From the NCBI GenBank assembly GCA_012519705.1, contig JAAYPR010000012.1, positions 1 to 64,000 on the forward strand: DNA of 64,000 nt, in the 5' to 3' direction. Under the pieces are notes generated by a model. That model had not been told where the DNA came from. It made no database searches and saw nothing but the letters and a program-made list of their open reading frames with translations. The translations under genes and the position numbers were made by a program. The stretch comes from Campylobacteraceae bacterium. Its GTDB lineage: Bacteria; Campylobacterota; Campylobacteria; Campylobacterales; Campylobacteraceae. Below, piece after piece: positions 1 through 64,000 of the stretch. How positions within the stretch are numbered: position 1 is the stretch's first letter; every line of letters begins with the position of its first letter.

Positions 1-1
1 A

Positions 2-121
2 GATAATTTTGTTTTGCATTTGAAAGAATGTGAATATAGGTACAATATTAAAAAAGATAATAAAGATTTATATAAGACTTTGCTAAAATTAATAAGAGAA
101 AATCCGCTTAAGTTTAATTGA
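2..121 (+). pseudogene. C-terminal end of an IS1595/ISXO2-like transposase (truncated by window edge)
   Basis: Open frame from base 2 reads DNFVLHLKECEYRYNIKKDNKDLYKTLLKLIRENPLKFN*, resembling the C-terminal 'YLxExEFRxN' end of IS1595-family transposases. Intact or remnant status cannot be judged because the 5' part is outside the window. Confidence 0.5.
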
Positions 122-129
122 GCCAATGT

Positions 130-500
130 TTTTTTGAATTTGGCTTTAAAACTCTTTTTGGATTCAAAGTCTAGATTGCTGCGATTTTCTACGAAAATCT
201 CGCAATGACGAGATGGAGCATGCTTTTTAGTAAATTTGGCTTAAGTCCACAATAGCAATGAAATGTGTGTTTTATAAATTTGGTTTTAAAGCAACTTCCA
301 AGCGTCATTGCGAGCTTGCTTTAGCAAGCGTGGCAATCTAGTTTTATAAACTCTAGAGTGAAATTTAGCGAATTTGGTTTTAGATTTTTCTTTTTAAATT
401 TATTTCTTTTTTGAATTTGGCTTTAAATCAAATTCTAGTTTAAGCTCTAGGTCCACGTTTGCTAACGCAAACTCACAATGGCGGGTAGAATGTGTATTTT
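130..500. repeat. Cluster of REP-like palindromic elements (region A)
   Basis: Units at about 171-210 (inverted), 303-341 (direct) and 447-483 (inverted, degenerate) share CGTCATTGCGAG-[hairpin]-CGTGGCAATCTAG; AATTTGGYTTTAAA-like spacers recur between them. Confidence 0.8.
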
Positions 501-658
501 AGTAAATTTAAAGTAAGATAAAAACTATTTACTTGTGATTATAGTGACAAACGGAGAGTTTTAAAATTTGTAAACGATTCAAAAAGAATAAAAAAATCAA
601 AAATAAAGAATAAAAAATAAAAACTAGTAAAAAACAGTAGAGCTAAAAAGCGATGATT

Positions 659-2812
659 TTACTCATCGCTAAATTTAAACTCTAATTCATCATCTTTTAA
701 AGAAATTTCAACTTTTCCGCCATCTTTTAATGAGCCAAAGAGAATTTCCTTACTTATCTCATCGCTTATCTCGTGATTTACCGTTCTTTTTAGATTTCTA
801 GCACCAAACTCAGCTGAGTAGCCTTTGTCTATAAAATACTCTCTCACATCATCATCTATGCTAATAGTTATGTTTTTAAGCGAGTTTTCTATCTCTTTTA
901 TGCTTTTATCTACGATTTGCATTAAGACTTCATCATTAAGTGGGTTAAAGTTGATAGTTGCATCGATTCTATTTCTAAACTCAGGTGCAAAAAACTCTTT
1001 TATAGCACTATCTATCTTAAAACTATCATCTTTAGTAAAGCCCATTTGTGGAGCTTCTTTTGTTCCTAAATTTGATGTCATTATGACGATAGTGTTTTTA
1101 AAGTCTGTTTTGTTTCCAGCATTATCAGTCAAAGTAGCATTATCAAAAATTTGTAAGAAAACATTGACTAAACTTGGATGAGCTTTTTCTATCTCATCAA
1201 AAAGAACAACACTATAAGGGTGTTTTTTAATGCTATTTGTCAGCATTCCGCCCTCTTCAAAGCCCACATATCCTGGCGGTGAGCCGATGAGTTTTGAAAC
1301 GCTATGAGCTTCCATATATTCACTCATGTCGTATCGTTCAAAATGGACATTTAAAAAATTTGCAAGCTGTTTTGCAAGCTCACTTTTACCCACGCCACTA
1401 CTTCCTGTAAATAAAAACACGCCTATTGGGGTAGTTTCACCTTTAAGTCCTGCATAAGAGCGAAATAGGGCTTTTGTTAGAGCGTCTATCGCCTCGCTTT
1501 GTCCATAAATGACACTTTCTAAGTTCTTTTTTAGGCTCTTTAAGATTTCAGTGTTATCTTCATTTTTAGCGATATTGCTGATATTTGCACTTTTTGAAAG
1601 GGTTTCTATGATATCTTCTTTTGTAACTTCGTGTCTTTTTTTATCAAGAAGTGAGAACTTTGAACCAGTTTCGTCCATCAAGTCTATCGCACTATCAGGT
1701 AGAAATTTATCAGTTAGATATCTCTTTGCAAGATGCACTGTCTCTTTTAGAACTTCATCGCTAAATTTAACGTTGTGATGCTCTTCATATCTATCTTTCA
1801 AGCCTTTTAAGATAAGAAAACTATCTTCAATGCTAGGTTCTGCTATATCAACTTTTGAAAACCGTCTTGATAGGGCTTTATCTTTTGCAAAGTCCCTATA
1901 TTCAGCGTAAGTTGTAGCTCCTATACAGGCTATCTCGCCACTTGATAGAGCCGGTTTTAGGATATTTGCCATATCAAGCCCACCGCTTCCAGTCTCGCCA
2001 GTGCCAATTATTGTGTGAATTTCATCTATAAAAAGAATTGCATTTTCATCTTTTTTAAGCTCATCTATAACGCCTTTTAGTCTCTCTTCAAAGTCACCTC
2101 TATATTTTGTCCCAGCGATTAGTGCACCATTATCAAGAGCGTAAATTACTTTATTTTTTAGTTTTTTAGGGACTTTTTTTTCTATGATATGAAGTGCGAT
2201 GCCTTCGGCGATAGCTGTTTTTCCAACTCCGGCTTCGCCAACTAAAATAGGGTTATTTTTCTTTCTTTTGCAAAGAGTTTGGAGAGTTTTATTTATCTCA
2301 TCTTCTCTTCCGATAATCGGGTCGATTTTGCCTTCACTTGCTTTTTTGTTTAAATTTAGAGTGTATTTTTCAAGGTTTTTACTTTTACTCTCTTTTGTCG
2401 TGGTATCGCCGCTAGAAGCCGAAGTTTTGATATCAAAGTTATCAATTCCGTGGAAATTTAGCACCTTTGCACAGTCACTGTCTCTATCTTTTAGAAGAGT
2501 TTTTATATACTCGACCGAGTCAAAATTTACGCTACTTAAATTTGCATTATTTAGGATGATTTCAAGTGCGTAGCTGATAACTGGCATAACGTTTGGGTCA
2601 ACCCTTGGGCTTGTGGCGATTAGCACTCTTAAATTTCTTATCAAATCTTTTAAATTTGTATTTTCAAAGTTCTCATTTATGATTTTTTTAACACCTTCAT
2701 CGCTCGTTAGGATGATATAAAGAAGATGGGTCGTTGTGATATATTCGTGGTTATTTGCATTTGCAAAATCACCTGCTTTTTGCAAGTAGTAATTAAAGCT
2801 TGAGTCTATCAT
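659..2812 (-). CDS. clpA: ATP-dependent Clp protease ATP-binding subunit ClpA
   Basis: Two AAA+ modules (GEAGVGKTAIAEGIA, FTGSSGVGKSELAKQLA), Clp N-domain, adjacent clpS. Confidence 0.97.
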   Translation of the reverse strand: MIDSSFNYYLQKAGDFANANNHEYITTTHLLYIILTSDEGVKKIINENFENTNLKDLIRNLRVLIATSPRVDPNVMPVISYALEIILNNANLSSVNFDSVEYIKTLLKDRDSDCAKVLNFHGIDNFDIKTSASSGDTTTKESKSKNLEKYTLNLNKKASEGKIDPIIGREDEINKTLQTLCKRKKNNPILVGEAGVGKTAIAEGIALHIIEKKVPKKLKNKVIYALDNGALIAGTKYRGDFEERLKGVIDELKKDENAILFIDEIHTIIGTGETGSGGLDMANILKPALSSGEIACIGATTYAEYRDFAKDKALSRRFSKVDIAEPSIEDSFLILKGLKDRYEEHHNVKFSDEVLKETVHLAKRYLTDKFLPDSAIDLMDETGSKFSLLDKKRHEVTKEDIIETLSKSANISNIAKNEDNTEILKSLKKNLESVIYGQSEAIDALTKALFRSYAGLKGETTPIGVFLFTGSSGVGKSELAKQLANFLNVHFERYDMSEYMEAHSVSKLIGSPPGYVGFEEGGMLTNSIKKHPYSVVLFDEIEKAHPSLVNVFLQIFDNATLTDNAGNKTDFKNTIVIMTSNLGTKEAPQMGFTKDDSFKIDSAIKEFFAPEFRNRIDATINFNPLNDEVLMQIVDKSIKEIENSLKNITISIDDDVREYFIDKGYSAEFGARNLKRTVNHEISDEISKEILFGSLKDGGKVEISLKDDELEFKFSDE

Positions 2813-2813
2813 A

Positions 2814-3104
2814 TTACTCCTTTTCTACTGTGCATTTGAGTGGAAAACCAGCTCTTTTTGCACTTGTTAAAACTTGGTTTTGCTTTGTTAGGGCAATCTC
2901 TTGTGTATAAGTCCCACAAACTGCAGAGCCGTTGTTGTGGATATCTAGCATCACTTTGACAGCCTCATCAAGAGGCTTGTCAAAGATATCTGAGAGAATT
3001 TCAACTACAAAATCCATTGTAGTTACATCGTCATTATGAAGTATGACGTTGTAAAATGAAGCTAAAAATATCTTAACTTTTTCTTCAGTTTTAATTTCCG
3101 GCAT
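2814..3104 (-). CDS. clpS: ATP-dependent Clp protease adaptor ClpS
   Basis: YNVILHNDDVTTMDFVVEIL...GSAVCGTYTQEIA motif of ClpS; directly upstream of clpA. Confidence 0.97.
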   Translation of the reverse strand: MPEIKTEEKVKIFLASFYNVILHNDDVTTMDFVVEILSDIFDKPLDEAVKVMLDIHNNGSAVCGTYTQEIALTKQNQVLTSAKRAGFPLKCTVEKE

Positions 3105-3732
3105 TCTTTATTCTCGTGTAGTCTTCTTTTAAAACCATAGTGCTAATTGCTCCGTTGTAGTAGTATAGTCCAGCAGGGTTGCTGATGCTTGAGAGTTTTT
3201 CAGGCTCGCCTTTGGTGTTATATACAACTTTAAATGGAACTGTTAAGCTTTTTCTATAGTTTAGGTCGCTTAAAATTTGCTCGATTATCTTCTCATTTGG
3301 GTTTTTATCAGAGTTTGCTATGAAGTAATATGCGTTAAATTTCTTCATAAAGTTATCGATGATATACTCATCCGTTACATCTTCAAAATGAATTAACCCA
3401 ACCATTAAAAAGTCATCTTTTGTGTTAAGTTGGAAGTCCATTAAATGTGGTGCTTCTGACTGGCAAGGCTCACAAAACGTTCCAAAGATATCTATCATTA
3501 GGATTTTATCTTCGCCGTCAATCTTAAAGCCTTTTTCTGTTCTAATCAGAGTCACTTCTTGATTCATCGTGCTTTTTAGGGTGATTTTATCTCCAACTTT
3601 ATAGTGCTCGATTTTATCGCCTGTGATTGACGCTTTTGAGGCAGAGCTTGTCTCTACGACCTTTGGACTGCTGTCATCGCCACAACCAACTAGCATAAAC
3701 GCAGCAACTAAACCTAATAGTAATTTTCTCAT
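3091..3732 (-). CDS. Thioredoxin-like (TlpA family) lipoprotein
   Basis: Lipobox LVGCG at N-terminus; FGTFCEPCQSEAPHL thioredoxin-like CxxC motif. Confidence 0.85.
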   Translation of the reverse strand: MRKLLLGLVAAFMLVGCGDDSSPKVVETSSASKASITGDKIEHYKVGDKITLKSTMNQEVTLIRTEKGFKIDGEDKILMIDIFGTFCEPCQSEAPHLMDFQLNTKDDFLMVGLIHFEDVTDEYIIDNFMKKFNAYYFIANSDKNPNEKIIEQILSDLNYRKSLTVPFKVVYNTKGEPEKLSSISNPAGLYYYNGAISTMVLKEDYTRIKNAGN

Positions 3733-3755
3733 ATTTTGTCCTTTTGTTTTATTTT

Positions 3756-4220
3756 TTAATATCTATTTTTACTGAAATTTGCTATCGCTGTTTTAGCTTC
3801 TCTATCGGCAGTTTTTCTCTTAAGAGTCTCTCTTTTATCGTGTAGGGTTTTGCCTTTTGCTAAAGCGATACTAACTTTAATTATATTTTTATTGTTTAAA
3901 TAAAGGGATAACGCAACTATGGTAAGCCCATCTTTTGTGACGCTTCCTAGAAGCTTGTCGATTTCACGTCTGTGCATTAGAAGTTTTCTAGGTGCTTTTT
4001 CATCAGGTTTATAGTATGGATTTGTCGTTTCTAAATAGCTGATGTGAGCACCAAGCAAAAAAAGCTCGCCTTTGATGATGCGAACAAAGCTATCTTTTAG
4101 GTTAGCTCTGCCCATTCTAAGGGCTTTTACTTCGCTTCCTTTTAGTACGATACCAGCTTCAAATTTCTCTAAAATTTCATAGTCGTGAAACGCTTTTTTG
4201 TTTCTTGCTAAAACTTTCAA
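3756..4220 (-). CDS. smpB: SsrA-binding protein SmpB
   Basis: [31 protein letters not shown]...[19 protein letters not shown] is diagnostic. Confidence 0.97.
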
Positions 4221-4987
4221 TTTTTTCCTTTTATATAAAAATAACTGCTCCCGCTTCCACTTAAAAACTCACTCTCTTTTAACTTAAACTCAGGGTTTAG
4301 CTTTTGAAATGGATAGAGCAGGTCGTTTAACTCATAGTTTTTATAGTTTTCTAAAATCTCTTTTGATGATAAGCTTAACAGCTCTTTGGCTAAACTAGGG
4401 TTTATTTTATCCATAAAATTTGCTCTAAATGTCTGGTAAATTTGCGGTGTTGATGCAAAGATATCTGGCGTTTTAATTTCTAAGCTTGGGATATCATCGT
4501 CAAAACTTTCTACGATTTCCCCAAGTCCGCTAACATTTGCACTTGTTAAGCCACTTGTGAAAAACGCCACATCTGAGCCGATAAACTCTGAAATTTTAAC
4601 CAAATCTTGTTTTGAAATTCCTAAATTTAGGGTTTGGTTTGTTAAGTTTAAAAAAGCCCCAGCGTTTGAGCTTCCTCCACCAAGCCCAGCTCCCATAGGG
4701 ATATTTTTAGTTAGTTTTACAGCGTGATTTTTAAAATACTCTTTTAGAGTTTCTTTGTAAACTCCACCACTAAATTTAGCCAGCTCACTATAAGCTTTTT
4801 GGATGATATTTTCACCGCTTATCTCTATGTTTGAGATGATTTTTAACCCGTTATTCTCACCGCTTTCTACAAACTCTATCTCATCAAAAAGTTCTTTGTG
4901 TAAAATAAAGCGTGAGTTTATCTCGTGGAAATTTCCCCTTGTGCCAACTATTTTTAAAAACACATTTAGTTTTGCATAACTTTTCAT
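4217..4987 (-). CDS. ispE: 4-diphosphocytidyl-2-C-methyl-D-erythritol kinase
   Basis: GHMP kinase motif [17 protein letters not shown]-terminal [11 protein letters not shown]. Confidence 0.95.
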
Positions 4988-5799
4988 ACTTCAATCCTGT
5001 TCCAAAGGTAGCTTACAGCTCCGTCTTTTATCTCAATTATTGAGTATAAATTTTCTAAATTTAGGATATACTCCCCATCATTTTGGTTTTTAAAATCTTT
5101 TAAATTTAGTTTTTTGCCAAGTCTGATATCTTCTAAATTTCCTAAATATTCATTTTCTTTTAAATTTAGATATTCGAGCGGATTTAGAGCTTTTTCGTTT
5201 TCATACTTAAATTTACCTTCACCCTCTCTATGTAGGGCACTTAAAGTTATAGAAACTCCGAGTTTTTCGCTAAAAAGCTGGGCATAAGAGCGGATATATG
5301 CACCTTTGCTAACACTTAGTCTTAGAGTTAAAAAAGGGTGACGGTAGTGTAAAACTTCACTATCAAAAATTTCCATCGTAGTCTCTTTTAGCTCAAATTC
5401 TTCGCCAGCTCTTGCTAGTTTATAAGCTCTAACTCCGTTTATTTTTTTAGCTGAAAATTTAGGTGGGGTGTAGGTTAAAGTGCCTTTTAACTCATCAACT
5501 ATTTTTTCTATAGTCTTGCTCTCAAAAGGTGGCAGACTCAAAACTTCATCTATGTTTTCATTGTCTAAGCTCTCACTTCTTGCTCCAAGCCAAAGAGTTG
5601 CTACGTAAACTTTAGGAGTTAAATCTAAAAACCGAAAAAACTTAGAGTAGTTTCCAAAAGCTACAACCAAACATCCACTTGCAAATGGGTCTAGTGTGCC
5701 TGAAAAGCCAGCTTTTTTAACGCCGTATTTTCTCTTAAGTCTGCTAAGAAAATGGTTTGATGACATTCCAGCAGGTTTGTTTGCAACAAAAAGTCTCAT
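4984..5799 (-). CDS. truB: tRNA pseudouridine(55) synthase TruB
   Basis: NKPAGMSSN...GFSGTLDPFASGCLVV motif. Confidence 0.96.
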   Translation of the reverse strand: MRLFVANKPAGMSSNHFLSRLKRKYGVKKAGFSGTLDPFASGCLVVAFGNYSKFFRFLDLTPKVYVATLWLGARSESLDNENIDEVLSLPPFESKTIEKIVDELKGTLTYTPPKFSAKKINGVRAYKLARAGEEFELKETTMEIFDSEVLHYRHPFLTLRLSVSKGAYIRSYAQLFSEKLGVSITLSALHREGEGKFKYENEKALNPLEYLNLKENEYLGNLEDIRLGKKLNLKDFKNQNDGEYILNLENLYSIIEIKDGAVSYLWNRIEV

Positions 5800-7863
5800 T
5801 TAAACCACTTTTTCTACAAAGCTTGACATGATTTTCCTAGCATTTCCACCAAAGTTGATATTTAGTATCAAGTCACTTCTAGAACTATCAACTTCGGTAA
5901 CCCTGCCGATACCAAAAATTTTATGTTTAACCAAATCACCCTTTTTATAGTCGCTACTTTTTTCAAAAACCAAAGCTTTTTCACATAGTCCAGCTTCACC
6001 TAAAAAGCGGCTTTTTTCCAGCCTTTCTCTTTTTCCTTTGTAAAAACGGCTATTTGAAGTGCTTAGAGTTAGAGTTTTTTTAGCTCTAGTTATGGCTACA
6101 TAGGCAAGGCGTCTTTCTTCTTCTATGTCGGTTGTATCGCCAACTATGGGAAAAAATCCCTCTTCAAGTCCGATAACAAAAAGATGGTCAAACTCAAGCC
6201 CCTTACTTGCGTGAACGCTCATGATAGAGATTGCATCATCGCTGATAGTATCTTGGTCGCTTTGAAGTGAGAGCTCGTTTAAAAACTCCTCAAGGTCAAA
6301 ATTTGGCTCATTTATAAGCTGGTCTTTTATCATAGCGTAAAACTCATCAACGTTTGCTACCTTGTCACCCCCTTCTGGCATAGAGCTATAAAACTCTTTT
6401 AGGTTAAAAGCCGCGTCAAGCCTGTCTATCATCTCATAAGGCGGAAGCTCTTTTAGCTCTAATATTTTCTCTGTAAAGGTTTTTAGCTCATCCATGCTTT
6501 TTTTACTCACAACACCACTATTTAAATGCAAAAGCGTGTCAAAAAGCGTGGTTTTGTTTAGATAAGCCTCTTTTTCAATGTTTGCTAAACTTACCTTTCC
6601 AAGCCCTCTTTTTGGGCGGTTTATGATACGGCGAAGCGAGAAGTCATCGTTTTGATTTAAGATAAGCCTTACATAACTTATCAAATCCTTTATCTCAGCT
6701 CTTTCATAAAACTTTATCCCACCAACCATTTTATAAGGAATTTTTGCTCTTGCTAAACCATCTTCTAAAGCCCTTGATAAAGCGTTTACTCTATATAAAA
6801 CGGCTATGTTTTTAAGCTCTTCGCCGCTTCCAACTAGCTCAATAATCTTTTTAGAGATTTTATTTGCCTCGTAGTTTTCATCATCACTTTCAATCAGCGC
6901 TACATCATCGCCTTTTTCTTTAGTGCTAACTAGCTTTTTGCCAAGGCGGTTTGTGTTGCAGTCAATTAGGCTGTTTGCAGTATCTAAGATATTTGAGGTA
7001 GAGCGGTAGTTATTTTCTAGTTTTATAAGTTTGACATCTTTAAACTGGTCTTTGAAATTTAAGATATTTTCAACTCTTGCACCACGCCAACCATAAATGC
7101 TTTGGTCATCATCGCCCACAACGCATAAGTTTTGATGAGTTGAGCAAAGTTTTTCTAAAAGTTTAAATTGCAAATCATTCGTATCTTGATACTCATCTAC
7201 CATGATATACTGGTATTTGCTTGAAATTTCATCACAAAGGGTTTTGTTGTTGTCAAGAATTTTATACGGAAGTGCTAGCAGGTCGTCAAAGTCAACGAGA
7301 TTATCATTTCTTAAAACTTCTTCATATCTCTCATAAATTTTAGCTACTTTTTCGTAAAATCCACTTGCTTGCTTGCTTATCTCTCCGCCGATGATTTGCG
7401 AGTTTTTAAGAGCCTCTTCAACGCTTATAAGCGAGTTTTTCATTTTAGAAATTTCATTTGCTAGGGTGTTTGTTGGGATGTCACTTTCAAACTCTTTTAT
7501 GATTTTTTTCTTATCGGCAACGTCTATGATAACGAAGTTGTTTTTTCTACCAAGCTCGCTAATGTGAAATTTCAAAAACAAAAGTCCAAATTTATGAAAC
7601 GTGCAAAGAAGTGGAAGCTCTTTTACATCCATCCCTTTTATCAGACTTAAAGCTCTATGTCTCATCTCCTGAGCTGCTTTATTAGTAAAAGTTAGAGTTA
7701 GGGTTGAGTGAGCAGGGATGCCGTTTGCTATCAAGTAAGCTAGTCTTGAAGTTATAGTTCTTGTTTTGCCACTCCCAGCCCCAGCAAGGATGAGCATAGG
7801 ACCGTCTATGTGAGTGGCGGCTGCGATTTGACTATCGTTTAATCCTTTTAAGATATTTTCCAT
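5800..7863 (-). CDS. uvrD: ATP-dependent DNA helicase UvrD/Rep/PcrA family
   Basis: Superfamily 1 helicase motifs: AGAGSGKTRTITSR, VDEYQDTNDLQ, GDDDQSIYGWRGA, SVHASKGLEFDHLFVIGLEEG, YVAITRAKK. Confidence 0.95.
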   Translation of the reverse strand: MENILKGLNDSQIAAATHIDGPMLILAGAGSGKTRTITSRLAYLIANGIPAHSTLTLTFTNKAAQEMRHRALSLIKGMDVKELPLLCTFHKFGLLFLKFHISELGRKNNFVIIDVADKKKIIKEFESDIPTNTLANEISKMKNSLISVEEALKNSQIIGGEISKQASGFYEKVAKIYERYEEVLRNDNLVDFDDLLALPYKILDNNKTLCDEISSKYQYIMVDEYQDTNDLQFKLLEKLCSTHQNLCVVGDDDQSIYGWRGARVENILNFKDQFKDVKLIKLENNYRSTSNILDTANSLIDCNTNRLGKKLVSTKEKGDDVALIESDDENYEANKISKKIIELVGSGEELKNIAVLYRVNALSRALEDGLARAKIPYKMVGGIKFYERAEIKDLISYVRLILNQNDDFSLRRIINRPKRGLGKVSLANIEKEAYLNKTTLFDTLLHLNSGVVSKKSMDELKTFTEKILELKELPPYEMIDRLDAAFNLKEFYSSMPEGGDKVANVDEFYAMIKDQLINEPNFDLEEFLNELSLQSDQDTISDDAISIMSVHASKGLEFDHLFVIGLEEGFFPIVGDTTDIEEERRLAYVAITRAKKTLTLSTSNSRFYKGKRERLEKSRFLGEAGLCEKALVFEKSSDYKKGDLVKHKIFGIGRVTEVDSSRSDLILNINFGGNARKIMSSFVEKVV

Positions 7864-7959
7864 TTACTCTCTTTAGTTCTATTTTTAATCTAATATTTTA
7901 GCAAAAAGAGCTTATAACTTTTTTAGCTCTCTTTTATCACTTTTTAAACTTAGTTAAAA

Positions 7960-8364
7960 TTAGTCATCTAAAGAGAAGATTTTTTTGGATTTCTCTCTTT
8001 TTTCATCCTCGCTTTCATCTTGCGTTGATGTGTTTATGAAAATAGGAACTTTTTTATAAATTATCTGAACTATCGCCTCAAATGGTATAGTTAGAGTTGA
8101 GGCGAAGTTTTCCTCTCCAAAACCAGCTTCAAACTTAAGAGTCTCTCCAACTATCTCGGCACTTTGTAAAGTATATCCAGCTAACTCGAAAAATATCACA
8201 GGAAGTTTGAAACTATCATTTATCTCTTTTGGCAAAACTGGGTCAAATTTAACCTTTGATAAGTTTGCAACTACTCCAAACTCGTAGTTTTCACCTAAAA
8301 TAAACTCTAAGCACTCTTTGGCGTGAGATTTCATTAGTTTTTTAAACTTAATATCATCAAACAT
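7960..8364 (-). CDS. Conserved protein; candidate SspB-like ClpXP adaptor
   Basis: 134 aa; VKFDPVLPKEI...FKLPVIFFELAGYTLQSAEI..ETLKFEAGFGEENFASTLTIPFEAIVQI followed by acidic/charged tail, similar in layout to SspB (beta core then disordered tail). Confidence 0.45.
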   Translation of the reverse strand: MFDDIKFKKLMKSHAKECLEFILGENYEFGVVANLSKVKFDPVLPKEINDSFKLPVIFFELAGYTLQSAEIVGETLKFEAGFGEENFASTLTIPFEAIVQIIYKKVPIFINTSTQDESEDEKREKSKKIFSLDD

Positions 8365-10056
8365 TTATAACTCCTCAAATTTAGTTACCATTTTTTCTAT
8401 CTCTTTTAAGCCAAGCTCCCAAAAAGTGGTGCTATCGATATCTAGTCCAAACATCGCTACCATCTCTTTTGGACTTTTGCTTCCGCCAAGGCTTAAAAAC
8501 TCGGTGTAAATTTCCACAAAATTCTCACATTTTCCACTTTTGTAAAGCCCAAAAATAGCTAGAACCAAAAGCTGAGCGTAAGCGTAGCTGTAGCAGTAAA
8601 ATGGCGAGTGAATAAAGTGTGAGATATAACTCCACCAGATTTTATAGTAGTCATTTAGAACAAGGCTCTTTCCAAACATTTTCTTACTCTCACTCATCCA
8701 CATTTGGCTGATTTGTTCTGTTGTCAGCTCATCTTTTATCTCGTGGATGCGTCTTTCAAACGTTGTAAAGTTTATCTGTCTATAAAGAGTGGCAAACATA
8801 TCTTCAAGTTTTGAGGCTAGAAGTGAGAGTTTATCATCTTCGTTTTCGTAAATATAGTCAAACACTAGCATCTCGCAAAATACAGATGCTGTCTCAGCCG
8901 TAGTTAGCGGCGTGTGAGAGTTTAGATAACCTACGCTATAAGCTAAGTGTTGATGAATAGCATGTCCTAACTCGTGAGCTAGGGTAAATAGATCTCTTCT
9001 TTTGTTTGTGAAATTTAGCATCACAAAAGGATGCACATCGCTAACTGCTGAGTGAGAAAATGCCCCACCGGTTTTGGTTTTAGATGGGTAAACATCTATC
9101 CAGTTCTCACTAAAAGCCCTTTTAGCAAGCTCGCCAAATTTAGGACTAAACTTAGTAAAAGCATCTATAACTATAGCTTTACACTCTTCATAAGTGTAGG
9201 TTTTATCGCTCCCAATCGGTGCGTATCTATCGTAGTCATAAAGAGTTTCATAACCTAAAATTTCTCTTTTTTTAGCGTAGTATTTTATCGGCAGGTCAAA
9301 TCTTTTTTCTGTCGCCTTTATAAGAGCGTCAACGCTTGGTTTTTCTATCTGGTTGTAAAGGTGCATAGAACTCTCACCAAACTCAAAGTTTCTTAGCTCG
9401 GTTTCGATTTTCAAGTCAGTTTTAACCATGTTTAAGATAAAAGTTAGAAGGTGAGAGTTTTCTTCTAGTTTTTTACTCAAATTTAGAGCCGCATTTTTTC
9501 TAATCTCTCTATTAGCGTCACTTAGCTTACTTAAAATCTCCTCCAAAGTTTCGCCATCAAAGTCTAAATTTGCCATACTTTCATCAAAAAGTCTTGCAAA
9601 CGCACTAACTCCAACAGGTGAAGTTTTTAGCAAAACACTCTCTTCAGGAAGGCTAAGCTGATGAGACTTTTGTTTTAGGATGAGAGTTAAATAGTAGCTG
9701 TAATTTTCACTGCCATTTATAAACTCATCTTTTTTTGCTTCATCAAGGGTGTTAAACTCAAGCTCAAAAAATAGTAAATTTTGTGAAATTTCGTTGCAAA
9801 TTTGCTCATTTTTAGCTAGTTCGCCACCTTTTATAGTGTCTTTTGCAAAATTTAGATAACTATAAGTCATAATTTTGCCGATGTTTTTTGAGATAGTTTC
9901 ATAGGTTTTTACAGCCGTTAAAAACTCATCTGAAGTTAAATTTGCTAAGTTGTCTTTGTAGGTTTTGTTAAAATTTGAAGCTTTTGTTTTGGTAAGATTT
10001 ATAAACTCTTGAAGTTCGTTTTCGCTAGAGAAAAACTCTTTTAAATTCCATTCCAT
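8365..10056 (-). CDS. pepF: M3 family oligoendopeptidase F
   Basis: Zinc motif LAHELGHAIHQHLA; overall M3 peptidase layout. Confidence 0.95.
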   Translation of the reverse strand: MEWNLKEFFSSENELQEFINLTKTKASNFNKTYKDNLANLTSDEFLTAVKTYETISKNIGKIMTYSYLNFAKDTIKGGELAKNEQICNEISQNLLFFELEFNTLDEAKKDEFINGSENYSYYLTLILKQKSHQLSLPEESVLLKTSPVGVSAFARLFDESMANLDFDGETLEEILSKLSDANREIRKNAALNLSKKLEENSHLLTFILNMVKTDLKIETELRNFEFGESSMHLYNQIEKPSVDALIKATEKRFDLPIKYYAKKREILGYETLYDYDRYAPIGSDKTYTYEECKAIVIDAFTKFSPKFGELAKRAFSENWIDVYPSKTKTGGAFSHSAVSDVHPFVMLNFTNKRRDLFTLAHELGHAIHQHLAYSVGYLNSHTPLTTAETASVFCEMLVFDYIYENEDDKLSLLASKLEDMFATLYRQINFTTFERRIHEIKDELTTEQISQMWMSESKKMFGKSLVLNDYYKIWWSYISHFIHSPFYCYSYAYAQLLVLAIFGLYKSGKCENFVEIYTEFLSLGGSKSPKEMVAMFGLDIDSTTFWELGLKEIEKMVTKFEEL

Positions 10057-10144
10057 ATTTATCCTTTTTAAATTTTTGGATAAATATATCTAAAAATTGT
10101 AAATTAAGCCTACTCGATTTAAAAATATAAAAAGTAAAGACATC

Positions 10145-10162
10145 AAGGGGATAAATCCCCTT
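10145..10162 (-). terminator. Candidate terminator hairpin
   Basis: AAGGGGATAAATCCCCTT immediately 3' of the solute-binding protein gene. Confidence 0.5.
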
Positions 10163-10164
10163 TC

Positions 10165-10977
10165 TTATTCTAGAAATTTATAAATAGCAGCAGGCAGGAA
10201 GTATTTTTTATTGACTGTTCCTTTAAAGTAAGGATTTAAATCATTATCAAATGCCTCTTCAAAGAAACCTTCCTTGCTTAAGCTTATTATTCCTTTGTTT
10301 ATAGCATCCAAAAGCTCTTTATTGTATTTTCTAGTTGCTACGGCTACAAATTGAGTCTCGCCTAGATTATCAATGCTTACTTCAACTTCTCTGTCTAGTA
10401 CAGGAAACGCTAAAACCATTATGTCATCATCAGCGTAAGCATCACCCTTGCCATCTTTTAACATCCTATAGCATTCTCCAGCTGTTAGGCAGTATTTTAA
10501 ATTATTAAAACCATTTTCTATTAAGAAACTCTCTATAGTTGAGTCACGAAAAGTTAAAATGGTTTTATCTTTTAAATCCGAAAAGTTTTTAATATTATCA
10601 GCTTTTCTTGTTAATAGCCCTATATCAACAGTAAAATATGGCAGAGAAAAATCAACTAGTTTTTTTCTATCATCTGTTATTGCCATATTATTAAGAAAAA
10701 TATCTATTTTATTTTCTTGCAGGGAGCTAATCCCATCTTCAAAATTTGTTGCGATAAACTCAATTCTGCCAGATTTATTACCGAAAACATATTTCGATAA
10801 AGCATTTGCTAAGTTTACTTCAAAACCAACAAAATCACAATCTATAAGCTTAGAAAAAGGTGCTTGGTTGCTATCAACCCCCACCTTTAAAACACCACTG
10901 CTACGGATTTCATTTAGGCTGTTAGCAGTAAGAATAGTCAAGCTACATAAAAAACAGAAAAACATTTTTTTCATCAT
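10165..10977 (-). CDS. Amino-acid-type transporter substrate-binding protein (family 3), paralog 1
   Basis: Signal peptide MMKKMFFCFLCSLTILTANS; SGVLKVGVDSNQAPFS...FVGFEVNLANAL SBP_bac_3 signature. Confidence 0.9.
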   Translation of the reverse strand: MMKKMFFCFLCSLTILTANSLNEIRSSGVLKVGVDSNQAPFSKLIDCDFVGFEVNLANALSKYVFGNKSGRIEFIATNFEDGISSLQENKIDIFLNNMAITDDRKKLVDFSLPYFTVDIGLLTRKADNIKNFSDLKDKTILTFRDSTIESFLIENGFNNLKYCLTAGECYRMLKDGKGDAYADDDIMVLAFPVLDREVEVSIDNLGETQFVAVATRKYNKELLDAINKGIISLSKEGFFEEAFDNDLNPYFKGTVNKKYFLPAAIYKFLE

Positions 10978-11023
10978 TTTATTTCCTTTAAGTGTAATTA
11001 TTAAAAAACAAAAATTTAAAATA

Positions 11024-11051
11024 AAATCATCCCTAAAAACAGGGATGATTT
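11024..11051 (-). terminator. Terminator hairpin
   Basis: AAATCATCCCT-aaaaac-AGGGATGATTT perfect 11-bp stem at 3' end of the upstream paralog; T-rich on the minus strand. Confidence 0.65.
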
Positions 11052-11056
11052 ATAAA

Positions 11057-11860
11057 TTAACCAAAAATACTATAAATATCATCAAGCAAGAAGTATTTTT
11101 TTTCAGCCGTTCCTTTATAGTATGGGTTTAAATTTTGGTCAAAATTCTTTCTAAAAAACCCTTCCCTGCTCAGCTTAATTAAGCTATTATTTATAGCATC
11201 TAAAAGCTCTTTACTATTTTTTCTAATAGCAACTCCTAAAAAGTCAGTATCACCTAGATTTTGAATACTCACTTCAACTTCTTTATCCAGCACAGGAAAT
11301 GCTAAAACTATCAAGTTATCATCAGCATAGGCCGCACCCTTGCCATCTTTTAGCATTTTATATCCATCCCCAGCTGTTTCACAGTATACCATATCAAAGC
11401 CTCTTTGTTTTAAAAAAGATTCAGTCGTTGTATCTTTAAACCCAATAATCTTTTCACCACTTAGGTCAGAAAGTTTAGTAATTCTATCTGATTTCATGGT
11501 AAGAAATCCTATGTTTACTGCGAAGTAAGGCATGGAAAAGTCAACTAATTTAGCTCTCTCATCAGTTATTGTCATGGCGTTAATAAACATATCGATTCTT
11601 TTGCTTTGCAGGTCAGAAATCCCATTATTAAAATGTGTAGGGATAAGCTTTACCTCTATGGAGTCACCAAAAATATTTTTAGCGATAGCCCTTGCCATAT
11701 CAGCTTCAAAACCAATAAATTGTTCATCCACATATTTAGAAAAAGGTGCTTGGTCAGTATCAAGACCTATTTTTAAAACACCACGTTCTTTTATTTGCTC
11801 AATACTGTTTGCAAAAAGAGCAGTTAAGCTACATAAAAAGCAAAAAAACAGTTTTCTCAT
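11057..11860 (-). CDS. Amino-acid-type transporter substrate-binding protein (family 3), paralog 2
   Basis: Same architecture and near-parallel sequence to 10165-10977 (ERGVLKIGLDTDQAPFSKYVDEQFIGFEADMARAIAKNIFG). Confidence 0.9.
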   Translation of the reverse strand: MRKLFFCFLCSLTALFANSIEQIKERGVLKIGLDTDQAPFSKYVDEQFIGFEADMARAIAKNIFGDSIEVKLIPTHFNNGISDLQSKRIDMFINAMTITDERAKLVDFSMPYFAVNIGFLTMKSDRITKLSDLSGEKIIGFKDTTTESFLKQRGFDMVYCETAGDGYKMLKDGKGAAYADDNLIVLAFPVLDKEVEVSIQNLGDTDFLGVAIRKNSKELLDAINNSLIKLSREGFFRKNFDQNLNPYYKGTAEKKYFLLDDIYSIFG

Positions 11861-11922
11861 TTTATCTCCTTTAATAGTTTAAATTCTCTGCACAGATTAT
11901 ACAATAAAATCAATCAAAAAAG

Positions 11923-11950
11923 TGTCTCTTTGCGTTTTTGCAAAGAGACA
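11923..11950 (-). terminator. Rho-independent terminator of sstT
   Basis: Stem TGTCTCTTTGC / GCAAAGAGACA, loop of 6, followed on minus strand by CTTTTTTG. Confidence 0.75.
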
Positions 11951-11956
11951 AAAGAA

Positions 11957-13198
11957 TTATTTGTTATTTGTCACCATAGAAGCAACTGCTGTGTATAAAA
12001 CGTCAGTTGAGCTGTTTATCGCTGTTTCAACTGAGTCTTGGATAACACCGATGATAAAGCCAACTGCGATAACTTGCATAGCTATCTCATTTGGTATGTT
12101 AAATAGTGAAGTTGCTAGAGGTATAAGCATAAGCGAACCACCTGGCACACCACCCGCTCCAGTAGCACCAAGAGCTGAAACAAAGCAAAGCAAAAGTGCT
12201 GTTCCAAAGCTAACTTCGATACCTAGTGTATAAACCGCTGCAAGTGAGAGTATAGCGATAACAACTGCCGCTCCTGCCATGTTTATCGTAGCACCAAGAG
12301 GGATTGAGATAGGATAAAGCTCCTCATCAAGTTCTAGTTTTCTACAAAGGTTTAAGTTTACAGGGATGTTTGCTGCTGAACTTCTTGTAAAGAACGCATA
12401 CAGACCACTCTCTTTTAGACATGTAAAAAGAAGTGGGTATGGGTTTTTCTTTAGAGCAATTCCAGCAATTAAAGGGTTTGTCACAAGTGCCACAAAAGCC
12501 ATCGCTCCAACTAAAACAACTATTAGTCTTAAGTATCCTAAAAGTGCCTCTCCGCCAGCCTCAATTACGCTATTTGTAACTAAGCCCATGATACCAAATG
12601 GAGCAAGTTGGATGATAAACTGAACTATTTTTGTTATACCATCTGCTAAGTCGCCAAAAATATCTTTTGTTGCTCCTGATGCAAATCTTAAAGCCAAACC
12701 AAAGCCTATAGCCCAAGTCAAAATTCCCACATAGTTTCCAGTTGCAAGTGCGTTTATAGGGTTATCAACCATTTTAAATAAAAGTCCGCCTAAAACTTCA
12801 ACTAAGCTAGTTGGAGCTGTTGCATTAACCGCTGAGGTTGTATCTAAAACTAAAGGTGTTGGGAACATAAAGCTTGCTAAAACACCCACAAAAGAAGCAA
12901 GAAGTGTGCTTGAAAGGTAAAGAACTATAACTAGTTTTAAGCCCTTTGTGTTAGTAAAGTTTTTTGTTATAAAAGAAGCTGCTATTAGGATAAATACCAA
13001 AACAGGAGCAACTGCTTTTAAAGCTCCAACAAAAAGACTACCTAAAGTTCCAACCCCGCCTGCTAAAGCTGCGATAAAAGCAGCGTCTGAGCCTCTTGCG
13101 ATAAATCCAAGAACCGCACCTATAAAAACACCTGTTAAAATTCTAACAACAAGGTTTTTATCTTTGTAAATGCTTATCAATTTTTCAAATGATGCCAT
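11957..13198 (-). CDS. sstT: Serine/threonine:Na+ symporter SstT
   Basis: DAACS family protein; [40 protein letters not shown]. Confidence 0.93.
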
Positions 13199-13231
13199 GT
13201 GTTTCCTTTAAAATTAAAAATAAGTTAATGC

Positions 13232-13271
13232 TATCTAAATTTAGATAAAACTAAGTTAAAATTTTAACTTA
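13232..13271. promoter_or_regulatory. Two adjacent perfect palindromes in sstT/metK divergent intergenic region
   Basis: TATCTAAATTTAGATA (13232-13247) and TAAGTTAAAATTTTAACTTA (13252-13271). Confidence 0.45.
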
Positions 13272-13377
13272 AATTTTTTAGATTAAAGAGTGAAAATTTA
13301 GTGAAATTTATCCTATCTTAATTATTAAAAGCTAAAATTCAAACATTTATATTATAAATTTTAATCAAAGGAGATTT

Positions 13378-14580
13378 ATGTATCTTTTTACTTCTGAGGT
13401 GGTAAGCCCAGGACACCCTGATAAATGTGCTGATATCATCGCAGATAGCATAGTTGATGCGGTTTTAATGGCTGATAAAGACGCTAGAGTTGCAAGTGAA
13501 GTTTTCGTAGCTGGAAAGCATATCGTAATAGGCGGTGAGGTTAAAACAGACGCTGATATTAGCTTTAACAAATATGAAACTATCGTAAAAGACGCTCTTG
13601 CAAAAATCGGCTACAACGGAAACCCACACTTTACAAAAGAGCAGTGCCTACACCCTGATGACGTTGAAGTTCATGTACTTTTAAATAAGCAAAGCCCTGA
13701 TATTAGTCAAGGTGTTGATCAAAGTAGTGGAGAGATAGGAGCAGGAGATCAAGGCATAATGTTTGGCTTTGCAAGCTCGGAGACCGAGCATCTTATGCCA
13801 GCAGCTATAACTTACGCAAGACTTTTAAGCGATAAAGTTTATGAGTATGCCAAAGCTCATCCACATGAGTTTGGAGTAGATATCAAAACTCAGGTGACAC
13901 TTGATTACGGCTCAAAAGAGAATTTTGAAAACTGTAAACCACAAAGCATCCACACTATCGTTGTTTCAGCTCCTTGTGTTGAAAGTATGAGTATAGAAAA
14001 AGTTAGAGAAATCATCGGTAAGCTTATAGACGAGGCAGGGCTTCCAAAAGAGCTTTATGATAAAGAAAATACAATCATCTATATAAACCCAACAGGCAGA
14101 TATGTAAACCACTCAAGTCTTCACGATAGCGGACTAACAGGTAGAAAACTAATCGTTGATAGCTTTGGTGGATACTCGCCAATAGGCGGTGGTGCTCAGT
14201 CAAGTAAAGACTACACTAAAGTTGATAGAAGTGGGCTTTATGCGGCTCGCTACATCGCTAAAAACATAGTCGCAGCAGGACTTGCTAAAAAGTGTATAGT
14301 TCAGTTAAGTTATGCTATAGGTGTTGCAAAGCCAGTTTCTGTAAGTGTTGACTGTATGGGAACCCATGTTGAGAGTGTAAATGATGATATGCTTTCAAGT
14401 TTTGTTTCGCAAAATTTCCCTTTAACACCAAAATGGATAACTGATAAATTTGGACTTGATAAGCCAAGCAAAGAGACATTTTTATACTCCTATGTTGCAG
14501 CACATGGGCAAGTTGGAAACCCAAGCTATCCATGGGAGAGTTTGGACTCAGTAGAACTGTTTAAAGGGCTTTTGAAATAG
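13378..14580 (+). CDS. metK: S-adenosylmethionine synthase
   Basis: FTSEVVSPGHPDKCADIIADSIVDA; GAGDQGIMFGFA; strong RBS AAAGGAG. Confidence 0.97.
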   Translation: MYLFTSEVVSPGHPDKCADIIADSIVDAVLMADKDARVASEVFVAGKHIVIGGEVKTDADISFNKYETIVKDALAKIGYNGNPHFTKEQCLHPDDVEVHVLLNKQSPDISQGVDQSSGEIGAGDQGIMFGFASSETEHLMPAAITYARLLSDKVYEYAKAHPHEFGVDIKTQVTLDYGSKENFENCKPQSIHTIVVSAPCVESMSIEKVREIIGKLIDEAGLPKELYDKENTIIYINPTGRYVNHSSLHDSGLTGRKLIVDSFGGYSPIGGGAQSSKDYTKVDRSGLYAARYIAKNIVAAGLAKKCIVQLSYAIGVAKPVSVSVDCMGTHVESVNDDMLSSFVSQNFPLTPKWITDKFGLDKPSKETFLYSYVAAHGQVGNPSYPWESLDSVELFKGLLK

Positions 14581-14692
14581 TTTTTGAATTTTAATAACTC
14601 GTAAATTTGCTTTGGGTAACAAAATAGCAGCCCTCACGATTGTTGCTCAAAGCTTTGCTCGGTTTTGAAATTTAACCTTGATTTTTTCAAGA

Positions 14693-15161
14693 CTAAATTC
14701 TATTTCCACAAAAATAATCTTTTAATTCTTTGTTTGTTCTTTTGATGTCGATATCTAGTTTTGGGAAATTTTTATCATTTGTTATAATTAAGTCACAACC
14801 ATTTTCTTTCGCACAAAAGTATTGCAAAATATCTTCAAAATCAACTATCTTATCACTTTTAATCTTTTCGCTTGCATAAAGACAAGCATTTTGTAAGGCA
14901 TTATTTGATAACGAAAGACATCTGAAATTTGTAGATTTTGATAAAGTTGCAAAAAAAATTAACGATCATTTCTATGTTAAGTTTATAATGTTTATTTAAT
15001 ATATATGATATGTCACTAATGCTTTCAAAAGAGTAGCATATCGCACTTTTGTCATCAAAATTTTTAAATAACTTCACTGCTTTTTCGTGAAGTTCGCCAC
15101 GGCTTTCAACCAGAAAATCAGTAATGATATTATTATCAAGAAAAATTTTAGAGTATCCCAT
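14693..15161 (-). pseudogene. PIN-domain toxin split by a frameshift at a T8 tract (minus strand)
   Basis: ORF 14901-15161 gives PIN N-terminus MGYSKIFLDNNIITDFLVESR. Removing one T from the T8 (A8 at 14951-14958) restores ...IVNFFATLSKSTNFRCLSLSNNALQNACLYASEKIKSDKIVDFEDILQYFCAKENGCDLIITNDKNFPKLDIDIKRTNKELKDYFCGNRI*. Confidence 0.8.
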
Positions 15162-15387
15162 ATCTATCTCTTAGATATTCTTTATCATTTAACTTATAGT
15201 TTTTTAAATCATCGGAAATTTCACTATTGGCTTCCTTTACAATTCCAGCAAATTTCATAATTTCATTTTCGTCGTTTGTTTTTTCTTTGAGTTCTTTAGA
15301 TTTTTTGACGATTAAATTTGCCATGTCTATTAAATCTTTTTGATTTACTGGAAGCTCAAACTCAAATTTTATAACTTCTTGTGCCAT
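15148..15387 (-). CDS. Antitoxin of PIN-type toxin-antitoxin module
   Basis: 79 aa; overlaps PIN gene start by 14 nt; shares IMKFAG and RYG motifs with the antitoxin-like ORF at 51119-51373. Confidence 0.75.
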   Translation of the reverse strand: MAQEVIKFEFELPVNQKDLIDMANLIVKKSKELKEKTNDENEIMKFAGIVKEANSEISDDLKNYKLNDKEYLRDRYGIL

Positions 15388-15412
15388 TTTCCATCCTTTT
15401 TTAAATGTTATT

Positions 15413-16717
15413 TTATCTAAATTTCCCCAAAAACTCTTTTATCCATAGTTTTTTAGGAGTTATTATCTCGCTTTTGCTTCCATTTACTGAGTGGTACACA
15501 GTAGTTGCGTGTTTTGTGGCGTAGTATTTTATGAGAAGTCTTTGCAAATTTGGCTGGGTTGAAGGGGTAAACCAGCCGTTATTTGAAATCGCTACAACGA
15601 TGTCAGGGCTGTTTTTGTAAATTTCAGCTCTTGAGGCTTCGTAGCAAATCGCATTTGTTATTTTAACCCCGTTTAACTCATACTCGCTTATATCACTAGC
15701 TTTTTTAAAGTCACTTGCACCACTAAAAATGATCTCATTTATCAAATTTGTTAAGAACTTAGGAAGTGGAATTTCCTCTCCAAAAGGAACTAGAATATGC
15801 TTGTCAAATCTTTGCATAATGCCGTTTTGAAACAGAAATGATGAGTTATAAATAGTTTTATTCTCATAAGCTAAAGCCCCTGTTAAAATGGCTATCTTAA
15901 AAGATTTCTCTTTTAAAACTCTCATCAAATTTTTTTCTAAATTTAGATAAGCGACTATGGCATTTTCAGGCAAAATTATAAACTCATAGCCTTCATTTAT
16001 GGCGTTATCTATCAAGTCTAAAACATCATCAATTTGTTTGTTTTTATAACTACTTTCCCATTTTATATCTTGAGGGATATTTGTATTTGCGATATAGGTT
16101 TTAAAGGGTAAGAAATTTGGCTCGCTCTCTTGAAATTGCAGAGCAAAGATAAGCAAAAACGCACTTATAAATTTATACTTTTTTAAAGAATAAAAAGCCA
16201 CTACAAAAGCAAAGACAAAAAATAACCCCCTTAAATTTGGCTCAAAAATCCCAGGCATCAAGGTTAGCTCTAAATTTAACCAGTTGAAATTAAATGGATA
16301 GAAATAACTTAGTCCTAGAAGTAAAAAACCTCTGACATACAAACTCTTAAACCAGCCACAAATTAAAAACAGAGCTCCATAAACAAATCCAAAAAACAAA
16401 ATTTCCAAAGGAATCAAAAAACTCATTCCATAAAAACGAAGTGAAAAACTAACCCAGTAAAACCAAAGCACCCCAACAAAAAATCCAGTATGAAAAAACT
16501 CAAACCTATTAAATTTAAAAAGCTTGTAAAAACCGTAAATTGCAAGAAATGGGGAGATAAAATTTAAAACTGTATTATCAAAAAGAGTTAAAAATATAAA
16601 ATTTGAAATTAAAAATGAAACATAAAAGCCTTTTATAATCTCATTTGTGGTAAAATACCTGCTTATTAAATTTTTTACAAAGGATTTACATGGAACAGCC
16701 AGGAGTTTTAGGGACAT
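15413..16717 (-). CDS. lnt: Apolipoprotein N-acyltransferase
   Basis: Nitrilase-like domain ILPENAIVAYL, KHILVPFGEEIPL, CYEASRAEIYKNSPDIVVAISNNGWF; N-terminal membrane segments. Annotated start overlaps yajC and is uncertain. Confidence 0.88.
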   Translation of the reverse strand: MSLKLLAVPCKSFVKNLISRYFTTNEIIKGFYVSFLISNFIFLTLFDNTVLNFISPFLAIYGFYKLFKFNRFEFFHTGFFVGVLWFYWVSFSLRFYGMSFLIPLEILFFGFVYGALFLICGWFKSLYVRGFLLLGLSYFYPFNFNWLNLELTLMPGIFEPNLRGLFFVFAFVVAFYSLKKYKFISAFLLIFALQFQESEPNFLPFKTYIANTNIPQDIKWESSYKNKQIDDVLDLIDNAINEGYEFIILPENAIVAYLNLEKNLMRVLKEKSFKIAILTGALAYENKTIYNSSFLFQNGIMQRFDKHILVPFGEEIPLPKFLTNLINEIIFSGASDFKKASDISEYELNGVKITNAICYEASRAEIYKNSPDIVVAISNNGWFTPSTQPNLQRLLIKYYATKHATTVYHSVNGSKSEIITPKKLWIKEFLGKFR

Positions 16718-17007
16718 TTTTACCTCTTATCGTGTTTTTTTTAATTTTTTATTTCTTAGTCATAAGACCACAGACGAAACAAGCAAAAGCTCACGCTTTA
16801 ATGATTAGCGAACTTAAAAAAGGCGACAAAATCGTAACATCAGGTGGATTTAAATGCACAGTTGTCAATCCAAAAGATGATTTTATCACAGTTAAGCTTA
16901 ATGATGATGTAATCGTTGAACTTGCAAGAATGAATGTTGCAAGAAAAATAGAGAAATTTGATGACGTAAACGAGGATAAAAAAGAGGAAAAAACTAAAAA
17001 TGCGTAA
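16690..17007 (+). CDS. yajC: Preprotein translocase subunit YajC
   Basis: FFLIFYFLVIRPQTKQAKAHALMISELKKGDKIVTSGG. Confidence 0.96.
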   Translation: MEQPGVLGTFLPLIVFFLIFYFLVIRPQTKQAKAHALMISELKKGDKIVTSGGFKCTVVNPKDDFITVKLNDDVIVELARMNVARKIEKFDDVNEDKKEEKTKNA

Positions 17008-18598
17008 AAAAAAGGTCACATATCGACTAATTGTTTTAATTATAACATTAGTTTTTTCAGTTATTTTCTCATTTCCTTCTATTTTTCAGACTGAAAAAGG
17101 GGCGAAGATAAACCTAGGTCTTGACCTTCAAGGCGGGCTTCATATGCTTTTAAGCGTCGATGAAAATGAAGCTATTGCATCTAAGATAAAGTCTATCGCT
17201 TCAAGTGTTAGCTACTCAGCAAACAAAGATGACTTGCTATATAGTGGTTTTCACATCGCAAAAGAGTACTTTGAGTTTGAAATTTTAGACAAAGATGAGG
17301 TTGCAAAATTTGACGCTATTTTAGCTAAACTTCCAGGTCTTAAAGTTGACAAAAGCGGACTTCACTACACTGTTTCTCTAACTGAGAGCGAAACGATAGC
17401 TACAAAAGAGTATGCTATCGACCAAGCAGTTGAGACTATAAGAAACAGAATTGACCAGTTTGGTCTGAGTGAGCCAACTGTTGCAAGGCAGGGACCAACT
17501 GATATTTTAGTTGAAATTCCAGGTGTTAAAACAAACGAAGACAAACAAAGAGCAAAAGATCTAATCGCTACTTCAGCAAGACTTGAACTTATGGCACTTG
17601 ATGACAAAAGACAAGACGAAGCTCAAACTTTAACCCCTGCACAAGCGGCGAAATACGGTTTAGTTATCTTAGAAGATGCTAAACATCCTGAGTATAAATA
17701 CGCTATAAAAGAGATTCCAATCCTTGATGGCTCAATGCTAGTTGATGCTAAAGTAGGGTTTGACCAAGCAAATCAGCCAGTTATTAACTTTACTCTTAAC
17801 TCTGAGGGTGCGGCGATTTTTGGTGACTTTACAGGGAGCAATGTGGGCTCTAGACTTGCGATTGTCCTAGATGGCAAGGTTTACTCAGCACCGAGAATCA
17901 ATGAAAGAATCGGCGGTGGAAGCGGACAAATAAGTGGTGGATTTACCATGGAAGAGGCAAGAGACGTTGCTATCGCTCTAAGAAGTGGAGCATTACTAGC
18001 TCCTGTTACAATGGGTGAAGAAAGAACTATCGGTCCTAGCCTTGGAGCTGATAGCATTAAGCAGAGCATGGTTGCTTTGGTTTTAGTATTTATCTTAATC
18101 ATGGGCTTTATGATGCTTTACTACGGACTTGCTGGAATCATCGCAAACGTTGCTTTAGTTATAAATATCTTGTTTTTGATAGCTATAATGGCTCTTTTTG
18201 GAGCGACGCTCACGCTTCCTGGAATGGCTGGTATCATCCTAACCGTTGGTATGGCGGTTGATGCTAACATTATCATAAACGAGCGGATTAGGGAGATGTT
18301 AAGGCAAGGAGCAAATATTAGAAATAGTATAGAAAAAGGTTATCAAAACGCAATGACAGCGATTATCGACTCAAACCTTACTACTCTTATAACTTCTGCT
18401 GCTTTATACTCATACGGAACAGGTCCGGTTAAGGGCTTTGCGGTAACGATGAGTATAGGTATCATCGCATCTATGATAACGGCGATTGTCGGAACTCATG
18501 GCATTTTTGATTATTTTATGGATAGAATGGAAAAAAGTAAAAACACAGTTCTTTGGTTTGGATATAAAGTAAGAGGAGCAAACAGTGCAAATATTTGA
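17000..18598 (+). CDS. secD: Protein translocase subunit SecD
   Basis: GLDLQGGLHMLL; ALRSGALLAPVTMGEERTIGPSLG. Confidence 0.97.
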   Translation: MRKKKVTYRLIVLIITLVFSVIFSFPSIFQTEKGAKINLGLDLQGGLHMLLSVDENEAIASKIKSIASSVSYSANKDDLLYSGFHIAKEYFEFEILDKDEVAKFDAILAKLPGLKVDKSGLHYTVSLTESETIATKEYAIDQAVETIRNRIDQFGLSEPTVARQGPTDILVEIPGVKTNEDKQRAKDLIATSARLELMALDDKRQDEAQTLTPAQAAKYGLVILEDAKHPEYKYAIKEIPILDGSMLVDAKVGFDQANQPVINFTLNSEGAAIFGDFTGSNVGSRLAIVLDGKVYSAPRINERIGGGSGQISGGFTMEEARDVAIALRSGALLAPVTMGEERTIGPSLGADSIKQSMVALVLVFILIMGFMMLYYGLAGIIANVALVINILFLIAIMALFGATLTLPGMAGIILTVGMAVDANIIINERIREMLRQGANIRNSIEKGYQNAMTAIIDSNLTTLITSAALYSYGTGPVKGFAVTMSIGIIASMITAIVGTHGIFDYFMDRMEKSKNTVLWFGYKVRGANSANI

Positions 18599-19556
18599 TA
18601 AAGATAAAGTTTATAATTTTATGGGCGTTCGCCACATTTTCCTTGCTATCTCTTTGGTTTTATGTTTGGGTTCTGTTTTTTTACTAGCAACTCAGGGGCT
18701 TAAATTTGGTATCGACTTCTCAGGTGGGACTTTGATACAGATAAAATATGAAGGCGAGGCACCAATTAGCGATATAAGAGATAGACTCAACGGAGTTGAA
18801 GGTTTAGAGGGAGCTAGTGTTACTGAGTTTGGAAGTAAAGAAGAAATCACTATCAGATATAGTAGTTCAAACGAAGAGCTTAGTAAAGACGTTAGCTCAC
18901 ATATGGAAGAGCTACTTAGTGGAACTGGAAACTTTGAGATAAGAAGAGTTGACGTTGTTGGTCCAAAAGTTGGCGATGAGCTTAAAAAAAGCGGAATAAT
19001 GGCGGTAGTTGTATCGCTTGCTTTGATTTTGCTATATCTAGGCGTGAGATTTGAGTGGAGATTTGCTTTTGCGGCGATTGTTTCAGAGGTTCACGACGTT
19101 CTTATAGTTATGGGTTTTATCTCGTTAACGCAAATAGATGTAAACTTAGACACTTTAGCTGCGATTTTAACAGTTGTTGGTTACTCACTAAACGATACAA
19201 TTATTGTATTTGATAGGATTAGAGAGGGCGTTCAAGAGAGTAAAGAAAACGAACTAAAAGGCGTTATCAACGAGTCTATTTCAAGAACACTTTCAAGAAC
19301 GATGCTTACTTCACTTACAACTTTAGCAAGCGTTTTAGTTCTTTTCTTCTTTGCTGGAGATATGTTAAGAGACTTCTCAGCAATCGTTGCTGTTGGTATA
19401 GTGGTAGGAACTGCAAGCTCTATCTTCATAGCAAGTCAGGCGTTAGTTTGGTTTAGATTTAACGTTGCAAAATATAGAGAGTTTTTAGAAGCGAAAAAGC
19501 AAAGACAAAGAGAGAAAGAAAAAATGCGTGCTATGTATGAAAAAGGAATAGTATAA
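18585..19556 (+). CDS. secF: Protein translocase subunit SecF
   Basis: GLKFGIDFSGGTLIQIKY; GYSLNDTIIVFDRIRE. Confidence 0.97.
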   Translation: MQIFDKDKVYNFMGVRHIFLAISLVLCLGSVFLLATQGLKFGIDFSGGTLIQIKYEGEAPISDIRDRLNGVEGLEGASVTEFGSKEEITIRYSSSNEELSKDVSSHMEELLSGTGNFEIRRVDVVGPKVGDELKKSGIMAVVVSLALILLYLGVRFEWRFAFAAIVSEVHDVLIVMGFISLTQIDVNLDTLAAILTVVGYSLNDTIIVFDRIREGVQESKENELKGVINESISRTLSRTMLTSLTTLASVLVLFFFAGDMLRDFSAIVAVGIVVGTASSIFIASQALVWFRFNVAKYREFLEAKKQRQREKEKMRAMYEKGIV

Positions 19557-19557
19557 G

Positions 19558-19896
19558 ATGAATTGGGGTAGGGTTGTTCATGTGTTTTTTACACTGATGA
19601 GTTTTACAACCATAGCTGGCTATCTCTATGTCCATAGTGGGATAGCTCTTTTTATAGCAGCGAGTATAAATTTAATCTCAACTCTACTTAAAATAGGTGT
19701 TAGAAATTTGCTTTCAACTGAGCTTTTTGCGGCCTCAGTTGTGGCAGATTTGCACCTAATACCTGCTTTTATCATCTATATAACAGGCGGGGATTTAGAG
19801 GTAGTTTACTCTTTTGTTATAGGGGCTGCGTTGGCAAATCTTTTCTCAATAGTTTTGACAATAGTAGAAGCAGCTAAATTTAAAGATGAATTTTAG
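19558..19896 (+). CDS. Small integral membrane protein, conserved in epsilonproteobacteria
   Basis: 112 aa, hydrophobic segments, tightly packed between secF and leuS. Confidence 0.7.
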
Positions 19897-19904
19897 GAGT
19901 AATA

Positions 19905-22346
19905 ATGGCATATGACGCTAAAAAAATAGAAAAAAAATGGCAAGAAATTTGGATAAAAAACGGTGAGTTTGAACCACTTGATGACTATACCTTGCCCAAA
20001 AAATATATTTTAAGTATGTTTCCATACCCAAGTGGAAGAATTCACATGGGGCACGTTAGAAACTACACTATAGGCGACGCTCTTGCAAGGTATTATAGAA
20101 AAGAAGGCTATAACGTTCTTCATCCGATAGGATTTGACAGTTTTGGTATGCCAGCTGAAAATGCCGCTATAAAACATAAAATTCATCCACGAACTTGGAC
20201 TTATGAAAACATAGACTATATGATAAAAGAGCTTGATGGCTTGGGACTGAGCTTTTCTAAAAAAAGAATGCTTGCAACATCAGACCCGCTTTATACAAAA
20301 TGGGAGCAAGAGTTTTTTATCAAAATGTATGAAAGCGGACTGATTTATAGAAAAAACGCCATTGTAAACTGGTGTGAAAACGACCAAACAGTTCTAGCAA
20401 ACGAGCAAGTTGAAGATGGAAAATGCTGGAGATGCGGGCATGAAGTAGTTCAAAAAAATATGCCTGGATATTATCTTAAAATCACAAAATATGCTGATGA
20501 GTTAGTAGAAGATTTAAAAACACTTGAGGGTAAATGGCCAGCTCAAGTTATAACTATGCAGGAAAACTGGATAGGAAGGAGCTACGGGCTAGAGTTTAGC
20601 TTTGAGTTTGATGATGAGAGTCTAGAGTTGCTTGACGGCATCTCAGGGTTTAAAGTTTTTACAACTAGAGCTGATACTATTTATGGTATGAGTTACGCAG
20701 CTGTTGCACCAGAACACAAAATAGTTGAAAAGCTTTTAGAGAAAAATTTGCTTGATGAAAAAACCACCAAAAAAGTAAAAGAAATTCTAGCCCAAAACCC
20801 AAGAGAGAGACAAGAGAGCGATAAAGATGGGGTGTTTTTAGGCGTCCATGTTATCCATCCTTTAACTGGTAAGAAAATTCCAGTTTGGATGGCAAACTTT
20901 GTTTTGGTTGATTATGGCGATGGTGCTGTTATGGCTGTCCCAGCTCACGATGAGAGAGACTTTGAGTTTGCGACTAAATTTAACCTGCCGATAGTTCAAA
21001 GCATAAATCCGGTTGATGCCGAGTATGATAGCTCATCTGCTTTTGTAGAAGATGGCATTTTAGTAAACTCTGATGAGTTTAGTGGACTAACAAGTAGTGA
21101 GGCAAGAGAGAAAATCTCAGCTAAATTTGAAACTCTTGGAAGTGGTAAAAAAGTAGTAAACTATAGACTAAGAGATTGGGGAGTAAGCCGTCAAAGATAC
21201 TGGGGAGCACCAATTCCGATGATTCATTGTGGGGATTGCGGTTTAGTAGCTGAGACAAACCTGCCTGTAATTCTGCCTGATGATATAGAGATAACAGGAG
21301 AGGGAAACCCGCTTGATAAACATCCAAGCTGGAAAAACTGCATTTGTCCAAAGTGTGGTAAAGAAGCTAGAAGAGAGACTGACACTCTTGATACATTTTT
21401 CCAAAGTTCGTGGTATTTTGCTCGTTTTGCAAGCGATGAAAAAACTTGGGAAGAGTGTGCTTTTGATAAAAAAAGCGTTGATTACTGGATGAGTGTGGAT
21501 CAATACATCGGTGGAATCGAACACGCTATTTTACACCTTCTTTATGCAAGATTTTTCCAAAAAGCTTTGAGAGATTTGGGCTATTTAAGAGATAGTGAGC
21601 CATTTTCTCATCTTTTAACGCAAGGTATGGTGCTAAAAGATGGTTCAAAGATGAGTAAAAGCAAGGGAAATACAGTTGACCCTGACGAGTTAGTTACCAA
21701 ATACGGAGCCGATACGGCAAGACTGTTTATTTTGTTCGCTGCACCACCACAAAAAGAGCTAGAATGGAACGATAGTGCGGTTGAGGGAGCTTATAAGTTT
21801 ATAAACAGGCTTGTTGATAGAAGCGAGAATGTTATAAAAACTAAAAACCTATCTGAGATAGACCACGCAGGTTTAACTAAAGAAGAGAAATATGCAAGGC
21901 TAAAAGTTTACGAAGCAGCAGAAAAAGCAAAAGATGTTTACCTTGATACCTTTGCTTTTAACACCCTAATAGCAGCGTGTATGGAAGCTTTAAATGCTCT
22001 AAATGCTCAGGAAAACAAGGAAGTTTTAACGGAAGGGTTTTGGGTTATCTTAAACCTACTTGAGCCAATTATCCCGCACATTACAAACGAGCTAAGTAGC
22101 GAGCTTTTCGGTAGAGAAAATTTCAAAAAAATCAAGATAAAAGATGAGGTTTTTGTAAAAGATAGCCTAAACTTAGCTGTAACTGTAAATGGTAAAAAAA
22201 GAGCTGAGATAGAAGTGGCAGCTGATGCTAGCAAAGATGAAATTCTTAGCATCGCAAAAGAAAATGTTGAAAAATGGCTTGAGGGTAAGACTATAGTTAA
22301 AGAAATTTATGTAAAAGATAAGTTAGTAAATTTGGTAGTGAAATGA
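19905..22346 (+). CDS. leuS: Leucyl-tRNA synthetase
   Basis: [16 protein letters not shown] (HIGH) and [16 protein letters not shown] (KMSKS). Confidence 0.98.
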
Positions 22347-22897
22347 GAAGATTAATTTATACTTTTTTAGCGTTTTTTCTGCTGTTTTTTATGGCAGGCT
22401 GTGGATACCAGCCTATTGCTAGAGTGACAGAAGATGCTTTGGCGCAAACTGTTTATGTTGATGTTGTTATGAGTAAAACTGACCCACAAAACACTGTCGC
22501 TATAAAAGATGCTGTTAGAGAGGGTGTGGTTTATAGACTTCATAAAAGACTAGCCCCAAAAGAGACGGCTGGGAGTTATATCATAGTTTCTATTAAATCA
22601 CTTAGATTTACCGCTCTAACTTATGATCAATATGGCTATGTTACAAGCTATAGGGCAAATTTGAGTCTAAATTTTAGAACAAAACTAAAAGATGGTAGAG
22701 TTCTTAATTTAAGCGGAAGTGGTGACCATGATTTTAGAGTAACAAAATTAGTTAAAAAGGTTAGAGATACAAGTTCTGTTATAAGTGATAAAGATAGGTA
22801 TGATGCTATACAAAATGCATCAACTCAGGCATTTGATGAGTTTGTGGCAGCACTTGCGATTGAAAGCCTAAAGGGCAAAAAAGAGCCAAAAAAGTAG
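22343..22897 (+). CDS. LptE-like LPS assembly lipoprotein
   Basis: Lipobox MAGCGYQP, LptE-type size and position; overlaps leuS stop. Confidence 0.75.
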
Positions 22898-22900
22898 AGT

Positions 22901-24055
22901 ATGAGCTTACAAGAGTATTTAGAGAATAAACCCCTTTTTTATCAGAAAATTGACTATGAAAGAATGCCAAGAGCCTATGAGAGCTTAAAAACCTACATCA
23001 AACTTAAGCCAGTTGTTCATATAGTCGGTACAAACGGCAAAGGCTCAACTGGCAGGTTTCTAACTCAAATTTGTGAGAGTTTAGGTTGCAGCGTAGGGCA
23101 TTATACAAGTCCTCATATATTTAAATTTAACGAGCGGTTTTATAAAAATGGAAACATTGTAAGCGATGATGAGTTAGAGTTAGCTCATCAAAAATTACAA
23201 AGCCTGCTTAGCGATGAGTTTAAAAACACTCTTTCATATTTTGAATATGCTACATTTTTAGCGGCGTTTTTGTTTGAGGAGTGTGATTATGTAGTGTTTG
23301 AGTCTGGAATGGGAGCAGAGTTTGACGCTACAAACCATTTCTCAAAAGCACTCTCTTTGTTTACGCCTATTGGACTTGATCACATCGGCAGTCTTGGAGT
23401 AAATTTAGAAGAGATAAGTAGAACAAAGCTTATAAGTATGGATAAGTTTGCTATTTTAAATAGTAGTATGAATGAAATTTCCATCAAAATAGCAAAAGAG
23501 ATAGCTTCTAAAAAAGGAACTAATTTAAAGCTTGCTAGCGAAGTTTTAGACGATAGTGACGAGCTTCAAATTTTAGAATATGCTAAGAAATTTAATTTAC
23601 CTAAATTTCAAATTTCAAATTTAAGTCTTGCTTTTGCAGGGGCTAAAACTCTAAGTTTAAAACCAAATTTGGCAAATTTAAAACCACTAAATTTAAAAGG
23701 CAGACTTGAGAGAGTTAAACCAAATTTAGTCGTTGATGTAGGGCACAACGAACTAGCCGCACAAAATATCGCAAATGAACTAAGTGGACAAAAGTTCAGT
23801 TTAGTTTATAACTCATTTTTAGATAAAGATTATAAAAAAGTAATTGAGGTTTTAAAGCCACTTTTGAATGAAGTTCAAATTTATGAGTATGAGAGCGAGT
23901 TTAGAGAGCTAGCAACTAATGAGATTAAAAAAGTTTGCGAGAGCCTAAACATAAAATGCTCTAAATTTAAAAGCCTTGAAGAGAGCAGAAATTACCTAGT
24001 TTTTGGCTCATTTATGCTAGTAGAAGAGTTTTTAAAAAATGAAAACTTATGTTAG
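22901..24055 (+). CDS. folC: Bifunctional folylpolyglutamate/dihydrofolate synthase
   Basis: HIVGTNGKGSTGRFLTQI; LEEISRTKLISMDK; GHYTSPHIFKFNERF. Confidence 0.94.
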   Translation: MSLQEYLENKPLFYQKIDYERMPRAYESLKTYIKLKPVVHIVGTNGKGSTGRFLTQICESLGCSVGHYTSPHIFKFNERFYKNGNIVSDDELELAHQKLQSLLSDEFKNTLSYFEYATFLAAFLFEECDYVVFESGMGAEFDATNHFSKALSLFTPIGLDHIGSLGVNLEEISRTKLISMDKFAILNSSMNEISIKIAKEIASKKGTNLKLASEVLDDSDELQILEYAKKFNLPKFQISNLSLAFAGAKTLSLKPNLANLKPLNLKGRLERVKPNLVVDVGHNELAAQNIANELSGQKFSLVYNSFLDKDYKKVIEVLKPLLNEVQIYEYESEFRELATNEIKKVCESLNIKCSKFKSLEESRNYLVFGSFMLVEEFLKNENLC

Positions 24056-24878
24056 CATTACTGGAAAAGGTGGAAATAAAAAGTATGAGTTTTCATCAAA
24101 TTTTGAGAGAAATTTAAAACTCATACTTGCAACTATAGTTTTTCTTTTTTTACTTTTGATAGTTGCTTTAATTTATCTATCTACTCAAAACAAAAATCTA
24201 ACCCAAAAGCTGGTTCAAGCACGGTATGATAATAGAGAATTAGTAGCACTAGTTTCAAATTTAAAGCAAAACCAAGCCCCTAAAACAAGTGATACAGATG
24301 AGCAAATGAGTAGTCTAGAACTTATCTTATCACTAGAAAAAAACACCTTAATAGAACAACCCAAGGTAGTTTATCTGCCTCTTAGTAAAAACATAGAAAA
24401 AGTTTTTAATTTAAGCATACCAAACGGTATTCCTATTGAGTTTAAAGGCATAACTTCTAAGTTTGGTGAGAGAATTCACCCAATTAGTGGAAATCTTAGG
24501 TTTCATCATGGCATTGATTTAAGAGCGGTAGAGGGAACGCCAACTTACGCCCCAGCTGATGGATTTGTGAAATACTCAGCTATGTCAAATACAGGGTATG
24601 GATATTTGGTTATCATCTCTCACAACTGGGGCTTTGAGACGCGTTTTGCTCATATGCTAAACAAAGACGTTGTAAGAGTTGGGCAGAGAGTTAAAAAGGG
24701 TGATTTGATAGGCTATACGGGAAATACGGGCTATAGCACAGGGCCTCATCTTCACTATGAAGTTAGGTTTTTAGACCACACTTTAGATCCACTAAATTTT
24801 ATGAGTTTTGAAAATATTTTTCATGATGAGAGAAAAGTGCCTTGGAGAGCGATTACGGAGGCGATGTCGGAGTATTAA
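24039..24878 (+). CDS. M23 family metallopeptidase, membrane-anchored
   Basis: FGERIHPISGNLRFHHGIDLRA...TGYSTGPHLHYEVRF. Confidence 0.93.
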   Translation: MKTYVSITGKGGNKKYEFSSNFERNLKLILATIVFLFLLLIVALIYLSTQNKNLTQKLVQARYDNRELVALVSNLKQNQAPKTSDTDEQMSSLELILSLEKNTLIEQPKVVYLPLSKNIEKVFNLSIPNGIPIEFKGITSKFGERIHPISGNLRFHHGIDLRAVEGTPTYAPADGFVKYSAMSNTGYGYLVIISHNWGFETRFAHMLNKDVVRVGQRVKKGDLIGYTGNTGYSTGPHLHYEVRFLDHTLDPLNFMSFENIFHDERKVPWRAITEAMSEY

Positions 24879-27802
24879 TGCAAGCAAGAGTTTATGAGTA
24901 TTACAAAGAAAATTTCAAAGATATTTTGATATGCGAGGACAACAAAGAGGCATTTTACGCTTCAGAAGTGCTTAAATTTATGGGTTTTGAGGTTTTTACC
25001 CTGCCTGACTTTAGGGCGGTAAAAGGAGATGACTTAAGGTCGTTTTACCTAGAACTCATTGATATAAGTAAAGAACTTAGTAAATTTCATAAATCAAACT
25101 CAAAAAACAAAGTCATCGTAACGCCTTATAAAACCATCCTAAACCGCCTTCCAGCCAAAAAACACCTTCAAACTAAGACCGTAAATTTCGGCGATGAGAT
25201 TAACCAAAACACTCTAAAAGATGAGCTTTTACGCTTTGGTTACGAGATAGTTGATATCGTAGAGATGAACGGGGAGGCTAGTTTTAGGGGTGAAATCATA
25301 GATATTTATCCCATAGATGCCAAAAATCCTTTTAGAATCCTTCTAGATATTGACACGGTTGAGAGTATTAGAGAGTTTGACATAGAGACCCAGTTAAGTG
25401 ATAAAACCGAGCTTGAGAGCTTAGAGATAACGCCATTTATCGCCTCTTTAAACGAAAACGAGTTTGATAAAATGCAGGATAACATTAAAGAGTTTGAAAG
25501 CAACGCTTTAATAAGCGATATGAACTCACTTGGGTTTTGGGCGATAGATGACTTTATAAACTACCGTGATGAGTATAGTCATATAAGCGTTAAAGAGTTT
25601 GATGAGCGTAGTTTTGAGCTCTTGCCTGAGCCAAAAGAGTATAAAACTTTAGAAGTTACATTTACAAAAGAGCTTTTAACTTTCCATAGTGAGAAAAAGA
25701 TAGAAATTTTGGCTAGAAATGAGAGCATTTTTAACTCATATGATTTGTTTAGTTTAAGTCTTGAAAACAAAAACATCAAACTCACCGAAAGCCCATATAT
25801 CATAAATTTGATAAGCAAAGACACTCTCATCATCTCACTTAACAAACCTATCCCTAAAAAACGAGTTAGAAAAGCAAGTCTAGTTATAGATGAGCTTCAA
25901 GTGGGCGACTTTGTAGTTCATGAAAGCTATGGGATAGGGAAGTTTATAGGGCTTGAACAAGTTAGGGTTATGGGAGCTACAAGGGAGTTTATGGCTATTA
26001 TGTATCAAGGCGAGGACAAACTTTTGCTTCCTGTTGAAAACCTAAATATGATAGATAGATATATCGCAAGTGGCGGAGTTGCCGTGCTTGATAAGCTTGG
26101 CAAGGGAAGTTTTGCCAAAATCAAAGAAAAAGTTAGAGCCAAACTTTTTGCCATAGCGTCTAAAATCATCGAAATAGCCGCCCAGAGGGAGCTAGTTAAG
26201 GGTAAAGTTATAAGTGACAATGTCTCTGAATATCCTAAATTTTTAAGCAAAGCTGGGTTTGACTATACAAGAGACCAAACAACTTCTGTTAGAGAAATTT
26301 TAAGCGACTTAAAAAGTGGCAAGGTTATGGATAGGCTTTTAAGTGGGGATGTTGGGTTTGGAAAAACTGAAGTTGCTATGAATGCTATCTTTTTAGCTGT
26401 TAAAAACGGCTATCAAGCCCTGTTTTTTGTGCCGACAACCTTGCTTAGCTCACAGCATTATAAAAGCTTAAGAGAGAGATTTAGCGAGTTTGACATCCCT
26501 GTTTATCGTTGCGATAGATTTACCACGACAGCTTCTAAAAACGCTCTAAAAAAAGAACTTGCAAATGGCACGCCTTTAGTTTGCATAGGAACTCATGCAC
26601 TTTTAAGCTTAACTGCTTCAAATGTAGCTTTAATCGTCATAGATGAAGAGCATAAATTTGGAGTTAAACAAAAAGAAAAACTAAAAGAAATTTCTAAAAA
26701 CGCTCACGTTTTAAGCATGAGTGCAACGCCGATACCAAGAAGTCTAAACATGGCACTAAGTTCCATCAAAGGTTACAGCACTCTAACAGAGCCACCACTT
26801 GATAGAGTCGGGGTTAGGACAGTCGTAAAAGAGTGGGACGAAGTAGTTATAAAAGAGGCTATTTTAAGAGAGTTAAGACGAGGCGGACAGGTTTTTTACG
26901 TCCACAACCACATAGCAACTATGGAAGGCGTTAAAAAACGTCTTCTTGAGATAGTGCCAAGTTTAAAAATCCTCACTCTTCACTCACAGATAGAGCAAAA
27001 AACCACAGAAGAAGAGATTGAAAAGTTTATAAACGGTGAGTATAACCTGATGCTTTGCACAAGTATAGTTGAGAGCGGGATTCATATGCCAAATGCAAAT
27101 ACCATGCTAGTTGATAGTGCGAATAAATTTGGCATAGCAGACCTTCATCAGCTAAGAGGTAGAGTTGGTAGAAGTAACAAACAGGGGTACTGTTACTTTC
27201 TCATAGAGGATAAAAACGCACTAAACGAGGACGCTATAAAAAGGCTAGTTGCCTTAGAGAGCAACTCATTTTTAGGTTCTGGCTCAGTTCTAGCATATCA
27301 CGACTTAGAGATAAGAGGCGGTGGAAACTTGGTAGGAGAGGCTCAAAGTGGGCATATAGAGGCGATTGGTTACTCACTATACTTAAGAATGCTTGAAGAT
27401 GAGATAAATGCTCTTTTAAATAAAAAGTCCAAAGCCCTAAGTAGCGTGGATATGAAGCTAAATATTACAGCGTTTTTAAATAGTGAGTATATCAAAGAAG
27501 ACCGCCTAAGGCTGGAGCTTTACAGACGGCTTAGCAAGGCAGATGAGATAAGTGAAATATATGAGATAAGCTCTGAGATAGAAGATCGTTTTGGCAAGAT
27601 GGATAGATATACTAAGCAGTTTTTAGATCTCATCATTATCAAAGTTTTAGCTCTAAAACACGGGTTTAAGGCGGTTTCAAACTATGAGATGAATATAACT
27701 CTAACAAAAGATGATGATGCAAAAGTGAGTTTAAAAGCTAGAAGTAAAGATGATGATGATATTTTAGATACGATACTTAGCTATTTAAGAGCTTTAAAAT
27801 AG
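24842..27802 (+). CDS. mfd: Transcription-repair coupling factor Mfd
   Basis: LLSGDVGFGKTEVAMNAIF, VIDEEHKFGVKQKEKLK, SMSATPIPRSLNMALSSIKGYSTLTEPPLDR. The likely true start is ATG at 24878 (MQARVYEYYK), overlapping the upstream stop. Confidence 0.96.
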   Translation: MESDYGGDVGVLMQARVYEYYKENFKDILICEDNKEAFYASEVLKFMGFEVFTLPDFRAVKGDDLRSFYLELIDISKELSKFHKSNSKNKVIVTPYKTILNRLPAKKHLQTKTVNFGDEINQNTLKDELLRFGYEIVDIVEMNGEASFRGEIIDIYPIDAKNPFRILLDIDTVESIREFDIETQLSDKTELESLEITPFIASLNENEFDKMQDNIKEFESNALISDMNSLGFWAIDDFINYRDEYSHISVKEFDERSFELLPEPKEYKTLEVTFTKELLTFHSEKKIEILARNESIFNSYDLFSLSLENKNIKLTESPYIINLISKDTLIISLNKPIPKKRVRKASLVIDELQVGDFVVHESYGIGKFIGLEQVRVMGATREFMAIMYQGEDKLLLPVENLNMIDRYIASGGVAVLDKLGKGSFAKIKEKVRAKLFAIASKIIEIAAQRELVKGKVISDNVSEYPKFLSKAGFDYTRDQTTSVREILSDLKSGKVMDRLLSGDVGFGKTEVAMNAIFLAVKNGYQALFFVPTTLLSSQHYKSLRERFSEFDIPVYRCDRFTTTASKNALKKELANGTPLVCIGTHALLSLTASNVALIVIDEEHKFGVKQKEKLKEISKNAHVLSMSATPIPRSLNMALSSIKGYSTLTEPPLDRVGVRTVVKEWDEVVIKEAILRELRRGGQVFYVHNHIATMEGVKKRLLEIVPSLKILTLHSQIEQKTTEEEIEKFINGEYNLMLCTSIVESGIHMPNANTMLVDSANKFGIADLHQLRGRVGRSNKQGYCYFLIEDKNALNEDAIKRLVALESNSFLGSGSVLAYHDLEIRGGGNLVGEAQSGHIEAIGYSLYLRMLEDEINALLNKKSKALSSVDMKLNITAFLNSEYIKEDRLRLELYRRLSKADEISEIYEISSEIEDRFGKMDRYTKQFLDLIIIKVLALKHGFKAVSNYEMNITLTKDDDAKVSLKARSKDDDDILDTILSYLRALK

Positions 27803-27811
27803 GGGGAAATT

Positions 27812-28567
27812 ATGCAAGAAAATTATAAAATTGAGTGGCAAAGCACAAAAGCAGCGATTTTTAGACCAAATTTAAACAGACTTAGAGCTGTAAAAGAGAT
27901 AGATTTTGTAGACATCGACAGTTTAGTTGGGCTTACTACGCAAAAAACAGAGCTACTAGCAAACACTAAGCAGTTTTTGGATGGCTTTTTAGCAAACCAC
28001 GCACTTCTTTGGGGTGAGATGGGAAGTGGGAAAAGCAGTCTTTGTAAAGCTGTTTTTACTAAGTTTTTTGATGAGGGGCTAAAAGTCATCGAGATAGCTA
28101 AAGATAATCTTTCACACCTGCCTGACATCATAGATGAGATAAGAGAGTTAAAAGAGTATAAATTTATAATCTACATTGATGATTTAAGCTTTAGCAGGGG
28201 CGATGATGGGTATAAATATCTTAAGCCTTTGATGGAGGGAAGTATAGAAAAACCGCCTGTAAATGCCCTTATTTACGCAACTTCAAATTTAAGGCATCTA
28301 GTAAGCGAAGAGATGGATGACAACTTTTTACACAAAAAAGATAGCGTGAGTGAAAGACTCTCACTAAGTGATAGATTTGGCTTAACTCTTAGCTTTTATA
28401 GTAGTTCGCAAAAAGAGTATCTTGACATCGTAGATAGCTATTTTAGGGATTTTAAAGGAGATAGAGAGCTGCTTCACCTTGAGGCTGTGAGGTTTGCTAT
28501 GGGTAGGGCAAGTAGAAGTGGTAGGGTTGCTAGACAGTTTTATCATAAATTTAGGGATAAATTTTGA
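27812..28567 (+). CDS. DUF815-family ATP-binding protein
   Basis: LLWGEMGSGKSSLCKAVF Walker A, FIIYIDDLSFSRGDDGYKYLKPLMEGS, LIYATSNLRHLV. Confidence 0.85.
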   Translation: MQENYKIEWQSTKAAIFRPNLNRLRAVKEIDFVDIDSLVGLTTQKTELLANTKQFLDGFLANHALLWGEMGSGKSSLCKAVFTKFFDEGLKVIEIAKDNLSHLPDIIDEIRELKEYKFIIYIDDLSFSRGDDGYKYLKPLMEGSIEKPPVNALIYATSNLRHLVSEEMDDNFLHKKDSVSERLSLSDRFGLTLSFYSSSQKEYLDIVDSYFRDFKGDRELLHLEAVRFAMGRASRSGRVARQFYHKFRDKF

Positions 28568-29190
28568 ACTCAACCGAACTTTTTAACGCTCTTTATAGTG
28601 GAGTGAAATTTACTAAGGTAGAGTTATCGGAGTTTGAAAAGCTGGTTTTAGTTATCCTGATAAAACAGTCAAGTTTTAAAAACTCTTATGAGTCTTTGTT
28701 AAATTTAAAAGCGTATTTAAGCTTAGAAAGCCTTGCAAATTTAGAGTCTGAAGTTTTAGCAAATTTCATAAAGCCAAGTGGAAATGCAAAGAAAAAGTCC
28801 GTTACTCTTTTGAATTTATGCAAAAATATTCTTGATGAGTTTGGTGACTTTGAATTTTTTAAAAGTAGTGCTAGTAAAGAGTGGCTACTTCAAAACAAAG
28901 GCGTTAGCATAGTAAGCGTTGATGAGATTATGAGCTTTGTTTGTGGTGCTGAGGAGATGGCAGTAAGTACGCAGGCTCTTAAAATAACAAAGTTTTTAAA
29001 CTACGAGTTTGAGAGCTATTTTGAAGCAAAAGAGTGGTTTGAAAACATTGAGCTTGACAAACTAGAGTATGAGTTTAAGAGTCTAAATGAGTTTTTCTGC
29101 CTCTATCAAGCCCTTATCTATGAGTTTTCAAATTTGCATATAAAAGGCTCAAATTTAAGCCAAAAAGGAAAAGAGATTTTAAGTTTTTAA
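28564..29190 (+). CDS. Hypothetical protein, coupled to DUF815 gene
   Basis: 208 aa ORF with TTG start overlapping upstream stop. Confidence 0.6.
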   Translation: MNSTELFNALYSGVKFTKVELSEFEKLVLVILIKQSSFKNSYESLLNLKAYLSLESLANLESEVLANFIKPSGNAKKKSVTLLNLCKNILDEFGDFEFFKSSASKEWLLQNKGVSIVSVDEIMSFVCGAEEMAVSTQALKITKFLNYEFESYFEAKEWFENIELDKLEYEFKSLNEFFCLYQALIYEFSNLHIKGSNLSQKGKEILSF

Positions 29191-30644
29191 ACTTCTTTTA
29201 TACTATCTTTTAATATAGTCCTAAAACCATCTAAATTTGCTTTTTTGCTTACCAAAATAGTTACTTTTTTATCGCTACTATTTATAAAGTCCTCTAGTGC
29301 GTAAATTCCAGAGATATCTATAAAGCTTAAATTTGAACAGTCTATAGTAAAGTCTGTATTTATGCTATTTAGTTTTTCTATAAATTCAGAGCTTGTTCCA
29401 AAATATACAACACCTTTAATTGCTGCGATTTTCTCATCATCTAAAAAAGAAATTTCAAATCTCTCTTTTGGGGCAGTCATTTTATACAGTATAAACGCAA
29501 GCACAATACCCACGCCAACCGCAAAGATGAGATTTACAAAAACAGTTAGTAAAAGCACTGTAAAATCAACAAATAAATCCTCTTTTGACACTGATGAGGT
29601 TTGCTTTAAAAGCCTGTAGTCAAGTATATCAATACCAACTTTTATAAGGATTCCAGCTAACACTGATAGTGGCACATAGCTTACAACTGGTGCAAGAACT
29701 AAAACAACAAGAAGCAAAAACACCGAGTGAGTTGCACCAGAGAGCCTTCCTCTGCCTCCAGCTTTTATATTTGCAACAGTTCTCATAGTAGCCCCAGCAC
29801 CAGGAATCCCACCTACAAATCCAACTAAAGCATTTCCTATGCCTTGACCTATGAGTTCTTGGTTGGAGTTATGTTTTGTATTTGTTATAGAGTCTGCTAC
29901 TAATGATGTAAGAAGCGAGTCTATAGAGCCTAGAATTGCAAGCATTAAAGCATACATTATGATAGAGACTATTTTAGTTAAATCGGGGCTTGGAACTATA
30001 AACTCTGGAAATCCCGTTGGGATATCGCCAATCAGCGGTATATCAAGACTAAAAACTGCACAAACAGGTGTTAAAATTATTAATGCAATTAGTGCTGGAG
30101 GAATGATATTAGCTAATTTTTTAGGTGTTAAGTAGAGTATAGTCAAGGTTAGAAGTGCGATGATAAGTGCTGTAGGATTTATGTTTGACAGAGCAGTAGG
30201 TAGAGATTTTATAGCTACAATAGTACTTCCAACACCCTCTACTCCAAGCATAGGATTTAGCTGTAAGATGATAATAATAAAACCAACTCCAGTCATAAAC
30301 CCAGAAACAACAGAGTAGGGTATAAATTTAACAAGCTTACCAAGCTTTAAGATACCAAAAGAGATTTGGAACAGTCCAGCTAAGACGAAAATGGACATAA
30401 TAGTTCCAATGTCCCCTGTAAAATGAAACACCGTAGCAGCACAAACTACAGACATAGGTCCAGTTGGTCCTGAGACTTGCATCTTTGTCCCGCCAAAAGC
30501 AGCCGCGAAGAATCCAAGAACTATCGCACCCCAAAGTCCAGCACTAGCACCAAGTCCACTTGCTATACCAAAAGCAAGAGCAAGGGGAAGTGCAACTACA
30601 CCAGCTATAATGCCACCTGTAATATCGTTTTTAATACTTTCCAT
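29187..30644 (-). CDS. SulP family anion transporter with STAS domain
   Basis: GIIAGVVALPLALAFGIASGLGASAGLWGAI; C-terminal STAS FTIDCSNLSFIDISGIYALEDF. Confidence 0.93.
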   Translation of the reverse strand: MESIKNDITGGIIAGVVALPLALAFGIASGLGASAGLWGAIVLGFFAAAFGGTKMQVSGPTGPMSVVCAATVFHFTGDIGTIMSIFVLAGLFQISFGILKLGKLVKFIPYSVVSGFMTGVGFIIIILQLNPMLGVEGVGSTIVAIKSLPTALSNINPTALIIALLTLTILYLTPKKLANIIPPALIALIILTPVCAVFSLDIPLIGDIPTGFPEFIVPSPDLTKIVSIIMYALMLAILGSIDSLLTSLVADSITNTKHNSNQELIGQGIGNALVGFVGGIPGAGATMRTVANIKAGGRGRLSGATHSVFLLLVVLVLAPVVSYVPLSVLAGILIKVGIDILDYRLLKQTSSVSKEDLFVDFTVLLLTVFVNLIFAVGVGIVLAFILYKMTAPKERFEISFLDDEKIAAIKGVVYFGTSSEFIEKLNSINTDFTIDCSNLSFIDISGIYALEDFINSSDKKVTILVSKKANLDGFRTILKDSIKEV

Positions 30645-30909
30645 GAATTTCCTTTTTGTTTTTCGTATTTTAAGCTTTAGTTGATTAAAATTTCTTTAAA
30701 TCTTATATAAAAATTAAATTAATTTAAAATATATATTATAGAAAATTAAGGTTTTTATTAGTTTGTAATGATAAGCGAATAGTGTTATTTTAAAGTGATT
30801 TATTGTTAGTGGGGGAAATTTTGCTTACTACTGTTGCTTTAAGAATTTATGAAGTAGATTTGTAGTAGTTCAATTGCTAAATTTTGAAAATGATGCCAAT
30901 GTAAAAATT

Positions 30910-32076
30910 CTATATTAAATAATCTACCATTTTAAATATTTTAGAGTTTTTAATATAAACTCTTGGAACTCTTCTTGAAACCATACAGAGCACTTCGTAG
31001 CTTATAGTGCCGTAGTTTTTAGCCACTTCGTCAACTGTTAAGTTCTCATCAAAGATAGTTGCATAGTCACCGATTTTCACGTCCATATCAAAAGGCAGTT
31101 TTACCATACATTGATCCATGCAAATCCTACCAACAACCGGGCATTTAACACCTTTTATTAAAACAAAAGGTTCATTTTGGGTTCTTAAAAAACCATCTGC
31201 GTAGCCGATACTTAAAGTTGCTATTTTTTCATTTTCTTTTGTTTTATAAACTCCGCCATAACTAACCCTCGCGCCTTTTGGCAGGGTTTTTATATTTATA
31301 ATCATCGCATAAAAGCTCATTACAGGCTTTAAATTTGGGTTTTTCTCTCCATCTGGGTCGTAGCCAAAAAGAACGATTCCACTCCTTACCATGTTAAAAT
31401 GAGCGTCGTCTCTACTTAAAAGTGCAGATGAGTTTGCAGTGTGTTTAAGTGGGATAGTTATATTTTTACTCTCCAACAACTCAACTATTTTATTAAATTT
31501 ACTAAGTTGCAAATTTGTCACACTCTCATCCCTTGCATCGGAAAAATGAGTAAAAATCCCAACTATTTCTAAATTTGGCATTTTATAAATTTGTTCTATT
31601 TTATTAGCTGCACTTTCAAAGTTATCATGCACAAAAAAACCAAGTCTTGACATCCCAGTATCAAGTTTAATATGAACTTTTAGTTTTTTACCACCTAAAT
31701 TTCCATTAGTAACAAACTCATCTATAAGCTTTGCTATCTCAAAACTATAAATCGTAACTTCAATATCTAAGTTTAAAATAGTCTCTATATCATCAGAGTA
31801 GCCAAGTAGCAAAATAGGCAGTTTTATGCCGTGTTTTCTTAGCTCTGCTGCCTCTTCAAGTCTTGCAACTGTTATATAATCCACACCGATTTCTTCATAA
31901 AATTTAGCTATCTCAATGCTTCCATGTCCGTAAGCATCGGCTTTTGCAAGTCCACAAAACTTAACTCCATTTTTTAGTAAAGACTTTGAATACTCAAAGT
32001 TATGTTTAAGGTTGTCTAAATTTATAGTTGTGTAAATGTTTTTATTCATTGTTTGTTTCCGTTTTTTGAGCTTCAA
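30910..32076 (-). CDS. alr: Alanine racemase
   Basis: KFCGLAKADAYGHGSIEIA; HIKLDTGMSRLGF; true start probably MNKNIYTTINLDNL. Confidence 0.95.
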   Translation of the reverse strand: MKLKKRKQTMNKNIYTTINLDNLKHNFEYSKSLLKNGVKFCGLAKADAYGHGSIEIAKFYEEIGVDYITVARLEEAAELRKHGIKLPILLLGYSDDIETILNLDIEVTIYSFEIAKLIDEFVTNGNLGGKKLKVHIKLDTGMSRLGFFVHDNFESAANKIEQIYKMPNLEIVGIFTHFSDARDESVTNLQLSKFNKIVELLESKNITIPLKHTANSSALLSRDDAHFNMVRSGIVLFGYDPDGEKNPNLKPVMSFYAMIINIKTLPKGARVSYGGVYKTKENEKIATLSIGYADGFLRTQNEPFVLIKGVKCPVVGRICMDQCMVKLPFDMDVKIGDYATIFDENLTVDEVAKNYGTISYEVLCMVSRRVPRVYIKNSKIFKMVDYLI

Positions 32077-32887
32077 AATTTGAAGTTTTTTCGGTCTGGG
32101 TTGGCTTAATCTCTTTTTTCTCTATCAGTCTAACACTTTTTGCAGTTTTTGAAAATTCTATTAAATCCTCGACCGTTTGAACGCTCCAAGGAATTAGCTC
32201 AAGGCTTGTTTTAAAAATTTCATACGCACTTAGAGCGTCATTTAAGGCTCTATGGTGAGCGTTGTTTATCCCAAGAAGCTCTTTTAAAGTCATAAGCCCG
32301 TATTTATACGAGGGAATCGTCCTTCTTGCTAGTTCTATCGTGCAAATACGCCTATTTAAAAGCATCCCATAGCCCAAATTTTCTAAGCTTTTACTTATAA
32401 AATTGTAGTCAAATTTGACATTGTGAGCTACAAAAGTGCTTGAGCCTAAAAATAGTCTAAATTTTTCTAAAACAAAGTCAAGCGGTGGTGCATCTTTTAA
32501 GTCATCTAATGTTATGCCAGTTAGTTGGCTTATATTTTCGGGAATCTCATTTGCTTTTACAAATGTTTCAAATTTGTCTAAAATCTCGCCATTCCTACAC
32601 TTAACAGCTCCAATTTCAATGATTTGCCCTGTTTTTATCCCACCATTTGTCTCGATGTCCACAACGCAGAAAATCTCATCTTCTATATTTGTATCTCTAG
32701 TTTTAAGAGTGACTTTTCCACTTTTTAGCTTTATAATATCAAGCCCAAGAGTCTGCCACATGGAAAAATCTTTTGGGTCAAAAAGCTCATTTATCTCTGG
32801 GATTGAGTTTGCATGAGTTATAAAGTCGTGGTAATTTATACTTTTTTGTGCAAGTAAGTTTATAAGATGGTCTAGTCGTGGGTTCAA
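32042..32887 (-). CDS. DNA polymerase III epsilon-type 3'-5' exonuclease
   Basis: VVDIETNGGIKTGQIIEIGAVK; FVAHNVKFDYNFI; HRALNDALSAYEIF (DEDDh). Confidence 0.9.
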   Translation of the reverse strand: MNPRLDHLINLLAQKSINYHDFITHANSIPEINELFDPKDFSMWQTLGLDIIKLKSGKVTLKTRDTNIEDEIFCVVDIETNGGIKTGQIIEIGAVKCRNGEILDKFETFVKANEIPENISQLTGITLDDLKDAPPLDFVLEKFRLFLGSSTFVAHNVKFDYNFISKSLENLGYGMLLNRRICTIELARRTIPSYKYGLMTLKELLGINNAHHRALNDALSAYEIFKTSLELIPWSVQTVEDLIEFSKTAKSVRLIEKKEIKPTQTEKTSNFEAQKTETNNE

Positions 32888-32890
32888 GGC

Positions 32891-33532
32891 TTAAACTTTT
32901 AAAGATTTGATTGACGCTTCGTAATCATTTGATGAAAATACATAGCTTCCAGCCACCACGATATCAGCCCCAGCTTCTTCTAAATCACGCACATTTAGCC
33001 CGTTTACGCCGCCGTCAACTTCTATCATACAAACAGAGCCTGTTTTATAAATAAGTTCTTTTAGCTCTTTTATTTTATCAACAACTAAAGGCATAAATTT
33101 CTGTCCACCAAAGCCTGGGTTTACACTCATTAAAAGCACCATATCAACGCTATTTATGATATGTTTTAAAGAGCTTACCGGAGTGTGTGGGTTTAGCACG
33201 ATGGCTGGGTGAACGCCGCTGTTTCTAATGTGTTCTATTAGTCTTAAAGGATGTTTTTCTTCTTCAATATGAAAGCTTAAAAACTTTGGTTGTAGCGGTA
33301 AAAACAAGTCCACAAAAAAAGGAACATTTTTAACCATTAGATGAACATCAAGCGGAACAGAGCTAGCTTTTTTAACAGCTTCTACAACTAAAGGTCCGAT
33401 TGTGATATTTGGCACAAAGTGCCCATCCATAACATCTACGTGGATTAAGTCCGCTCCTGCTTCGCAAACTGCCTTTATTTCACCACTTAAATTTCCAAAA
33501 TCAGCCGATAAAATGCTTGGTGCTACATACAT
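32891..33532 (-). CDS. rpe: Ribulose-phosphate 3-epimerase
   Basis: APSILSADFGNLSGEI; HVDVMDGHFVPNITIGP; MSVNPGFGGQKFMP. Confidence 0.97.
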   Translation of the reverse strand: MYVAPSILSADFGNLSGEIKAVCEAGADLIHVDVMDGHFVPNITIGPLVVEAVKKASSVPLDVHLMVKNVPFFVDLFLPLQPKFLSFHIEEEKHPLRLIEHIRNSGVHPAIVLNPHTPVSSLKHIINSVDMVLLMSVNPGFGGQKFMPLVVDKIKELKELIYKTGSVCMIEVDGGVNGLNVRDLEEAGADIVVAGSYVFSSNDYEASIKSLKV

Positions 33533-33699
33533 AAAATTTTCCTTTAAGTTTCTTTTATAATCTAACGGCTCGAATTCTACCGTTTTTAATCATAAAATTT
33601 AATAAAACTAAAGATTTCTAAATTTAAGCAGGGCATTTAAGCAATTTTTGAACTTCTTTAGGTATAATTACCCTTTAAATTTTGTTTAAAGGATAGACC

Positions 33700-33891
33700 A
33701 TGGCAAGAAGATGTGCTGTTACAGGCAAGGGAGCGATGACTGGAAACACTGTAAGTCACGCAAACAACAAAAATAAAAGAAGATTTTTACCAAATTTAAG
33801 AACTATCAGAGTGACTCTTGAAGATGGCTCAACAAGAAAAATCAAAGTTGCAGCTTCTACTCTAAGAACTATGAAAAAACAATCTAGATAA
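33700..33891 (+). CDS. rpmB: 50S ribosomal protein L28
   Basis: [33 protein letters not shown]. Confidence 0.98.
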
Positions 33892-33912
33892 CTCTTTTAA
33901 AGTACTTTTAAA

Positions 33913-35043
33913 ATGTCTTTTTGGGATAGAGTTAGAAAATTTCTCAACTGGACAAAATCTTCAAAACCCGATATAGATTTAAATTTAGAAATTTATGAAC
34001 AATTAGCACCGTTTAAACTACCACTTATTTTGGTAGTTTCTATGATGCTTCTTGGGACTTTAGGGTTTATTTTTTTTAGTGAGTTTTCTTTGCTTGATGC
34101 TTTTTATCAAGCAGGGATGACTTTTACAACTGTTGGATATACCGAAGTTGCTGAGATAACACCGGCAGGTCGGATATTTGCAGTTCTTTTTATGTTTACT
34201 GGATTTGCTGTTTTTACCTTTTCTATAGGTGTTGTTATAGAAGTTTTAAAAAAAGGAAAACTTGTAAATGCCATAAGGGAGAAAAACATGATTTATAAGA
34301 TAGCAAGACTTAAAAACCACTTCGTTATCTGCTATCACAATATCTACACAATCGAGCTTTCAAAACAATTTCGTGAAAACCACATTCCTTTTGTTGTAAT
34401 CGACCCAAGTGATAACTTTGAGGAGATTGCTAGGGAGAACAAATATCCTTATTTTATAAAAGGCGAACCTCACACTGAAATTTCACTTCTAAAATCTCAT
34501 CTTTCAAGTGCAAAAGGCGTTATAGCTCTAAGCTCAAATATCGCTGATAATATCGCTATTATCGCAACTGTTAGGCTCTATGAAAAAGAGCTTGGTCTTA
34601 AAAGAGAGTATTTTATAATGAGTGCAACTGAAAGCGATAGTGATGCTGATAAGCTTAAAAAGCTTGGTGCAAACTCTGTAATTTTGCCTTCAAAACTAGC
34701 AGCTCAAAGACTTAGTGCTATAAGCGTTCGTCCCGATATGGAAAATATTTTGGAGCAGTTTTTATATAAAAAAGACTCACCGATTGACCTAGAAGAGATA
34801 GAAGTGCCTGATCACTCATGGGTTAGGTTCAAGCGTCTTGGCGAGACTAAACTAAGAGATATGACAAGTGCCGATGTAGTGGGCATAAGAGATGAAAACG
34901 GTAGATTTATACCGATGCCAGATGGGGATGTAGTTATAGGAACTAACTCTACACTTTTAGTTATCGGAACGGCCGAGGGGATAAATTTTACAAGAAAACT
35001 TATAAATGGAAGATATAAACCACAGGAGTTAAAATATGTTTGA
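33913..35043 (+). CDS. Potassium channel protein with TrkA-N/TrkA-C domains
   Basis: Selectivity-filter TTVGYTEV; NAD-binding-like domain and C-terminal TrkA-C. Confidence 0.9.
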   Translation: MSFWDRVRKFLNWTKSSKPDIDLNLEIYEQLAPFKLPLILVVSMMLLGTLGFIFFSEFSLLDAFYQAGMTFTTVGYTEVAEITPAGRIFAVLFMFTGFAVFTFSIGVVIEVLKKGKLVNAIREKNMIYKIARLKNHFVICYHNIYTIELSKQFRENHIPFVVIDPSDNFEEIARENKYPYFIKGEPHTEISLLKSHLSSAKGVIALSSNIADNIAIIATVRLYEKELGLKREYFIMSATESDSDADKLKKLGANSVILPSKLAAQRLSAISVRPDMENILEQFLYKKDSPIDLEEIEVPDHSWVRFKRLGETKLRDMTSADVVGIRDENGRFIPMPDGDVVIGTNSTLLVIGTAEGINFTRKLINGRYKPQELKYV

Positions 35044-36217
35044 TTTGATTTCACTAAAAAATGGATTAGAAAATGTTGAGGGTTTTTACTTTGATGGAGT
35101 AAATGCTGGGTTTAAAAAAGAGGATAATGATTTAGGTTTTATAAGAGCTGACGAGCCGTTTTTACTAAGTGCTGTTTTTACTAGTAACAAATTTCAGGCC
35201 GCTCCGATTAGGCACTTTCTGAAATATCCTGCAAATTTTAAATCAAATTTCATTTTACTAAACTCAAAAAATGCAAATGCTATGACAGGTAAAAAGGGCA
35301 TTGAAGATATAGAGCTTTTGTTTGAGAATTTGTCTAAAAAGATAAGTTTAGTTAATCCTATAATGAGCTCAACTGGAGTTATTGGACAGCGTTTAAAAAC
35401 AGAAAAAATGATAAAAGCTTTTGATAAATTTGATTTTAACGCTAGAAGCTCAGATGGTGTTGCAAAGTCAATAATGACAACTGACAGCTTTAAAAAAGAG
35501 ATTGCTTTTAAAGTAGAGTTAGAAGGTGGAAAAAGCTTTAATATTGCGGCGATTTGCAAAGGTGCTGGGATGATAAACCCAAGCTTTGCAACTATGCTTT
35601 GTTATATCTTAACTGATGCAAATATCCCAAAAGAAGATATGGATGAGCTACTAAAACAAAGCGTTGAACAAAGCTTTGATAGAGTTAGTGTTGATGGAGA
35701 CACCTCTACAAATGATACTGTTATGTTATTTAGTAGTGGGCTTAAAGATTACGATAAAACGGCTTTTAAAACAGCTCTTGATATGATAACAAAACATCTT
35801 GCACTTGAACTTGTAAGAGACGGCGAGGGTTCAACTAAAGTTGTAGCATTTAATGTAATTGGAGCTAAAAATAACGAAGAGGCTAGAAAAGTAGCCGTAA
35901 ATTTATCAAACTCACTTCTGGTTAAAACTGCACTTCACGGCGAAGATCCAAACTGGGGGAGAATCGCTTCAACGGTTGGAGCAAGTGGGGTAGAGTGTGA
36001 TGAAGAGAGTCTTGTTATAAAGTATGATGATTTGATAATTTATAGTTATGAGTTTCCAGAACTTGACAGCGAAAGAGAAGAAAAAGCTTATAAAATCATG
36101 AAAAAAGATAGTTATAAGATAAGCGTTGATTTGGGTTTGGGTGATGGAAGTTACGTGGCTTATGGGTGTGATTTAGGACATAAATACGTAGATATTAACT
36201 CAAGTTATAGGTCATAA
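35036..36217 (+). CDS. argJ: Bifunctional glutamate N-acetyltransferase/amino-acid acetyltransferase ArgJ
   Basis: AICKGAGMINPSFATMLCYILTDA (ArgJ self-cleavage region); GEDPNWGRIASTVGASG. Confidence 0.96.
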   Translation: MFDLISLKNGLENVEGFYFDGVNAGFKKEDNDLGFIRADEPFLLSAVFTSNKFQAAPIRHFLKYPANFKSNFILLNSKNANAMTGKKGIEDIELLFENLSKKISLVNPIMSSTGVIGQRLKTEKMIKAFDKFDFNARSSDGVAKSIMTTDSFKKEIAFKVELEGGKSFNIAAICKGAGMINPSFATMLCYILTDANIPKEDMDELLKQSVEQSFDRVSVDGDTSTNDTVMLFSSGLKDYDKTAFKTALDMITKHLALELVRDGEGSTKVVAFNVIGAKNNEEARKVAVNLSNSLLVKTALHGEDPNWGRIASTVGASGVECDEESLVIKYDDLIIYSYEFPELDSEREEKAYKIMKKDSYKISVDLGLGDGSYVAYGCDLGHKYVDINSSYRS

Positions 36218-36234
36218 AAAGTAGATATTAAAAA

Positions 36235-36265
36235 GAGTGAGGATTACTCAAATTTATCCTCACTC
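36235..36265. terminator. Bidirectional terminator-like hairpin between convergent genes
   Basis: GAGTGAGGAT / ATCCTCACTC stem; overlaps 3' end of 36244-36675. Confidence 0.55.
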
Positions 36266-36675
36266 AAAGCATTCAACCTAAGAAGAGATGCATTATAAAG
36301 TCTTTTCATAGAGTCTTGGATGTGACCCATGTCGTCTGCTTTGGATTTTAAAATTTCCCTATTGGCGGGTGTTAATTTATTAAATTTTGGTTTTTTAGAG
36401 TCAATATCTTTTATGATTATCTCAAAAATTTCTTCTCTAGCTTCTTTGATTTTTCTGTGATGCTCCATTAAGTTATGGTGCATTATAGAGCCCATAAGTT
36501 CTTGTAATTTATAGGTGGGATTTTCCATAGCATCTCCAAATTTATCATCCTCTTTTGCTAGTTCTGCTACTTCTTTTTCCATCTCGTATTTTATAGCATT
36601 TCTTACTCTTGTAGTCACAAAATCGTGGTGACTCATAGCGTCTTTAAAAGTAGAGATTATGGTACTTTTACTCAT
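36244..36675 (-). CDS. Hypothetical protein, helical
   Basis: 143 aa, highly charged helical sequence with RBS; no family recognised. Confidence 0.65.
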   Translation of the reverse strand: MSKSTIISTFKDAMSHHDFVTTRVRNAIKYEMEKEVAELAKEDDKFGDAMENPTYKLQELMGSIMHHNLMEHHRKIKEAREEIFEIIIKDIDSKKPKFNKLTPANREILKSKADDMGHIQDSMKRLYNASLLRLNALSEDKFE

Positions 36676-36835
36676 AGTTTCCCTTTAAATAAAATAGACT
36701 TGGATTATACCATAAATCTATAAAGCTGCTCTTAAGAATGCTCAGCATTTATCGCAATTAAAGCTGAATTTAATAAAATTAAGTGCTTTAAAAGTTCTTT
36801 TTGAATAGAATTTTACTTTATTTTAAGGAGGGTAT

Positions 36836-37408
36836 ATGCAAAGACCAGCACCATTAAATGAAGAGATAAAGCTAGATCCTGAAAAAATGATAGTCTCTAA
36901 AACTGATACCGATGGGTATATAACTTATGTAAATGAGTATTTTGAAGAGATTTGTGGATATTCTAAGGATGAGCTTTTGGGTTCTTCTCATAATATAATT
37001 CGCCACCCAGATATGCCAAGAATTATTTTTAAGCTTATGTGGCAAAATATCAAAGAACAAAAAGATTTTAAAGTTTTGATAAAAAATTTGGCTAAAGATG
37101 GAAGATACTACTGGGTTTTAACTAAATTTGAAACCCTTATTGATCCAATAACGCAAAAGATTATTTCACATACTGCATACAGAAAAGCCCCAACAAGATA
37201 TCAAATAGGAGTAATAGAACCTCTCTATGAAAAAATGATAGAAATTGAAAAATACGGAGGCGTAGCAGCTAGTGAAAAGTTTCTAGATGAGTTTTTAAGA
37301 GAAAATGGCATGAGTTATGAGGAGTTTATAAAGAGCACTGCCACCCATGAGAAAAAAGGTTTTATGGATAAAACAAAAGGGTTTTTAAAAGGTATAATCA
37401 AAAAATAG
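36836..37408 (+). CDS. Stand-alone PAS domain protein (CetB/Aer-type energy-taxis sensor-like)
   Basis: MIVSKTDTDGYITYVNEYFEEICGYSKDELLGSSHNIIRHPDMPRIIFKLMW. Confidence 0.85.
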   Translation: MQRPAPLNEEIKLDPEKMIVSKTDTDGYITYVNEYFEEICGYSKDELLGSSHNIIRHPDMPRIIFKLMWQNIKEQKDFKVLIKNLAKDGRYYWVLTKFETLIDPITQKIISHTAYRKAPTRYQIGVIEPLYEKMIEIEKYGGVAASEKFLDEFLRENGMSYEEFIKSTATHEKKGFMDKTKGFLKGIIKK

Positions 37409-37410
37409 AA

Positions 37411-37438
37411 GTTCAAGAGCTAAATTTAGCTCTTGAAC
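37411..37438. terminator. Bidirectional terminator-like perfect palindrome
   Basis: GTTCAAGAGCTAAATTTAGCTCTTGAAC between convergent PAS gene and lon. Confidence 0.6.
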
Positions 37439-37446
37439 CCAAGCTA

Positions 37447-39813
37447 TCAAACTAACGCCTCTTTTAAGACATCATCTATCGTATCGACAGCTACGATTTC
37501 AACTACCTCTTTTACTTCGTCAGGAATTTCATCTAAATCTTGCTCAAAGTTTTTTCTAGGAATCAGAGCTTTTTTAATCCCAGCTTTGTGAGCGGCGATG
37601 AGTTTTTCTTTTAAACCACCTATTGGAAGCACTTTTCCGCTTAGAGTTAACTCCCCAGTCATCGCTATATCAGCTTTTACTTTTCTATCTGTTAAGATGG
37701 AAGCTATCGCTGTTGCCATAGTAATGCCAGCACTTGGGCCATCTTTTGGCGTTGCGCCTTCTGGAACGTGGATATGAAGGTTGAACTTATTATAAATTTG
37801 AGTTTCATCGTCTTTTAAAATTTCAAGATACTTTTTAGGAGCAACTAGTTTTTTCTCATCTATTAGCACTTTTACAACGCTAAATGCGATACTAGCTGAC
37901 TCTTTCATCACATCTCCAAGCCTTCCGGTTATCTGCAAAAGCCCTTTTCCTCTTATTTTAATAGCTTCTATTTTTAGCACGTCTCCGCCAACTGCTGTCC
38001 ATGCTAGTCCGTTTACCAAGCCGATTTGGTCTTTTTTATCCACCAAATCTATCTCAAAAACCTTTTTATCTATAAACTCATCAAGATTTTTGTTATTTAC
38101 TGAAATTTTTTCATATTTGTCACTGGTTAGAATTTTAACCGCTACTTTTCTTAAAATATCAGCTATTTTACGCCTTAAATTTCTAACCCCACTCTCCCTT
38201 GTATAGTCGCTTATTAGGAGCTTTAGAGCCGCATCTGTGATGTTTACATCGCTTAGTTTAAGTCCGTGTTTTTTAAGCTCTTGTGGTATTAGATACTTTT
38301 TAGCTATTTGGAGTTTCTCTTGTGGTGTGTAAGAACTTAAAAATATAAACTCCATTCTATCTCTAAGCGGAGCAGGGATATTTCCAACATCATTTGCCGT
38401 TGCTATAAAGATAACCTTACTTAAGTCGATGTTGAAATTTAAATAGTAATCCCTAAAGCTATCGTTTTGCTCGGGGTCTAGAATTTCTAAAAGCACAGCT
38501 GTTGGGTCGCCTCTAAAGTTTCTTGAAACTTTATCTATCTCATCAAGAACTACAACAGGGTTCATCTGTCCTGCGTCTATCAGGCTTTGAACTATCCTGC
38601 CTGGCATCGCTCCAACATAAGTTCTTCTATGACCTCTTAGCTCATTTACATCTTCAAGCCCGCCAAGAGCTATCCTTACAAGCTCTCTTTTTAAAGCCGA
38701 GGCGATAGAGTTTGCAAGACTTGTTTTACCCACACCGGGAGGACCTGCAAAGCATAAAATCACGCCATTATCAACTTTATCAGCTATGCCACGAAGTTCT
38801 AAAAGCTCTCTAAGAGCAAAGTACTCTACTATCCTATCTTTTGGTTTATCTAAAGCGTAGTGGTCTTTGTCAAGCTGTTTTTTAACTAAGTCAATGGATG
38901 TTTTTTTCTTAGAACTTTTCTCAAAAGGAATTTCTAGCACCCAGTCTAAGTAGCTCTGGCTCATCGAAGCATCAGCTGAGTCAGGGTGAAGTCTTGCAAA
39001 TTTATCGATTTGTTTTTTAACTTCTTTATAAGCATCTTCGTTCATAAAAGGTTTTTTAGCATCAAGCTTTTTTCTATACTCGGCGATTTCTTCTTCTCTA
39101 TCGCTGTCAGTGCCTAGTTCTTTTTGAATTTGCTTTAGCTGCTCTTTTAAAAAATACTCTTTATTATGCTGCTCTATCTTAGAGTGAACTCTTGTTTTTA
39201 TCTCTTTTTCAAGCTTGTTTGCTTCTATCTCTTTGTTTATATACTCTATGATTTCAAAAAGCTTATCTTCTAAGTTATCATTTATAAAAAACTCATAAGC
39301 TACTTCTTTACTAAGTCTTAAAGAGCTTAAAATAAGATCTGAAACCCTTTCTATATCGGTGCTATCTTCTATGGTTTTTAGAAGATCAGGCGGGAAGTAG
39401 TGAGTCATAGAACCAAGAGTTTTTATCTTTTGTTTTAATACTTTTAGCAAAGGTTCTATTTTATCACTGCTATAGTTAACGCTTTCTATAAGTTCAACTT
39501 CTGCTATGAAAGGCTTGCTTGAGCCTTTTTTTATGATTTTACCTTTATGAACCCCTTGAAATAGAATTTTTACTCTTCCATCAGGAAGTGGGACTTTACG
39601 CATGATGTTGCCTATAACACCAGCTTCAAATATCTCCCTATCATCACTACTATTTACTACCATTATCATACTTTCATTTTTGATAGCATACTCAAGGGTT
39701 GTGATATTTACATCATCGTTTAGAAAAATCGGCGTTATCATAAATGGGTATAAAAACAGCCCATTTTCAACGATAATTGGTAGTTCTTTTGGAAAACTAT
39801 TTATTTCTCTCAA
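37447..39813 (-). CDS. lon: Endopeptidase La (Lon protease)
   Basis: [36 protein letters not shown] catalytic Ser; [15 protein letters not shown]. Confidence 0.97.
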
Positions 39814-39854
39814 ATTTCTTTCTCCTAATTATTTTGTTCTCCTTTTTGTCTCTT

Positions 39855-40505
39855 TTACTCAAAAAATGCTCTATACCAAGGAAGATCAGGTTTTATTAAA
39901 TTTGCATCTTTTAAGTCTGATTGTTTTAGTCTTTCTTCATAAATTTTAGCTGAAACATCTCTGCCTGTTTGAGTATATAGGTTCATAATGTTTTCATCTA
40001 GATGATAAACAGCAAGCTTAAACTTTATAAGCATAGTCTCTAAAAGTGGTCTATACTTTGTGTTTGGATACTGAGATAAAAATGTGTTGATTTTGTTTAT
40101 ACTATCATACATTAAATTTTGGTTTCTGTTTGGTTGTAAAAATGAGTCGTAGTTTGCTTTTATTTGTAAAAACTGAGCATACTCTATCTTTTCTCTAGTT
40201 CCAAATCTTCTTATATACTCATCTAAAAGTTCGTTTGCTCTAGTGTAACTATTATCATCCATATGTGCCATAGCAAGTATCATAAGAGTTGGCTCAAGCA
40301 TAGGTGAAGAGATGTGTTCACTTGAGAACTGGTTGTAGTGTTTGTCAGCTTCGTCTAAATCATTTACTCTTATGTCGTCCATTATCTGGTTATACCATGC
40401 ATGTGGAGGTAGGTTGTAAAGCCCTTCGCTTTTACTTCCGCACCCTGTTAAAAACAAAATAGCCAGTGAAAAGGTTATGAATTTAATGCTAGTTTTCATC
40501 TGCAA
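39855..40505 (-). CDS. bamD: Outer membrane protein assembly factor BamD
   Basis: Lipobox LTGCGSKSE; TPR-like YNQIMDDIRVNDLDEADKHYNQF...; adjacent to lon. Confidence 0.88.
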   Translation of the reverse strand: MQMKTSIKFITFSLAILFLTGCGSKSEGLYNLPPHAWYNQIMDDIRVNDLDEADKHYNQFSSEHISSPMLEPTLMILAMAHMDDNSYTRANELLDEYIRRFGTREKIEYAQFLQIKANYDSFLQPNRNQNLMYDSINKINTFLSQYPNTKYRPLLETMLIKFKLAVYHLDENIMNLYTQTGRDVSAKIYEERLKQSDLKDANLIKPDLPWYRAFFE

Positions 40506-40606
40506 ATTCCTTGAAATTTAAATTTAGGCTAAATTCTACAATTTTACTCTTTATAAATGGTTAAAATATGTTAAAATAAAGAAAAATTGTAACTAAAAGG
40601 AAAGTT

Positions 40607-41341
40607 ATGCAAATTCACATCCTTGGAAACGGGGCGATGGCTACGGCTTTAGCTCTTGGGCTTAGAGATAAATTTGAGATTATAATAGTTGGTAGAAGCG
40701 AAGCGAATTTAGCTAAATTCAAAGAGCTAGGCATAAAAACTGAAATTTATGGAAGTTCTTATGATATAGAAAACAAAAATATCATTTTAGCTTTCAAGCC
40801 TTATGCTTTAAAAGAGATGAGTGGGGTTTTAGAAGGCAAGGCGAGTTTATGCATTAGCGTTTTAGCTATGACAAAACTAGGAGATTTAGACGTAATAGAT
40901 GCTAAAGTTAAAGCCGCTACTATGCCAAATATCGCAGCTGAGTTTAAAGCATCCATAACGCCATATTTTACAAATGATGATGATACTATTATAAGGGAAA
41001 TTCTTGACACCTTTGGAAATTCAGAAAGAGTTTTTAGCGATGATGAGTTAAGAGTTGCTGGGGTTATGTCAGGATGTGTGCCAGCATACTTGGCCTTAGT
41101 TGCTGAAGCACTTTCAAACGCAGGTGTAAAAGAGGGGTTAAAAGCTGATATTTCACTAAATTTAGCAAGGGGAGTTTTCGCAAGTGCTACGAAGCTTCTA
41201 GAACATTCTCACCCAGCTTTAATAAAAGAGAGAATTTGTTCACCTAAAGGAACGACTATAGAAGGCGTTGTAGAGCTTGAAAGACAGGGCGTTAGAGGTG
41301 CTTTTATAGAGGCGTTTCATAAAAGTTCTAATAAATTTTAA
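40607..41341 (+). CDS. proC: Pyrroline-5-carboxylate reductase
   Basis: ILGNGAMATALALGL; ICSPKGTTIEGVVELERQGVRGAFIEA. Confidence 0.94.
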   Translation: MQIHILGNGAMATALALGLRDKFEIIIVGRSEANLAKFKELGIKTEIYGSSYDIENKNIILAFKPYALKEMSGVLEGKASLCISVLAMTKLGDLDVIDAKVKAATMPNIAAEFKASITPYFTNDDDTIIREILDTFGNSERVFSDDELRVAGVMSGCVPAYLALVAEALSNAGVKEGLKADISLNLARGVFASATKLLEHSHPALIKERICSPKGTTIEGVVELERQGVRGAFIEAFHKSSNKF

Positions 41342-41446
41342 ACATACATCTTAAAATTTATAAAAAAATGGTATAATTAACTAATTTAGCTAGCTATTTA
41401 AAATGTTAAATAGTAGGTAAAAATACGATTTATTAAGGCAAATTTT

Positions 41447-42304
41447 ATGAAGAAAGGTTTTTCTTTAATAGAGCTTGTTTTAACTATAGTGGTAGTTTCT
41501 ATCGCTATCATGGCACTTCCAACTATAGTTATGCAAACACAGCGTTCAAATGAAATGGCTCTAAAGCAAGAGCTTACTTTACAGGCAAAGTCTATGATAG
41601 GTAGGGTTTTAAGCACTTCTTGGGACAGTTCACATATGGAAACTAAGTATGATAACAATCCATATTGTCCAGCGGTCGGAGATGGCGGTGCAGATGAGGA
41701 GGTCGTTGCAGGCAATGATAAGCAACAAGCAGTAAATCAAGCAGTTGCAAATTACTACGATGCAACCACACATGATTGCGAAGTGAACCCTAAAACCCCC
41801 ATTTACGATGTAGCAAATAGTGTTGTCGGTATAAACAGACCAGGAAGCGATTTGCAGTCTAGAGATGGAAATAATAGCAACTATTACAATATAAACATGA
41901 GAGAAAAAAGCTATAAAAAATCAGATGGTTCAGAAGGTAGATTTACTCCTGATGCCAGTAAATCTTATGGTTTAAATCCTGATAAAAATGATATGGATGA
42001 CTATGCTGGTGCAAGTGGGAATTTTTATATGACCGTAAATCCAGTGCAGGGGGATTTCTTATCAAATATGAGATTTATAACAACTGTAGGATATATTGCG
42101 GATAATAACTTGCCTTTAGATGATGGCGATGTTATGGCTAACTACCCTCACTTAGATGTATCTACAAATATCAAAAAAATAAGCGTTACAGTTACGGATA
42201 GTGATAGTGAAGCTACTATGGGCGATAACCAAGTAGAGCTAGTTTACTATGCTCCAAACATCGGCGATGGGGAAATCGCAACGAGAGGCTGGGCAGCACC
42301 ATGA
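41447..42304 (+). CDS. Type II secretion/type IV pilus pseudopilin
   Basis: MKKGFSLIELVLTIVVVSIAIMALPTIV prepilin motif with E5. Confidence 0.88.
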   Translation: MKKGFSLIELVLTIVVVSIAIMALPTIVMQTQRSNEMALKQELTLQAKSMIGRVLSTSWDSSHMETKYDNNPYCPAVGDGGADEEVVAGNDKQQAVNQAVANYYDATTHDCEVNPKTPIYDVANSVVGINRPGSDLQSRDGNNSNYYNINMREKSYKKSDGSEGRFTPDASKSYGLNPDKNDMDDYAGASGNFYMTVNPVQGDFLSNMRFITTVGYIADNNLPLDDGDVMANYPHLDVSTNIKKISVTVTDSDSEATMGDNQVELVYYAPNIGDGEIATRGWAAP

Positions 42305-43251
42305 AAAAGGCATTTACACTCATAGAGCTAATCTCCGTAATCGTTATACTTGGCATTATATCTACAATAGGTGCTGATATGTATATAAACATATACACTA
42401 ATTACGCAAGAACTAAAGTTATAAATGAGTTGGAGACCAAAACAGAAGTTATACTCGAGCAAATTTCAGCAAGACTTAGCGATAGAGTAAGGCAGGCAAC
42501 TATTGGTAGGGTTTGCACACCAGCAGTTCCTCCAGCTTTTTGTACACTGACAAATGACATTGCCCATGTTAGCGATGGAGTTAACCTTACGCAAAATCAT
42601 AACGTTTTAGAATGGATAGGTGAGAGTACGGATAGCAAGTATTTGCCAAATAAAAACAGTTTTGCGGCTAGTATTGGTTGGAGTGGGTATGTAGATTTGT
42701 TTAAGTCAGATATCAACCAAGGCTTATTTACTCCAGGTAGTCATTTAACGGAAGTTGATGACATAATTGGAGCAAACAATATAGCCATAATTTTCCAAGG
42801 GGTAAGACACTATCAAAACTTTGAAGCAGGTTTTGGTTTTGATTCATCCGATGCAAATGATAACTTTAAGGTAATGAATGTAACTATAGGTGGTGATGAT
42901 GAAAGGATAACAGCAGGAAATATAGGCTATGGTCCAAATGCCATAAATAAAGATATTTCAGAGAGATATCAGCTAGCACACTCAGCCTATGCTATAGTTC
43001 CAGAGACTGAAATAGATCCGCTTGACCCCACAAGAACTGTAACAAATCTCTATCTTCATTATGATTATAAGCCGTGGATAGGTGAAACATATAGAACATA
43101 TCCTCAAAGAAGGAGTTTGTTAGCTAGCAATATCTATCTTTTCAGATTTAGAGGGATTGATAGCACGATTGACTTAAAGTTGTGTTTAAAAGATGACTCA
43201 GGGCTTTTGGATAGGGATTTTATCGTTTGTAAAACCAAGGCGGTATTCTAA
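42301..43251 (+). CDS. Type II secretion/type IV pilus pseudopilin
   Basis: MKKAFTLIELISVIVILGIISTIGADMY prepilin motif. Confidence 0.88.
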   Translation: MKKAFTLIELISVIVILGIISTIGADMYINIYTNYARTKVINELETKTEVILEQISARLSDRVRQATIGRVCTPAVPPAFCTLTNDIAHVSDGVNLTQNHNVLEWIGESTDSKYLPNKNSFAASIGWSGYVDLFKSDINQGLFTPGSHLTEVDDIIGANNIAIIFQGVRHYQNFEAGFGFDSSDANDNFKVMNVTIGGDDERITAGNIGYGPNAINKDISERYQLAHSAYAIVPETEIDPLDPTRTVTNLYLHYDYKPWIGETYRTYPQRRSLLASNIYLFRFRGIDSTIDLKLCLKDDSGLLDRDFIVCKTKAVF

Positions 43252-43772
43252 TGAAAGCTAGATTTTTAAAATTTAACAAAAACAAAACTATGAAAAGTGG
43301 CTTTAGTTTGATAATGGGTATATTTTTTATAGTTATTGTAGCAACTCTAGGTTTGATGTCTTTAAAATTTGCAACCCAGTCAGCTAGGCAGTCAGTTGAT
43401 GTATATTTAAGAGAACAAGCTGAACTTTACGCTATGAGTGCAACAGAGCTTACCATTTTGGCTATGCAAAATAAAGACTATATAAATGAAAATGAGTGTT
43501 TGACTCATGTACATTACTCTTTCGGTACAGATGATGAAGGTAATAATCCTACTTTTTTAGCTACTGTAAATATTTTATATTTAGACAGTGCACTACCTGA
43601 TACTGTTTGTGGAGATGCCAGCAAAATAGACACTCCATCTGGGTATAGTGCTACAGACCCTACTGGAAATAAGTATGACAACGTTGCTATATTAGACGTA
43701 GTAGTAACTAGTAATCCAGATTTAGTAACTGAACCGATAAGATTTCACAGAAGAACGGTTCAAAGACCTTAA
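43251..43772 (+). CDS. Pseudopilin-like minor component lacking Glu5 (GspK/PilX-like)
   Basis: MKSGFSLIMGIFFIVIVATLGLMSLKFATQSARQSVDVYLREQAELYAMSATEL; overlaps upstream gene. Alternative start ATG at 43290. Confidence 0.7.
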   Translation: MKARFLKFNKNKTMKSGFSLIMGIFFIVIVATLGLMSLKFATQSARQSVDVYLREQAELYAMSATELTILAMQNKDYINENECLTHVHYSFGTDDEGNNPTFLATVNILYLDSALPDTVCGDASKIDTPSGYSATDPTGNKYDNVAILDVVVTSNPDLVTEPIRFHRRTVQRP

Positions 43773-43827
43773 ATTTAAGCTTAAATTTGCTAGAATACAG
43801 GTTTTATTATTTTTTAAGGAGAAATTT

Positions 43828-44361
43828 ATGAACACAAGTATTGTAGGAAAACAGTTTGAACTAACTGAACCTATAAAAGAGTATATAGAAAGAGCATTTG
43901 AAAGCTTTGATAAGTATAATTTAAATATCGTAAGCATCAGATGTGTTATTTCAGCAGATGAAAAAAAGGGTAAAAAAGGCTTTGTAGTTGATCTATCTAT
44001 CAACCTACCTAAGAAAAACACTATCGTTATTTCAGGTAAAGATAAAGACCTTTATGCAGCGATTGACAGCATAAACGACAGAGCATCAAAAGTTTTAAGA
44101 AGAGAGAGTGATAAGTGGAAAACTCATAAAAATAAAGACGATATAAAAGAGGAAATTTTAGATGTACTTCACGATATAGATGAGTCTATAGATGAAGATG
44201 AAATAGTTCCAGTTGAGCTTGAGACATTTAAGCCAATGGAAGTGGATGAGGCGTTAAAAGCTCTTAAAGATAGCCAAGATCAATTCTTAGTATTTAATGA
44301 TATGGATGCTAAGATGAGAATTCTTTACAAAAGAAAAGATGGCAAATTCGGACTATTTTAA
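43828..44361 (+). CDS. hpf: Ribosome hibernation-promoting factor (long form)
   Basis: MNTSIVGKQFELTEPIKEYIERAFESFDKY...C-terminal ALKDSQDQFLVFNDMDAKMRILYKRKDGKFGLF. Confidence 0.94.
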   Translation: MNTSIVGKQFELTEPIKEYIERAFESFDKYNLNIVSIRCVISADEKKGKKGFVVDLSINLPKKNTIVISGKDKDLYAAIDSINDRASKVLRRESDKWKTHKNKDDIKEEILDVLHDIDESIDEDEIVPVELETFKPMEVDEALKALKDSQDQFLVFNDMDAKMRILYKRKDGKFGLF

Positions 44362-44386
44362 TAGTTAATTTGTTATTGTTGGGTTT

Positions 44387-44982
44387 CGTCATTGCGAGGA
44401 GTGTAACGACGAAACAATCCACGTCGTCGTCATTGCGAGACTTGCACAGCAAGTCGTGGCAATCCAGTTCTTTAAATTTATACTGTTTCCGTCATTGCGA
44501 AGCCTTTAGGCTGAAGCAATCTCGACCTTGAATTTAAACAAATTCTAGAAGTTAAATTTGCTAAAATAGACTCTAGAATTTCAAAAACTGGATTACTTCG
44601 CTATCGCTCGTAATGACGACTACTAGCCATTGCGAAGGAGCTTATCGCTTTCTTTCGTCATTGCGAGATTTACAAAGTAAATCGTGGCAATCTAGTGTTG
44701 TGTTGCCAGTCATTACGAGGAACGTAGTGACGAAGCAATCTAAATCTTAGATTTAAACAAATTCTAGGAGTCAAATTTGTTAAAATCAACTCTAGAATTT
44801 CAAGAGCTGGATTACTTCGCTATCGCTCGTAATGACACTATCAGTCATTGCGAGCCAACTTGTTGGCGTGGCAATCTAGTTATTTGATTTAAGCGGTTTT
44901 CCGTTATTGCGAGAAACGTAACGACGAAACAATCCACGCCGTCGTCATTGCGAGACTTGCATAGCAAGTCGTGGCAATCCAG
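44387..44982. repeat. Dense cluster of REP-like palindromic elements (region B) with internal 105-bp tandem-spaced duplication
   Basis: About 10 CGTCATTGCGAG/CTCGTAATGACG-type units in both orientations; 44513-44617 duplicated at 44732-44836. Confidence 0.88.
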
Positions 44983-45003
44983 CCCACAAAAATACAAAAA
45001 GAC

Positions 45004-45211
45004 TTTAGGGCTAAATTCAGCCCTAAATTTATAAAAGCCTTATTCGTAAGGTTTTTATAAATTTCTCATGTAAAAGTACATATGAAAGAAATTTTAAAGA
45101 TGTTTAGTAGAGCTAAATTAAATTTATTTAGTTTGGCTTAAGTTATTAGTTCCAAATTTGTAAAAATCCTATTTGTAAGTTTTTTACAAATTTTTCGATG
45201 CAAAAGTGCAT
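45004..45211 (+). promoter_or_regulatory. Duplicated hairpin leader upstream of giant exported protein gene
   Basis: 45025-45064 AAATTTATAAAAGCCTTA-TTCG-TAAGGTTTTTATAAATTT and 45154-45193 AAATTTGTAAAAATCCTATTTGTAAGTTTTTTACAAATTT, each followed by a small ATGYAAAAGTRCAT hairpin; also TTTAGGGCT-aaattc-AGCCCTAAA at 45004-45027. Confidence 0.6.
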
Positions 45212-48200
45212 TAAAAAGGAGTACAAAATGAAAAAGTTAAATTGTTTTATAAAAGTTATAATATTAACTTTTATAATGGTTGGTTCTGGTTATGCTTATA
45301 ATCCTTTGCCATTTGGGGCATTGCCAACTGGCAAAGAACATGAGACGCATAAGGCAGATAGTGCGATGGTGAAGACAATAAGACAAGGCTCTGCCCAATA
45401 TGCTTCTTTTTATTATTATTATCAAAATACTCAAGATAAACATAAGATTAGATGGCAACCAACTGAGCAGTATAGTGGACTAAACCCATATGTTCAAGAG
45501 TTAAAAGATAATTTTATTTTCGGCGATTTTGTGATGACTGGAAGTGGCATTATTAAAGATTGGCAGACTTATCATAATGTTAAAGATTTAAATTTAGGAA
45601 GCGATAGAAAACAAAACTCATCTATGGCGCAGCTAGCTCCTATGACTGGAAAAGATAAGTATGAAAAAGTTGGTGAAAAAATAGAAGCTGATGATGTGGT
45701 TTATGCTAGACTTTATTGGCAAGGTATGCTGTTTGATAAAAAAGATTGGTATAGTGACTCCGATATAGTTCTTAGACATTTTTATGATGATATTAAAAAC
45801 TATAGAGATATCACTATAAGTGTTGATGGTTCAGCTCCTCAGACTCTCACAGCAGCTCTTGAAGACACTTTTGTAATATACAGCTCTAGCAAATACCTTT
45901 ATTCAAGCAAATATGGATATAGTTTTGAGTATAGTGCTAGCGTTGATGTTACGGAGATAGTTAGAGCAAATTTAACCAATGGTGAGATAGTGGTAGGTGG
46001 TATTAATACCAGTCTAGATAGTAAGGATAAATATTATATTCCAAATACACCAAGCAATATGGTAACAGGGTATCACTTTATAGGTAGATACAGAAAAGAT
46101 GGAGGTATATGGACAAATAACAATATTTATTCATACCCAGCTAGAGGTGGCTGGTCTTTAGTTGTTGTATATAATAATAAAGATAAATATAAGCCAAAAT
46201 CAGTAACTTTATACGATGGTTTTACAAATTTATCGTCAAGAGGTATAGATGGGGCTATAGATAGCATGACTTTGGATTTTAGCGGATTTTATACTCCTAA
46301 AAACCAAGAGTTTGATGCTAAGGCGGGGTATTTTTTAAATGGATCGTCTGGTGGCTCAACGCAAGGCATGAGATTTAGCAATAAAGCAAGTTGTTTTACA
46401 AATCCTGTTGGCGATTGTGAGGTATATGAGCTGGACGGAGAGCTTAACCCAATAGGATCTCAACTAAACAATAGTATGGTTTATTTAGATCATGATGGTA
46501 AACAAAAAAATATAACAAATAGCGGAAGAGGCATGGATTTAGATATTTATAATCTAAAAGGTAAGCTTAAGCCAGAACAAACATCTGCTTCTTTACAGAT
46601 AACTGTTAGTTCAAAGTATAACAGTCAGTATAGGGTTACGCATTTAGGTAGTGCCCTTGTTAGTACAGTTGCATTTTCAACCGACCTCTATGTTCCAAAG
46701 GTTTGCTACTATAATGTTATGTATAATAGAGCTGGTATTAGCTCTAGAGATGAAGGGTTTGTTGTAACTCCGGGTGAGCCTTTAAAAAACCATGTCTATT
46801 TTGCACTAAAAGATGCTGATGCTAAAGAAGCATATGGTCTAAAGGTTAAATCAAAACTTTCTAAAAACATAAAATATATAGAAAACACCATGCGTATAGA
46901 TAACTCTTTGAAGCACAAAGGGCAAAATGATTTCAAAGAAAATGATCTTTACTATATGAAAGACAACCAAAAAGGTCTTTATAAAGACAGCTCATACGCA
47001 GCGACAAGCTTAGTATCTGGAACTGAAGATAAACAGTTTAATAAATACAATGACAAAACTAGCATTGATTTTTATATCGGTAAAGGTTCTGGTGATATAG
47101 TTGGGGGCAAAATCTCAGGTGGAGAAATAAAAGCTGGAGAGAAGGTATATACAGAGTACTATACTACTATCGGCGGTTACTATGAAGAGCCAAAATTTAC
47201 TTATGATTTTACACTAGAGGGAGTTGAGCTTCCTTACGATGCACCTATGGAAAAATGCTATCTTGAGGGCTCAAGTGATGATGAGTGGAAAAATGAAGTT
47301 AAGGTTGTTCCAATAGATGGCTTAAGGGTTGTAAATCAAAACTATCAACAAAGAGGCGATGATGATAAGCTATATACTCAAATAGCAAGTGAGCCATTTG
47401 ATGTAAAAATAGTTTATGATATAAATATTACAGATTTTGGCAACGAAGATTTAAATACCATACTAGGAGATGATGATTTAGTCGAGTTTATGTGTAAATC
47501 ATCTAAAAATACAAATGCTTGTAAAACGTACAAAAACCCTAATTCTGGTAGCAACGAAAAGAAGCAAGCTCTAGATGCACTTAAAGCCGAGTATGAGAGT
47601 GAAAAAAATAGAATCATAGGAGAGCTTACTCAGGCAAATAGTGACTTAGCAGCAGAAGAGGCAAAGCTTCCAGAAGCTCAAGAAGAGTTAGCTAAAGCTG
47701 TGGATGAGCTAGCAGTAGCTGAAGAGGAGCTGGCAAAGGCAGAGCAAGAGCTTAGTTTAGCACAAGCAGCGTATGATAGTAATCCAAGTAGTGAGAATGA
47801 AGCAGCTTTAAATAACGCTAAAGCGAAAAGGAATGATGCCAAAAATAAAAAAGAGGATGCTGAGAATAAAAAAGCTGAAAAAGAGACAGCATTAAAAACC
47901 ATCCAAGATGAAATCACTAGACTAAAAACTCTCATAAGTAATCTTACAGGCGAGCAAACACAAATGGAGACTCCATTTAAAGATGAGTTTTCAGAGAGAT
48001 TTCAAAGGCTTGATGGGACATTTGTATTGTCTTTATTTACTAGAGAGGAGATTGCAAATTTAGCAGGCGGATATGATAAAATAAATAAAGATGTTTGTGA
48101 TGAAGCTGTAAAAGATAAGCAAAAAAATCATTTTTATAAATTTTTTGCCGATTTTAAATCTCCAACTGATGAGGGTGGAACTAGAATAGGTGATTTTGGG

Positions 48201-50936
48201 GAAAAGACAAAACTAAATCCTAAAAAAGCAAAAGGACATGCTTATAAATCTTTTGATTATTTCTTAGACACAGAAGCTAAAAAAAATGAAATTCCTATCA
48301 ATAACGTAGAGATAGGTTTCGCAAGAAAAGACTATACTTTTATCATCAGCTATTTGCCAAGCGGGGTAGAAAACTTAGGTATGTGTATAGTAAAAGAGTG
48401 TCAAGAGAATAGTGCTATTAATGGCAATGATGAAGAGATGGCAAAATGTAGAGCTAAGTGTGAGGAAAAAGCTTTAGAGGATAGTTTTGTAGATGAATAC
48501 AAGTCAAATGTTTGTAGACCAGAAAGGACATTTTCTGTAAGACCTGCTTATTTTGCTATGGAAAACAACCCTACTAGAATAGAGCCTTATGTAGCAGGAG
48601 GGAAAGAGTTTGCTGGTAAATTCGTAGATAATTTTTATCCAGTAACTAAAAAAGGCGATTATGTCTTAGGATATGATAATGTTCTTTTACCAAACGATGA
48701 TGTAGAAGATAATAAAAAAGAGACTATTTTTGGGCAGTTATCATCTACAGCTTGTCTAAAAGAGCCGATAAGCAACATTTATATTGATTTGACAACTGGT
48801 GATGTTGGATATGAAAGCAATGCTAGCACAGAGGACTTTACAGGTAAAACTAAGATATGGAGCAATCAAGAAAACTCATCTAATAACCTAAGGGTTTCTT
48901 TTGAAAAAGGAAAAAATGGAGAGACAAAATTTGAAAAAGAAAAAGAAGAGTATAATGAAATCACAGACAGAGACTCTTTAAAAACAAAAGCAAACCCTAT
49001 GAAATCATATGCAGACTTTAAGCTTAGAAATGTAGGCGGACTAAACTACTATAACATAGGCTATGCCAAGATGAGTGTAAGTGATAAGAGCTGGTCGCAA
49101 GATGGTTGTATAGATGGGAATTATACAAACGATGCTTTATCAAATGACATTAGCACTTCCAAAAAAGGCATGGTAGGATGTTATGTTGGTATAGAAGATC
49201 AAAATTTAGATAATCTAAAGGACAGAATCGGAAGTGATATTATCGCCAAGCTTATTCCAAAAGATTTGGTGTTTAAATTTAAACATAGCGATATAGAGAT
49301 TAATATCAACGATTTGTCTAACGCTTTATCTGAAAATGGTCACAACTATACATATTTTAGTGATGACAGAGATATGGTAGCTGGTCTTGATATGAGTTCG
49401 GCTGCATATTTTAACGCATACATAAATGAAGAGTTAAAAGAGCAAAAAATCTTAGCAACACTTTATAACAAAAACTGCTATGCGAGAGATATAGTTTTTG
49501 GTCTTGATTTTGAGTTTGACTGCGATGGTGATTCAGAAAATAACAACATAAGTAATACAGATAGCGTTAAGGGTACTAATCGTTGTAAAAAAATCAAAGT
49601 AGTTGCAAGAGGCGACGATGATGATGATGATGGCAAAACTTATAAAATTGCTGATTCATATAAAGAATTTTGTAATCTAAATCCACTTCACGCTCGTTGT
49701 TATAGATTGCCAAGTGACGACATACTTTATAGTTCAGATGAGAACAATAGTGTTCCAGACGGTATACTGTTTTTTGCAAAAGATGGCATAATAAATTATG
49801 ATATTAACTCAAGTCTTAGCAGTAAAGACGTAGAGTTTCCACTTAATGACAAAAAAGATTCAGTTTTAAAACCTTTATATCTTTATACTGAGCTAAAAAA
49901 AGATAAAGTGGATGATAATGTATCATCAAATAGGTTGCCTATATTTAAATTTAAAGAGAGCAGTTTTGCTAATGGCGAAAACGTTGGAGTTGTAGGCATT
50001 AACTTTGTTAGAGAGAGAAACAAGGCTTTAAACCCTAAGATAATTTATGCTGAGGATTTTGCTAAAAACAAAGATATAAAATTCCAAGAGCAGCCGTTAG
50101 TAACTGATGGCAAGATTGAAAATAATGAAGTTATGACAAGCGGTATTGTATCTGATAGACAAAATTTCAATGAATACAAGAGAAAACTTGATATTGGTGG
50201 AGGTGAAAATATTCTTGAAACGGCAGATAATGGCGTGGCACATTATTATTATGGTTATATAAATTCTGAGAGAAAATCATACGGTGTAGGAAATGACGTA
50301 ACTCCACTTAGTTTAAATGATGATCATAATATTAGTGTTTATTCTATGGTTTATTGTAGTCCAGAAGTTGATGGAAAAAAGGTTGATTGTTTTGATATAA
50401 AAAGCTTAAGCTTGCTTTATAAAGAAAACGATGGAGTTAATCAACTTCAAGTTGGCAATAGAGAATATTTCTATCAAAACCCGGCTGAGTTTAATACAGG
50501 AAATGGTAACGATAAGGCTGACTGGTTTGATGTCTACGAACGCAATGGAAATATGGTTAGTTTTGTTAAAGGTTTTGGGCAAGGAGATAGAGAGCCTATG
50601 GTAAAAGAAGCTGATACTCAAAGGCAATATGAAAAGCTGTCTGTAAAATCAAGCCATGGAGGCAGATTTAATGTGCATGTAAATACACGCTCTTGGCTTT
50701 TATATAATGAGTCTGGGCAAACTTTAACTGATGGATTTAACCTTTTTGAGCTAGAATTTAGTGACACATCAACATTCTCTGGCGAAGCTCAATGGGGTGG
50801 AGTTGGTAGAATACAAGATGCTGATGGCAAAGATACAGATGAGATAGTTGGAAGATATCTTGATGAAGAAGGCGATAAGGCTAATAAAGACAAATATATC
50901 AATATTCAAAATAAAAGCAACAGGATAACTTGGTAA
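45198..50936 (+). CDS. Giant exported surface/adhesin-like protein with central coiled coil
   Basis: Signal peptide MKKLNCFIKVIILTFIMVGSGYAYNPLP (better start ATG 45228 with AAAGGAG RBS); GGWSLVVVYNNKDKYKPKSVTLYDGF segment; coiled coil around aa 790-930; acidic D-rich segments. Confidence 0.85.
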   Translation: MQKCIKKEYKMKKLNCFIKVIILTFIMVGSGYAYNPLPFGALPTGKEHETHKADSAMVKTIRQGSAQYASFYYYYQNTQDKHKIRWQPTEQYSGLNPYVQELKDNFIFGDFVMTGSGIIKDWQTYHNVKDLNLGSDRKQNSSMAQLAPMTGKDKYEKVGEKIEADDVVYARLYWQGMLFDKKDWYSDSDIVLRHFYDDIKNYRDITISVDGSAPQTLTAALEDTFVIYSSSKYLYSSKYGYSFEYSASVDVTEIVRANLTNGEIVVGGINTSLDSKDKYYIPNTPSNMVTGYHFIGRYRKDGGIWTNNNIYSYPARGGWSLVVVYNNKDKYKPKSVTLYDGFTNLSSRGIDGAIDSMTLDFSGFYTPKNQEFDAKAGYFLNGSSGGSTQGMRFSNKASCFTNPVGDCEVYELDGELNPIGSQLNNSMVYLDHDGKQKNITNSGRGMDLDIYNLKGKLKPEQTSASLQITVSSKYNSQYRVTHLGSALVSTVAFSTDLYVPKVCYYNVMYNRAGISSRDEGFVVTPGEPLKNHVYFALKDADAKEAYGLKVKSKLSKNIKYIENTMRIDNSLKHKGQNDFKENDLYYMKDNQKGLYKDSSYAATSLVSGTEDKQFNKYNDKTSIDFYIGKGSGDIVGGKISGGEIKAGEKVYTEYYTTIGGYYEEPKFTYDFTLEGVELPYDAPMEKCYLEGSSDDEWKNEVKVVPIDGLRVVNQNYQQRGDDDKLYTQIASEPFDVKIVYDINITDFGNEDLNTILGDDDLVEFMCKSSKNTNACKTYKNPNSGSNEKKQALDALKAEYESEKNRIIGELTQANSDLAAEEAKLPEAQEELAKAVDELAVAEEELAKAEQELSLAQAAYDSNPSSENEAALNNAKAKRNDAKNKKEDAENKKAEKETALKTIQDEITRLKTLISNLTGEQTQMETPFKDEFSERFQRLDGTFVLSLFTREEIANLAGGYDKINKDVCDEAVKDKQKNHFYKFFADFKSPTDEGGTRIGDFGEKTKLNPKKAKGHAYKSFDYFLDTEAKKNEIPINNVEIGFARKDYTFIISYLPSGVENLGMCIVKECQENSAINGNDEEMAKCRAKCEEKALEDSFVDEYKSNVCRPERTFSVRPAYFAMENNPTRIEPYVAGGKEFAGKFVDNFYPVTKKGDYVLGYDNVLLPNDDVEDNKKETIFGQLSSTACLKEPISNIYIDLTTGDVGYESNASTEDFTGKTKIWSNQENSSNNLRVSFEKGKNGETKFEKEKEEYNEITDRDSLKTKANPMKSYADFKLRNVGGLNYYNIGYAKMSVSDKSWSQDGCIDGNYTNDALSNDISTSKKGMVGCYVGIEDQNLDNLKDRIGSDIIAKLIPKDLVFKFKHSDIEININDLSNALSENGHNYTYFSDDRDMVAGLDMSSAAYFNAYINEELKEQKILATLYNKNCYARDIVFGLDFEFDCDGDSENNNISNTDSVKGTNRCKKIKVVARGDDDDDDGKTYKIADSYKEFCNLNPLHARCYRLPSDDILYSSDENNSVPDGILFFAKDGIINYDINSSLSSKDVEFPLNDKKDSVLKPLYLYTELKKDKVDDNVSSNRLPIFKFKESSFANGENVGVVGINFVRERNKALNPKIIYAEDFAKNKDIKFQEQPLVTDGKIENNEVMTSGIVSDRQNFNEYKRKLDIGGGENILETADNGVAHYYYGYINSERKSYGVGNDVTPLSLNDDHNISVYSMVYCSPEVDGKKVDCFDIKSLSLLYKENDGVNQLQVGNREYFYQNPAEFNTGNGNDKADWFDVYERNGNMVSFVKGFGQGDREPMVKEADTQRQYEKLSVKSSHGGRFNVHVNTRSWLLYNESGQTLTDGFNLFELEFSDTSTFSGEAQWGGVGRIQDADGKDTDEIVGRYLDEEGDKANKDKYINIQNKSNRITW

Positions 50937-50959
50937 TTAATTTCTTTTGCTAAACAATA

Positions 50960-50992
50960 AAACAGGTAGACTAAAATCTACCTGTTTTTTTT
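50960..50992 (+). terminator. Rho-independent terminator
   Basis: AAACAGGTAGA-ctaaaa-TCTACCTGTTT followed by T tract, 3' of the giant gene. Confidence 0.88.
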
Positions 50993-51013
50993 ATGATTTT
51001 ACAATTTTGCTCT

Positions 51014-51059
51014 ATTGTTAACTTATTTACCAAAACCAACTAAAATTTAATTAAATTTA
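51014..51059. repeat. 46-bp direct repeat, copy 1 (flanks TA module)
   Basis: ATTGTTAACTTATTTACCAAAACCAACTAAAATTTAATTAAATTTA; 41/46 identical to copy 2. Confidence 0.85.
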
Positions 51060-51118
51060 TGGCAAGGTGGGGTTTTGTGTATTGTATTTTGCTATAATCA
51101 TCTAAAAAAGGATTCATA

Positions 51119-51373
51119 ATGAACACTATTACTATAGAGATAAGCAACCCAAATGAAAAAATATTAAACGCCATTAAAAGCTTGTTTTCTTTAGATCCAA
51201 GTCTTAAATATGAGATAAAAGACACCAGTAAAGAGAATGATTTAAATCAAAACTTCCAAAGCGATAAAAATATTCAAAATATTATGAAATTTGCAGGTTT
51301 CTGTAGTGGTGAGTTAAATAAAGATTATAAAACTTTAAGAGACGAGATGTTGGATGCTAGATATGGAAAATAA
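51119..51373 (+). CDS. Antitoxin of PIN-type toxin-antitoxin module
   Basis: 84 aa, overlaps downstream PIN gene; C-terminal IMKFAG...LRDEMLDARYGK motif shared with ORF 15148-15387. Confidence 0.78.
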   Translation: MNTITIEISNPNEKILNAIKSLFSLDPSLKYEIKDTSKENDLNQNFQSDKNIQNIMKFAGFCSGELNKDYKTLRDEMLDARYGK

Positions 51374-51770
51374 AGTATTTTTAGATACAAATATCATTTT
51401 AGATTTCGTTGATAGCGATAGAGTCACTCATGGAGCGGTAGTTTCTTTGTTTCAGAAGTTGTTTTATAGTCAAGCTGAAATTTATATTTGTGGGATTAGC
51501 ATAGTGAATATTTTCTATATTTTAAGAAAAAATAAAAATCTTCAAAAAAGTTTTATAGACTTTATAGATATTTTATCAAAATCTGTAAATATAGTTAGTT
51601 TTAGTAGTATTGCCTTAAATTTAGCCATAAAAGATTATAGAAATTTAGATTTAGACTTGGAAGATTTACTCCAAGCTTACACCGCAATAGAAAATGGTTG
51701 TGGTGTTGTTTACACAAATGATACAAATTTCCCTGAAATAAACGGCATTGAAATTTTAAGTTGTAGATAG
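51354..51770 (+). CDS. PIN-domain ribonuclease toxin
   Basis: KVFLDTNIILDFVDSDR...DLEDLLQAYTAIENGCGVVYTNDTNFPEINGIEIL; conserved Asp residues of PIN fold; likely start at 51363. Confidence 0.88.
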   Translation: MLDMENKVFLDTNIILDFVDSDRVTHGAVVSLFQKLFYSQAEIYICGISIVNIFYILRKNKNLQKSFIDFIDILSKSVNIVSFSSIALNLAIKDYRNLDLDLEDLLQAYTAIENGCGVVYTNDTNFPEINGIEILSCR

Positions 51771-51811
51771 TAGTTGTGGTTTAAAGCCCTTTTATAAATA
51801 GAAGCACCCTT

Positions 51812-51857
51812 ATTGTTAAGTTATTTACTAAAACCAACTAAAATTTAACCAAATTTG
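51812..51857. repeat. 46-bp direct repeat, copy 2 (flanks TA module)
   Basis: ATTGTTAAGTTATTTACTAAAACCAACTAAAATTTAACCAAATTTG; exact 798-bp offset from copy 1. Confidence 0.85.
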
Positions 51858-51918
51858 ATAATTTATAAATTTTAAAAACAACTTATTAAATTCAAAAATT
51901 CATTCAAAAGGTCTTATT

Positions 51919-53853
51919 TTGAAACTATTTTTAGAACAACTACTTAATGGCATAGATAAAAACTCCCTTAACTCAAAACAAAAAGAACTACTAAGAAACA
52001 TGGAGATGCTAGGCTCAATCGGACTATATAGAAAACAGTATTTTTTAAATGATGGCTTTATTTGCGGGAAACTTGATATTTCCATGAAAGGAACCGGTTA
52101 TATCACAGCTTTTAACCCTAAATTTCCAAAAGATCTTCTAGTCGAACCAAGCGATATAAACGCTGCTAAGCAAGGCGACATCGTCCTAGCTAGAGTTACA
52201 AGAAATAAAAAAGATAGACAAAAAGCAAAAGTTATGATGGTGCTTCAGCCATCCTTTGCAACAAGCGTTGTTTACACGAAAAAAATCGGTAAAGAGATAG
52301 TTGGCATAAACGTAAAAAGCGGGTTATCAACTGTTTTAAGAGCCACTCAAAAATCCCTAAAAACCCTACCTTTAGGCACTCTTTTAAAGATAGATAATCA
52401 AAAAGATGAGATAGTTGAAATTTTAGGAAGCATTTATGATAACAGTGTTGATGAGAAAATCTCACTTGCACTTTATAATAAAAACGATGAGTTTAGCGGG
52501 GCGTGTGAAGAAGAGGCGAAAAGCTTTGGCGATGCGGTCGATAAGGCTATGTATCCAAACAGAGTTGATTTAACTCACTTAAATTTCTGCACCATCGACC
52601 CAGTCGATGCTAAAGACTTTGACGATGCTATCTATTACGATAGTAAAAATAGAGAACTTTTTGTGGCGATTGCCGATGTAAGCGAGTATGTTTCACCTTA
52701 CTCAGCTATAGATAAAGAGGCTAAATTTAGGGGATTTTCTATCTACTTTCCACACAGAAGTGTGCCGATGCTTCCTAGAAATTTAAGTGAAAATATCTGC
52801 TCACTAAAGCCTGATTTGGATAGGCTCTCGTTTTGCTTTAAAATAACTTTAGATGAAGACTTAAACGTCAAAAAAGAAGAGCTTTTTAAAGCCATCATTC
52901 GCTCACGAAAACGCTTTAACTATGACGAAGTTGATGAGATTATCAAAACCAAAAAATACGATGGTGACAAAGAGATAGAAGAGATGATTTTATCACTTTA
53001 CAGCCTAACTACAAAGCTTCGCCAAGCTAGACTTAAAAAAGGGTTTGATTTTCATACAAAAGAGCTAAGAATGGTTTTAGATGATGAAGGAAACTTAAAA
53101 AGCACTCGCTTTGAGATGTCTACGCCATCTCACGATCTGATAGAAGACTGTATGCTTTTAGCCAACCAAGCCGCAGCTAAAAGGATAGAAAAAGGGGTTT
53201 TTAGAAACCATGCGGCGGCGGATTATAGAAAGATAGAGTATTTAGTAGATGATTTAGCGGCACTTGGGATTGAAGTTAAATTTGATAAAAACTTAGTTAA
53301 AATGGTTGCAAACATCCAGGGCATAGCTGATGAGATGGGCATAAGAGAAGAAGTTGATAAACTCATCATAAAAGCTCAAAAAAGAGCCGAGTACTCGCCA
53401 TATCCTGAAGGACACTTTGGGCTTGGCTTTGATGACTATACTCACTTTACAAGTCCTATTAGGCGTTATACAGATCTCATTTTACACAGGCTTTTAAAGG
53501 CAGATATGGAAGGCGATGAGAAGCTTTTTAACTACCTACTTTTAAACATAGATGACACCTGTCAGAGTTTAAACGTGTTAGAGCGTGAGGCCGATAAGGT
53601 AGCGTATGACTTTATGGATAGGAAATTTGCAAGATGGGCGGCAAAACATATCGGCGAAAACTTTGTCTGCTATATAGATGAGAACTTAAACATAACAACG
53701 GCAAAACTTGATGATACGCTAAAAGGGGCTAGAGTTTACATCATAAATAACTTCACAGATGATGTTTTAACAAGGGTTTTAGTTCAAATTTTAGAAGCTG
53801 ATATCGTAAGTGGTAAAATAATGGGAAGAGTGGTTAAAAAGCTAGATGTATAA
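51919..53853 (+). CDS. rnr: Ribonuclease R/VacB
   Basis: RNB domain: FCTIDPVDAKDFDDAIYYD; GHFGLGFDDYTHFTSPIRRYTDLILHR. Confidence 0.96.
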   Translation: MKLFLEQLLNGIDKNSLNSKQKELLRNMEMLGSIGLYRKQYFLNDGFICGKLDISMKGTGYITAFNPKFPKDLLVEPSDINAAKQGDIVLARVTRNKKDRQKAKVMMVLQPSFATSVVYTKKIGKEIVGINVKSGLSTVLRATQKSLKTLPLGTLLKIDNQKDEIVEILGSIYDNSVDEKISLALYNKNDEFSGACEEEAKSFGDAVDKAMYPNRVDLTHLNFCTIDPVDAKDFDDAIYYDSKNRELFVAIADVSEYVSPYSAIDKEAKFRGFSIYFPHRSVPMLPRNLSENICSLKPDLDRLSFCFKITLDEDLNVKKEELFKAIIRSRKRFNYDEVDEIIKTKKYDGDKEIEEMILSLYSLTTKLRQARLKKGFDFHTKELRMVLDDEGNLKSTRFEMSTPSHDLIEDCMLLANQAAAKRIEKGVFRNHAAADYRKIEYLVDDLAALGIEVKFDKNLVKMVANIQGIADEMGIREEVDKLIIKAQKRAEYSPYPEGHFGLGFDDYTHFTSPIRRYTDLILHRLLKADMEGDEKLFNYLLLNIDDTCQSLNVLEREADKVAYDFMDRKFARWAAKHIGENFVCYIDENLNITTAKLDDTLKGARVYIINNFTDDVLTRVLVQILEADIVSGKIMGRVVKKLDV

Positions 53854-54826
53854 AAGAGAGTTAGATAGTTTAATCGGCGTTAGAAAGGTTCCAAATTTCA
53901 TACTTCTAAGAAGTAGCGATGAGTTTTTGAACCGCTTTTATAGCAGGCAAATTCTGCACCTTTGGGGAAGTGATAACATCTATAATGCTTTTTTTGATGA
54001 GTATGAGTTTGAGAGTTTAAGTGCATTTTTAGAGCCATCACTTTTTGGGGATAAAAATATAGTTTATATAAAAACTAATAAATTTGGCTCTACAAAAGAG
54101 ATAAAAGAGCTTATAGCAAAGTGCAAAAGAGATAAAAATAACTTTTTATTATATGAGTTTATAGAGGATGGAAATGCTATAAATCAAAGCTTTATAAACG
54201 CTTTTGAGGGAAACTTTGCTAGACTTTTTAGTCCAAACACTCACACCGAAGCCTTGCAACTTCTAAATCAAATTTGCTTGATGATGGGGCTTAGACCAAA
54301 TAACTTAGCACTTTTAGAAATTTACAAAATCCACAACTCAAACTTAAGCCTAACAGTAGCAGAGCTTGAGAAATTTAAGAGTTTAGGTTATGAGTTAAAT
54401 ATAGACAGTGTTAAAAAGCATGTTTTTGGGCTAAGCGAGGTTAGTTTTGAAGAGATATTTGAAAAAATCATAAATTTACAAGACTTTAGAGATGAGTTTT
54501 ACACTTACATCCAGAGTGGCTCATACAACGAAAACGAGCTTATAAGCTACCTTTACTCGGCTATTTTTAGGATTTTTAGCGTTCACTCATATATAAAAAT
54601 AAATGGCAAATTTGATCTACGTGAGATACTTGGCTATTTACCGCCAAAAGATGTGGGGGAAAAACTAAAAACTCAAGCTCTTAAATTTAGCACCAATCAG
54701 TTTAAAAATATGTTTATCTGTCTAAATGAGATAGAGTATGAGTTAAAAACAAAAAGCGGTGGTGACAAAACTCATTTTATGCTTTCAGGACTTTTAGAGT
54801 TTCAAAGAGTGATATCAAAAAGATAA
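53846..54826 (+). CDS. holA: DNA polymerase III subunit delta
   Basis: Position downstream of rnr and HolA-like layout; recognised by context and length. Confidence 0.8.
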   Translation: MYKRELDSLIGVRKVPNFILLRSSDEFLNRFYSRQILHLWGSDNIYNAFFDEYEFESLSAFLEPSLFGDKNIVYIKTNKFGSTKEIKELIAKCKRDKNNFLLYEFIEDGNAINQSFINAFEGNFARLFSPNTHTEALQLLNQICLMMGLRPNNLALLEIYKIHNSNLSLTVAELEKFKSLGYELNIDSVKKHVFGLSEVSFEEIFEKIINLQDFRDEFYTYIQSGSYNENELISYLYSAIFRIFSVHSYIKINGKFDLREILGYLPPKDVGEKLKTQALKFSTNQFKNMFICLNEIEYELKTKSGGDKTHFMLSGLLEFQRVISKR

Positions 54827-54888
54827 ATTTATTTTATAATTGTCATTATGGAAAGCTTGCTATGAAAAACACTTTAAACCACTAACAT

Positions 54889-55112
54889 CGTCATTGCGAG
54901 TTTGTGAAACAAACGAAGCGTCTGCAGCGAAGCGTCTCGGCAGTTACGAGCGTAGCGAAGTAAAATCCATCAAATAAAATCATAAAGAATTTATAAGATT
55001 TCAACTTAAGTAAATTCCTATCTATAAATTTGCAAAAGAAAAAATCTTAAATTTACTTTAAAATTTTTAAAACTGGATTGCCACGATTTTCTACGAAAAT
55101 CTCGCAATGACG
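54889..55112. repeat. MITE-like composite element C1 (about 224 bp) with terminal inverted CGTCATTGCGAG ends
   Basis: Begins CGTCATTGCGAGTTTGTGAAACAAAC, ends GAAAATCTCGCAATGACG; near-duplicate of C2. Confidence 0.82.
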
Positions 55113-55252
55113 AGGTTAGTGGATATGTTATTATAAGAAATTTATAAAACCAAATAAAACCAAATTTTCTAAAATAAAATCTTAAACCTAAATTTACCAA
55201 AACTACCAGAGTCGTCATTTAAAAAGCAAAACAACACCAAATCCACCAGAGT

Positions 55253-55463
55253 CGTCATTGCGAGTTTGTGAAACAAACGAAGCGTCTCGACAGTTACGAG
55301 CGTAGCGAAGTAAAATCCATTAAGTGAAACTTTAAAAAAGTTATAAGATTTTTATTTAAGTAAATTCTCATCTATAAATTTGCAAAATAAAAAACCTTAA
55401 ATTTAACTCAAAACTTTATTTAAATGGATTGCCACGATTTTCTACGGAAATCTCGCAATGACG
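55253..55463. repeat. MITE-like composite element C2 (about 211 bp)
   Basis: Same ends and internal sequence as C1 with small indels. Confidence 0.82.
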
Positions 55464-55618
55464 TGTATAGTAAAGCACAGATGTAAACAATGTAAAAACT
55501 ACACCACAAAAGCAAGCTTTAAGCAAAATTATAGTAATATCATCGTTTGCTTTTATGCAAAATCCTTGCTTGTGTCCTAAATTTAGTGACATAAGCTAGA
55601 AAACCACAAGGAGATTCA

Positions 55619-56032
55619 ATGAAACATTACGAGGTACTTTTCATCTTAAAGCCAACGCTTACAGAAGATGAGATAAAAACAGGCGTTGATTTCGTTAAAG
55701 AAGTCATTACAAAAAATGGAGGCGAAGTAGCTTCTGTTATCGAAATGGGTGCAAGAAAACTAGCATATCCTATCAAAAAATTTGAAAGAGGAATATACTA
55801 TGTTATTTACTTCACAGCACCAACACAACTAATTGAAGAACTAGTTAGAAACATTAGATATAATGAAAATATCATTAGATTCCTAACAGTTAAATATGAA
55901 AATAAAAAAGAAATTGCAGCTTGGGAAAAACTAAGCAAGGGCATCAAATTCTCACCAGCTAAAAAAGAGAGACGCCCAAGAAGACCAAGAGAAGAAGCAA
56001 CAGAGCAAACCGAAGAAGAATCAGAAGAATAA
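55619..56032 (+). CDS. rpsF: 30S ribosomal protein S6
   Basis: [18 protein letters not shown]...[33 protein letters not shown]. Confidence 0.97.
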
Positions 56033-56043
56033 AAGGATAAGCG

Positions 56044-56667
56044 ATGTTTAACAAAGTAATATTAGTCGGCAACTTAACAAGAGATATAGAGTTGAGATAT
56101 CTCGGAAGTGGCTCAGCTTTGGCAAATACAGCGATAGCAACAAATAGACGCTTTACTGTAAATGGCGAGAAAAAAGAGGAAGTTTGCTTTATAGATATTA
56201 CTTTTTGGGGAAGAACCGCAGAAATCGCGAACCAATACCTTAAAAAAGGTAGCAAAGTGCTTATAGAAGGAAGGCTTAAATTTGACCAGTGGCAAGACCA
56301 AAATGGACAAAACCGCTCAAAGCATAGCGTAACAGTTGAAACTATGCAGATGCTAGGCGAAGCTACTCAAGGCGGAATGCAAGGTGGTGGAATGGGACAG
56401 AGTAGAAATTTCCAGTCTAACCAAAGCCAGCAAAACTACAACCAACAAAGCTATGGCGGAAATAGTTACGGTAGCAACAGCTATGGCGGAGATAGTAGCT
56501 ATGGTAGCAGTGCTAATTATGGTGGAAGCAACCAAGGTTATAGCCAACAACAAAAGTCAAATTTTCAAGATAACTACGACAACTACAGCGACTACGATGG
56601 ATATAATGAAGAAATTCCAGAAATTGATGTAGATGCTGATATGAACGACGAAGAGTTGCCGTTTTAA
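56044..56667 (+). CDS. ssb: Single-stranded DNA-binding protein
   Basis: [20 protein letters not shown]; Gly/Ser/Tyr/Asn-rich linker; acidic tail [11 protein letters not shown]. Confidence 0.97.
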
Positions 56668-56681
56668 GAAAGGAAATTAAT

Positions 56682-56942
56682 ATGTCAGAAAAAAGAAAAT
56701 ACGCAAGAAAATATTGTAGATACACAGAAGCAAAGATTGAGTTTATAGATTATAAAGATACAACTCTTTTAAAATACTGCCTATCAGAGCGTTTTAAAAT
56801 TATGCCAAGACGCCTAACAGGAACTTCAAAAAAATATCAAGAGATGGTTGAAAAAGCTATCAAAAGAGCAAGACACGCAGCTCTTATACCATACGTGGTA
56901 GATAGAGATGATGTGGTTGCAAATCCATTTGAAATTCTATAA
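56682..56942 (+). CDS. rpsR: 30S ribosomal protein S18
   Basis: [51 protein letters not shown]. Confidence 0.98.
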
Positions 56943-56958
56943 TTCTAAGGATGTTATT

Positions 56959-56993
56959 AAATTCTATAAAACAAGCTCTGTTTTATAGAATTT
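56959..56993 (+). terminator. Terminator of rpsF-ssb-rpsR operon
   Basis: Perfect 15-bp stem AAATTCTATAAAACA-agctc-TGTTTTATAGAATTT followed by T-rich sequence. Confidence 0.75.
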
Positions 56994-57073
56994 TCTTATT
57001 TCAAAACGTTACCATATGAAAACTTTTTTTAAGTATCATATGATGATTTAAATTTTTTACAAAGGACTTATGA

Positions 57074-58096
<1,023 letters not shown>

Positions 58097-58098
58097 TC

Positions 58099-59292
58099 TT
58101 GGCAAAAACTACCAAAAAAAAAGTAGCAAAAAGCAGTAGTGCAAAAGCTACTAAAAGAAAACCTAGACAATCCAAAAAGAGCGGAACTCTAAAAGAGAGG
58201 CTCCGCTCTTTTAAAATCCTACTTTTAATAACCCTTTGCTTCAGTGCTGGATTTTTATCCTACGGCGTGCTTGACAACATCTTTAGTGAAGAAAAAATAG
58301 AACTTACTAAAATTGAATCCAAAAAAGAGATTAAAAAAGATATTAAAAAAGAACCCGCCCCTATAGAAGAAAAAACTAGAACAATAAAAGAAGAAATGAT
58401 TTCAATAGATGATTTATTAAGCAAAAAAATAACTGAATCTATAGAGGAAAAACTACTTATCTTAGAAGAGAATTTAACACTTTTACCAGATGAGAAAGTC
58501 ACACTTAAAGAAGAAGAGAATTTAACAGAAGAGATTGCTGTTTTTAAGCAAGACGAGAGTGTGTTGTTTAAAGAGAGCTATCTTTTTAAAGATGATTTTT
58601 CTCTTAAAGATGGAGTTTTCAAAAAGGGCTTAATTAAAGGCGAAAAGCCAAAATTAGCTATTATAATCGATGATGTCTATAAAAAAAGTGATTTAAGAAA
58701 TATAAATAGCACAAATTTAAAGCTTACCCCGTCCATTTTTCCGCCTAGTAAAAGCACGCCAAACACCCAAAACTTAGCTAAATCAGCTAAGTTTTATATG
58801 ATTCATCTGCCTCTTGAGGCACAAAACTACAGCGACCGCCTAAGAGCTTTAAAAACTACAGATAACTACGCTACTATGGATAAATTTATAAAAGATATAA
58901 GAGTTAAATTTCCAGATGCTAGGTTTGTAAACAACCATACAGGCTCTAAATTTACAGCAGACGAAAAAGCTATGGAAAATCTCTACATTGCACTTGAAAG
59001 ATACGGTTTTATCTTTGTGGACTCTAAAACTATCGCCTCATCAAAAGCTAAAGAAGCTGCTAAAAAAAGCGGACATCGCTACATCACAAGAGATGTTTTT
59101 TTAGATAATGAAAACAGCGTTAGAGCCGTAAAAACCCAGCTTCAAAAAGCTGTAAATATCGCTAAAGATAGAGGTTATGCTATCGCCATCGGGCATCCAA
59201 AAGATGCTACTTTTAAAGCCTTAAAAGATAGCGATGAGATTTTAAAAGATGTTGAAGTTGTGTATTTGAAAGATATTTATGAGTATTATTGA
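58099..59292 (+). CDS. Divergent polysaccharide deacetylase family protein (YibQ-like), TTG start
   Basis: KLAIIIDDVYKKSDL...FYMIHLPLEAQNYSDRL...RFVNNHTGSKFTAD...AIAIGHPKDAT; N-terminal TM plus charged linker. Confidence 0.88.
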   Translation: MAKTTKKKVAKSSSAKATKRKPRQSKKSGTLKERLRSFKILLLITLCFSAGFLSYGVLDNIFSEEKIELTKIESKKEIKKDIKKEPAPIEEKTRTIKEEMISIDDLLSKKITESIEEKLLILEENLTLLPDEKVTLKEEENLTEEIAVFKQDESVLFKESYLFKDDFSLKDGVFKKGLIKGEKPKLAIIIDDVYKKSDLRNINSTNLKLTPSIFPPSKSTPNTQNLAKSAKFYMIHLPLEAQNYSDRLRALKTTDNYATMDKFIKDIRVKFPDARFVNNHTGSKFTADEKAMENLYIALERYGFIFVDSKTIASSKAKEAAKKSGHRYITRDVFLDNENSVRAVKTQLQKAVNIAKDRGYAIAIGHPKDATFKALKDSDEILKDVEVVYLKDIYEYY

Positions 59293-60049
59293 TATAAGCG
59301 AGTTTGAGCCACTTCAAAGAGTAGAAAACCCTCCAAAAAAACTCTACTATAAGGGAAATTTAAAGCTTTTAGAAAAAAGAAAAGTCTCAATTGTTGGCTC
59401 TAGGAAAATGACAATTTATACAAAAAACTTAGTTTTAAGTTTGGCAAATGAGCTTAAAAAGAGGGATATATGCGTTGTAAGCGGATGTGCGATAGGAGTG
59501 GACGCGGCAGCTCATAAAGGGGCTTTTCCAAATACAATAGCTGTTTTTGGAAATGGGCTTGATGAAATTTATCCAAAAACAAACTCAAAACTTATAAATG
59601 ACATTTACGAAAACTCACTTGCTCTAAGCGAGTATGAACCAAGCCAAAAAGCCTGGGGACAGCAGTTTTTAGAGAGAAACCGCATAGTTGTGGGGCTGAG
59701 TGAAGCTTTAGTTGTAGCTCAGGCAGATTTAAGAAGCGGCTCACTTCAAAGTGCAAGACTTGCAAGCGAGATGGGAATCCCAGTTTTTGTGTTTCCTCAC
59801 CGTATAAATGAGAGCAGGGGAACTAACGAACTCTTAGCCAAAGGCAAGGCGAGTTTAATAGATAATATAGAAGAGTTTGCAAATAGTTTTGTCAGTTTTG
59901 ATGAGATAAAAGTAGGCGATGAGTTTTTAGAGTTTGTGGAGAAAAACTCAAGTTTTGATGAAATTTGGGCTAAATTTGGGGATTTGGTTTATGAATACGA
60001 ACTTGACGGTAGAATAGAAATTTTAGGAACAAAGGTTTTGGTTAAATGA
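59279..60049 (+). CDS. dprA: DNA-processing protein DprA
   Basis: VSIVGSRKMTIYTKNLVL...VVSGCAIGVDAAAHKGAF; AVFGNGLDEIYPKTNSKL. Confidence 0.94.
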   Translation: MSIIDISEFEPLQRVENPPKKLYYKGNLKLLEKRKVSIVGSRKMTIYTKNLVLSLANELKKRDICVVSGCAIGVDAAAHKGAFPNTIAVFGNGLDEIYPKTNSKLINDIYENSLALSEYEPSQKAWGQQFLERNRIVVGLSEALVVAQADLRSGSLQSARLASEMGIPVFVFPHRINESRGTNELLAKGKASLIDNIEEFANSFVSFDEIKVGDEFLEFVEKNSSFDEIWAKFGDLVYEYELDGRIEILGTKVLVK

Positions 60050-60426
60050 TAGCTTCACTTGATATCGGACTTAAAAGAATTGGCATAGCTTTGGGCTATA
60101 AAAACGGCGTTGTAGTGCCGATAGATGCGGTTTTAAGAAAAAACAGAAACCAAGCGGCTAGGGATGTAAAGCAAGTTTTGGATGAATATAAGGTAACAAA
60201 GCTAGTTGTTGGCGTTCCGCTTGATGGAAGTAGTGAAGGCGAGATGAAAAGAAGGGTGACCCATTTTGTCTCTCTTTTGGAATTTGATGGCGAAGTTGTT
60301 TATATAGATGAGAGTTTTTCAAGTGTTGAAGCGAGTCATTTAGGCGTGGCAAATCAGCGTAAAAAAGATGGCAAACTTGATAGCCTTTCAGCGATGATAA
60401 TTTTACAAAGATATTTAGGGGTTTAA
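60046..60426 (+). CDS. ruvX: Holliday junction resolvase RuvX/YqgF
   Basis: MIASLDIGLKRIGIALGYKNGVV; YIDESFSSVEA; KLDSLSAMIILQRYL. Confidence 0.94.
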   Translation: MIASLDIGLKRIGIALGYKNGVVVPIDAVLRKNRNQAARDVKQVLDEYKVTKLVVGVPLDGSSEGEMKRRVTHFVSLLEFDGEVVYIDESFSSVEASHLGVANQRKKDGKLDSLSAMIILQRYLGV

Positions 60427-61454
60427 ATCACCAGCATCGCATCGCCGTAAGAGTAGAATTTATACTTTTTCTCAACTGCTACACGGTAAATTTCCATAGT
60501 TTTTTCATATCCGATAAACGAAGTTACTAGCATTATAAGAGTTGATTTTGGCAGATGGAAATTTGTTAAAAGATAGTTTTGTCTAATCGGCTTGTTTGCG
60601 TGGTTTAAAAAAAGCTTGCACTCCCCACTTAAACTCCCGCTTCTTGCATACTCCTCAACAACCCTAGTCACAGTTGTCCCAACGCCTAAAATAGGCTTAG
60701 AACTATCTAGAATTTCAGCTGTTTTTTGTGGCACACTAAAATACTCTGAGTGCATAGCGTGATCATTGATATTTTCACATTCAACTGGCTTGAAAGTTCC
60801 AGCTCCGATGTGGAGAGTTAGGTAGTGGATATCGTGAGTTTTTGCTAGAGTTTCCAGCATTTTGGGGCTAAAATGAAGCGAAGCAGTTGGAGCTGCAACC
60901 GCACCTAAGTTCTTAGCAAACACAGTTTGATACCAAATTTCATCATGTTTGTTATCATCTCTTTTTATATATGGCGGAAGTGGGATGTGTCCGATGCTTG
61001 ATAGAGTTTCAAAAAGTAAGTGAGTGTCTACCTGCTTACTATCTTTATAAAACTTCACAACTCTACTTCCATCATCTAAAAGTTTTGTAACTATAGCTTC
61101 CAAACCAGCGTCAAATTTAAGCTTTGTGCCAACCTTTACAGAACCTCTTATATAAACACTAAACTCATTTTCAGCTAGTGGACGGTTTAGCAGAAGCTCT
61201 ATTTTCCCGCCGGTTGATTTTATACCAAAAACTCTAGCTTTTACAACTTTTGTGTCATTAAAGATGATATCACAAGGTGGTAAAATTTCAGCTAACTCTC
61301 CAAATTTATGATGAGAAATTTTATCCCTAGCTCTATCATAAACCAGCAGATTTGCATCTTCTTTTGGAAGAGTTGGCTGTAGGGCTATGAGCTCTTTTGG
61401 TAAAAAGTAGTCATAGCTCTCTACTAAATCAAGATTCATCTTCTTCGTCATCAA
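60423..61454 (-). CDS. queA: tRNA preQ1(34) S-adenosylmethionine ribosyltransferase-isomerase
   Basis: YDYFLPKELIALQP; HHKFGELAEILPPCDIIFNDTKVVKARVFG; LTLHIGAGTFKPVECENINDHAMHSE. Confidence 0.97.
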   Translation of the reverse strand: MMTKKMNLDLVESYDYFLPKELIALQPTLPKEDANLLVYDRARDKISHHKFGELAEILPPCDIIFNDTKVVKARVFGIKSTGGKIELLLNRPLAENEFSVYIRGSVKVGTKLKFDAGLEAIVTKLLDDGSRVVKFYKDSKQVDTHLLFETLSSIGHIPLPPYIKRDDNKHDEIWYQTVFAKNLGAVAAPTASLHFSPKMLETLAKTHDIHYLTLHIGAGTFKPVECENINDHAMHSEYFSVPQKTAEILDSSKPILGVGTTVTRVVEEYARSGSLSGECKLFLNHANKPIRQNYLLTNFHLPKSTLIMLVTSFIGYEKTMEIYRVAVEKKYKFYSYGDAMLVI

Positions 61455-62169
61455 AGAGTGGTTTTGCTGGGTTTACAGCTCTTGCGATATAGATAGAACC
61501 AGCGTAAAGTATAACCAAAGGCACACCTAGCATAAACTGACTTATAACATCTGGCGGAGTCATAATAGCCGCAAAAGTAAAGATTATAACTATCGCGTAT
61601 CTAAAAAAGCCTTTTAAATCCTCATCTGTTACAAGCCCAATCAAAGCTAGAAAATAGGTAAAAATTGGAAGTTCAAAGCTTATACCAAAAGCTAAAATCA
61701 GCTTTATGAAAAACCCCACATATTCGCCAATTTTAGGCATAGCGGTAAATGTCCCATCGCCGAAATTTATCAAAAAGTTAAAAGCAAGTGGAAGAACCAA
61801 ATAGTAGCAAAATGAAGCTCCTATTAAAAACATTATTGTCGTTCCAGCTACAAAAGGCTTAACGTATTTTTTCTCACTATCATAAAGCCCAGGTGCAACA
61901 AACTGCCAAATTTGATAAAAAATCACTGGCAAAGCTAGGATAAAACCAGCAAACATTGAGACTTTTAAAGCCATAAAAAAGCCTTCTGCTGGGTGAGTAA
62001 AGATAACTTCACTAGTAGCTGGAAGAGCGTTATTTAGCGGTGCTAGGATGAAGTCTAAAATATCTTGCCATATCAAAAAGCAAAGCCCAAAGCCAACTAC
62101 AGCGGCTACAACTGAAATAACAAGTCTTTTTCTAAGCTCTACAATATGCGGGACTATCTCTTCAAACAT
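61429..62169 (-). CDS. tatC: Sec-independent translocase TatC
   Basis: HIVELRKRLVISV; FTHPAEGFFMALKVSMFAGFILALPVIFYQIWQFVAPGL. Confidence 0.97.
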   Translation of the reverse strand: MFEEIVPHIVELRKRLVISVVAAVVGFGLCFLIWQDILDFILAPLNNALPATSEVIFTHPAEGFFMALKVSMFAGFILALPVIFYQIWQFVAPGLYDSEKKYVKPFVAGTTIMFLIGASFCYYLVLPLAFNFLINFGDGTFTAMPKIGEYVGFFIKLILAFGISFELPIFTYFLALIGLVTDEDLKGFFRYAIVIIFTFAAIMTPPDVISQFMLGVPLVILYAGSIYIARAVNPAKPLFDDEEDES

Positions 62170-62629
62170 TATCTACGCCTTTATCATCTTCATTTTTATT
62201 CTCATCTGCTGGGCTGCTTTTTTCAGCCTTATCGTCTTTAAAAACAGCATCTTTTATCTCGTTTTTTATAGTAGCACTTGGGTTTTTTAGAGCCTCAGCT
62301 CCTTTTTTGATATCGCCAAGGCTTAAATTTAGAGCATCTTTTGTCTCATTTACTCCGCTTTTTATCTCCTCAAGCTCATCGAAAGTTAGTTTTTTCCTAA
62401 CATCTGTTTTTGTTTTTTCAATGCTCTCTTTATATTTTTTCGCATCTTCTTTTAGCTCAGCGATTCTTAGCTCTTGCTCAAAACCTGACTTTGCATCATT
62501 TATAGTTTTCTTAAAAAGTTTCATAAATCTTGCTATATCAACCATCGCTTGAGGCAGTTTTTCAGGCCCTAAGGCGATAACAGCGACAATGGCTATAACA
62601 AGCATTTCTGGAAAGCTTATACCAAACAT
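62162..62629 (-). CDS. tatB: Sec-independent translocase TatB
   Basis: MFGISFPEMLVIAIVAVIALGPEKLPQAMVDIARFMKLFK. Confidence 0.95.
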   Translation of the reverse strand: MFGISFPEMLVIAIVAVIALGPEKLPQAMVDIARFMKLFKKTINDAKSGFEQELRIAELKEDAKKYKESIEKTKTDVRKKLTFDELEEIKSGVNETKDALNLSLGDIKKGAEALKNPSATIKNEIKDAVFKDDKAEKSSPADENKNEDDKGVDNV

Positions 62630-62677
62630 TTTTTGTCCTAAAATTTTATTTTAATCTAGCATTTTACTAGATTTTCT

Positions 62678-63793
62678 TTAATTTCTAGTAAAGTCATCGC
62701 TAATAAATAGAACTATCTCATCGCTTAAGAGAAAATTTCTGTTGTAAAAAGTCTCATTTTTAAACTCTAGTTTTTCTTCAACTACTAAAATCTTAGCTTT
62801 TTTAAGCTCACTTTCATTTAAAAGCCCAGCATTTACGCCCACACATGACCTAAAACCTAGAAAAAGCCTCTCTAGTTTTAACTCTTCTTTTGTTAGTTCT
62901 TCTACTTTTCTAAATAGCGGGTTTTTAATATACTCTTTGATAGACTCATGGGCGTAGTAGCGTCTGCTAGTATCAAATCCAACCGAGTAAGCTCCAAGTC
63001 CAAGATAGTTTTTTCCCTCCCAGTAGGCGAGATTGTGCTTACAAACTCTACCAAAATTTGAAATTTCATACTGTTTAAAGCCAGCATTTTCTAGCTCACT
63101 AAACAAAAACCTAGCGTTATCCACATCATCATTTAAATACTCAAATTTATTTTCAAAAGGGGTATTTTCTTCAAGTATCAAAGAGTAAGCACTTATGTGA
63201 GTTAGTTCTAGCTCTTTTAAATTTGCTATTTCGCTTAGAAGCAGCTTTCTATCATCAAATTTAGTTGAGTAGATGATATCTAAGTTTATATTTTCAAACC
63301 CAGCTTTTTTAGCATTTTCCACAGCTTTTTTAGTGTGGGTAGCGTTGTGGTTCCTGTCTAAAAGCTTTAGTTTTTCATCGTTAAAACTTTGCGTTCCAAA
63401 ACTAACTCTATTTACACCGTAACTTTTCATCTTTAAAAGCCATTTTAAGTTCGCAGAGTTTGGGTTTGCTTCGGTTGTGATTTCTGTATTTTCATCTATA
63501 AATTGGCTAAGCTTAGTAAAAATTTCCTCGTAAAAGTTGGCATTTATAGAACTTGGAGTGCCACCACCTATAAAAATGGTTTTTATATTACTAAGCTTAG
63601 CGTTATCTATCTCTAAACTCAAAGCTTCAAAATAACTTTTAACTAAATCAAAACTATCAGCACTTGAACCAAAGGCACAATATGGGCATTTGGAAGTGCA
63701 AAATGGGATATGGATATAAATATGCAAACTCTTACTTTCAAATTTAAATTTCAAAGTATTATATTCATATAACTTAAATTTTACATTTATCAC
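62678..63793 (-). CDS. hemW: Radical SAM HemW (coproporphyrinogen III oxidase-like)
   Basis: [51 protein letters not shown]. Confidence 0.93.
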
Positions 63794-63838
63794 TTTTTAA
63801 AGCGAGTTTTGATAAAATGCAAGCTTTTAAGGAAATAT

Positions 63839-64000
63839 ATGGAACAAAAGAATTATAGACCAAATGTTGGGGCGATTATTTTATCCCACACTTATCCTTT
63901 TGAAACTAAGATTTTTTTAGCAAGAAGGTCTGATATAGCAGATGCTTGGCAGTTTCCACAAGGTGGGATTGACAAAGGCGAAACGCCTAAAATGGCACTT
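63839..64000 (+). CDS. rppH: RNA pyrophosphohydrolase (5' part; truncated by window end)
   Basis: Frame from 63839: [54 protein letters not shown]. Confidence 0.93.

What the first reader, a model, noticed from the sequence alone, without database searches (positions are those of the whole stretch)
44387..44982. REP-like elements with conserved ends but compensatory variation in the hairpin stem
Across the three clusters, units share CGTCATTGCGAG-[stem-loop]-CGTGGCAATCYAG, but the stem sequences differ while remaining self-complementary: ACTTGC/GCAAGT (44428-44467, 44943-44982), ATTTAC/GTAAAT (44656-44695), CCAAC/GTTGG (44843-44879), CTTGC/GCAAG (303-341), ATTTTC/GAAAAT (171-210, 55073-55112), TTTGC/GCAAA (447-483). 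Paired substitutions that keep the fold indicate selection on, or replication through, a folded ssDNA or RNA form. In established knowledge, REP/BIME elements are mobilised by RAYT (Y1 transposase-like) proteins that recognise hairpins next to a fixed motif. No RAYT gene is in this window, so that link is inference.
Basis: partly seen in the sequence, partly recalled or inferred. Interest (0 to 1): 0.62.

Follow-up and report, generated by a model that had tools for sequence, protein, structure and literature searches.

The report
Repeat hairpins whose stems get swapped
Short DNA hairpin repeats scattered between the genes of this Campylobacter-like bacterium keep fixed ends while the hairpin between them seems to be exchanged as a block, with no sign of the transposase usually blamed for such repeats; the repeat type is known, but how it spreads is not.

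Summary
The genome holds about 200 units with fixed ends (CGTCATTGCGAG ... GCAATCYAG) around a hypervariable but self-complementary hairpin. Arm co-variation far exceeds shuffled controls (20 of 28 perfect stems against 4.6 expected). The units fit the published "CGTC-tagged REP" superfamily (Di Nocera 2013), reported to lack a dedicated transposase, but not the description of its four families. They form head-to-head pairs and mosaic arrays, mostly downstream of genes.

First, no Y1/RAYT gene is detectable in this genome, and across 397 genomes of the phylum element copy number shows no positive association with Y1 genes. Second, part of the "compensatory" variation is not stepwise: between 96%-identical relatives, several hairpins at matched sites are replaced whole while neighbouring spacers stay, and in this genome similar spacers carry hairpins about as different as random pairs.

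I favour block exchange (gene conversion or template switching using the conserved shell), with pairing kept because the hairpin moves as a unit. The exchange mechanism, the single-stranded form and any selection are inferred. The direct swap cases are few and come from relatives, not this genome.

The parts
173..210 (-). unit, hairpin GATTTTC-GTA-GAAAATC, 3' end CGCAGCAATC
303..339 (+). unit, hairpin GCTTGC-TTTA-GCAAGC, 3' end CGTGGCAATC
447..483 (-). degenerate unit, head CGCCATTGTGAG, hairpin GTTTGC-GTTA-GCAAAC
44387..44420 (+). unit of the second type (GGAGTGTAACGAC, end CGAAACAATC)
44428..44465 (+). unit, hairpin GACTTGC-ACA-GCAAGTC
44490..44522 (+). unit (AGCCTTTAGGCT), left half of a head-to-head pair
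44523..44589 (.). 67-bp AT-rich spacer of the first head-to-head pair
44590..44618 (-). unit (GCGATAGC), right half of the first pair
44656..44693 (+). unit, hairpin GATTTAC-AAA-GTAAATC
44708..44741 (+). unit of the second type (GGAACGTAGTGAC), left half of the second pair
44742..44808 (.). 67-bp spacer of the second pair; 55 of 67 bases as in the first spacer although the left hairpins differ
44809..44837 (-). unit (GCGATAGC), right half of the second pair
44843..44877 (+). unit, head AGTCATTGCGAG, hairpin GCCAAC-TT-GTTGGC
44902..44935 (+). unit of the second type (GAAACGTAACGAC), head CGTTATTGCGAG
44943..44980 (+). unit, hairpin GACTTGC-ATA-GCAAGTC
55075..55112 (-). unit, hairpin GATTTTC-GTA-GAAAATC
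55426..55463 (-). unit, hairpin GATTTCC-GTA-GAAAATC (one mismatch)

Best explanation
The units are CGTC-tagged REP modules assembled into REPIN/BIME-like head-to-head pairs and mosaic arrays, mostly downstream of genes. Each module has a conserved shell (CGTC tag, basal stem ATTGC/GCAAT, GA internal loop, YAG-type tail) and a hypervariable inner hairpin. Shown: the shell is nearly fixed, the arms co-vary, hairpins are decoupled from spacer ancestry in this genome, and between close relatives several whole hairpins were replaced at the same site with spacers kept. Inferred: the exchange happens by short-tract gene conversion or replication template switching, with the shell (and perhaps the spacers) as homology and resident copies as donors; pairing persists because a hairpin moves as a block and because broken hairpins are overwritten, repaired or selected against. 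How new copies enter new sites is unknown; a RAYT was not found and is not needed to explain the pattern in this lineage.
For: Identity: head, AT start of the stem, unpaired tail, head-to-head pairs and lack of a linked transposase match the published CGTC superfamily (PMC3733652). Pairs: 50 +-, 27 -+, 23 ++ and 24 -- neighbours, with preferred spacer lengths. Co-variation. Mosaic: spacers at least 80% alike carry similar hairpins in 6 of 46 comparisons here, against 9.5% for random pairs. Replacement in place: of 21 site-matched units in two close relative pairs, 10 identical, 4 with small changes, 7 classed as replaced; clearest are L378:6732 and L378:6799 against L386, and L381:7475 against L391. 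Shell recombination: 38-bp deletion between two TCGCAATGACA copies, L407 against L417. Most replacing hairpins have other copies in the same genome.
Against: Few secure swaps (about 3-5) and none in this genome, which has no close relative in the collection. Two of the seven 'replaced' sites are partial changes; two others rest on short repeat-like flank on one side. G013 is a draft and L386 lies near a contig end. Two replacing hairpins have no identical copy in the stretches read. The shell arms (11 and 8-10 nt) are short for RecA-dependent conversion. Stems that differ by a single pair also exist, so stepwise change contributes. Copy gain at new sites is not explained.
Confidence: 0.55

Rival explanations
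1. RAYT-mobilised REPINs: a Y1 transposase recognises the hairpin beside the CGTC tag and moves the units.
For: Layout resembles REPINs of PMC3116915: inverted REP doublets with spacers. Some high-copy genomes do carry Y1 genes (G119, G348, G378, G403).
Against: No Y1_Tnp at E<=1 in this genome; none in element-bearing genomes among 60 relatives; no positive association over 397 genomes. A lost or very divergent enzyme is not excluded.
Confidence: 0.07
2. Stepwise compensatory substitution under selection for a folded ssDNA or RNA.
For: Strong arm co-variation; series of stems differing by one pair; tandem GA/GA mismatches in 51 distinct inner sequences against no TC/TC, as if one strand folds.
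Against: Whole hairpins replaced at matched sites; hairpins decoupled from spacers. The single-mismatch strand test was not robust: G.T 13 against A.C 5, 5 against 6. The GA/GA counts share descent.
Confidence: 0.15
3. Intramolecular template switching at the imperfect palindrome copies one arm onto the other, so paired changes arise in one event without selection.
For: A documented process that creates and mends stems (PMC8794818); most stems here are perfect.
Against: It cannot turn one stem into an unrelated one, as at L378/L386. It may still act alongside exchange.
Confidence: 0.12
4. RNA-level role: transcribed hairpins downstream of genes act on mRNA 3' ends or stability, and selection there keeps the fold.
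For: Only 2 of 201 units lie in ORFs; gaps are 63 unidirectional, 53 convergent, 5 divergent, as described for REPs generally (PMC3733652).
Against: Copy number runs from 0 to 659 among related genomes, so there is no general need; both orientations are equally common (49:49); the terminator scan of the array finds only a separate hairpin at 45004-45027. Avoidance of promoters is also expected of a tolerated repeat.
Confidence: 0.08

Closest known systems
CGTC-tagged REPs (Di Nocera, De Gregorio and Rocco 2013, PMC3733652), which include Neisseria dRS3 and Rickettsia RPE-4/RPE-6
   Same: Terminal unpaired CGTC (TGTC variants), stem starting with AT, short unpaired tail, mostly head-to-head pairs, no linked transposase.
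   Different: Published stems are 8-9 bp with 4-5 nt loops and clusters and tail-to-tail pairs are rare. Here a 5-bp fixed basal stem, an internal loop, a variable inner hairpin with 3-4 nt loops, frequent clusters and 27 tail-to-tail neighbours. The consensus figure of the paper could not be read here.
REPINs / BIMEs with RAYTs (PMC3116915, PMC8266576)
   Same: Inverted REP pairs with spacers, mosaic arrays, mismatches in the stem.
   Different: GTAG-tagged and linked to RAYT genes; no RAYT found here.
Integron attC sites (general knowledge)
   Same: Conserved base of a folded site with a variable inner hairpin.
   Different: No integron integrase above cut-off in element-bearing relatives; no gene cassettes.

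Membership tests
CGTC-tagged REP superfamily | Short palindromic repeat with an unpaired CGTC motif at one end | tested here: met
   98 exact units; folding leaves CGTC unpaired
CGTC-tagged REP superfamily | Head-to-head dimers predominate | tested here: met
   50 of 124 neighbour pairs are +-, the largest class
CGTC-tagged REP superfamily | No dedicated transposase linked | tested here: met
   No Y1_Tnp in the genome; other transposase classes beside units were not surveyed systematically
CGTC-1 to CGTC-4 families | Stem of 8-9 bp with a 4-5 nt loop | tested here: not met
   5-bp basal stem, internal loop, variable inner stem, mostly 3-4 nt loops; exact consensus sequences of the four families not read
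CGTC-1 to CGTC-4 families | Clusters and tail-to-tail pairs rare | tested here: not met
   27 tail-to-tail neighbours and frequent arrays
REPIN with RAYT | RAYT (Y1 transposase) in the genome, flanked by the repeat | tested here: not met
REPIN with RAYT | Inverted REP doublet with spacer as a unit | tested here: met
Integron attC | Integron integrase present | tested here: not met
   TIGR02249 above cut-off only in G039, G042 and G057, none element-bearing

The most novel reading that the evidence does not exclude
A dedicated but unidentified activity, not a RAYT, reads the folded shell (tag, basal stem, GA internal loop) on one DNA strand and inserts or swaps hairpin cassettes. This would explain why one shell recurs across many phyla and why hairpins turn over faster than their surroundings.
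Probability: 0.15. Interest if true: 0.8.

Novelty: new variant of a known kind. Interest (0 to 1): 0.45.

Why it matters
How CGTC REPs spread has been open since 2013. This phylum offers a natural experiment: 0 to 659 copies in related genomes, mostly without Y1 genes. Replacement of whole hairpins at matched sites suggests that co-variation in a repeat family can come from block exchange, so such co-variation should not be read directly as selection on structure.

Tried and rejected
RAYT link: not supported in this lineage. IS110 and integron integrase: no association. Rfam: no match in the window. Exact motif in the literature: no relevant paper found. G.T against A.C asymmetry as a strand test: looked suggestive (13:5), did not hold with end-anchored stems (5:6), so not used. 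The C(GNA)G loop excess lacks a sound null: its control run mis-counted triloops, so only raw counts are given. Helicobacter cinaedi prophages as a population test: one invariant unit each in 12 records. Second species pair G190/G293: one usable site, unchanged. Plasmid search: one weak Legionella hit. Orientation along the chromosome: the G006 listing is cut, so no claim is made. Low-copy genome G004 searched for a linked mobiliser: none seen near its units.

Full report
What is there. The 836-bp gap between a ribosome hibernation factor gene (43828-44361) and the ORF at 45198 holds ten units with the head CGTCATTGCGAG (or a close variant) and the end CAATCYA. More lie at 173-483 and 54889-55463. 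The motif count is far above chance (18 against 1.45). The genome (1.72 Mb, 52 contigs) has 98 exact units and about 200 with relaxed matching in the stretches fetched around them. Only 2 of 201 lie inside ORFs of 120 aa or more; gaps with units are unidirectional or convergent 116 times and divergent 5 times. Eight relatives have no exact head motif in the stretch around the same gene.

Anatomy. Unpaired CGTC, basal stem ATTGC/GCAAT, internal loop GA against GTG or GAA, inner hairpin, tail YAG. Folding as single-stranded DNA gives this structure with z between about -2.5 and -3.5 for first-type units; the one second-type unit tested did not fold this way (z -0.5). Inner hairpins differ in sequence and length: 111 distinct inner sequences among 201 units. 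Units pair head-to-head around AT-rich spacers of preferred lengths (66-68, 103-105, about 150 bp). In the low-copy relative G004 the stretches around its hits contain three such pairs with 67-68 bp spacers. The two composites in the window share 55 of 67 spacer bases but have different left hairpins.

Is the pairing real? Yes. In 28 distinct units of one layout from this genome, 95.9% of stem cells pair against 71% after column shuffling, and 20 stems are perfect against 4.6 after re-dealing arms. In 85 units from several phyla the contrast is 47 against 2.7. These controls do not remove shared descent.

Where the variation comes from. Two close relative pairs allowed matched sites to be compared; nearly all usable sites come from one of them (G006/G013). 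Among 21 site-matched units, 10 hairpins are identical, 4 have small changes and 7 are classed as replaced. On reading the alignments, the most secure are two successive sites in L378/L386, where the spacer between them differs at about one base, and L381:7475. L459:732 and L458:810 rest on short, repeat-like flank on one side, and two others (L366:1071, L381:6796) are partial or weakly matched. L386 lies near a contig end of a draft genome; L391 does not. Most replacing hairpins, not all, occur elsewhere in the same genome. In this genome, spacers at least 80% alike carry similar hairpins in 6 of 46 comparisons, close to the 9.5% of random pairs; the comparisons share units and are not independent. 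Hairpins therefore behave as exchangeable blocks. One deletion between two shell copies shows that the shell itself recombines (L407/L417).

Which strand folds. Tandem GA/GA mismatches occur in 51 distinct inner sequences, TC/TC in none, and C(GNA)G loops recur; the sequence GCGAAGC, an exceptionally stable DNA mini-hairpin in the literature (PMC10527192, found; abstract only), is present in the shortest units. These favour the CGTC strand as folded DNA, but common descent inflates the counts, and the single-mismatch test did not hold up (13:5:6). I treat the single-stranded form as inference.

What moves it. No Y1_Tnp match in this genome or in any element-bearing genome among 60 relatives. 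Over 397 genomes, 72 carry the motif; Y1 genes are in 4 of 23 genomes with 20 or more copies and in 120 of 374 others (p=0.17; genomes are related, so the p-value is only a guide). IS110 and integron integrases do not fit either; other transposase classes were not searched. The same shell occurs in many phyla and in viral contigs. The mobiliser is unknown, as stated in 2013 for CGTC REPs (PMC3733652).

Comparison with what is known. The units meet the superfamily definition of CGTC REPs but not the stem, loop and clustering description of its four families. They work like BIME/REPIN mosaics in layout but fail the RAYT criterion. Template switching (PMC8794818) and gene conversion are known processes that could produce the pattern; choosing between them needs experiments.

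Verdict. It is a new variant of a known repeat kind with an open spreading mechanism.

Noticed in passing
window 54889-54960 and 55253-55300; L318:868-927: Unit heads run into another small repeat (GAAGCGTCTCGGCAGTTACGAGCGTAGCGAAG) instead of the usual end.
   Followed up: no
L364, L366, L389, L400: G006 and G013 carry a second dispersed repeat of about 200 bp (around GGGGGAAGGGGCGCGACCTCGCAATTCAAGCCCCCTTCCCCC), 91-93% alike between copies, sometimes next to the units.
   Followed up: no
L506-L517: Twelve Helicobacter cinaedi prophage records each carry one unit with an identical hairpin (ATTTTGC-AAA-GCAAAAT).
   Followed up: partly
window 45198-50936: 1912-aa ORF beside the array without any Pfam match.
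   Followed up: no
G022 (659 exact units in about 1.9 Mb): A related genome with an extreme copy number, while two genomes of the same genus have 18 and 0; a good place to look for a mobiliser.
   Followed up: partly
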